From: Alphaproteobacteria bacterium
Lineage (GTDB): Bacteria > Pseudomonadota > Alphaproteobacteria > Sphingomonadales > Sphingomonadaceae
NCBI GenBank assembly: GCA_030431435.1
Contig: JAUIJI010000012.1
Location: forward strand, 1-37,138
DNA length: 37,138 bases
Direction: 5' to 3'
This document shows positions 1 to 37,138 of this stretch, one piece after another (position 1 is the stretch's first letter; every line of letters starts with the position of its first letter). Both the position numbers and the translations under genes were made by a program. A model generated the notes under the pieces. It had not been told where the DNA came from. It did not search any database and saw nothing but the letters and a program-made list of their open reading frames with translations.

Positions 1-627
<627 letters not shown>

Positions 628-656
628 GTCTTCGCAGCCAATCGGCTAACAGAATT

Positions 657-690
657 GGGGGAGGCACCTTCGGGCGCCTCCCCCTTTTTC
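657..690 (+). terminator. Rho-independent terminator after ligM-like gene
   Basis: gggggaggcacc-ttcg-ggcgcctccccc followed by ttttt. Confidence 0.85.
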
Positions 691-750
691 GTTGCCCCTT
701 CCCATTGTTGTCCGGCCCGCTAGTCTCCCGAACGAAGGAAGGGAGAGGCA

Positions 751-2265
751 ATGGCTGTCAATTTTTCGGACGATCCGTTCGCGCAGGGCTTCCTTGCGCC
801 GACGCGGTTCGAGGCGGACATCCATGATTGCGAGGTCGAGGGGGAAATCCCGTCAGACATCGACGGCACCTTCTATCGCACCTGCGTCGACCGCCGCTAT
901 CCGCAGCGCCATCCGCGCGACATCCCCTACAATGCAGACGGCATGGTCGACATGTTCCGCATCAGGAACGGCCATTGCGATTTCCGCACCAGATACGTGC
1001 GCACGCCGCGCTATGTGATCGAGCGGCGCGAGCGGCGCAGCCTGTTCGGCGTCTATCGCAACAAGTACACCAATGATCCGCTGGTGCGCGATGTGTCCAT
1101 GAACACCGCCAACACCACGCCCATCGTCCATGCCGGCAAGCTCTTCGCGCTGAAGGAAAGCAGCCCGCCGATGCTGATGGACCCGCATACGCTGGAAACG
1201 CATGAGGAGCATGACTTCGGCGGCGCGATGACCGCAACGAGCTTTACCGCGCATCCCAAGATCGATCCGGTCACCGGCGAGATGCTGGCCTTCTCCTATG
1301 AGGCGAAGGGCGATCTGTCCGATGACCTCGCCATCCATTTCTTCCAGCCCGATGGCACGCTGGAACGCAGCGTCTGGGTGAAGGCGCCCGCCGTCACGAT
1401 GATGCATGACTGGGCCATCACCCAAAGCCATGTGATCCTGCCCACCACCGGTATGGTGACTGACAGGGCCCGCCTCGAAGCGGGCGAGGACCATTTCTAC
1501 TACGATCCGGACCAGCCCACCTATGTCGGCATCATGCCGCGCGATGGCGAAGCCAAGGACATCCGCTGGTTCCGTGGCCCGCCGGACCGTTCGATGATCG
1601 TGCACACGCTGAATGCGCGCACCGTGGGCAACAAGGTTATCCTCGATACGCCGGTGGCGGGCGGCAATTTCAACCCGCAATTTGCGAATATCGATGGCTC
1701 ATCCTTCGATCATGACGCGCGCAAGAACACCATGCGCCGCTGGACCTTCGATCTCGATTCCACCTCGGACACATGGGAAGAGGAAATCCTGTTCGAAGGC
1801 ATCAGGCCGACCAGTTTCGCCCGCATGGATGATCGTTTCCTGACGCGCGATTATCGCTGGAGCTTCAACCTCCTGAGTGATCCCGACCTGCCGTGGGATG
1901 CCGATGCCAGCGGCGTGCCGGTGGGCGCGGCAACCAATGCCTGGTACCGCTTCGACCATGAGAACCAGAGCGTCGACAAGTTCTTCGCCGGCCCGACACA
2001 CGCCCTGTTCGAACCGCAATTCGTGCCCCGCCGCGATGGCGCGGCAGAGGGGGACGGCTATATCGTCGGCGTGGCGAATGACTTTGCCGCCATGCGCAGC
2101 GAACTCGTGATCGCGGATGCCCATCACCTGTCGGATGGCCCTGTCGCGCGCGTGCTGATGCCGTTCCGCCTGCATATGCAGGTGCATGGCTGGTGGGTGC
2201 CAGCGAGCACGCTGCCGTTCGAGTTCGGGCGCGATTATGACTATCACGGGCCCGACTACGCCTGA
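751..2265 (+). CDS. Carotenoid-cleavage oxygenase family protein (lignostilbene dioxygenase-type)
   Basis: 504 aa; four spaced His contexts typical of the family (TSFTAHPKID, MMHDWAITQSH, MIVHTLNA, HMQVHGWWVP). Confidence 0.88.
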   Translation: MAVNFSDDPFAQGFLAPTRFEADIHDCEVEGEIPSDIDGTFYRTCVDRRYPQRHPRDIPYNADGMVDMFRIRNGHCDFRTRYVRTPRYVIERRERRSLFGVYRNKYTNDPLVRDVSMNTANTTPIVHAGKLFALKESSPPMLMDPHTLETHEEHDFGGAMTATSFTAHPKIDPVTGEMLAFSYEAKGDLSDDLAIHFFQPDGTLERSVWVKAPAVTMMHDWAITQSHVILPTTGMVTDRARLEAGEDHFYYDPDQPTYVGIMPRDGEAKDIRWFRGPPDRSMIVHTLNARTVGNKVILDTPVAGGNFNPQFANIDGSSFDHDARKNTMRRWTFDLDSTSDTWEEEILFEGIRPTSFARMDDRFLTRDYRWSFNLLSDPDLPWDADASGVPVGAATNAWYRFDHENQSVDKFFAGPTHALFEPQFVPRRDGAAEGDGYIVGVANDFAAMRSELVIADAHHLSDGPVARVLMPFRLHMQVHGWWVPASTLPFEFGRDYDYHGPDYA

Positions 2266-2295
2266 GCGGGACAATCAAACGGAGCAATAAGACAC

Positions 2296-2976
2296 ATGGC
2301 CAATTACGTTCTCGTCCACGGCGCATGGGGCGGCAATCATACCTATGGCGAAGTTCCCGCAAGGCTGGAGGCACTGGGGCACACGGTCATCAACTGCACC
2401 TTGCGGGGCCTCGGTTCGCGACAGGACGAGCTGCATCGCGGCATCACCCTGTCGGACCATATCGATGACGTGTGCGAACAGGTGGCAGAGGCCGGTTTCG
2501 ACCGCTTCATCCTTGCCGGCCATTCCTATGGCGGGATGGTGATAACCGGCGTCGCCAGCCGCCTCGGCAAGCGCATCGATGCGATCTGCTATATCGATGC
2601 CTTCTGGCCGGACGATGACAAGAGCCTGTGGGACATGACGGGCGATTTCGAACACCGCTGGTATATCGACAGCCAGCGCCACAATCCCGGCTATGTCACC
2701 CCCATCGGATTTCCGGGTGAATTCACCGTCCAGCCCGGCAAGCGCGGATACCATCCGCTGCTGACGCTGGCGGAGGCGATCCCCATGTCAGGTGACGAGC
2801 AGCTCATCCCGAAGAAGGCCTATATCTTCGCCACCGGATACCAGCCCACGCCCTTCCCCCGCTTTGCCGAAAAGGCGAAGGCAGCAGGCTGGGAATATCA
2901 TGAGACGGATACGGACCACTTCGTGATGGAGAACGATCCCGAACTGACCGTGAAGGTCCTGGCGGGCCTCGCCTGA
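2296..2976 (+). CDS. Alpha/beta hydrolase (EstC/salicylate esterase-like)
   Basis: VLVHGAWGG oxyanion region, GHSYGG nucleophile elbow, C-terminal [11 protein letters not shown] His. Confidence 0.88.
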
Positions 2977-3056
2977 CGCAGCGTTCAGACAGGATACAGT
3001 ATCTCCCCGCCAGCCTTGGCACCAGATTCGCACGACGATGCAACCGGGGAGACGAA

Positions 3057-3461
3057 ATGCGCAATCCTGCCGGAACAGCCACAACTGCCGCCGCTCTGGC
3101 GCTTGGCTCGATCATTCTGGCATCGGCCAGTACACCCGCTGCGGCGCAAAACCTTTCGCAAGGCGATTACGAGCAATGCTCCGTCTATGATCGGGATGGC
3201 GAATTTGCGGGCTATGACAGCGTGTGCCTGGAGCGCAAACGCACCGCCCTGCTGCGATTGCAGGACCGCCAGCAGCGTTACCAGCCTGCACCTGCCTCAA
3301 GCAGCATCTATTGCCCGCAATGGGCCAATCTTGGCGCAGGCTATCCCACGACGTGGCGCAGCGACGGCTCTTTGCCGCCCGTCTCCACGGCCTATGATGC
3401 CCCGGTCGACGGCAACCCCTGCGTGCCCAATCAGGTGATCTACACCCGCGGCCTGCCGTAA
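3057..3461 (+). CDS. Secreted hypothetical protein
   Basis: 134 aa ORF with N-terminal signal peptide ([19 protein letters not shown]). Confidence 0.6.
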
Positions 3462-3554
3462 ATGCCCGACCGGTGGCCGGATTGCCCAGCTGATTGACTC
3501 ATGCAAACAGGTAACGTCTAATCGCCCGAACAAGAAAGTTTGGCGAGGACGATC

Positions 3555-3923
3555 ATGAAAATGAAGCTGCTGGCCGCGATGGCCGGCCTCTTGCTGCTCC
3601 CGGCATTGGCCCAGGCGCATCATGCAGGCACCATGTTCGATAGCGAGAACACGAGGCAGCTCACTGGCACGGTGCGTGCGTTCCAGTTCACCAATCCGCA
3701 TTCCTACATCCAGCTTGTTGTCGAGGAAGATGGCAGGGAAGAGGAATGGAGCATCGAACTCGCCGCACCCAGCCACCTCCACCGGCTGGGCTGGCGTCGC
3801 AACACCGTGGGGCCGGGTGACGAGGTAAGGGTGACTATTGCGCCGTTGCGCGATGGCAGGAAAGGCGGCGAGGTGCGCGAGATTTCCTATGCCGACGGTT
3901 CTCCGCTGGCGCTCAAGCGATGA
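3555..3923 (+). CDS. DUF6152 family secreted protein
   Basis: Signal peptide then HHAGTMFDSENTRQLTGTVRAFQFTNPHSYIQL...; ATG at 3555 preferred over upstream TTG. Confidence 0.75.
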   Translation: MKMKLLAAMAGLLLLPALAQAHHAGTMFDSENTRQLTGTVRAFQFTNPHSYIQLVVEEDGREEEWSIELAAPSHLHRLGWRRNTVGPGDEVRVTIAPLRDGRKGGEVREISYADGSPLALKR

Positions 3924-4990
3924 TCAGGACTGCCCTGCTGGCATCGGCGGCGGCCCTTGCCCTGTTCGCCGCGCCCGCCATGGCGCAGGACGCCGGTCAC
4001 AGCTGCGCACCGGCTGATCCTGCGGCGCTGGATGCGTGGCAGGGGGTCTGGCTGCCCGAAGGGCTCGATACCGATATCTCGGGGCGCTTCCTGTCCCGCG
4101 GATCGAAATTCGTGGGCTTCGATGCACCCTGGAACGAGGCAGGCTGGGAGCGCGTGCGCGCCAATCTGGCATTGTTCGGCACCGGGGAATATCGCGTCAT
4201 CGGCTTCGGCTTTCCCGCCATGCTGGATACCGCTGGCGAGCTGTCCTTCTACGTCGGCCACAACCAGACGGTGATCCTGAACGTCTATCGCGATGTGCAG
4301 GTCATCCATACAGACGGCCGGGAACACGTACCCGCAGACGAGGCGTTCCCTTCAACCTGGGGCAGTTCAGTGGGCTGCTGGGAAGGCGACACACTGACGA
4401 TCGATACGCGCTACATGCAGTTCGATCCGACCTTCAGCCCCGGCCATGCGCCCCTGTCAGACCAGGCGCGCTTCGACTGGACCCTGCGCGTTGTGGAGCC
4501 GGGAAAGATCGCCATGCGGATGTCGATCACCGATCCGGTATATCTCGACGCGCCATGGGTCGTTGAAAACACCATGCTGCGTTACGATTCGGCCGAAAGC
4601 CTGCTGCTCGATGGCAGCAACAATGATCGCACCGTGTTCGAAGACGGATCGCACACGATTGCCGCAGGCGACAGGACTGGCTTGCCCGACATGCCGGAAC
4701 CCGTGCCAATGGAGGCGGCGGAATTGGCATCGCTGGCGGGGCATTACGTCGATGAAGCAAGCGGCGCTGCCTTCACTTTCGAGGCGCGCGATGGACGGCT
4801 GTGGGTGACCATGCCCATGCTGGCGGAACGCAGCACGACCACGCCGCTGTTCCCGCAATCAGCATCCCGGGCAGTGGGCCTGATCGGCCATGTGTTCGAC
4901 TTTGATGCAACCGGCGGTGGCGAGGTGGCCCGCGTTCAGATCACGCGGCCGGACGGGACGCAACTGACTGCGGAACGCGCCGCGCCCTGA
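3920..4990 (+). CDS. Secreted hypothetical protein, translationally coupled to DUF6152 gene
   Basis: 356 aa, signal peptide, ATGA overlap with preceding stop. Confidence 0.75.
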   Translation: MIRTALLASAAALALFAAPAMAQDAGHSCAPADPAALDAWQGVWLPEGLDTDISGRFLSRGSKFVGFDAPWNEAGWERVRANLALFGTGEYRVIGFGFPAMLDTAGELSFYVGHNQTVILNVYRDVQVIHTDGREHVPADEAFPSTWGSSVGCWEGDTLTIDTRYMQFDPTFSPGHAPLSDQARFDWTLRVVEPGKIAMRMSITDPVYLDAPWVVENTMLRYDSAESLLLDGSNNDRTVFEDGSHTIAAGDRTGLPDMPEPVPMEAAELASLAGHYVDEASGAAFTFEARDGRLWVTMPMLAERSTTTPLFPQSASRAVGLIGHVFDFDATGGGEVARVQITRPDGTQLTAERAAP

Positions 4991-5005
4991 AGTCGCCCTG
5001 CAAGG

Positions 5006-6016
5006 TCAGCGACGCGTCAGCGCGTCTTCGCATTCGCTCATCAGCTGGGCGATGATATCGGCAACGGGTTCTTCCTTCGTCACCATGCCGACGCTCTGGC
5101 CCGCCATCATCGAGCCGCTTTCGACATCGCCATCGATGGCGGCGCGCTTCAATGCGCCAGCCCAGAAACGTTCGATTTCAAGCTGGGCCGCTTCCATCTC
5201 CACCTCGCCGCGGTCGAGCTTGGCGGCCACTTCGCGCTGCTTGGCGGTGAATTCCTCGGTGCCCTTGTTCTTGAGCGCGCGGACCGGGATCACCGGCAGG
5301 CGCGGATCAACCTGCACGCTGGCTTCGGCATCGCGCGCCTTGGCGCGGAAGAAGGCCTTCTTGAAATCGGGGTGAGCGATGCTCTCGGTTGCGCAGGCAA
5401 AGCGCGTACCCAGCTGCACGCCGACTGCGCCCATTTCCAGATATCCCGCGATCATGTCACCCCGGCCGATGCCGCCTGCCACGAAAACGAGATGCTCGGC
5501 AGCGAGCTCGGGCAGGAATTCCTGCGCCAGCACGCTGGTGGCAACAGGGCCGATATGACCGCCCGCTTCCATGCCTTCGATCACCAGCGCGTCAGCGCCG
5601 GAACGGAACTGCTTCTTCGCCAGCGCCAGCGTGGGCGCAAAGACGATGACCTTGGCACCGGTCTGCTTGATCGCATCCATGCTGCCCTTGGGCGGCAGGC
5701 CACCGGCCAGCACCACATGACCCACCTGGTGCTTTGCGCAGACTGCGATCAGATCGAACAGGTCCGGGTGCATGGTGATCAGGTTCACGCCAAAGGGCTT
5801 GTCCGTCAGCGCCTTGGTCCCGGCGATTTCTGCATCAAGCAGTTCGGGTGTCATCGCACCGCAGGCAATCACCCCGAAACCACCGGCATTGGAAATCGCA
5901 GCCACGAGATTGCGTTCCGACACCCAGCTCATCGCGCCGCACAGGATCGCGGTTTCGCTGCCGAGGAATTCGCAGCCACGCTGCATCAGGGCGTTGGTCT
6001 TGGGGAATGCGGACAT
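5006..6016 (-). CDS. Nitronate monooxygenase (2-nitropropane dioxygenase family)
   Basis: MSAFPKTNALMQRGCEFLGSETAILCGAMSWVSERNLVAAISNAGGFGVI..., VIEGMEAGGHIG, FVAGGIGRGDMIAGYLEMGAVGVQLGTRF; start trimmed to the internal ATG at 6016. Confidence 0.92.
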   Translation of the reverse strand: MSAFPKTNALMQRGCEFLGSETAILCGAMSWVSERNLVAAISNAGGFGVIACGAMTPELLDAEIAGTKALTDKPFGVNLITMHPDLFDLIAVCAKHQVGHVVLAGGLPPKGSMDAIKQTGAKVIVFAPTLALAKKQFRSGADALVIEGMEAGGHIGPVATSVLAQEFLPELAAEHLVFVAGGIGRGDMIAGYLEMGAVGVQLGTRFACATESIAHPDFKKAFFRAKARDAEASVQVDPRLPVIPVRALKNKGTEEFTAKQREVAAKLDRGEVEMEAAQLEIERFWAGALKRAAIDGDVESGSMMAGQSVGMVTKEEPVADIIAQLMSECEDALTRR

Positions 6017-6270
6017 TGTCTCACCGTTGCTGCGGCGCAAGACGCGCCGAGGAAAGGGCGCGTTTAGGCGCGATTGCGGGAAGCGACAAGCGCGGCAGGC
6101 AGTTTCACACAAATGCTGTCACACGCAGGGGTAAGGGATGCCTCCGGTTGTCTTGGGCGCAAACTGGGCATATTGTTTCGCATCAATGTCGCCGGACCGC
6201 CGGATTGCCAGAACCATCGCGCAATCCTCCAGCCCTGCGACGGGGCTGAAAACAACATGAGGGGTCCGGC

Positions 6271-6915
6271 ATGAGAGTACTGCCATTTACCGCCACCATC
6301 CTTGCCGGGATCGGTGCCGCAATTTCCGTTCCTGCTGCTGCGCAGACCGAAAGTTATCGGGTCGAGGCCTATTCGGAACAGACGATCAATCTCAACATCT
6401 GCAACCCGGAAGTGTTCATCTCGGTGAACGGCGATGGCGATACAGACCTCGATTTCGTCATTCGCGACAGCCGCGGAAACACCGTGCATTCGGACTTTGA
6501 CACCACCGATATCACCTTCACCACGCTCCATCGCCGCAGCGGCGTGCAGTGCGAGAATTTCGAGCTGGAAGTGACCAATATTGGCGGTGTGTGGAACCGC
6601 TACGAAGTCAGCATGCAGACCACCCGCAGCGACAGCCGCGCGAGCTCCAGCGACGAATGGAACCGTGATGTTTCGCTGGTGAACAACACCAAGGAAACGA
6701 TTTTTTATATCTACTGGTCGAACACCGGCGCATCGGGCTGGGGGGAAGACCGGCTGGGCAGCGAGATCCTCTCCTCAGGCGATCGCTGGTCCGTGACGGT
6801 GGACGATGGTTCTGGCGCCTGCCGCTATGACTTCAAGGCCGTGACCGCTGGCGGACGCGAGATCGAACGCCGCGACGTGAACGTCTGCGGCGTGTTCACG
6901 ATCACCTTCGACTGA
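6271..6915 (+). CDS. Secreted hypothetical protein
   Basis: 214 aa with signal peptide (FTATILAGIGAAISVPAAAQ). Confidence 0.6.
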   Translation: MRVLPFTATILAGIGAAISVPAAAQTESYRVEAYSEQTINLNICNPEVFISVNGDGDTDLDFVIRDSRGNTVHSDFDTTDITFTTLHRRSGVQCENFELEVTNIGGVWNRYEVSMQTTRSDSRASSSDEWNRDVSLVNNTKETIFYIYWSNTGASGWGEDRLGSEILSSGDRWSVTVDDGSGACRYDFKAVTAGGREIERRDVNVCGVFTITFD

Positions 6916-6917
6916 GA

Positions 6918-8198
6918 TCAGGCTGCATCCGCCTCGGCATCGAGACCATAGGTCGAGTGCAGCACGCGCACGGCCAGTTCGGTCTCGTCCGCATCGATCA
7001 GCACGGAGATCTTGATCTCGCTGGTGGAGATCGCCTGCACGTTGATGCCGCGATCCGCCAGCGCCTTGAACATCGATGATGCCACGCCCGCGTGGCTCTT
7101 CATGCCCATGCCGACCACGGAAACCTTGGCAACATTGGCATCGGTGATGATGCGGTTGAAGCCGATCTTGTCCTTGCGATCTTCCAGCAAGGCCTGCGCA
7201 CGGGCGAGTTCTGCCTGCGGCACGGTGAAGGTCACGTCGGTCTCGCCCTTGTCGCGGCCGACGTTCTGGATGATCATGTCGACATTGATGCCGGCCTCGC
7301 CCAGCGGGATGAAGATTTCGGCCACTGCGCCCGGCTTGTCGGGCACACGGGTCAGCACAACGCGCGCTTCGTTCTTGTCGAGCGCGATACCGGTTACAGT
7401 CTGGCGTTCCATCTTCGCTTCCTTCAGGATTTCGTCCATCTCCGCTTCGGAGACGATCATCGTGCCGGGCAATGTATCGGCACTGGGGGCATCATCATCG
7501 ACAAAGCTGCTGAGCACCTGCAGGCGCACATTGCGCTTCATTGCAAGGCTGACAGAGCGGGTCTGCAACACCTTGGCGCCGACAGAGGCAAGCTCCAGCA
7601 TCTCTTCGAAAGTGACGTATTTCTGCTTGCGGGCCTTGGCCACGATACGCGGATCGGTGGTGTAGACCCCGTCCACATCGGTGTAGATATCGCAGCGATC
7701 GGCATTCACGGCGGCAGCCACGGCCACCGCGCTGGTATCCGATCCGCCGCGGCCCATTGTGGACACGCGGCCATCTTCGGAAATGCCCTGGAAGCCGGGG
7801 ATCACGGCGATCTCGCCCGCCTGCATCGCTTCCACCAGATTGTCTGCCGGGAAATCGTCGATCCGCGAATTGGCATGGGCACCAAAGGTCTTGATCGGCA
7901 CCTGCCAGCCCAGCCAGCTGCGCGCCTTGCAGCCCATGGCCTGCAGCGTCAGTGCCAACAAGCCAGCGGTAACCTGTTCGCCGCTGGCGACAACGGCATC
8001 ATATTCCGCCGGATCATACAGCGGATTGGCTTCGCGGCAGAAGTTCACAAGGCGATCGGTTTCGCCCGCCATGGCGGAAACCACCACGGCCACTTCATTG
8101 CCGCCGGCCGCCTGCGCACGCACGAGGCTGGCCACGCGCCGGATGCGTTCCGTCCCTGCCATGGAGGTGCCGCCGAATTTCATTACGATACGGGCCAA
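6918..8198 (-). CDS. lysC: Aspartate kinase
   Basis: MARIVMKFGGTSMAG N-terminus, FQGISEDGRVSTMGRGGSDTSAVA, C-terminal ACT domains. Confidence 0.97.
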   Translation of the reverse strand: MARIVMKFGGTSMAGTERIRRVASLVRAQAAGGNEVAVVVSAMAGETDRLVNFCREANPLYDPAEYDAVVASGEQVTAGLLALTLQAMGCKARSWLGWQVPIKTFGAHANSRIDDFPADNLVEAMQAGEIAVIPGFQGISEDGRVSTMGRGGSDTSAVAVAAAVNADRCDIYTDVDGVYTTDPRIVAKARKQKYVTFEEMLELASVGAKVLQTRSVSLAMKRNVRLQVLSSFVDDDAPSADTLPGTMIVSEAEMDEILKEAKMERQTVTGIALDKNEARVVLTRVPDKPGAVAEIFIPLGEAGINVDMIIQNVGRDKGETDVTFTVPQAELARAQALLEDRKDKIGFNRIITDANVAKVSVVGMGMKSHAGVASSMFKALADRGINVQAISTSEIKISVLIDADETELAVRVLHSTYGLDAEADAA

Positions 8199-8275
8199 GA
8201 TATGCTCCTTGTCGCGCCCTTGGGGTCAAGCATTCGAGTCTGGCTCGAAGCATCGCGCGCTGTTAGTAGCAGGGC

Positions 8276-9013
8276 ATGTCCGATGCAACTGTCGCAAATG
8301 CAACCATCCGCCCCTCGGAGGCCGCGCATTTCGGCGCGCTGGCGGCAGACTGGTGGGACCCGAAGGGTTCCAGCGCCATGCTGCACAAACTCAACCCGGT
8401 GCGCCTTGCCTTCATCCGTGAAGCGATAGACCTGCACTGGGCAGGCGATATCCGCTCTGTAAAGCCACTGGCTGGCAAGAGCGCACTCGATGTGGGTTGC
8501 GGCGCCGGCCTCCTGTGCGAGCCGCTGGCGCGCCTTGGTGCAAGCGTGACGGGAGTGGATGCTGCGGCGGAGAATATCGCGGCGGCACGGGCGCATTGCG
8601 CAGGCGTCGGCCTCGAAATCGATTACCGCCATGGCGAGCTTTCCGCGCTCGGCCTCGGCACGTTTGATCTCGTGACCAGCATGGAAGTGATCGAGCATGT
8701 CGCGGACAAGCAGGCATTCGTGGCCGAACTCGCCAGCCACCTCGCGCCCGGCGGGCTCATGGTGCTTTCCACTCCCAACCGCACCGCCGCCAGCCGCACG
8801 CTGCTGGTGGGCGCGGCAGAAGCTGTGGGCGCGGTTCCCAAGGGGACGCATCATTGGGATGATTTCATCACGCCCGACGAACTGCGCGGCTTGCTGGCCG
8901 GTGCAGGGCTGGCCATGTCGGACCCCAAGGGCATTGCCTTCAGCGTAGGAAAGGGCCTGCACCTGTCAGACAATCTGGCGCTGAACTATATCGTCACGGC
9001 GCGCAAGGACTGA
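8276..9013 (+). CDS. ubiG: Bifunctional 2-polyprenyl-6-hydroxyphenol methylase/3-demethylubiquinol 3-O-methyltransferase
   Basis: WWDPKGSSAMLHKLNPVRL, LDVGCGAGLL, HHWDDFITPDEL. Confidence 0.95.
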   Translation: MSDATVANATIRPSEAAHFGALAADWWDPKGSSAMLHKLNPVRLAFIREAIDLHWAGDIRSVKPLAGKSALDVGCGAGLLCEPLARLGASVTGVDAAAENIAAARAHCAGVGLEIDYRHGELSALGLGTFDLVTSMEVIEHVADKQAFVAELASHLAPGGLMVLSTPNRTAASRTLLVGAAEAVGAVPKGTHHWDDFITPDELRGLLAGAGLAMSDPKGIAFSVGKGLHLSDNLALNYIVTARKD

Positions 9014-9016
9014 CCG

Positions 9017-9907
9017 GTGATCGTCCGCGACAGGCCGACGCGGCTGGACCTGGCCTTTGCCGTGCGCGGGTCGATCGTTCCTGCCATCGCTCCGCGACTG
9101 GTGATGCTCATGCTGCTCGCCGCGGCCATGGTACTGGCGCAGGACCATTTGCCGGGCTTTCCCGAACTGGGCGGCACTGGCTTCACGGTTTTCGGCATTG
9201 CCCTTTCGCTGTTCCTCGGCTTTCGCAACAACGCCGCCTATGACCGCTGGTGGGAAGCGCGCAAGCTATGGGGCGGCCTCTTAGCGGACCTGCGCAGCTT
9301 CGCCCGAGAACTGGAACTGTTCGAGCCGGATGCGGCGAAGCGCCATGCCAAGCTGCGCCTGGCGCTCGCCTTCATCCACCTGCACCGCGCCAATTTGCGC
9401 GGCCTGGCGCAAGACGAGCAGGCGATGGAGCGCGGCGGAGCCTTCATGGATACGCCGCACCCGCCCGATGCCCCGCTGAACCGCATCGCCGAAATCATCG
9501 CCGAAGGCACGCGCAGCAAGCGGATCGACGGTTTCGGCGCAAAGGCGCTGGGCGAGAGGCTGGCGAGCATTTCGCTGCAACAGGCGGGGTGCGAGCGGAT
9601 TGCCACCACGCCGCTGCCCTATGTCTATTCGCTGCTCATTTACCGCACCACTTACCTCTATTGCCTGCTGCTGCCGCTGGCGCTGATCGGCACCGCAGGC
9701 TGGCTGACGCCGATCTTCGTCGGCATCGTCGCCTATGTGTTCCTGGGGCTGGCAGAGGTGACCGAAGACCTGTCCCACCCCTTCGGCACTACGCCCAACG
9801 CATTGCCGCTCGATGCCATCTGCCGCGCGGCAGAGATCAGTCTTGCCCCGCATCTGGGTGAGGAAGCGCCAGAGCCGATGCAGGCGAAGAACTACTACCT
9901 CAGCTGA
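9017..9907 (+). CDS. Bestrophin family ion channel (UPF0187)
   Basis: FLGFRNNAAYDRWWEARKLWGGLLADLRSFARE, EDLSHPFGTTPNALPLDAICR; GTG start. Confidence 0.93.
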   Translation: MIVRDRPTRLDLAFAVRGSIVPAIAPRLVMLMLLAAAMVLAQDHLPGFPELGGTGFTVFGIALSLFLGFRNNAAYDRWWEARKLWGGLLADLRSFARELELFEPDAAKRHAKLRLALAFIHLHRANLRGLAQDEQAMERGGAFMDTPHPPDAPLNRIAEIIAEGTRSKRIDGFGAKALGERLASISLQQAGCERIATTPLPYVYSLLIYRTTYLYCLLLPLALIGTAGWLTPIFVGIVAYVFLGLAEVTEDLSHPFGTTPNALPLDAICRAAEISLAPHLGEEAPEPMQAKNYYLS

Positions 9908-9969
9908 CAGCGCCATGCCCGGCACACGTCACCCCGGATCGGCCCGGAGCGACGATGATGCAGTTGCGG

Positions 9970-11007
9970 TCAGTCGCTGGAGACGTTTGCCGCTGCGATT
10001 GCGGGATCGTCGGTAAACACACCGTCTATACCGGCGGCGCGCAACATTTGCAGCAAACCGGCCATGTTTCCTGCTACCGAAGCGTCATCCGATGATTGCA
10101 GCGCTGCGGGCAGGAAGGCGTTCTCCTTTCGCAGCGTCCAGCCATGGACCACAAGTCCGGCCTCGTGAGCAGCATCAACCAGACCGGTGGATGTCCCATC
10201 CTCATTCAGGACCAGGCGGATATCCGCGCCGATCCCGTCGACATACTGGCTCACGATTGCGAGCCCCTCGGGCGAAGTCATCCATTCCGCCGTCCACTCC
10301 GGGCGATCCACGGGGCCTTCGCCAGCGGCGATCAATTGCACCAGCCTGTATTCGGACAGCTCGTTCAGCTTCACCAAAGGATCGACTTCGAAGCTCTGGA
10401 TGAAGACTGGCGCATCGGGCCGATTGTATCCGGCCGATCCCAGCACTTCGACCAGCAGGTCTGCAAGGTCATGACCAATGCTGGCGAAATATCCGGGCTG
10501 CTTGATCTCCGGATAGATACCGATGACCCGCCCCGTTTCGGCTTCCTTGGCGCGGACCAGCGTGATGATCTCCTGCAGCGTGGGGATCTGGTAGAGCCCG
10601 TCATAACGGGTGTTCTGCGGGCGTATCTCGGGCAGGCGCTCCTTCGCGCGCAGCGTGCGCAATTCGGCCAGCGTGAAGTCCTCGGTAAACCAGCCGGTGA
10701 TCTCCTGCCCGTCGATCATGCGGGTGGTCAGGCGCGAGGCGAATTCCGGGCGCTGGCTGACGTCAGTGGTGCCCGAAATCTCGTTCTCGTGCCGTGCGAC
10801 GAGCACACCGTCCTGCGTCGCCACGAGGTCCGGCTCGATATAATCCGCGCCCTGGTCAATCGCGCGCTCGTAAGCTGCCAGCGTGTGTTCGGGCCGCTCC
10901 CCGCTGGCGCCGCGATGGGCGATGATCAGCATGGCCTTGTCCTCCTGCTGTTGCGCAAGCGCGGGCACGCAAAGGCACAGCCCGACAATGGCAGCAAGCC
11001 ATTTCAC
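9970..11007 (-). CDS. Glycerophosphodiester phosphodiesterase, secreted
   Basis: IIAHRGASGERPEHTLAAYERAIDQGADYIEPDLVATQDGVLVARHE; likely GTG start at 11007 overlapping the upstream stop (GTGA), then signal peptide MKWLAAIVGLCLCVPALAQ. Confidence 0.93.
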   Translation of the reverse strand: MKWLAAIVGLCLCVPALAQQQEDKAMLIIAHRGASGERPEHTLAAYERAIDQGADYIEPDLVATQDGVLVARHENEISGTTDVSQRPEFASRLTTRMIDGQEITGWFTEDFTLAELRTLRAKERLPEIRPQNTRYDGLYQIPTLQEIITLVRAKEAETGRVIGIYPEIKQPGYFASIGHDLADLLVEVLGSAGYNRPDAPVFIQSFEVDPLVKLNELSEYRLVQLIAAGEGPVDRPEWTAEWMTSPEGLAIVSQYVDGIGADIRLVLNEDGTSTGLVDAAHEAGLVVHGWTLRKENAFLPAALQSSDDASVAGNMAGLLQMLRAAGIDGVFTDDPAIAAANVSSD

Positions 11008-11354
11008 TTGAGCGCCGCCTCCCACTCATCCGCATTGAAACCGACGAGCAAGCCGCCGTCATGCTCCACCACCGGACGCTTGATCATGCTGGGGTTCTCC
11101 ACCAGCAATTGCGCCGCGCGCGCGGCATCTTCGGCCCGCGCCTTGTCTTCATCGGGAAGCTTGCGCCATGTCGTGCCGCGCCGGTTGAGCACGGTGTCGA
11201 TGCCTTGCGAGCCGATCCAGCGTTCCACCTTCACCACGTCCGCACCTTCCTTCTTGTAATCATGGAAAGTGTAATCGAGCCCCCCGGCCTCAAGCCACTT
11301 ACGAGCCTTCTTCACCGTGTCGCAATTGGGGATGCCGTAAAAATGGATGGTCAT
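11004..11354 (-). CDS. ArsC/Spx-family reductase-like protein
   Basis: MTIHFYGIPNCDTVKKARKWLEAGGLDYTFHDYKKEG; RGTTWRKL; RPVVEHDGGLLVGF. Confidence 0.9.
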   Translation of the reverse strand: MTIHFYGIPNCDTVKKARKWLEAGGLDYTFHDYKKEGADVVKVERWIGSQGIDTVLNRRGTTWRKLPDEDKARAEDAARAAQLLVENPSMIKRPVVEHDGGLLVGFNADEWEAALK

Positions 11355-11659
11355 TGCTTCCTCTCGAAATGGTGGATGCGCGGGGCATCGCAAGCGAACA
11401 GCGTGTAGCTTTCATAATAGGCATCGCGACCGCGCCTTTGCACCAGGGCATGGTCCTGCTGGCGGCCCCAGTTGCGCGCCGAGGCCTCGTCAGCCCATTC
11501 GGAAATCGCCACCACTTCACCATCCCCGGCTGTATAGCTCTTGAAAGACAGAAACCCGGGTTGGGTGCGAGCCAGCTCCTCCATCCGCACTGCATCGGCG
11601 GCATAGGCCGCTTCATCCATGTCGGCGCGCTTGCGGTTGCGGAAGACGACGAGGAACAT
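11351..11659 (-). CDS. Antibiotic biosynthesis monooxygenase-like (ABM) protein
   Basis: MFLVVFRNRKRADMDEAAYAADAVRMEELARTQPGFLSFKSYTA... Confidence 0.85.
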   Translation of the reverse strand: MFLVVFRNRKRADMDEAAYAADAVRMEELARTQPGFLSFKSYTAGDGEVVAISEWADEASARNWGRQQDHALVQRRGRDAYYESYTLFACDAPRIHHFERKQ

Positions 11660-11668
11660 GGGCCCTCC

Positions 11669-12142
11669 CTATAGTGGTCCGCCCAGATGCGCATCGGCAA
11701 TCGCCACCGCCAGCGCGTCTGCCGCATCTGAACCGGCAATCTGTACGCCGGGCAGCAGCACCTTGAGCATGGCCTGCACCTGCTCCTTGTCAGCGCCGCC
11801 CGTGCCGACCACTGCCTTCTTTACTTTTCGCGCCGCATGCTCGCGCACGTCCAGTCCGCGCGCGCCACAGGCCGCCAGTACCGCGCCGCGCGCCTGCGCC
11901 AGCTTGATGGTGCTCTGGGGGTTCTTGTTGACGAAGATTTCCTCCGCCGCCGCATGGTCCGGTGAATGTTGGGCGATCACCGCTTCGATCGCGGTGGCAA
12001 GATGCGACAGGCGCGCAGCAATCGGCGCCTTGGCATCGGTCTTCACCTGCCCGTTGGCAATATGGCTGATGCGGGAACCTTCACTGCGCACCACACCCCA
12101 GCCGGTGCAGCTTAGAGAGGGATCAAGGCCGAGGATGATCAT
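11669..12142 (-). CDS. ruvC: Crossover junction endodeoxyribonuclease RuvC
   Basis: MIILGLDPSLSCTGWGVV, AEEIFVNKNPQSTIKLAQARGA, SDAADALAVAIADAH. Confidence 0.97.
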   Translation of the reverse strand: MIILGLDPSLSCTGWGVVRSEGSRISHIANGQVKTDAKAPIAARLSHLATAIEAVIAQHSPDHAAAEEIFVNKNPQSTIKLAQARGAVLAACGARGLDVREHAARKVKKAVVGTGGADKEQVQAMLKVLLPGVQIAGSDAADALAVAIADAHLGGPL

Positions 12143-12152
12143 TGCATTCCTA

Positions 12153-12280
12153 CCCTCCCGCTCGCGGGAGGGTCGCGAGACTTGGCGAGCCACCGGCGAG
12201 CCCTAGTCGCAGCGGGGTGGGCTTTTCTGGCTCCAACATTTCACTGGCCCACCCCCAACCCCTCCCGCAAGCGGGAGGGG
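12153..12280. repeat. Family A palindromic element (long arm 12153-12222, spacer, inverted short arm 12247-12280)
   Basis: ccctcccgctcgcgggaggg hairpin + ...cgagactt...ctagtcgcagcggggtgggc, then gcccacccccaacccctcccgcaagcgggagggg; the arms are closed by ggggtgggc/gcccacccc. Confidence 0.9.
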
Positions 12281-12287
12281 AGTATTG

Positions 12288-13031
12288 TCAGCCCAGCTTT
12301 TCCATCACCTCGTCGCTGATCTCGTAATTGCCCCAGACGGTCTGCACATCGTCATCATCGTCCAGCGCATCGACCAGCTTGAGGAGCGTGGCAGCAGCCT
12401 TCTCGTCCAGTTCCACGGTGATGTTGGGCTTCCACGCCAGCTTGACTTCCTTGGCCTCGCCCAGCGCCTTTTCGAGGCTGGAAGCGACTTCGTGCAGGTC
12501 TTCTGCAGCAGTCCAGATTTCGTGCCCGTCTTCCGAGGATGAAATGTCTTCCGCGCCTGCTTCCAGGGCGGCCTCCAGCACCTTCTCCTCATCGCCCGCT
12601 TCGGCGCCATATTCGATATAGCCGACTCGTTCGAAACCATGCGCCACCGAACCTTCGGTGCCGAGATTGCCGCCGTTCTTCGAGAAGGCGGTGCGGATCG
12701 AGGTCGCAGTGCGGTTGCGATTGTCCGTCAGCGCATCGACGATGATCGCGCTGCCGCCCGGGCCATAGCCCTCGTAGCGCACTTCCTCGTAATTCTCGCC
12801 ATCGGTGGCGCTCGCCTTGTCGATTGCGCGCTGGATATTGTCCTTGGGCATGGACTGCGCCTTGGCCGCATTGACCGCAAGGCGCAGGCGCGGGTTCATG
12901 TCCGGATCGGGCATGCCCATCTTCGCCGCCACGGTGATCTCTCGGCTGAGCTTGGAGAAGAGGTTGGACCGCTTCTTGTCCTGCGCACCCTTGCGGTGCA
13001 TGATGTTCTTGAATTTGGAATGGCCTGCCAT
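12288..13031 (-). CDS. yebC: YebC/PmpR family transcriptional/translational regulator
   Basis: [39 protein letters not shown]... Confidence 0.96.
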
Positions 13032-13104
13032 GGTTTTCGCTGTTCTGTTGTTTGCAAAGAATCTGCGCGAAGCCCTAGCCAAGGGACGCGTTGCAGGCAA
13101 TCCG

Positions 13105-13557
13105 TCAGGGCGCAATGTCGAAGTGATGGGCCTTGATCTCTTCGCGAGCGAACCTGCGATAGAGCGCTCGGGCGGGTTCGTCCTCCGGGAAGACGTCTGC
13201 CTGCACGAAGATTGTCCAACATCCTTCGCTGCGCGCGATTGCCCGGCAAGTCTCGATCATGGCAGATGCGATCCCTTCTCTCCGGCGATCTTTGGCCACG
13301 GCAAGATCGTAGATGAACAGTTCTGATCGCTGCTGCTCGAACTTCGGCAGGATGTAGCCGCCGATCGCGCCGGTGACCCTGCCTTCTTCCTCGGCAATCA
13401 GCAGGAGAACCTCGCTTCGCTCGAGCAGGCTTTCCGCGTAGGCATCATCGGGTTGCCTGTGGCTGTAATTCTCCAGCTCGCCAAAGACGTCGGCGAACAG
13501 ATGGTTCATTGCCCGGAAGGCGACCAGATCCCCTGCGCCGAGACGCCGAACCTGCAT
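13105..13557 (-). CDS. GNAT acetyltransferase resembling AAC(3)-I aminoglycoside acetyltransferases
   Basis: [73 protein letters not shown]. Confidence 0.85.
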
Positions 13558-13561
13558 TGCG

Positions 13562-13909
13562 TCACACCTTCACCGCCGTGCCGGTGGCGGAAACCATCAG
13601 CATGGAACCTGTCTTGCCGATCACCTCGTAATCAAGATCCACGCCAACCACGGCATTGCCGCCGCGCGAGGCGCATTCGGCCTGCAGTTCCTGGATCGCC
13701 TGCTGGCGCGCATCAGCCAGGATGCGCTCGTAACTGCCTGACCGGCCACCCACGATATCACGGATATTGGCGAACATGTCGCGGAACACATTGGCACCCA
13801 CGATCACCTCTCCGGTGATCACGCCGAGATATTCCTGGATCGGGTGGCCTTCGATTGTCGGTGTGGTGGTTACGGTGATGCCGCGCGCATCTTTCCATGG
13901 ACCTGCCAT
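13562..13909 (-). CDS. YbjQ family (UPF0145) heavy-metal-binding-domain protein
   Basis: [51 protein letters not shown]. Confidence 0.9.
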
Positions 13910-13999
13910 TGGCGATTTTCCTTCCCTGTTATTGCCGTGTTACTAACATAACACAGCAAGGCTGGAAAGGTTCCGGTCAGCGCGCGGAAACCGGTGCGT

Positions 14000-14236
14000 T
14001 TAGCCGAGGCCCAGCGCCGCCTTGTAGGTATCGAGCACCATTTCCATTTCCTGGCGGTCGTTATTGTCCATCTTCCGCAGGCGGACCACCTGGCGCATGA
14101 TCTTGGGATCGTAACCCACGGCCTTGGCTTCGGCATACACGTCACGAATATCGTCAGCGATGCCCTTCTTCTCTTCTTCGAGGCGTTCGATACGCTCGAT
14201 CAGAAGGCGCAGGCGATCATCGGTGGCTTCGGCCAT
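14000..14236 (-). CDS. gapR: DUF2312 protein (GapR-like nucleoid protein)
   Basis: [46 protein letters not shown]. Confidence 0.9.
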
Positions 14237-14349
14237 TGGTATGCAACTCCAGTGAAATGAGAATCGGTTGGCCGCTGGTTAGCGGGGCAAGTGGCGCGGG
14301 TGAAGCGCAACTTATCCCCGCCTGCCTGTGGACAATTCAGCCGCTGCTC

Positions 14350-14655
14350 TCAGGCGTTCTTCTTCAGGCTCTCTTCCATGCGGGCGAGCTGTTCTGGCGT
14401 CGCTTCGGTCTGGTACTTCGCCTTCCACTCATCCATCGGCATGCCGTGGATCAGCGCGCGGGCCTCGCCCTTGTCACCCGGATAGCCGGCATCGCGGATC
14501 CAGTCCGCCAGGCAATTGCGGCAAAAGCCGGACAGGCCCATCAGGTCGATATTCTGCGCGTCATGGCGCTTTTGCAGGTGGCGCACGAGGCGGCGAAAGG
14601 CGGCCGCGGCCACATCGTCGGACAGCTGCTCGAGCTGGTCGGTATTGTCAGGCAT
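14350..14655 (-). CDS. DUF1244 domain-containing protein
   Basis: AAFRRLVRHLQKRHDAQNIDLMGLSGFCRNCLADWIRDAG. Confidence 0.88.
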   Translation of the reverse strand: MPDNTDQLEQLSDDVAAAAFRRLVRHLQKRHDAQNIDLMGLSGFCRNCLADWIRDAGYPGDKGEARALIHGMPMDEWKAKYQTEATPEQLARMEESLKKNA

Positions 14656-14702
14656 ATTCTCGTCCTTGTTTTGTCGCGCCGCTCTGCCATAGGCTTTGCC
14701 CC

Positions 14703-16199
14703 ATGACAAAAGCCGAGACGCTGAAATTCACGCCGCGTGGCCGCAAGGTCAAGATCCTCGCCACCATAGGCCCCGCCAGCAGCGATCCCGATACCTTGCG
14801 CGAACTGTTCCGCGCCGGTGCCGATGCCTTCCGCTTCAACATGAGCCACGGCGAACATGCGCAGCATGCCGAGAACTTCAAGACGGTGCGCATGCTGGAA
14901 AAGGAATTCGGCCGGCCCATCGCCATATTGTGCGACCTGCAGGGCCCCAAGCTGCGCGTGGGCACGTTCAGGGATGGCAGGGCGACCATCGCACACGGCG
15001 CGCCCTTCACGCTGGATCGGGACGAAACACCGGGCGACGCGACCCGCGTCTGCCTGCCGCATCCCGAGCTGTTCGAGGCATTGTCCGAAGGCCAGCGCCT
15101 GCTGATCAACGATGGCAAGATCCGCCTGCGGGTGAAGGAAATGACCGCCGATGCCGCGCATTGCGTGGCCGAGGTTGGCGGTGTGATTTCGGATCGCAAA
15201 GGCGTGAACGTTCCCGATGCCGAAGTCCCCATCCCCGCGCTCACTCCCAAGGACAGGAAGGACCTCGCCTTCGCCATGGAGCAGGGGGCGGACTGGATCG
15301 GCTTGTCCTTCGTACAGCGGCCCGCCGATATCGAGGAAGCCAAGGCGATCATGAAGGGGCGCGGTTTCCTGTGCGCCAAGATCGAGAAACCGCAGGCGGT
15401 GCAGCGGATCAACGAGATCATCGCCGCAGCCGATGGCATCATGGTCGCGCGCGGCGATCTGGGCGTGGAACTCAACCCGGAAGAAGTGCCGCCGCTGCAG
15501 AAGAAGATCGTCAACGCCACGCGCCTCACTGGCAAGCCCGTGATCGTGGCGACGCAAATGCTCGAAAGCATGATCGACAGCCCCATGCCGACGCGCGCCG
15601 AAGTGTCCGACGTGGCGAATGCCGTGTATGACGGGGCCGATGCGGTGATGCTGTCTGCCGAGACGGCGGCAGGCTCATGGCCTGAAGAAGCGGTGATGAT
15701 GATGAATTCCATCGCTCGCCAGGTGGAGCGTGACGAGGACTACAAGGAACGCGTGCGCATGCTTGACACGCCGCCCGATGCCACCACTGCAGACGCTCTG
15801 GCACACGCCTGCATGACCATTGGCGATACGATCGACCTGAAGGCCATCTGCGTCTTCACGTCCACCGGCTCGACAGCGCGGCGCGTTGCGCGCGAGCGGC
15901 CTAGCGTGCCCGTCATGGTGCTGACCCCGTCGGTCTCGGTCGCTCGCCGCGTTACCTTGCTCTGGGGGGCACATCCCGTGGCGACCAAGGATATTGGCAG
16001 CTTTGAAGAGATGATTGCCAAGGGCAAGCGCATGGCCTTGCGCCATGGCTTTGCCGAAGGTGGTGAGAATATCGCCATGCTCGCAGGCGTGCCTTTCGGC
16101 AAGTCCGGAGCGACAAACCTGCTGCATGTCGTCAGCCTGACTGGCGACGAACTCGACAATCATGTCGACGATGGCAGCGAGGACGCGACCGAGGCCTAA
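14703..16199 (+). CDS. pyk: Pyruvate kinase
   Basis: KVKILATIGPASSDPDTLRELFRAGADAFRFNMSHG, MVARGDLGVELNPEEVP, GKPVIVATQMLESMIDSPMPTRAEVSDVANAVYDGADAVMLSAETAAG. Confidence 0.97.
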   Translation: MTKAETLKFTPRGRKVKILATIGPASSDPDTLRELFRAGADAFRFNMSHGEHAQHAENFKTVRMLEKEFGRPIAILCDLQGPKLRVGTFRDGRATIAHGAPFTLDRDETPGDATRVCLPHPELFEALSEGQRLLINDGKIRLRVKEMTADAAHCVAEVGGVISDRKGVNVPDAEVPIPALTPKDRKDLAFAMEQGADWIGLSFVQRPADIEEAKAIMKGRGFLCAKIEKPQAVQRINEIIAAADGIMVARGDLGVELNPEEVPPLQKKIVNATRLTGKPVIVATQMLESMIDSPMPTRAEVSDVANAVYDGADAVMLSAETAAGSWPEEAVMMMNSIARQVERDEDYKERVRMLDTPPDATTADALAHACMTIGDTIDLKAICVFTSTGSTARRVARERPSVPVMVLTPSVSVARRVTLLWGAHPVATKDIGSFEEMIAKGKRMALRHGFAEGGENIAMLAGVPFGKSGATNLLHVVSLTGDELDNHVDDGSEDATEA

Positions 16200-16996
16200 T
16201 CCGCTGCGGCGTCCGCAAGTCTTTGCTGCAAGTCGTCATCCAGCGTCACGAACCCGCCGGACAGCGCGTCATACTCCCCCGAAGCGAGCTCGACGCAGCG
16301 ATCCGCTGTGCGCGCAAGGTCGTCAAAAGCGTCTGGCTCACTCTGCTTGGCTTCGAGCCGCTTGACCATGCCGCCCAGATATTTCTGCGCGTCCGGGCTT
16401 TCCATCGTGTCGCGACCGAGCTGGGTGAAGGCGAAGCCGGGATCGAGCGCAAAGCTGCACACGCCGGTATCCCGCAGTTCCACGCCCACTTGCTCGACCA
16501 GCCGGTTCAGCGCCACCTTGCCCACGCAATAGGCGGAGAGATGCGGCGCCACGATCCGCACCGCCTTGGCCGAAATGCAGATGATCCGCCCGCGATTGCG
16601 CTCGATCATGCCCGGCAGTGCGGCCTGCATCAGCAGCATCGGCGCACGCTGGTGCACTTCCTGCGCGCGCCACCATTCCTCGCCATCCACCTCCCACAAG
16701 GGACCGAAGGGGCCGGGCACAGCGGCGTTGGATACGAGTAAATCGACGGGGCCGAGCACCTGTTCGATATCGGCAAAGGCAGCGGCAACGCTTTTCGGAT
16801 CAGTGACATCGCAAGCCACCGCATGCGCGGTTCCGCCCGAATCGCGGATGCTGGCGGCGACCTCTTCCAATTGACTGATCGTGCGCGAGGCCACAGCCAC
16901 GCTGGCACCTTCACTTGCCAGCCTTTCGGCGATTGCGCGGCCGAAGCCGCGCCCGGCGCCTGTTACCAGCGCCACCTGTCCTTCAAGGATTCCCAT
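16196..16996 (-). CDS. SDR family NAD(P)-dependent oxidoreductase
   Basis: ALVTGAGRGFGRAIAERLA, SNAA, YCVGK motifs. Confidence 0.93.
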   Translation of the reverse strand: MGILEGQVALVTGAGRGFGRAIAERLASEGASVAVASRTISQLEEVAASIRDSGGTAHAVACDVTDPKSVAAAFADIEQVLGPVDLLVSNAAVPGPFGPLWEVDGEEWWRAQEVHQRAPMLLMQAALPGMIERNRGRIICISAKAVRIVAPHLSAYCVGKVALNRLVEQVGVELRDTGVCSFALDPGFAFTQLGRDTMESPDAQKYLGGMVKRLEAKQSEPDAFDDLARTADRCVELASGEYDALSGGFVTLDDDLQQRLADAAAD

Positions 16997-17075
16997 GCGT
17001 CATCTCTCCCTCGCGAGACAGGGCTAATCGCAGCGCGATGCGCTGTCGAGAACAGACCTGTGATGCAAGGAAAAC

Positions 17076-17150
17076 TGGAGCGGGCGAGGCGATTCGAACG
17101 CCCGACCCTCACCTTGGCAAGGTGATGCTCTACCCCTGAGCTACGCCCGC
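17076..17150 (-). tRNA. tRNA-Gly (GCC), CCA encoded
   Basis: Reverse complement gcgggcgtagctcaggggtagagcatcacctTGCCaaggtgagggtcgggcgttcgaatcgcctcgcccgctcca: full cloverleaf, anticodon GCC, GTTCGAATC T-loop. Confidence 0.97.
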
Positions 17151-17350
17151 TCACTGACGCTTCACCGGATGGGCGAAAAACCCGTCTCCCGGTGGGGAGG
17201 CGCGCAACTAACACCAGCTTCTGAAGTGCGCAAGAGGCAAAACGCAGCAAATTTCACGCGGCTCGAAATACCCTCTATACCCTTCACAAATGCGCTGGAT
17301 GCGCCATTTAGGGGTGCACAGACACAAACCGCATCAGCAGGAGCAGCCAA

Positions 17351-18277
17351 TTGGCAAGCATGGGCCTTAATCTCGACGAACAGAAAGCCGTCGAACGATT
17401 CCAGAAACAGGTTGTCGAACCCAGCCAGACCAAGCTGGTGATCCTCGATTTCTGGGCCGAATGGTGTGGGCCATGCAAGGCGCTGGCGCCGATGCTGGAA
17501 AAGGTCTGCGCCGAATATGCCGACAAGGGCGTGGTGCTGGCCAAGGTGAATGTGGACGAGGAAAAGTTCATCGCCAGCCAGTTCCAGGTCCAGTCCATCC
17601 CCACCGTCTATGCCATGTTCCAGGGCCAGCCCGTGGCAGACCTGACCCCGGCGCGCAGCGAATCGCAGTTCAAGGGCGCGTTGGACCAGATCCTCAAGCA
17701 GCTGCCGATCGAGGGCGGCGAAGCGGGTGATGGCGAAGGCGGGCAGCAGATGCCCGATATCGCCGAACTGGTCGAAATGGCCGAGAAGGAACTGGCCGAA
17801 GGCGATGCCGAGCGCGCCGCACAGATGTTCATGCAGATCGCCCAGATGGACCAGACGAAGCCCGAAGTCTTTGCCGGTCTGATCCGTGCGCTGGTTGCGG
17901 CTGGCCACAAGGATGCTGCGCAATCCGCTTATGACGGCCTCCCGGACGAGATGAAGAATGCAGACGCCGTGCAGCAGGCCTATAGCGCGCTGGAACTGGT
18001 CGCTGCCGACGTAGATGACAGCGAGCTTGTGGCCCTGCGCGAAGCGGCGGCTGACAAGACCGACATGGAGGCGCAGATGGCGCTGGCCGAAGCGGCCTTC
18101 GCCGCCGGTGCACGCGACGAGGCTGCGGAGGTCCTGCTCGCCATGGTGCAGGCAGACCCGGCATGGAACGAAGGCGCGGCCAAGGCCAAGCTGCTGCAGA
18201 TATTCGAAGCCGTGGGCCTTGAGGACCCGTGGGTTTGGGCCCAGCGCCGCAAGCTCTCCCTGCTGCTGTTCGGATGA
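17351..18277 (+). CDS. Thioredoxin/TPR co-chaperone (CnoX/YbbN-like)
   Basis: VILDFWAEWCGPCKALAPMLEKV plus C-terminal helical repeats; TTG start at 17351 or ATG at 17360. Confidence 0.92.
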   Translation: MASMGLNLDEQKAVERFQKQVVEPSQTKLVILDFWAEWCGPCKALAPMLEKVCAEYADKGVVLAKVNVDEEKFIASQFQVQSIPTVYAMFQGQPVADLTPARSESQFKGALDQILKQLPIEGGEAGDGEGGQQMPDIAELVEMAEKELAEGDAERAAQMFMQIAQMDQTKPEVFAGLIRALVAAGHKDAAQSAYDGLPDEMKNADAVQQAYSALELVAADVDDSELVALREAAADKTDMEAQMALAEAAFAAGARDEAAEVLLAMVQADPAWNEGAAKAKLLQIFEAVGLEDPWVWAQRRKLSLLLFG

Positions 18278-18888
18278 CGGCAAAGCGCCTCTCGATCTTC
18301 CCGCTGACCGGGGCGATCCTGTTCCCCGGCCTGCAGTTGCCGCTGCACATCTTCGAGCCGCGATACCGCGCGATGGTCGGCGATGCGCTGGCACGGGACC
18401 GGCTGATCGGCATGATCCAGCCGCAGGAAAACCGCGAGGGTGCGCCGCTCTATTCTGTCGGCTGCATCGGCAAGATCGATGATGTCGAGACCAGCGAGGA
18501 CGGGCGCTACAATATCGTGCTGACCGGCGAGGCGCGCTTTCGCGTGCTGCGCGAACTGGACGTGACCACGCCTTTCCGCCAGGTCGAGGCCGAACTGATC
18601 GAGGAACCTGCGGGCGAAGTGCTCGCCTTTGCCGAACGCGCCAGCTTTGAAAGCGAAGCGCGCAATTTCGCCGATGCACAGGGCTATTCGGTGGATTGGG
18701 AATCGGTCGCGCAACTCGACGACGTCTCTCTTATCAACGGCCTCTCGCAAATTGCCCCCTTCGACGGGGCGAGCAAGCAGGCGCTGCTCGAAGCGCCCGA
18801 CCTCAACAGCCGCTGCGAATTGCTGGTGCAGCTGATGGAATTCTACGGCCGCGGTGATCCGGACGAGGATCGGGTTACGTTGCAGTGA
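18274..18888 (+). CDS. LON peptidase substrate-binding domain protein
   Basis: LSIFPLTGAILFPGLQLPLHIFEPRYRAMVGDAL...; ATGA overlap with upstream gene. Confidence 0.93.
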   Translation: MTAKRLSIFPLTGAILFPGLQLPLHIFEPRYRAMVGDALARDRLIGMIQPQENREGAPLYSVGCIGKIDDVETSEDGRYNIVLTGEARFRVLRELDVTTPFRQVEAELIEEPAGEVLAFAERASFESEARNFADAQGYSVDWESVAQLDDVSLINGLSQIAPFDGASKQALLEAPDLNSRCELLVQLMEFYGRGDPDEDRVTLQ

Positions 18889-18903
18889 TCGCGCGACCTG
18901 TCC

Positions 18904-18924
18904 CCCTCCCGCCTGCGGGAGGGG
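18904..18924. repeat. Family A single hairpin
   Basis: ccctcccgcctgcgggagggg. Confidence 0.7.
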
Positions 18925-18944
18925 AGTTATCTCGCCCTCACCCT

Positions 18945-19565
18945 TCACCCAAAACTACTTCTCAAACCATCGATCACATATTGCGCTGCCAGTGCCGCCA
19001 ACAGCACACCCAGCAGGCGCGTGATCACTGCTTCCACTTTCGCGCCGAAGATCTTCATCAGCGGGCTGGCCGCCATCAGCGCCGCAAGGGTGAGCAGCAA
19101 CACCGCACCCAGCGCGCCGAGCACCACCAGCGTGCCTTCCAGCCCTTCCGCCTCGCCTTCCAGCAGCATGATCGAGGCGATCGCGCCGGGGCCTGCCAGC
19201 ATAGGCATGGCCATGGGGAAGACCGAGACGTCCTCGTAATCGGGATCGTCCTTCAATTTCTCCGCCCGGTCGCTGCGGCGTTCGGTGCGTTTTTCGAACA
19301 CCATTTCCAGCGCGATCAGGAACAGCATGATGCCGCCTGCGATGCGGAATGCATCGAGCTCGATATGCATCGCGCCGAGCAGGTCCTGACCGAACAAGGC
19401 AAAGCCGACGAGGATCACCCCTGCGATCAGGCACGCGCGCAAGGCCATGCTGCGCCGCGCGGCAGGCGTGGCGTTGGTCGTCAGCCCGGCATAGATCGGC
19501 GCGCAGCCGGGCGGGTCGATCACCACGAACAGGGTGACGAAGGCAGACAGGAAAAGCTCCATCAT
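18945..19565 (-). CDS. MarC family integral membrane protein
   Basis: LFLSAFVTLFVVIDPPGCAPIYAGLT; multiple TM segments; AMPMLAGPGAIASIML. Confidence 0.93.
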   Translation of the reverse strand: MMELFLSAFVTLFVVIDPPGCAPIYAGLTTNATPAARRSMALRACLIAGVILVGFALFGQDLLGAMHIELDAFRIAGGIMLFLIALEMVFEKRTERRSDRAEKLKDDPDYEDVSVFPMAMPMLAGPGAIASIMLLEGEAEGLEGTLVVLGALGAVLLLTLAALMAASPLMKIFGAKVEAVITRLLGVLLAALAAQYVIDGLRSSFG

Positions 19566-20335
19566 CGCACATCACTCCAGCGGCCCGTGCCGAAATCGAG
19601 CGCAGTCTCCCACAGCCCTTCGCGCAGGATGAACACGCGGATGCGGCGGCTGCCGTCGACGCTGGAAGACCAGCGCCAGTACAGCGTGCCGTCGCTCGAA
19701 GCCTCTCCCGCTTCGCTGATGGAATCACCCGTCATGGCGACGCGCAGGTCAGGAATGTCGGCAAAGCGGGCGCAATCGGCCACCTTGCCCTCGATGATGT
19801 CCAGCCCTGCCACCACGATGGTGTTTTCAGGATCGGCGATCTCGGAATCAAGCGGCGGCTTAGCCGGTTGCGGATCATCGGCCGCCTGCAGGCGATAGGT
19901 CCATTTGTAATCACGGTCCGACTGCAACTCCCACACGCTGGCGTAGCTGCCGACGACGCCATCGGCATTGCGATAGCGCCCGAAGCTGACCGCCACCGTG
20001 CCATCGCAGCTGGTCCAAACCGAATTGGGGCCCAGTTCACGCGGGTAATCCACCGGATCGACATCGGAAGTGCGGAGCCGCCCGAGTGCGGTGTGGACGA
20101 CAGCCGAAGATACAGCATGTTCGCCCAGCGCAGCACTCAGTCCCTCTTCGCGAAGCGCCTTGGCAAAAGCGATATCGGCAGCGACGATCTGCCCGGGCTC
20201 ACCCGTTGAAGGCAGCGGGCGATGCTCCTGCCGCTGGCGGCGGAATTGCGCGTCGGCAGGCAAGGCGGTGGTGGCGACGACCGCCACAGCCGCAATCCCT
20301 GCCAGCCAAAGCTTCCCTGAAAACAAGTTTGCCAT
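19562..20335 (-). CDS. Secreted hypothetical protein
   Basis: 257 aa with signal peptide; 4-bp overlap with marC-like gene. Confidence 0.7.
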   Translation of the reverse strand: MANLFSGKLWLAGIAAVAVVATTALPADAQFRRQRQEHRPLPSTGEPGQIVAADIAFAKALREEGLSAALGEHAVSSAVVHTALGRLRTSDVDPVDYPRELGPNSVWTSCDGTVAVSFGRYRNADGVVGSYASVWELQSDRDYKWTYRLQAADDPQPAKPPLDSEIADPENTIVVAGLDIIEGKVADCARFADIPDLRVAMTGDSISEAGEASSDGTLYWRWSSSVDGSRRIRVFILREGLWETALDFGTGRWSDVR

Positions 20336-20380
20336 GAAACCGCCCTGCGCTGACGCGAGCGGAAAGTCAAAGGCGCATCG

Positions 20381-20674
20381 CTAGATCGCGCTGTAGGCCA
20401 TCCCGTCGACAACGATCCGCAGGATGTTGAGCCCGATGATCAGCACCATCGGCGAGAAGTCGATCGCGCCGGTATTCGGCATCAGCTTGCGAATGGGATT
20501 GAGAATCGGATCGAGGATCGCATTCAGCGCCTGCCAGATAGCGGCGACGAAATTGTTCTGCATGTTGACCACGTTGAAACTGATCAACAGGCTGAGCACG
20601 AATTGCGCGATGACGAAGATGATCAGGATCGAGACCAGATATCCGATGATCTGAGAGAGCGTAAACAGCAGCAC
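20381..20674 (-). CDS. YggT family membrane protein
   Basis: FVLSLLISFNVV...AIWQALNAILDPILNPIRKLMPNTGAIDFSPMVLIIGLNILR. Confidence 0.93.
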   Translation of the reverse strand: MLLFTLSQIIGYLVSILIIFVIAQFVLSLLISFNVVNMQNNFVAAIWQALNAILDPILNPIRKLMPNTGAIDFSPMVLIIGLNILRIVVDGMAYSAI

Positions 20675-20769
20675 GTGCCAAACCTTTCCAATGCGTCCCG
20701 AAGGATCAACCTAGCCCATCGGGCCAAGGTGTATCAACCATGTAATACGGATGTTTGCAGGCGCAAGCC

Positions 20770-21666
20770 TCAGGCGGAAACCAGCGTACCTGCGCCGCGG
20801 CTGGTGAAGAATTCCAGCAGCATGGCATGCGGCACCCTTCCATCGAGCACCACCGCCGCCTCGCACCCGCCTTCAACCGCGTGGACGCAGGTTTCCAGCT
20901 TGGGGATCATGCCGCCGGAGATCGTGCCATCCTCGCGCAGCCGCGCGATATCGGCCGGGCGCAAATCGGTGAGGAGGTTGCCCTGCTTGTCGAGAACGCC
21001 GGTCACGTCGGTCAGCAGGAACAGCCGTGCGGCCCCCAACGCCGAGGCAATTGCGCCGGCCATCGTGTCGGCGTTGATGTTGTAGGTGTGGCCCTGCCCG
21101 TCAGTCGCGATGGGGGCGATGATCGGGATCATGCCGGCATCGCTCACGGTCTTGAGGATGGTGGTGTCGACTTCCCTGGGTTCACCCACGAAGCCGAGGT
21201 CCACCGCCTGTTCGATCTGGCTGTCCGGGTCCTTCACCGTGCGCTCGACCTTTTCGGCGCGGACCATCTTGCCGTCCTTGCCAGACAGGCCGATCGCCTT
21301 GCCGCCCGCCTGGTTGACCCAGCCGACCAGTTCCTTGTTGATCGCGCCTGACAGCACCATTTCGGCGACTTCCGCTGTGGCCTTGTCCGTCACCCGCAAG
21401 CCATCGACGAATTGCGATTCCACGCCCAGCTTCTTCAGCATCGCGCCGATCTGCGGGCCGCCACCGTGCACCACCACAGGGTTGATGCCCACCGCCTTCA
21501 GCAGCACGATATCCTCGGCAAAATCCTTCGCCGCCTCGGGATCGCCCATGGCATGCCCGCCATATTTCACCACGAAGCTGCGCCCGGCATAACGCTGGAA
21601 ATAGGGCAAGGCCTCGATCAGCGTTTCCGCCTTGGCCAGCATCTGCTTGTCACCTGTCGTCGTCAT
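20770..21666 (-). CDS. argB: Acetylglutamate kinase
   Basis: [49 protein letters not shown]. Confidence 0.97.
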
Positions 21667-21798
21667 AGTGATCCGCGCAATAGTCGCTTTGCACTGTGCT
21701 GGCTATATCCATAGTCGAGGTAAAGTGGACGCGATTGGCGGCGAACCACGTGGTTTCCCGAATGCCGGTGAGGGAGCGCGCGCCATAGCCTTGGCTGC

Positions 21799-22239
21799 AT
21801 GGCGACCATCATCACAATACTCCGCCTGGCCCTGCTCCCGCTCCTGCTGGTCTGCGTCCCCAATGCTGTCTCGGCACAAGACGCGGAGCAGGGCGCCTTT
21901 TCCATCTGCACAGGCAGCGGGCGGGTGACCTGCGTCGTCGATGGCGACACCATCTGGTATCGTGGAGAGAAGATCCGCATCGCGGATATCAACACGCCGG
22001 AAATCTCGCGCCCGTCGTGCGAGAGCGAGGCGCGGCTGGGTGAGCTGGCGACCCGGCGCTTGCTGGCGCTGCTCAATGCAGGCCCTTTCACGCTGGAACG
22101 CGATGGCCGCGATACCGATCGCTATGGCCGCCTGCTGCGGGTGATCACCCGCGACGGGCGCAGCCTTGGCGATATCCTCGTCGCCGAAGGGCTGGCGGAA
22201 GAGTGGCAAGGCCGTCGCGGCGACTGGTGCGCTGCTTGA
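21799..22239 (+). CDS. Thermonuclease (SNase-like) family protein, secreted
   Basis: Signal peptide; CVVDGDTIWYRGEKIRIADINTPEIS; RDTDRYGRLLR. Confidence 0.9.
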   Translation: MATIITILRLALLPLLLVCVPNAVSAQDAEQGAFSICTGSGRVTCVVDGDTIWYRGEKIRIADINTPEISRPSCESEARLGELATRRLLALLNAGPFTLERDGRDTDRYGRLLRVITRDGRSLGDILVAEGLAEEWQGRRGDWCAA

Positions 22240-22298
22240 AGCAGTCCAAGCGGTCTTGGGCTTGCCAAAGTCGGGCATCGCGGTGATGCTGCATCCCC

Positions 22299-23075
22299 AT
22301 GAAACGCAAGGACTATGAAAAGGCGCTCGAGCCGCTGGAGCACGAGCTGGTGGCCATGGCCCATTGGGCGAAAGCCAAGGGAGAGCGCATTTGCGTGATC
22401 TTCGAAGGGCGCGACACCGCTGGCAAGGGCGGCACGATCAAGGCGATCAGCCAGCGCATCAACCCGCGCCAGTGCCGCGTGGTAGCCCTGCCCAAGCCGA
22501 CCGAGACCGAGCGCACGCAATGGTATTTCCAGCGCTATGTCCCGCACCTGCCTGCCGCTGGCGAGATCGTGCTGTTCGACCGCAGCTGGTATAACCGCGC
22601 GGGCGTGGAAAAGGTGATGGGCTTTGCCACTGACGATCAGGTCACCGCCTTCCTGCACGATGCGCCCCGCTTCGAACGCATGCTGACAGACGACGGCATC
22701 CGACTGTTCAAGTACTGGCTGAGCTGCGACCAGGAGCATCAGGAAGAACGCTTCGCCGAGCGGCTGGAAGACCCGCTCAAGCGCTGGAAGCTCTCACCCA
22801 TCGATATCAAGGCGCGCACCCGCTTTGCCGACTATTCCGCCGCGCGCGAGGCGATGTTCGCCGCCACGCACACCGAATATGCGCCGTGGACCGTGGTGGA
22901 TTACAATGACCAGAAGCAGGGCCGCCTCACCCTGATCCGCAACCTCCTCGACCGCTTGCCCGACACCGCCGTGCCGCAGGAAGAGATCGACTGGCCCGAA
23001 CTGGATCACGAGCCGCTGGACGAGGAGTTCCGCCTGATCCAGCCGATCCCGCATTACGAGGCGGATGATGGCTGA
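22299..23075 (+). CDS. ppk2: Polyphosphate kinase 2
   Basis: VIFEGRDTAGKGGTIKAI, FDRSWYNRAGVEKVMGF, KYWLSCDQEHQEERF. Confidence 0.95.
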   Translation: MKRKDYEKALEPLEHELVAMAHWAKAKGERICVIFEGRDTAGKGGTIKAISQRINPRQCRVVALPKPTETERTQWYFQRYVPHLPAAGEIVLFDRSWYNRAGVEKVMGFATDDQVTAFLHDAPRFERMLTDDGIRLFKYWLSCDQEHQEERFAERLEDPLKRWKLSPIDIKARTRFADYSAAREAMFAATHTEYAPWTVVDYNDQKQGRLTLIRNLLDRLPDTAVPQEEIDWPELDHEPLDEEFRLIQPIPHYEADDG

Positions 23076-23091
23076 TGCCTGAGGCGCGAAT

Positions 23092-23118
23092 GGGCGAGCC
23101 GGGAGAACCGGCCCGCCC
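23092..23118. terminator. Candidate bidirectional hairpin between convergent ppk2 and carbonic anhydrase genes
   Basis: GGGCGaGCCGG-gagaa-CCGGCcCGCCC; no clear T tract. Confidence 0.35.
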
Positions 23119-23127
23119 ACCACATGC

Positions 23128-23853
23128 TTACGGCAGGTCGAAGAAGTCCACCCCGCCGGTTTCGAGGCTGTAGTAAGCCCCCACCACCTTGAGCCGCCCT
23201 TCGGCTTGCGGGTTCATCATGATCGGATCGGTCTGGTTGCGCAGCTGGTTGACCACGCGGCTGACATTGGCCCGCACCGAGTTTTCGAGGAAGTCGCCCT
23301 CCTTGTCGCGCACCGAGAGTACTGCGGGGATGATCGGTTCCACCATCGGGCCGATCGAGCCGGGGAAGGTGGCGTTCTCGGTCACCACCTTGCTCGCCGC
23401 ATCCACCGCGCCGCAGCTTTCGTGGCCCATCACCACCACCAGCGGCACGTTGAGCACCGCCACGGCATATTCGATCGAGCCCAGCGCCACCGTGTCCACC
23501 GTGTTGCCGGCATTGCGGATAATGAACAACTCGCCCAGCCCGCGACCGAACAACAATTCGGGCGGCACGCGGCTGTCCGAACAGGTCACATAGGCTGCAA
23601 AGGGCTGCTGCCCGCGCGCCAGGTCGAGCCGCCGCTGTGCGCTCGTCAACACGCTGGTCTGTTCGCCTGCGAGGAAGGCGCGGTTGCCTTCGCGCAGCAG
23701 CTCCAGCGCCTCGTCCGGGGTCAGGTCAGCGCCTGCCGGTGCCGCCGCCATTCCGGGCGATCCCTGCGCCGAAGCCACCGTTGAAGTGCCTGCCAGTGCC
23801 GCTGCGCCCATTGCGCCTGCACTGCCGACCAATTGCCTTCTTGTCATCATCAC
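23128..23853 (-). CDS. Beta-class carbonic anhydrase with twin-arginine signal
   Basis: MTRRQLVGSAGAMGAAALAGTSTVASA; YVTCSDSRVPPELLF; VVMGHESCGAV. Confidence 0.93.
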   Translation of the reverse strand: MMMTRRQLVGSAGAMGAAALAGTSTVASAQGSPGMAAAPAGADLTPDEALELLREGNRAFLAGEQTSVLTSAQRRLDLARGQQPFAAYVTCSDSRVPPELLFGRGLGELFIIRNAGNTVDTVALGSIEYAVAVLNVPLVVVMGHESCGAVDAASKVVTENATFPGSIGPMVEPIIPAVLSVRDKEGDFLENSVRANVSRVVNQLRNQTDPIMMNPQAEGRLKVVGAYYSLETGGVDFFDLP

Positions 23854-23935
23854 GAACTCCTGTGTCTGTTTTGTCAGGTTGAAAAGTCATCCCTCCAAGG
23901 AACGCCGCGCCATCCATCTCGCGGCGTGAAGTCGA

Positions 23936-25138
23936 TCAGGCTGTTTGCGGCGTTGCAGCCTCCTTTCCTGCTTCGGGCTTTGGCAAGCTGCGCGAGAGCA
24001 GCAGGTAGCCTGCAATCGCCGCGACCAGCGATCCGCCGAGCACGCCGATCTTGACCGCGTCGATCATCGCCTGGTCCGCAAAGGCGAGGTTGCCGATGAA
24101 CAGGCTCATGGTGAAACCGATGGCGGCGAGCAGTGACAAGCCGTGCAGCTGGCGCCAGTTGATGCTCTCGGGCATGCTGGCCCAGCCCAGTTTCACCGCA
24201 GCCCAGGCAAAGCCGAAGATGCCGACCTGCTTGCCGATCAGGAGGCCCAGCGCGATGCCCAGCGGCAGCGGCGCAAGCACGTCCGACAGCTCGAGCCCGC
24301 CCAATGCCACACCGGCATTGGCGAAGCCGAAGATCGGGATCACGAGGAAGGCGACATAGGGGTGCAGGCCATGCTCCATCCGCTCGAGCAGGGAGCCATC
24401 GCGGGTCTTCATGGGCACGCACATGGCAGCAGCGACACCGGCTAGCGTGGCGTGAACGCCGCTCTTCAGGACAAAGACCCACAGGATGATGGTGAGCACG
24501 ACATAGGGAACCGATGAAGCAACCCTGGCGCGGCCCACCGCCGCCAGCACCGCCAGCGTGACGGCTGCACCTGCCAGCATCGCAAGGTCCGTTTCTGCCG
24601 TGTAGAACAGCGCGATGATCGTGATCGCGCCGATGTCGTCGATCACCGCGATGGCCAGCAGCAGCGCCTTCAGCGCCACCGGCACGCGCGGGCCGAGCAG
24701 CGAGAGGATGCCGAGCGCAAAGGCGATGTCTGTCGCCGCCGGGATCGCCCAGCCGGAGAGGTTCTCAGGCGTGCCCCAGTTGATGCCGAGGAACACCAGT
24801 GCCGGGATCGCCATGCCGCCCAGCGCCGCGAACAGCGGGAGCGAGGCCTTGTCCCATGAGTCGAGTTGGCCTGCCAGCGCCTCGCGCTTCACCTCCAGGC
24901 CGACAAGGAAGAAGAACACCGCCATCAGCCCGTCGTTGATCCACAGGATCAGCGGCTTCTCGATCATCAGCGCGCCAAGCCCCGCGATGGCGGGGGTCTG
25001 CAGCCAGCTCGAATAGAGCGACGCCGCCGGGCTGTTGGCAACGACCAGCGCGACGGCGGCGGCCACCATCAGCACGATACCGGCGGCGCTTTCCTTTTGC
25101 AGGAAGTCTCGCAAGGCGGGGGCGATTGTCTTCAGCAT
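23936..25138 (-). CDS. nhaA: Na+/H+ antiporter NhaA
   Basis: LWINDGLMAVFFFLVGLEVKRE, PAATDIAFALGILSLLG, AVIDDIGAI. Confidence 0.97.
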   Translation of the reverse strand: MLKTIAPALRDFLQKESAAGIVLMVAAAVALVVANSPAASLYSSWLQTPAIAGLGALMIEKPLILWINDGLMAVFFFLVGLEVKREALAGQLDSWDKASLPLFAALGGMAIPALVFLGINWGTPENLSGWAIPAATDIAFALGILSLLGPRVPVALKALLLAIAVIDDIGAITIIALFYTAETDLAMLAGAAVTLAVLAAVGRARVASSVPYVVLTIILWVFVLKSGVHATLAGVAAAMCVPMKTRDGSLLERMEHGLHPYVAFLVIPIFGFANAGVALGGLELSDVLAPLPLGIALGLLIGKQVGIFGFAWAAVKLGWASMPESINWRQLHGLSLLAAIGFTMSLFIGNLAFADQAMIDAVKIGVLGGSLVAAIAGYLLLSRSLPKPEAGKEAATPQTA

Positions 25139-25265
25139 GGATTGTCCCTTTTTGCGGGGCTTTCCGGTGTTCCGGGAGGTAGTGCGCGGAGGATGGCCTG
25201 TCCCTGAGTGAGGGGATGGGGGGAACCGGCACAGCACCACCCCCCGCGCGCGCCGCAGGTGCCTG

Positions 25266-25448
25266 TCAGGCCACCTGTGGCGATTTCGAGCGTCGCGTCA
25301 GGCGATGGATCATGTCCTTCACCCTCAGCTTCATCTTCTTCAATCGGGTAAGTTCGAGCTGGTCGGGCACACGGCGCTTCATCGCTGCGCGCAGGGCGTC
25401 ATCGATGCGCTGGTGCATCTCGATCAAACGATACAAACGGGCCGTCAT
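25266..25448 (-). CDS. DUF465/YdcH family small protein
   Basis: MTARLYRLIEMHQRIDDALRAAMKRRVPDQLELTRLKKMKLRVKDMIHRL. Confidence 0.85.
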   Translation of the reverse strand: MTARLYRLIEMHQRIDDALRAAMKRRVPDQLELTRLKKMKLRVKDMIHRLTRRSKSPQVA

Positions 25449-25758
25449 CCTTGGTCTCCTTGAAAAGGACATCACGAGGGTGATCGGTCAGCTGTTTGCG
25501 CTGATGTTTCCGGGAGGTTTGCGGGTCCCGGAGTCAAGAGCGCATCGGCTGTCCGATGCGGTCCGACATCACGAGCGTCAAATGAGAACGCCCGCCAGAG
25601 GGGCCCGGTCCGCATCTTCAATTTGAGAGCGATTCACTCTGATTTCAAGAGGCTGTGTGCGATTTTTATTTGACATTTTATCAGTATGTTACGCGACAAC
25701 CGGCGCTCGACCACCGCCTTTGGTCCCTGTCGGCTTGTATCGCGAATCAGCCTGTCGC

Positions 25759-26319
25759 ATGGTCGAATCGATGGTTCGCACACCCCGCTTTGACCGTGGC
25801 CCCGCCGCGCGCCGCCGCTGGTTGCAGCGCCTGTGGCGACGAAGCCGCTATATCCTGCTCCTCGGCCTGCTGCTCCTCGCCTGGCAGCTGTGGAGCGATC
25901 CGCAGATGCGCGCGCGGATCGGCCTGCCGGTGGCGGAGGGCGAGCTGGTCACCACCCGCTTTCCCCTGTGCGACGCGCCCGGCTATGCGCGCAATTGCGT
26001 GGTCGATGGCGACACCTTCCGCATCGGCAACCGCCGCATCCGCATAGAGGGCATCGACGCGCCCGAACGCGAAGGCCGGTGCCCCGCCGAAAGCGAAGCG
26101 GCGGTGGCCTCCACACGCGCCCTCGCCCGATGGCTCAACATCGGCCCGTTCCACATGCTGCCTGCAGGCAGCGTACCGCGTGACCAATATGGCCGCGAAT
26201 TGCAGCGCGCCTGGCGCGTGACGGAGGACGGGCGGTACGAGGACCTCGCCGACATCCTTGTCCACTCCGGCCAAGCTGTCGAGTTCGGCCGAGGCGGCGC
26301 CAGCCGCTGGTGTGGCTGA
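25759..26319 (+). CDS. Thermonuclease (SNase-like) family protein, membrane-anchored
   Basis: N-terminal TM helix; CVVDGDTFRIGNRRIRIEGIDAPERE; RDQYGRELQ. Confidence 0.87.
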   Translation: MVESMVRTPRFDRGPAARRRWLQRLWRRSRYILLLGLLLLAWQLWSDPQMRARIGLPVAEGELVTTRFPLCDAPGYARNCVVDGDTFRIGNRRIRIEGIDAPEREGRCPAESEAAVASTRALARWLNIGPFHMLPAGSVPRDQYGRELQRAWRVTEDGRYEDLADILVHSGQAVEFGRGGASRWCG

Positions 26320-26339
26320 GCCGCGCCCGAAAGCCCAGC

Positions 26340-26600
26340 TTACTCGGCCGTATCGCCTTCGGCAGCGCCATCCTCGGCCATTGCACCGTCCATTTCCTCG
26401 GCCGGAACATTGGTCATTTCGGTTTCGGGCAGCTCGACATCCACGCCCTCGGCATCGACCGGCGTGGTGATCAGCTCACCGCCGCTCATGTCCTCGGCGT
26501 CAGCTTCCAGCTCCACTTCCTCGGACTGGCAGGCGGCCAGCGAGAGGGCGAATGCGCCGATCATGGCGGCGCGGACTGCGGTGCGTGCGCGTGTTGTCAT
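26340..26600 (-). CDS. Small acidic putative lipoprotein
   Basis: MTTRARTAVRAAMIGAFALSLAACQSEE lipobox followed by a very acidic tail. Confidence 0.6.
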   Translation of the reverse strand: MTTRARTAVRAAMIGAFALSLAACQSEEVELEADAEDMSGGELITTPVDAEGVDVELPETEMTNVPAEEMDGAMAEDGAAEGDTAE

Positions 26601-26705
26601 TGAAACGAACTCCCTTGCGAGCCGGCAGCCCCATGCTGCCCGCTTTGCCTGATTGTGCGAAGTTGCGCGCGATGACGCAAGCGCCTGATTAAAGCCGCTC
26701 GCGCC

Positions 26706-26858
26706 TCAGGCCTGCGCTTTCTCATGCGAGGCAAGCAAGCCCTGCAATACGGCCACGCGCTTGCGCTCCTCGGTGAAGCTCTTTTCGGGATGCGCGGCAA
26801 TCTGGTCGAGAAGATTCCGCAATTCCCGCTTGCGATCGTCAATGCTGGTTTCCTGCAT
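26706..26858 (-). CDS. Small hypothetical protein
   Basis: MQETSIDDRKRELRNLLDQIAAHPEKSFTEERKRVAVLQGLLASHEKAQA; plausible coiled coil. Confidence 0.5.
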   Translation of the reverse strand: MQETSIDDRKRELRNLLDQIAAHPEKSFTEERKRVAVLQGLLASHEKAQA

Positions 26859-26981
26859 CGTTTCTCTCCTTTCCAAAGGAGAGAACGCAAAAGGCCGCCG
26901 ATGGTTTCGACACAATCGGCCACGCCGCGCCCGGTGATGGAACGCTCCTTGCCTTTGTAAGACAGTGCCGGGAGGCGGCCC

Positions 26982-27407
26982 TCAACCATCGCAACCCTCC
27001 CCGCGCGCGAGTTGCGCGACCAACTGCAGCAGCGCGGAATTGTCCGCTTTCCAGCGGGTTGCGCGGTATTTGCCGCGATACATAACCACCTGCGCCAGCC
27101 CGGTGGCGAGCCTGTATCCGGCATCGAGCCCCGTGGACTTTGCGGAAGAGGTCGCAACACTGCTCCGCCCCCTGCCCAGCGCCACGTCCCACGCCGCCGC
27201 AAACCCCGCCGCCCCGGCCCGCTTGCGCAAGCGATAGGCGCTGGTCTTGTCCTTCCCCACCATCGCCGCCGCCGTGGTGACGCAGCGCGTCTGCGCCAGA
27301 TAACCGATAAACGCCGCCTGCCGCTCCGGCGTCCACCCGTCATGCCGCGGGCTGACGGGGACAGGGTGGAACGCAGGGATGCGGCGGCGGGTGCGGGTGC
27401 TGCTCAT
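26982..27407 (-). CDS. HTH-like hypothetical protein
   Basis: MSSTRTRRR...WTPERQAAFIGYLAQTRCVTTAAAMVGKDKTSAYRLRKRAGAAGFAAAWDVALG; start trimmed out of the repeat. Confidence 0.65.
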   Translation of the reverse strand: MSSTRTRRRIPAFHPVPVSPRHDGWTPERQAAFIGYLAQTRCVTTAAAMVGKDKTSAYRLRKRAGAAGFAAAWDVALGRGRSSVATSSAKSTGLDAGYRLATGLAQVVMYRGKYRATRWKADNSALLQLVAQLARGEGCDG

Positions 27408-27446
27408 GCGCGGGAGGGTGGCGGAGGAATGCTGGTGTAGGAAAGT

Positions 27447-27536
27447 GCCCACCCCTAACCCCTCCCGCAAGCGGGAGGGGGACATGGTTGCGCCAGGAAT
27501 CTCCCCTCCCGCTTGCGGGAGGGGCCGGGGGTGGGC
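27447..27536. repeat. Family A palindromic element (short-short)
   Basis: gcccacccc-taa-cccctcccgcaagcgggagggg...cccctcccgcttgcgggagggg-ccgg-gggtgggc; 9-bp outer inverted repeat enclosing two 10-bp hairpins. Confidence 0.92.
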
Positions 27537-27581
27537 AATCCAAACCTTGCCGCAACCACCCCACATGACCAAAACCACAAC

Positions 27582-27941
27582 ATGCCCGAATGGACACCCC
27601 GCAACACCACCCGCGCCCGCACCCTGCGCCGCGAGGCGACACCGGCAGAACGCACGCTGTGGGAGCACCTGTCACGCGGCCAATGCGGGGCAAAGTTCAG
27701 CCGCCAGATGCCGCTCGGCCCTTACTTCGCCGATTTCCTGTGCCGGTCACTCAGGCTGGTGGTGGAATGCGACGGCTTCAGCCACGACCTCGAACCGGAG
27801 AAGGACGCCCGCCGCGATGGCTCGATGCAGGCCGAGGGCTACACCGTCCTGCGCTTTGCCAATGAGGACGTGCTGCACAACACCGAAGGCGTGGTGCAGA
27901 TGATCAGGCAGGAAGTAGAACGCCTGAAATCCAAGACCTGA
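27582..27941 (+). CDS. DUF559 endonuclease-domain protein (DUF559-A)
   Basis: RARTLRREATPAERTLWEHLSRGQCGAKFSRQMPLGPYFADFLCRSLRLVVECDGFSHD...VLRFANEDVLHNTEGVVQMI. Confidence 0.9.
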   Translation: MPEWTPRNTTRARTLRREATPAERTLWEHLSRGQCGAKFSRQMPLGPYFADFLCRSLRLVVECDGFSHDLEPEKDARRDGSMQAEGYTVLRFANEDVLHNTEGVVQMIRQEVERLKSKT

Positions 27942-27944
27942 AAA

Positions 27945-28010
27945 TCCCTCCCGCTTGCGGGAGGGAAGCGAGACTTGGCGGCTCCCCCGCCTAGTCGCAG
28001 CAGGGTGGGC
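27945..28010. repeat. Family A long arm
   Basis: tccctcccgcttgcgggaggga-agcgagacttggcggctcccccgcctagtcgcagcagggtgggc, starting 3 bp after the DUF559-A stop. Confidence 0.9.
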
Positions 28011-28066
28011 AATCCCACCACCCGCTATTACGCACCATGGGGCAAGTGGGGCCTTCCGGCCCCATG

Positions 28067-28211
28067 CCCACCCCTAACCGCTGTGGCTGCGCCACGCCTT
28101 CGGCTCCCCGCAGGCGGGAGGGGGACTGGGTAGCGCCAATCCTCACCCCTCCCGCTTGCGGGAGGGGCAGCGAGACTTATCAGCTTGCTGATTAGTCGCA
28201 GCGGGGTGGGC
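28067..28211. repeat. Family A palindromic element (degenerate short arm + long arm)
   Basis: gcccacccctaaccg...ccccgcaggcgggaggggg...cccctcccgcttgcgggagggg-cagcgagacttatcagcttgctgattagtcgcagcggggtgggc. Confidence 0.85.
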
Positions 28212-28221
28212 TTTCAGCCGA

Positions 28222-28345
28222 GGGAATTAGGTATACTGTCCCCCGAATTCTATGGGTGAGGGAATTAGGTATACTGTCCCCGGAATTCTATCCCCGGAAT
28301 TCTATGCCCGGAATTCCCCAGGTATACGGAATTCCCCTGAATTCC
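28222..28345. repeat. 32-bp direct repeat gggaattaggtatactgtccccSgaattctat (2 copies) plus truncated fragments
   Basis: Copies 28222-28253 and 28260-28291 (one mismatch), partial ccccggaattctat at 28292-28305, further gaattc-containing remnants to about 28345. Confidence 0.9.
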
Positions 28346-28365
28346 AAAAAGCACCAGCATTCCCC

Positions 28366-28495
28366 GGGAACAACCGGGAATAACCGGTAATAAGCGGTAA
28401 TAAGCGGTAATAAGCGGTAATAGGCGCTAATGCAGGCTAATGCAGGCTAATGCAGGCTAATGCAGGCTAATGCAGGCTAATGCAGGCTAATGCAG
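28366..28495. repeat. 13-unit decamer tandem array
   Basis: gggaacaacc, gggaataacc, ggtaataagc x3, ggtaataggc, gctaatgcag x7. Confidence 0.97.
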
Positions 28496-28532
28496 GCGGC
28501 CCAACCATCAATTCCACTCAGTGGTCAACTCA

Positions 28533-29798
28533 CTAATCGCCGTCACCTTTTGACAATGGTAAACGGTAGGAATCACTCGCGCCCTTCCGATCTTCAACCG
28601 ACTTAACAGCGTTGATCCAAGCCGCAAATGAGCGGGTTGGAAGCCGATAGAAGCCTTGCCTAGTTGGGTCTGCGATTAGAATGTTACGCGTCTTTAACGC
28701 ATTCAAAGCATTGGAGACGGTCGTCGAGCTCTCACCCGAAAGGTTCAAAATCTGCTTTCGCGAAAGCCATTGATCTCCGAAGTCAGCCATTGAATTTAGG
28801 ATATTGCGATATCTCTCCGAGGATATCTTTCCATAATACAAGTCGTCAAAGTACTTGCTTCCCAGCTGAGCGATCGCGCCGTCCTTGTCATATGCGCCGT
28901 TAACAACATCAAGGGCATCAATATCGTCGTCAGTGTCGGCTTCAAAAGCACAATAGGAAAATTGTTGGATAAAGTGGGGATAGCCTTCAGAAAGTTCAGC
29001 CAAGAGATCCAAACCATCGTCTGAAATCGAGGTTTTGCGATCATTTTTAGAATTTGCTTCACTCAAGCCACGTCTGACCACCTCTTTCCTCTCGTCCGGC
29101 GCCAAAGGAGAAAGGCTTAAGAGATTGAAAATGCGAGCTGCCGATGGATGGCTGCTACGAATTCTATCTAAGAGAACCGGCAGTCCAGCCAATCCAAAAA
29201 CAACATTGTTGCAACCAATCCTGGAAAGCCGCTCAGTGAAGTACTTTGTGAACTCCCCCAGCCCGGCTTCGGAGCTAGGCGCATCTGCTTCGTCGATAGC
29301 AATGAATATGCCGTCAAACTCGGCTTTTTCACAAAACTCTGCCATCTTGTCGGCAAGCTCGTCCCGAACGCTTTCAGGTTCGACGACTTCGGACTGCTTA
29401 TGATAACGAACGCCGAGAACTTCCCAATTCGACAAGAACTCCCAAACAGATTTTGCCGCCTCGACCTTCGCTTGAATTCTCTGAAGCTCAGATTTGAACT
29501 GTCGAGCAATCGCACGAACGATCTCTAGCTGACTCGCGACATTCCCGAGTTCAACTGGAATAACCAAAAAGTTGAGGTCAGCACCACCTAACGGTTTGAT
29601 CCGACCAGAAGCGAAGTTCGAAACGAGAAACAGAAGGGAGGATTTGCCAATTCCTCGCTCGCCTTCAATTATGAAATGTATCGGGTTGCCGTGCTTCGTT
29701 TGAAACAACGATTTCTCCACGGCTTCGATTTCCGCAGTGCGGCCGGTAAACATTCCCGGGGCGACAATGCCATTAGGCTGAAAGGGATTGAATTTCAC
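28533..29798 (-). CDS. AAA+ ATPase, ORC1/Cdc6-like with C-terminal winged-helix-like region
   Basis: Walker A GERGIGKSS; Walker B FDGIFIAIDEAD; C-terminal SRKQILNLSGESSTTVSNALNALKTRNILIADPTRQGFYRL; visibly AT-richer than neighbours. Confidence 0.85.
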   Translation of the reverse strand: MKFNPFQPNGIVAPGMFTGRTAEIEAVEKSLFQTKHGNPIHFIIEGERGIGKSSLLFLVSNFASGRIKPLGGADLNFLVIPVELGNVASQLEIVRAIARQFKSELQRIQAKVEAAKSVWEFLSNWEVLGVRYHKQSEVVEPESVRDELADKMAEFCEKAEFDGIFIAIDEADAPSSEAGLGEFTKYFTERLSRIGCNNVVFGLAGLPVLLDRIRSSHPSAARIFNLLSLSPLAPDERKEVVRRGLSEANSKNDRKTSISDDGLDLLAELSEGYPHFIQQFSYCAFEADTDDDIDALDVVNGAYDKDGAIAQLGSKYFDDLYYGKISSERYRNILNSMADFGDQWLSRKQILNLSGESSTTVSNALNALKTRNILIADPTRQGFYRLPTRSFAAWINAVKSVEDRKGASDSYRLPLSKGDGD

Positions 29799-29851
29799 CG
29801 AAACAGCTTATCGCTTTGACCAAGATACTTCAATCTACAGCATACCAATCC

Positions 29852-30913
29852 CTACTCCGCCGCCTGCACCCCGCTCTCACCGTCACCAAACAGCCCCGGA
29901 CCGTCATCCTCGGCCTCTTCCTCGTTCGCGGCCTTGGCTTTCTGGCGCTTGTCGAAGCTGGACCACACGTCCTGCCAGTTGCCCTTGGTGGCGCCCTTGG
30001 AATATTCGGTGGCGCGGGTTTCGAAGAAGTTGGCGTGCTCCACGCCGTTGAGCAGCGGGGCGAGCCAGGGCAGCGGGTGGTCGTCGATCATGTAGATCGC
30101 CGGCAGGCCCAGCTGTGACAGTCGCCAGTCCGCGATATAGCGGATGTAGCGCTTGATTTCCTTCGCCGTCATGCCGGGCACGGGGCCCTGTTCGAAGGCG
30201 AGATCGATGAAGGCATCTTCCAGCCGCACCGTCTTCTGGCACATGTCCATGATGTCTTCCTTCACCGATTTGGTGAGGCAGTCCCGTTCCTTGGTGAAGG
30301 CGTGGTAGAGGCGGGTGATGCCTTCGCAGTGCAGGCTTTCATCGCGCACCGACCAGCTGACGATCTGGCCCATGCCCTTCATCTTGTTGAAGCGCGGGAA
30401 GTTCATCAGCATGGCGAAGCTGGCGAACAGCTGGAGGCCTTCGGTAAAGCCGCCGAACATGGCCAGCGTGCGGGCGATATCCTCGTCATTGTCGACGCCG
30501 AATTCCTGCAGGTAATCGTGCTTGGCCTTCATCTCCTCATATTCGAGGAACATGCCGTATTCGCTTTCCGGCATGCCGATGGTGTCGAGCAGGTGCGAGT
30601 ATGCCGCGATGTGGATCGTCTCCATGTTGGAGAAGGCGGCGAGCATCATCTTCACTTCGGTCGGCTTGAAAACGCGGCCGTATTTCTCGTGATAGCAATC
30701 CTGCACCTCGACATCCGCCTGGGTGAAGAAGCGGAAGATCTGGGTGAGCAGGTTGCGCTCATGATCGGTGAGGTTCTGCGCCCAGTCGCGGCAATCCTCG
30801 CCCAGAGGCACCTCTTCGGGCATCCAGTGGACCTGCTGCTGGCGCTTCCAGAACTCATAGGCCCAGGGATATTCAAAGGGCTTGTAGGTCTTACGGGCTT
30901 CCAGCAACGACAT
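29852..30913 (-). CDS. nrdB: Ribonucleoside-diphosphate reductase class Ia beta subunit
   Basis: MSLLEARKTYKPFEYPWAYEFWKRQQQVHWMPEEVPLGEDCRDW...ETIHIAAYSHLLDTIG. Confidence 0.95.
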   Translation of the reverse strand: MSLLEARKTYKPFEYPWAYEFWKRQQQVHWMPEEVPLGEDCRDWAQNLTDHERNLLTQIFRFFTQADVEVQDCYHEKYGRVFKPTEVKMMLAAFSNMETIHIAAYSHLLDTIGMPESEYGMFLEYEEMKAKHDYLQEFGVDNDEDIARTLAMFGGFTEGLQLFASFAMLMNFPRFNKMKGMGQIVSWSVRDESLHCEGITRLYHAFTKERDCLTKSVKEDIMDMCQKTVRLEDAFIDLAFEQGPVPGMTAKEIKRYIRYIADWRLSQLGLPAIYMIDDHPLPWLAPLLNGVEHANFFETRATEYSKGATKGNWQDVWSSFDKRQKAKAANEEEAEDDGPGLFGDGESGVQAAE

Positions 30914-31048
30914 ATGGTATCTCCGGCATGAATCGCGAGTTACCAACATAGGAAAACATGACGCTGATTCGAAGGCAAGGAGCCAAGTTTTTGCGGGGAT
31001 AAATCGTGCGACGAAGCGTGGCTGGCGTGAGTCGGGCGGAGTGGGGTG

Positions 31049-31372
31049 TCAGGCTACCCACGCAACCAGCAGGACTGAGCTGACGACGGCCGCCGCTACG
31101 ATCATACCGATCTTGGCCTCGCGCGGAACGATGGTGTCGGGCGGAGTGAGGTCAGAAGCAGGGCCGCGCTCTTCCGGAGCGGTGAACCAGCGCCAGATCC
31201 ACTCCGCCAGATAGAACAGCATCAGGATGGGTGAGAATGCTTCCCACCAGTCGATTTCGAACTGCGTCGTCAGCAGGAAAGAGACGATGACGGCGGCGGG
31301 CAGGGCGATCGCGCCGAGCCATTGTGTCTTATGATTGCCGGTGTTGGTCTTGCCGTCTTGCATGAGTCGCAA
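31049..31372 (-). CDS. Small membrane protein, hypothetical
   Basis: 107 aa with several hydrophobic segments. Confidence 0.6.
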   Translation of the reverse strand: MRLMQDGKTNTGNHKTQWLGAIALPAAVIVSFLLTTQFEIDWWEAFSPILMLFYLAEWIWRWFTAPEERGPASDLTPPDTIVPREAKIGMIVAAAVVSSVLLVAWVA

Positions 31373-31408
31373 AGACTGTGCGCAGTAGCGCTTGGCGTCA
31401 AGCGCGCT

Positions 31409-31723
31409 TCAGTCCGCGCTCCTGCCCACGCGGCGGGAGATTTCCAGCCCGATCAGCATCGGCGTGGACCACAGCCAGGTGAGCAGTGATGCCTCGCGCC
31501 AGCCGCCGTTCTCGGGCAGGTGCATGGAACAGGCATAGATCTCGAACAGATTGTCCGGCGTGCAGGTGGATGGCCAGATGGCGTCCCAGTACAGGTATAC
31601 GCCCAGCCCCACCCAGAACACCTGCGCGATATAGAGCGCAAGATAGCGGGTGACGCGCACCTCTCCATACCCGTGATGGGTGGGGAACCTGTTTGCACCG
31701 TGGCTGGACATGGCGCTGGTCAT
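31409..31723 (-). CDS. Small membrane protein, hypothetical
   Basis: 104 aa with predicted TM segments (LALYIAQVFWVGLGVYLYW). Confidence 0.6.
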   Translation of the reverse strand: MTSAMSSHGANRFPTHHGYGEVRVTRYLALYIAQVFWVGLGVYLYWDAIWPSTCTPDNLFEIYACSMHLPENGGWREASLLTWLWSTPMLIGLEISRRVGRSAD

Positions 31724-31794
31724 AACCGCGTCGTGGTTAACGAATTGCTATGCAACCATGCAGAATCGGGCGGATTTTTGCGCCTTGCCGGACA

Positions 31795-34626
31795 TCAGTT
31801 TTCCAGCATCACGAAGGGCGCCCAGATCGCCGGATGGGCAGCATCGGGAATGGCCTTGTCTGCCATCAGCGCAAGCTGCGCCTGCCGCAGCGCTTCGGCG
31901 CGCGATGTGCCGCTGGCGCTGCGTCGCACGGTCTCCACGCTGAGGAAGCTCGCCGCATCGTCGCGCACGCGCCAGTGGCTCAGCATCAGGCTGCGCGCGC
32001 CTGCCCGGGCGAAGGCGCGGGCGAGGCCGGAATAGCCCGGAGCGCCAGCCGCTGCGCCCGCCGATGTCTCACAAGCCGAGAGGATCACCCAATCGGCACC
32101 GAGCGAGAGCGCGGCAATCTCGCTCGCGGTCAAGAGGCCGTCGCTACCGCTCGCCGGATCGGGCGAGAGGAGCAGCGCAGGCTCGGCCAGCCCCGGCACC
32201 TCGCCGCCCGCCAGACCGTGCGTGGCAAAGGCGATCACCCCGAAACCGGGCAGGTCCTGCGCGGCGAGGTTGGGTTCGGTGGCCTGGTCTTCGGCAAGGA
32301 TCACCCTGCGCGCGGTGCCCATCGCGCTGGCGAGCGATTCCAGCTCTCCCTTCGCGCCGGGGAGCAGCGGCAAGTCCAGCCCGCCATCTCCGCCAATCCC
32401 GGCAGCAAGGCTGGATGGCGCGCCCACCCCGAGGAAGCCATTGTTGCTGGCAGAGCCGCGATGCGATGGCAGCTCGGACAGGTCCGCCAGCACCTCCACC
32501 GCATGGCTGCGCAACAACCATGGCGCATCATCCAGCGTCTCGCCAGCAGGCGCGGTCAGCAGCATGGCAGGTGACAGCCGCGCCAGATATCCGCTCGCCG
32601 GGAACAGCAAGTGCCGCTTGCGCGCCAGCAAGGGGCGCAGCCTTTCGGGGAACAGCACGTCATAGAGTTCGGCCGCCGCCGCACTGTCGAAATGGCCTGC
32701 CTGCCGCGCCGATGCGTGGAGCCGTGCGGCGAGCTGTTCCACCGCGAAACCGGGCATTTCGGTTTCGCCCCATTCCACCCCTTCGCGAGCGACCAGCAGG
32801 GTTACCGCGCGATCGCGCAGAGTCAGCGGCAGCACCAGCAACTCGTCCTTGCCCAGCGCCGCTTGCAGGGTGGCAAGGCTCGCCGGATCAGGCCGCGCCA
32901 TGGCGAGGTAACCGGGATAGTCACGCTCCAGCACGGCGCGTTCGGCAGCGATTGCGGCGCGCGCATCGGCAAGGTCCACCGTCCACTCGGCCATGTTGAC
33001 GCCGCCACCGCCAGCCTGTGCCGCCAGGATGGCCTGCTCGACCTCCGCCTCGCGCGCCTGCGCTTCTTCCAGCCGGTCAAGCACGTCGCCCAGCCCTTGC
33101 TCGCGCGCCAGCGTTCCGGCGCGGATCTGCGCGTTCGACAGGGTGAGTTCGGAGGTGAGCCGCAATTGCGCCACCCGCACCGCCGCCTGCATGTCCCCCG
33201 CCGCCAGCGCCACCTGCAGGTAATCACCCAAAGTCAGCGGCAGTGCCTGGCTAAGGTGGACCAGTTCGGACTGGCTGGCCGAGAGGTCGAACAGACCGCT
33301 CGCCAGGCTCTCTGCAGCCGGAGCGGCCAGCGCCATCGCTTCCTCATGGCGGCCCAGGTCAGACAGGATGCGCGCCTTCACCAGCCGGGCGGAAAGAATC
33401 TCGCTATGGCCTTCGGGCAGCCCCGCTTCGAGCAGCACCAGCCCGCTTTCGACCAGCGCCAACGCCTCGTCCGGCTCGCCGACGCGCGAGAGATGGTCGG
33501 CCAGTTGCACGCGCCCGCTGCCGATGTGGTGGTTGTCGGGAGAAAGATCTGCTTCCAGCCGCGCCACGCCGCTGCGCGCCACCGCAACCGCTTCATCGAT
33601 CCGCCCTTGCCGCGCGATCACCCGCGCAAGGTTCGTCTGCGAGATACCGGCAGTGTAGGATGTGGCCTTCGCCCCGATGCGGCCTGCCAGCCCCGATGCC
33701 GCATTCAGGATGGCTTCGGCTTCCTCCAGCCGCCCGAGCAGTTCCAGCGCGCGGCCGAGCATGGACAGCGCATCATAGACGTAAGGGTCATCATCCCCGC
33801 GCAGTTCCCGCTCCAGTTCGAGATGCCGCCGGATCAGCGGCAGCGCCTCGGCATAGCGGCCATGCTGCATCATCACCGCGTAGGAGGTGTTGAGCACATT
33901 GCCCATGCGCGGATGGTCGTCAGGCAAATGCGACAGGGCGTAGTCGCGCGCCTGCCTGATCGCTGCCAGCGTATCGGGCCGTTCAAGGTAGTATTTCACC
34001 GCACCGCAGGAACTGGCATCATTGACCACCATGGCGGGGTTCGCATCGGCCGCAGCCAAGCCAAGGTCGCGCGCGGTGCAGAAAGCCTCTTCCGCCGTGG
34101 CGAGATCATTGCGGGCAAAGGCGAGATAGCCGCGCGCATTGTGGGCAAGAGCGAGATCGCGCAGCGCCGCCTCGCCTGCCGCAGCGGATGTTTCCACCGC
34201 TCGGGCTGCCCATTGCTCCGCCTCGTCCAGTCGCTCCAGCTCGGTCAGCAGAAGCGAGCCATAACCCAGCAGTTCGCGCCATGCGCGGCTGTGCTGGCCG
34301 GATGGTTCGATCAGCGCGCGGGCCTGTTCAAGTTCGGCCCAGCCCTGCTCATGCTCGCGAGCATAATAATGCGCGATGGCCAGGCCCAGCAGCGTCTCGC
34401 CGCGCAGCGCGTCGGGCGTTGCGGGTTCGGCAAGGAGAGGTGCGGCAAATTGCTGCCATGTGGCGAGTTCATCGGCCGGCGCCGCGAGCCTGTCGCGCAG
34501 CCGCATCTCCTCGATCGTCGCGGATTGCGCGGCTGCAGCAACGGGCAGAAGGGCAGCCCCGGCCATCGCCAGCACTACTCCCGGTCGCGCGACCCTTCGC
34601 TTCCCCAAGCAAGCAGCCTTTCCCAT
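31795..34626 (-). CDS. Secreted TPR-CHAT domain protein (putative caspase-like protease)
   Basis: Signal peptide VVLAMAGAALLPVAAAAQ; TPR-like helical repeats; CHAT motifs IAFATHGLAGGEVPGLAEPALLLS (His) and WVILSACETSAGAAAGAPGYSGLARAFARAGARSLMLSHWRV (Cys). Confidence 0.93.
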   Translation of the reverse strand: MGKAACLGKRRVARPGVVLAMAGAALLPVAAAAQSATIEEMRLRDRLAAPADELATWQQFAAPLLAEPATPDALRGETLLGLAIAHYYAREHEQGWAELEQARALIEPSGQHSRAWRELLGYGSLLLTELERLDEAEQWAARAVETSAAAGEAALRDLALAHNARGYLAFARNDLATAEEAFCTARDLGLAAADANPAMVVNDASSCGAVKYYLERPDTLAAIRQARDYALSHLPDDHPRMGNVLNTSYAVMMQHGRYAEALPLIRRHLELERELRGDDDPYVYDALSMLGRALELLGRLEEAEAILNAASGLAGRIGAKATSYTAGISQTNLARVIARQGRIDEAVAVARSGVARLEADLSPDNHHIGSGRVQLADHLSRVGEPDEALALVESGLVLLEAGLPEGHSEILSARLVKARILSDLGRHEEAMALAAPAAESLASGLFDLSASQSELVHLSQALPLTLGDYLQVALAAGDMQAAVRVAQLRLTSELTLSNAQIRAGTLAREQGLGDVLDRLEEAQAREAEVEQAILAAQAGGGGVNMAEWTVDLADARAAIAAERAVLERDYPGYLAMARPDPASLATLQAALGKDELLVLPLTLRDRAVTLLVAREGVEWGETEMPGFAVEQLAARLHASARQAGHFDSAAAAELYDVLFPERLRPLLARKRHLLFPASGYLARLSPAMLLTAPAGETLDDAPWLLRSHAVEVLADLSELPSHRGSASNNGFLGVGAPSSLAAGIGGDGGLDLPLLPGAKGELESLASAMGTARRVILAEDQATEPNLAAQDLPGFGVIAFATHGLAGGEVPGLAEPALLLSPDPASGSDGLLTASEIAALSLGADWVILSACETSAGAAAGAPGYSGLARAFARAGARSLMLSHWRVRDDAASFLSVETVRRSASGTSRAEALRQAQLALMADKAIPDAAHPAIWAPFVMLEN

Positions 34627-34684
34627 TGGCGGGAAATGTGGCCGATTTATTCAATCGGCGCCAGCGTGGAATTGGCACCCTGGC

Positions 34685-34966
34685 TTAGTCGCCCTTGCGC
34701 GATTTCGATCCGAAGAAACTGCCGCCGCCCAGAACGGTGATGCCCAGGAAGAAGCCGAAGTCATACCAGCCGCCGGTATTGGGCACGGCATAGACCGCGA
34801 TGTCATCGCTGAAGAGCGAGCCGATCCACGCCCACGGGAAAATGAACCCGTGCCACAGGCCCCACCAGAAGCCGGGCACATCGCCGCCTGATGCGACGGT
34901 GGCGTCGATCTGCGATGCGCAGGCGGAGAGGAGGAGGGTTGCGGCGAATAGCGCATATACCCTCAC
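34685..34966 (-). CDS. Small putative lipoprotein
   Basis: Possible GTG start at 34966 inside the family B element; VRVYALFAATLLLSACASQ lipobox; HGFIFPWAWIGSLFSDDIAVYAVPNTGGWYDFGFFLGI. Confidence 0.7.
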   Translation of the reverse strand: MRVYALFAATLLLSACASQIDATVASGGDVPGFWWGLWHGFIFPWAWIGSLFSDDIAVYAVPNTGGWYDFGFFLGITVLGGGSFFGSKSRKGD

Positions 34967-35045
34967 CCTTTCGGCGCTGTGCGCCTCATTCCCTCTCCCA
35001 TCGGGAGAGGGAGGGGCCCGCCGCGTAGCGGTGGGAGGGTGAGGG
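34960..35045. repeat. Family B 86-bp cloverleaf palindrome, copy 1
   Basis: ccctcaccct...agggtgaggg termini enclosing GGCGC-tgt-GCGCC, TCCCTCTCCC-atc-GGGAGAGGGA and CCCGCCGC-gta-GCGGTGGG. Confidence 0.95.
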
Positions 35046-35060
35046 GATCTGTCCATGTCG

Positions 35061-35426
35061 CTACTCTCCATCACCAGCCCGCAAATGCAAAGCAATCGTC
35101 TGCAAGACGCCATCAGTGTTCGACAAAACCTCATTGTTCCAGAAGCGCAACACACGAAAACCCCGCTCTTCGAGGTAGCCCGTCCGGCGCGCATCCCCGC
35201 TTTCCTGCACGGCATGCTGGCCGCCATCCACCTCGACGATCAGCTTGTGCCGGAAGCTGAGAAAATCCGCAATGAACGGCCCGACCGGAGACTGCCTGCG
35301 AAACTTGGCGTGCGGAAATGCCTTGCGCAGTTCGCGCCAGAGCACCTGCTCCGCATCGGTGGCCACCTTACGCAAACGGCGGGCGCGATCGACCGCACCC
35401 GCCGGGGAATTTGCATAGGTTCTCAT
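35061..35426 (-). CDS. DUF559 endonuclease-domain protein (DUF559-B)
   Basis: RARRLRKVATDAEQVLWRELRKAFPHAKFRRQSPVGPFIADFLSFRHKLIVEVDGGQHA...VLRFWNNEVLSNTDGVLQTI. Confidence 0.92.
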   Translation of the reverse strand: MRTYANSPAGAVDRARRLRKVATDAEQVLWRELRKAFPHAKFRRQSPVGPFIADFLSFRHKLIVEVDGGQHAVQESGDARRTGYLEERGFRVLRFWNNEVLSNTDGVLQTIALHLRAGDGE

Positions 35427-35430
35427 TTGT

Positions 35431-35516
35431 CCCTCACCCTTTCGCGGCTTCGCCGCTCTTTCCCTCTCCCACCGGGAGAGGGAGGGGCCCGCCGCGAAGC
35501 GGTGGGAGGGTGAGGG
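35431..35516. repeat. Family B 86-bp cloverleaf palindrome, copy 2
   Basis: ccctcaccct...agggtgaggg termini enclosing GCGGC-ttc-GCCGC, TCCCTCTCCC-acc-GGGAGAGGGA and CCCGCCGC-gaa-GCGGTGGG. Confidence 0.95.
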
Positions 35517-37138
35517 TTACTGACAGGCCAGGCACTCGTCGTAATCGGTCGTCGGCAGTTCGTATTTCGCCGGTTCGCCGGTGTTGTCTGCCTCCACGCC
35601 GCCGGCAAAGCCTGCGCGCTGCACGGACTTGGACCGCAGGTAGTAGAGCGACTTGATGCCCTTTTCCCATGCCTGGAAGTGCAGCATCATCAGGTCCCAC
35701 TTGTCGACATCAGCCGGGATGAACAGGTTCAGCGACTGGGCCTGGTCGATGAAGGGCGCGCGGTCTGCGGCGAATTCGAGCAGCCAGCGCTGGTCGATCT
35801 CGAAGCTGGTCTTGAACGCGGCCTTTTCCTCGTCAGTCAGGAAGTCGAGATGCTGGACCGAGCCGCCCTTCTCGAGGATCGAGTTCCACACATTGGTGGA
35901 ATTCTTGCTCTTCTTGTCGAGGATCTTTTCAAGGTACGGGTTCTTCACAACGAAGCTGCCCGACAGCGTCTTGTGGGTGTAGATATTCGCCGGGATCGGC
36001 TCGATACATGCCGACGTGCCGCCGCAGATGATGCTGATCGACGCAGTCGGCGCGATCGCCATCTTGCAGCTGAAGCGTTCCATCGCGCCCATTTCTTCCG
36101 CATCGGGGCAGGGGCCGCGCTCCTTGGCGAGCATCATCGATGCCTCATTCGCCTTGGCGTTGATATGCTTGAACATCTTCAAATTCCACACCTTCGCCAT
36201 CGGGCTTTCGAAGCCGATGCCCTTGGACTGGAGGAAGGAGTGGAAGCCCATCACGCCCATGCCGACCGAACGTTCGCGGCTGGCGGAATATTTGGCGCGG
36301 GCCATCTCGTCCGGCGCGCGGTCGATATAGTCCTGCAGCACGTTGTCGAGGAAGCGCATGACGTCCTCGATGAACTGCTTGTCGGTGTTCCACTCGTCCC
36401 ACTTTTCAAGGTTCAATGAGGACAGGCAGCACACCGCCGTGCGATCATTGCCGAGGTGGTCGATGCCGGTCGGCAGGGTGATTTCCGAACACAGGTTGGA
36501 GGTGGAGACCTTGAGGCCCAGGTCGCGGTGATGCTTGGGCATCATGCGGTTCACCGTGTCTGAGAACACGATATAGGGTTCGCCCGTGGCAAGGCGCGTT
36601 TCCACCAGCTTCTGGAACAGGCTGCGGGCGTTGACCTTGCCGCGCACCGAACCGTCCTTGGGGCTCTTGAGCTCGAAATCCTCGCCCGCACGCACCGCTT
36701 CCATGAACTCGTCGGTCAGCAGCACGCCGTGGTGCAGGTTGAGCGCCTTGCGGTTGAAGTCGCCGGAAGGCTTGCGGATTTCGAGGAACTCCTCGATTTC
36801 CGGGTGGTGGATGTCGATATAGCAGGCAGCCGAGCCACGGCGCAGCGAGCCTTGCGAGATCGCCAGCGTCAGGCTGTCCATCACCCGCACGAAGGGGATG
36901 ATGCCACTGGTCTTGCCGTTGAGGCCCACCGGCTCGCCAATGCCGCGCACATTGCCCCAGTAGGTGCCGATGCCGCCGCCCTTGGAGGCGAGCCAGACAT
37001 TCTCGTTCCACGTGCCGACAATGCCGTCGAGGCTGTCTGACACGGAGTTCAGGTAGCAGGAAATCGGCAGGCCGCGACCGGTGCCGCCGTTCGACAGAAC
37101 GGGGGTGGCGGGCATGAACCACAGGTTGGAAATATAGT
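35517..37138 (-). CDS. nrdA: Ribonucleoside-diphosphate reductase class Ia alpha subunit, N-terminus outside window
   Basis: Open through the window end; FMPATPVLSNGGTGRGLPISCYLNSVSDS, SLNLEKW, C-terminal ECLACQ. Confidence 0.95.
   Translation of the reverse strand, partial: YISNLWFMPATPVLSNGGTGRGLPISCYLNSVSDSLDGIVGTWNENVWLASKGGGIGTYWGNVRGIGEPVGLNGKTSGIIPFVRVMDSLTLAISQGSLRRGSAACYIDIHHPEIEEFLEIRKPSGDFNRKALNLHHGVLLTDEFMEAVRAGEDFELKSPKDGSVRGKVNARSLFQKLVETRLATGEPYIVFSDTVNRMMPKHHRDLGLKVSTSNLCSEITLPTGIDHLGNDRTAVCCLSSLNLEKWDEWNTDKQFIEDVMRFLDNVLQDYIDRAPDEMARAKYSASRERSVGMGVMGFHSFLQSKGIGFESPMAKVWNLKMFKHINAKANEASMMLAKERGPCPDAEEMGAMERFSCKMAIAPTASISIICGGTSACIEPIPANIYTHKTLSGSFVVKNPYLEKILDKKSKNSTNVWNSILEKGGSVQHLDFLTDEEKAAFKTSFEIDQRWLLEFAADRAPFIDQAQSLNLFIPADVDKWDLMMLHFQAWEKGIKSLYYLRSKSVQRAGFAGGVEADNTGEPAKYELPTTDYDECLACQ

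Follow-up and report, generated by a model that had tools for sequence, protein, structure and literature searches.

DUF559 nuclease genes associate with BoxC/PIT-type repeats in many bacterial phyla and may encode the cognate nucleases of these repeats

Described repeat systems closest to the studied locus

To our knowledge, BoxC/PIT elements have been recognized in E. coli since the 1990s and occur in hundreds of genomes, and their origin, their function and the agent that moves them are all unknown. Work on BoxC/PIT/TM_ECO elements (Hoyne 2000, 2002; Holder 2015, PMC4666352) lists 23 TM_ECO copies in strain MG1655, and formation of a triplex by a single strand in vitro has been demonstrated for TM_ECO only (PMC4666352). 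Two observations by Holder et al. count against the idea that we favor below, namely that DUF559 proteins are the nucleases of such repeats: DMS footprinting revealed no stable triplex in vivo, and mobility genes were not found near the E. coli copies (PMC4666352).

Another system that bears comparison is that of REP/REPIN sequences and RAYT genes. It shares with the DUF559 loci a gene flanked by inverted repeat units, dispersed paired copies, repeat numbers that reach hundreds per genome although driver genes are one or few, and several repeat types per genome, each type being tied to a gene. However, RAYT (TnpA-REP) is a HuH tyrosine (Y1) nuclease and REP a GTAG-tagged hairpin, whereas DUF559 is a PD-(D/E)XK, Vsr-like protein and its repeat a mirror-tailed triplex unit with a G-rich tail. 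By analogy, the DUF559 system would work like REP-RAYT, but it is not a member of that group, as nuclease and repeat are both unrelated. Finally, CGTC-tagged REPs are palindromic repeats of alphaproteobacteria, reported without a dedicated transposase (Di Nocera 2013, PMC3733652). Similar-looking repeats also occupy the glyS site discussed below (in the relative G012), but their sequence is unrelated and their motif is absent from the 8-mers enriched beside DUF559 genes.

In the window (the whole stretch of 37,138 nucleotides that was analysed, from a member of Sphingomonadaceae), a DUF559 gene lies between two 86-bp elements (Table 1). Their core, CCCTCTCCC-loop-GGGAGAGGG followed by GGGTGAGGG, is like that of BoxC/PIT/TM_ECO, and in both cases copies are intergenic and some form inverted pairs. 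Unlike in that class, two units share one stem in the window, and the second loop, which in BoxC/PIT/TM_ECO has about 3 nt (TTA or CCG), has about 22-25 nt and contains a covarying hairpin. Because the short second loop is missing, we regard the window units as a double-unit variant of the BoxC/PIT/TM_ECO triplex class and not as a standard member.

Table 1. Positions of repeat elements, genes and other features in the window
Feature	Position	Strand	Remarks
Element 2, upstream of DUF559 gene	35431-35516		compact double unit
Element 2, closing arms	35431-35440/35507-35516
Element 2, H1	35444-35448/35452-35456
Element 2, H2	35461-35470/35474-35483		triplex hairpin
Element 2, H3	35488-35495/35499-35506
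Element 2, candidate third strand CCCTCACCC	35431-35439	-
Element 2, candidate third strand GGGTGAGGG	35508-35516	+
AGGGTGAGGGACAA	35427-35440	-	G-rich element tail; sole Shine-Dalgarno-like sequence ahead of DUF559 ATG
DUF559 (PF04480) nuclease gene	35061-35426	-	121 aa, Vsr/EDxHD-type PD-(D/E)XK fold
Element 1, downstream of DUF559 gene	34960-35045		architecture as element 2
Element 1, closing arms	34960-34969/35036-35045
Element 1, H1	34973-34977/34981-34985
Element 1, H2	34990-34999/35003-35012
Element 1, H3	35017-35024/35028-35035
Small lipoprotein gene, downstream	34685-34966	-	inferred start GTG, inside element 1 tail (VRVYALFAATLLLSAC...)
Second DUF559 gene	27582-27941	+	E 3.4e-34; own distinct repeat type
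Type-C unit of second DUF559 gene	27448-27480	-	CCCACCCC-TAA-CCCCTCCCGCAAGCGGGAGGGG
Type-C unit of second DUF559 gene	27503-27535	+	CCCCTCCCGCTTGCGGGAGGGG-CCG-GGGGTGGG; tail toward gene
Downstream type-C unit	27945-28009	+	second hairpin inserted ahead of GGGTGGG tail
Dispersed facing-tail type-C pair	12153-12280		no DUF559 gene between
Lone hairpin	18903-18924
Short tandem arrays	28277-28497		just past second DUF559 locus; TCCCCGGAATTCTA x2.9, CGGTAATAAG x5.7, GCTAATGCAG x7.2

The two 86-bp elements of the window fold as cloverleaves

The original prediction described two 86-bp direct repeats, each a cloverleaf with a closing stem and three hairpins (H1, H2 and H3). Both copies are indeed present in the same orientation, and folding them as single-stranded DNA reproduced the cloverleaf (z = -7.2 and -5.5 for the two elements, with no shuffled sequence folding as well). 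Their differences are, as had been claimed, confined to H1, the loops and one linker base, and amount to 9 positions in all: the swapped H1 pairs 15/25 and 16/24, loop positions 20, 21, 42 and 67, and linker position 29. In H3, proposed to have an 8-bp stem, one of the 'pairs' is G.T. Two points needed correction. The elements are direct repeats as wholes only; each is an internally inverted double unit, and thus the units that adjoin the gene on its two sides have opposite orientations. The second point, on covariation, is taken up below. H2 of both elements is the pyrimidine/purine hairpin CCCTCTCCC...GGGAGAGGG, and a third strand that mirrors the purine arm (GGGTGAGGG) is present at both ends of both elements. 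An Rfam search with the elements gave no match at the gathering threshold, only sub-threshold microRNA look-alikes.

The spacing is tight, with 4 bp between element 2 and the DUF559 ATG and 15 bp between the DUF559 stop codon and element 1. We infer from the sequence that the tail AGGGTGAGGGACAA may be the ribosome site of the DUF559 gene. It is plausible to ask, then, whether the flanking elements simply control this gene as part of a regulatory or toxin-like cassette, the dispersed copies being by-products. The absence of any other Shine-Dalgarno-like sequence before the ATG speaks for this idea, which we nevertheless consider quite improbable: units are found on both sides of the gene with the downstream one inverted, up to 322 copies occur per genome and nearly all of them lie away from the gene, and PIT elements were found to be without promoter or terminator activity, at least in the words of Hoyne & Maher that are quoted in PMC4666352.

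On the other side, the start codon of the lipoprotein gene (within 34960-34968) was inferred from orthologues such as that of G012, and the in-frame GTG fits a signal peptide. Element 1 may have replaced the native start region of this gene.

The gene between the elements encodes a probably active Vsr-like protein

The gene between the elements matches PF04480 (DUF559) with an E-value of 7e-37 and 126 bits, the curated cut-off being 20.6. Its product is probably active, since those residues invariant in 44 relatives that we checked are present (R19, E26, Q45, D54, E65, D67, H71 and D78). Its AlphaFold2 model has a pLDDT of 84.6 and most closely resembles 3HRL (N. gonorrhoeae NGO0050; profile E-value 1.5e-39), the homing endonuclease I-Bth0305I (1.8e-4; TM-score on the query 0.66) and Vsr (0.11; 0.52). 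The likeness to the latter two is one of fold with weak sequence similarity and, unlike them, the window gene is bracketed by repeats and no intron host was seen.

DUF559 genes of many phyla are flanked by hairpin repeats

We gathered 80 DUF559 loci with protein similarity as the sole criterion; their sources include Proteobacteria, Chloroflexi and Gemmatimonadota, among other groups. With no motif preselected, the 8-mers showing the strongest enrichment in the 200 bp around the genes include CCTCTCCC/CCCTCTCC (about 42-43-fold), GAGAGGGA, ACCCTAAC and CCCTCACC (24-fold). A C/T-over-G/A hairpin was observed within 150 bp of 62 of the 80 DUF559 genes, compared with 10 of 300 control genes, i.e. 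other genes on the same contigs (odds ratio 100, p = 7e-44), which supports the earlier proposal that DUF559 goes with a structured repeat. The hairpin definition was fixed after the first 80 loci had been read; the later sets were tested afterwards and are independent of this choice. Units also lie beside two Deinococcus DUF559 genes and one of N. gonorrhoeae, probably the NGO0050 orthologue. The association is general and recurs in many bacterial phyla. (The 2.17 Mb records listed as N. gonorrhoeae plasmids, NZ_CP119142.1, are chromosome-sized and probably mislabelled.)

The association was also observed to be clade-specific. One (strong) DUF559 clade of Sphingomonadaceae has flanking units at 48 of its 52 genes, as opposed to 4 of 21 in other DUF559 subfamilies. 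The repeat type tracks the protein tree, requiring 39 changes vs 60 after shuffling (minimum 52), and paralogues within one genome bear different repeat types, as seen in three genomes including the one to which the window belongs. One might suppose that the repeats are merely fragile recombination sites and that DUF559 genes arrived as passive hitchhikers, by recombination between them; TM_ECO loci are, after all, more often rearranged among E. coli strains (PMC4666352). Such an explanation, already disfavoured, seems to us very improbable when so few other genes (10/300) and so few members of other DUF559 subfamilies (4/21) are flanked, when repeat type follows the protein tree and when paralogues in one genome differ in their repeats.

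The only DUF559 protein with a proposed function that we found is VsrA of Caulobacter, read as a mismatch-repair enzyme (PMC12907096), and this counts against a role in repeat processing. Its functional tie to a cytosine methyltransferase (PMC12907096) speaks for a rival reading, in which the nuclease serves methylated or mismatched motifs and the proximity of repeats is unrelated to its activity. We give this very little credence, as it predicts neither the inverted bracketing nor the clade-wide coupling of repeat type and protein.

As for the second DUF559 gene of the window, gene coordinates suggest that at least 9 genomes of the genus have it in synteny, several kb downstream of nrdA. A scan of the window's own genome for type-C hairpins returned none, but its pattern required an arm and loop other than those that can be seen in the window, and the zero therefore carries no information.

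The DUF559 gene of E. coli lies beside a BoxC element

The E. coli DUF559 gene, ycjD, is located at 1351407-1351760. The gene ends about 170 bp before TM_ECO no. 9, and its last codons overlap with a degenerate unit. The probability of such adjacency by chance is about 0.003 over the whole genome, and roughly 0.02 if only intergenic DNA is considered (the latter is an estimate and was not computed). At least 80% of the ycjD locus is found in one place in only 3333 of 5426 E. coli genomes, and in three others that were inspected the fabI-sapF interval carries efflux genes instead of ycjD. We found no paper naming a link between DUF559 and repeats or a partner protein of BoxC, in a search that left subscription journals mostly uncovered.

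Stem and tail of the repeat unit change together

The basic unit consists of a pyrimidine/purine hairpin, 2-3 nt, and a G-rich tail. The tail is a mirror image of the stem in the same unit, and each A of the stem is faced by A or T. In 96 of the 206 units near DUF559 genes the tail matches its own stem perfectly, vs 19 when tails were exchanged between loci whose stems differ. Of these 96 perfect third strands, 92 are spaced 2-3 nt from the hairpin. Among 164 asymmetric stems, we observed a mirror match in 91 and a direct copy in 9, and the mirror relation is kept through about 30 stem variants. Judging from sequences alone, this co-change of stem and tail is what an antiparallel purine-motif intrastrand triplex would require. 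As purine-motif triplexes do not form in RNA, according to Semerad & Maher 1994 as far as that work is cited in PMC4666352, and the covarying feature is a triplex of this kind, single-stranded DNA is likelier than RNA to be the acting form. A reading of the repeats as a regulatory RNA family was set aside, since the mirrored tail is consistent with a purine-motif triplex of DNA.

In Sphingomonadales, a second hairpin stands in place of the short spacer; its sequence varies and its pairing is kept. Covariation in this hairpin (H1 and H3 classes) was 0.202 vs 0.055 and 0.433 vs 0.160 after shuffling, with no shuffle as high, and slid controls gave far lower values. The original prediction had inferred covariation from the two swapped H1 pairs; two copies alone cannot prove it, but the wider set does reveal it, and these values support the accompanying claim that the folded form matters. 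Lack of covariation and lack of proximity to DUF559 genes had been named in advance as refuting outcomes, and both tests were run and passed.

Repeat copy number is linked to the DUF559 clade, with exceptions

A link between gene and copy number was observed at the level of whole genomes. Among 60 genomes of Sphingomonadaceae, sampled at nearly one per genus, the number of CCTCTCCC hairpin copies correlated with the best DUF559 score (Spearman 0.66). In 150 Pseudomonadota genomes, at least two copies were present in 24 of the 33 that have the clade vs 9 of the 117 that lack it (p = 2e-13; p = 9e-6 when collapsed to 49 families). The reversed control pattern was not found in any genome scanned. 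The highest counts, 322, 203, 132 and 127 copies, come from genomes with 2, 1, 4 and 1 DUF559 genes, respectively.

Some genomes do not conform, and they count against the notion that DUF559 proteins drive the repeats. G151 has 57 CCCTCTCCC hairpins and no gene of the DUF559 clade, its repeats being either a relic population or the product of a different driver. Repeats without the gene also occur in G064 and in 9/117 genomes overall, and some genomes have the gene without this repeat type.

Repeat units face the gene, and the nrdA-linked gene is an old resident

The bracketing has a definite geometry. Tails were observed to point to the gene in a ratio of 53:11 upstream and 50:13 downstream, upstream and downstream loops are reverse complements of each other at 19 of 65 genes (vs 1.2 in shuffled data), and the end of the DUF559 reading frame often extends into the downstream hairpin. 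Of the dispersed pairs away from DUF559, 19 have facing tails, 6 are back to back and 3 tandem; those with facing tails look like gene-free derivatives of the gene cassette.

The window DUF559 gene lies directly after nrdA. The nrdA-adjacent DUF559 genes (of Sphingomonas, Sphingobium, Hephaestia and others) belong to a single clade, with 2 changes on the tree, and the nrdA-linked gene is absent from most members of the genus. It is thus an old resident, vertically inherited and often lost, which counts against DUF559 as a spreading agent. In G012 and other relatives, the nrdA site has neither gene nor elements, and the spacer is too divergent to define insertion ends. We found no clean insertion with a target duplication, and this also counts against our preferred reading. 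Frequent jumping of DUF559 genes between repeats was rejected for the nrdA copies, as they form one clade.

The clearest case of repeat mobility is glyS, where in-frame inverted pairs of different repeat families occur at one codon site in different genera; in three genomes this site has only 12-15 bp and no pair. Across Sphingomonadaceae, many palindromic repeat families that are unrelated to one another have inserted in frame at the glyS linker site. Such an insertion hotspot is unusual for an enzyme that is presumably essential.

These data bear on a homing scenario, in which a free-standing homing endonuclease cuts gene-free facing-tail pairs and gene conversion inserts the gene between the tails; the repeats would then serve as targets only, and the enzyme would not move them. 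The nearest characterised enzyme, I-Bth0305I, is a homing endonuclease, the gene-free pairs share the facing-tail geometry of the gene loci, and DUF559 genes are scattered and lost among relatives. Still, both flanking units are intact, and a carrier would therefore retain its own target; the single clade of nrdA-linked genes gives no sign of jumping between repeat loci; and hundreds of repeats, together with their coevolution with the gene, would be left unexplained. We thus consider homing unlikely.

Proposed mode of action and its significance

We think it reasonably probable that DUF559 proteins are the cognate nucleases of BoxC/PIT-type repeats, which process and spread them in a manner similar to that of REP-RAYT systems, the enzymatic action being inferred. 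In this model, the unit would fold into a hairpin and triplex in single-stranded DNA (of the lagging strand, of repair or of incoming DNA), and the Vsr/homing-endonuclease-like DUF559 enzyme would bind the folded unit and nick at or near it. Repair or recombination would then copy the unit, or a pair with the gene, to new places. The gene itself would persist at a fixed place and drive the repeat population, as RAYTs do for REPs/REPINs, and in Sphingomonadales a covarying second hairpin would have taken the place of the short loop that links the stem to the third strand. The association, its clade specificity, the bracketing geometry, the joint variation of stem, loop, tail and protein type, and the link to copy number are observed; that the enzyme recognizes the folded single strand and nicks it, and that repair then copies the unit, is inferred. 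We know of no activity of any DUF559 protein on such repeats, and this counts against the model.

A more far-reaching version is possible, although we advance it only tentatively and incline slightly to doubt it: DUF559 (YcjD) proteins may be the first known case of nucleases specialized for intrastrand-triplex DNA, recognizing a hairpin with its third strand in single-stranded DNA and spreading BoxC/PIT-type repeats across many phyla, and thus constitute a second, independently evolved REP-RAYT-like system, one present in E. coli K-12.

The DUF559 family looks like the hitherto missing partner of BoxC/PIT elements. The link offers a direct handle on them: ycjD is found in a standard laboratory strain, a crystal structure of a homologue is available (3HRL), and some natural strains have the gene and others lack it. 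If the proposal is true, DUF559, a family of unknown function, would gain a substrate, and triplex DNA would be a recognised biological signal in bacteria.
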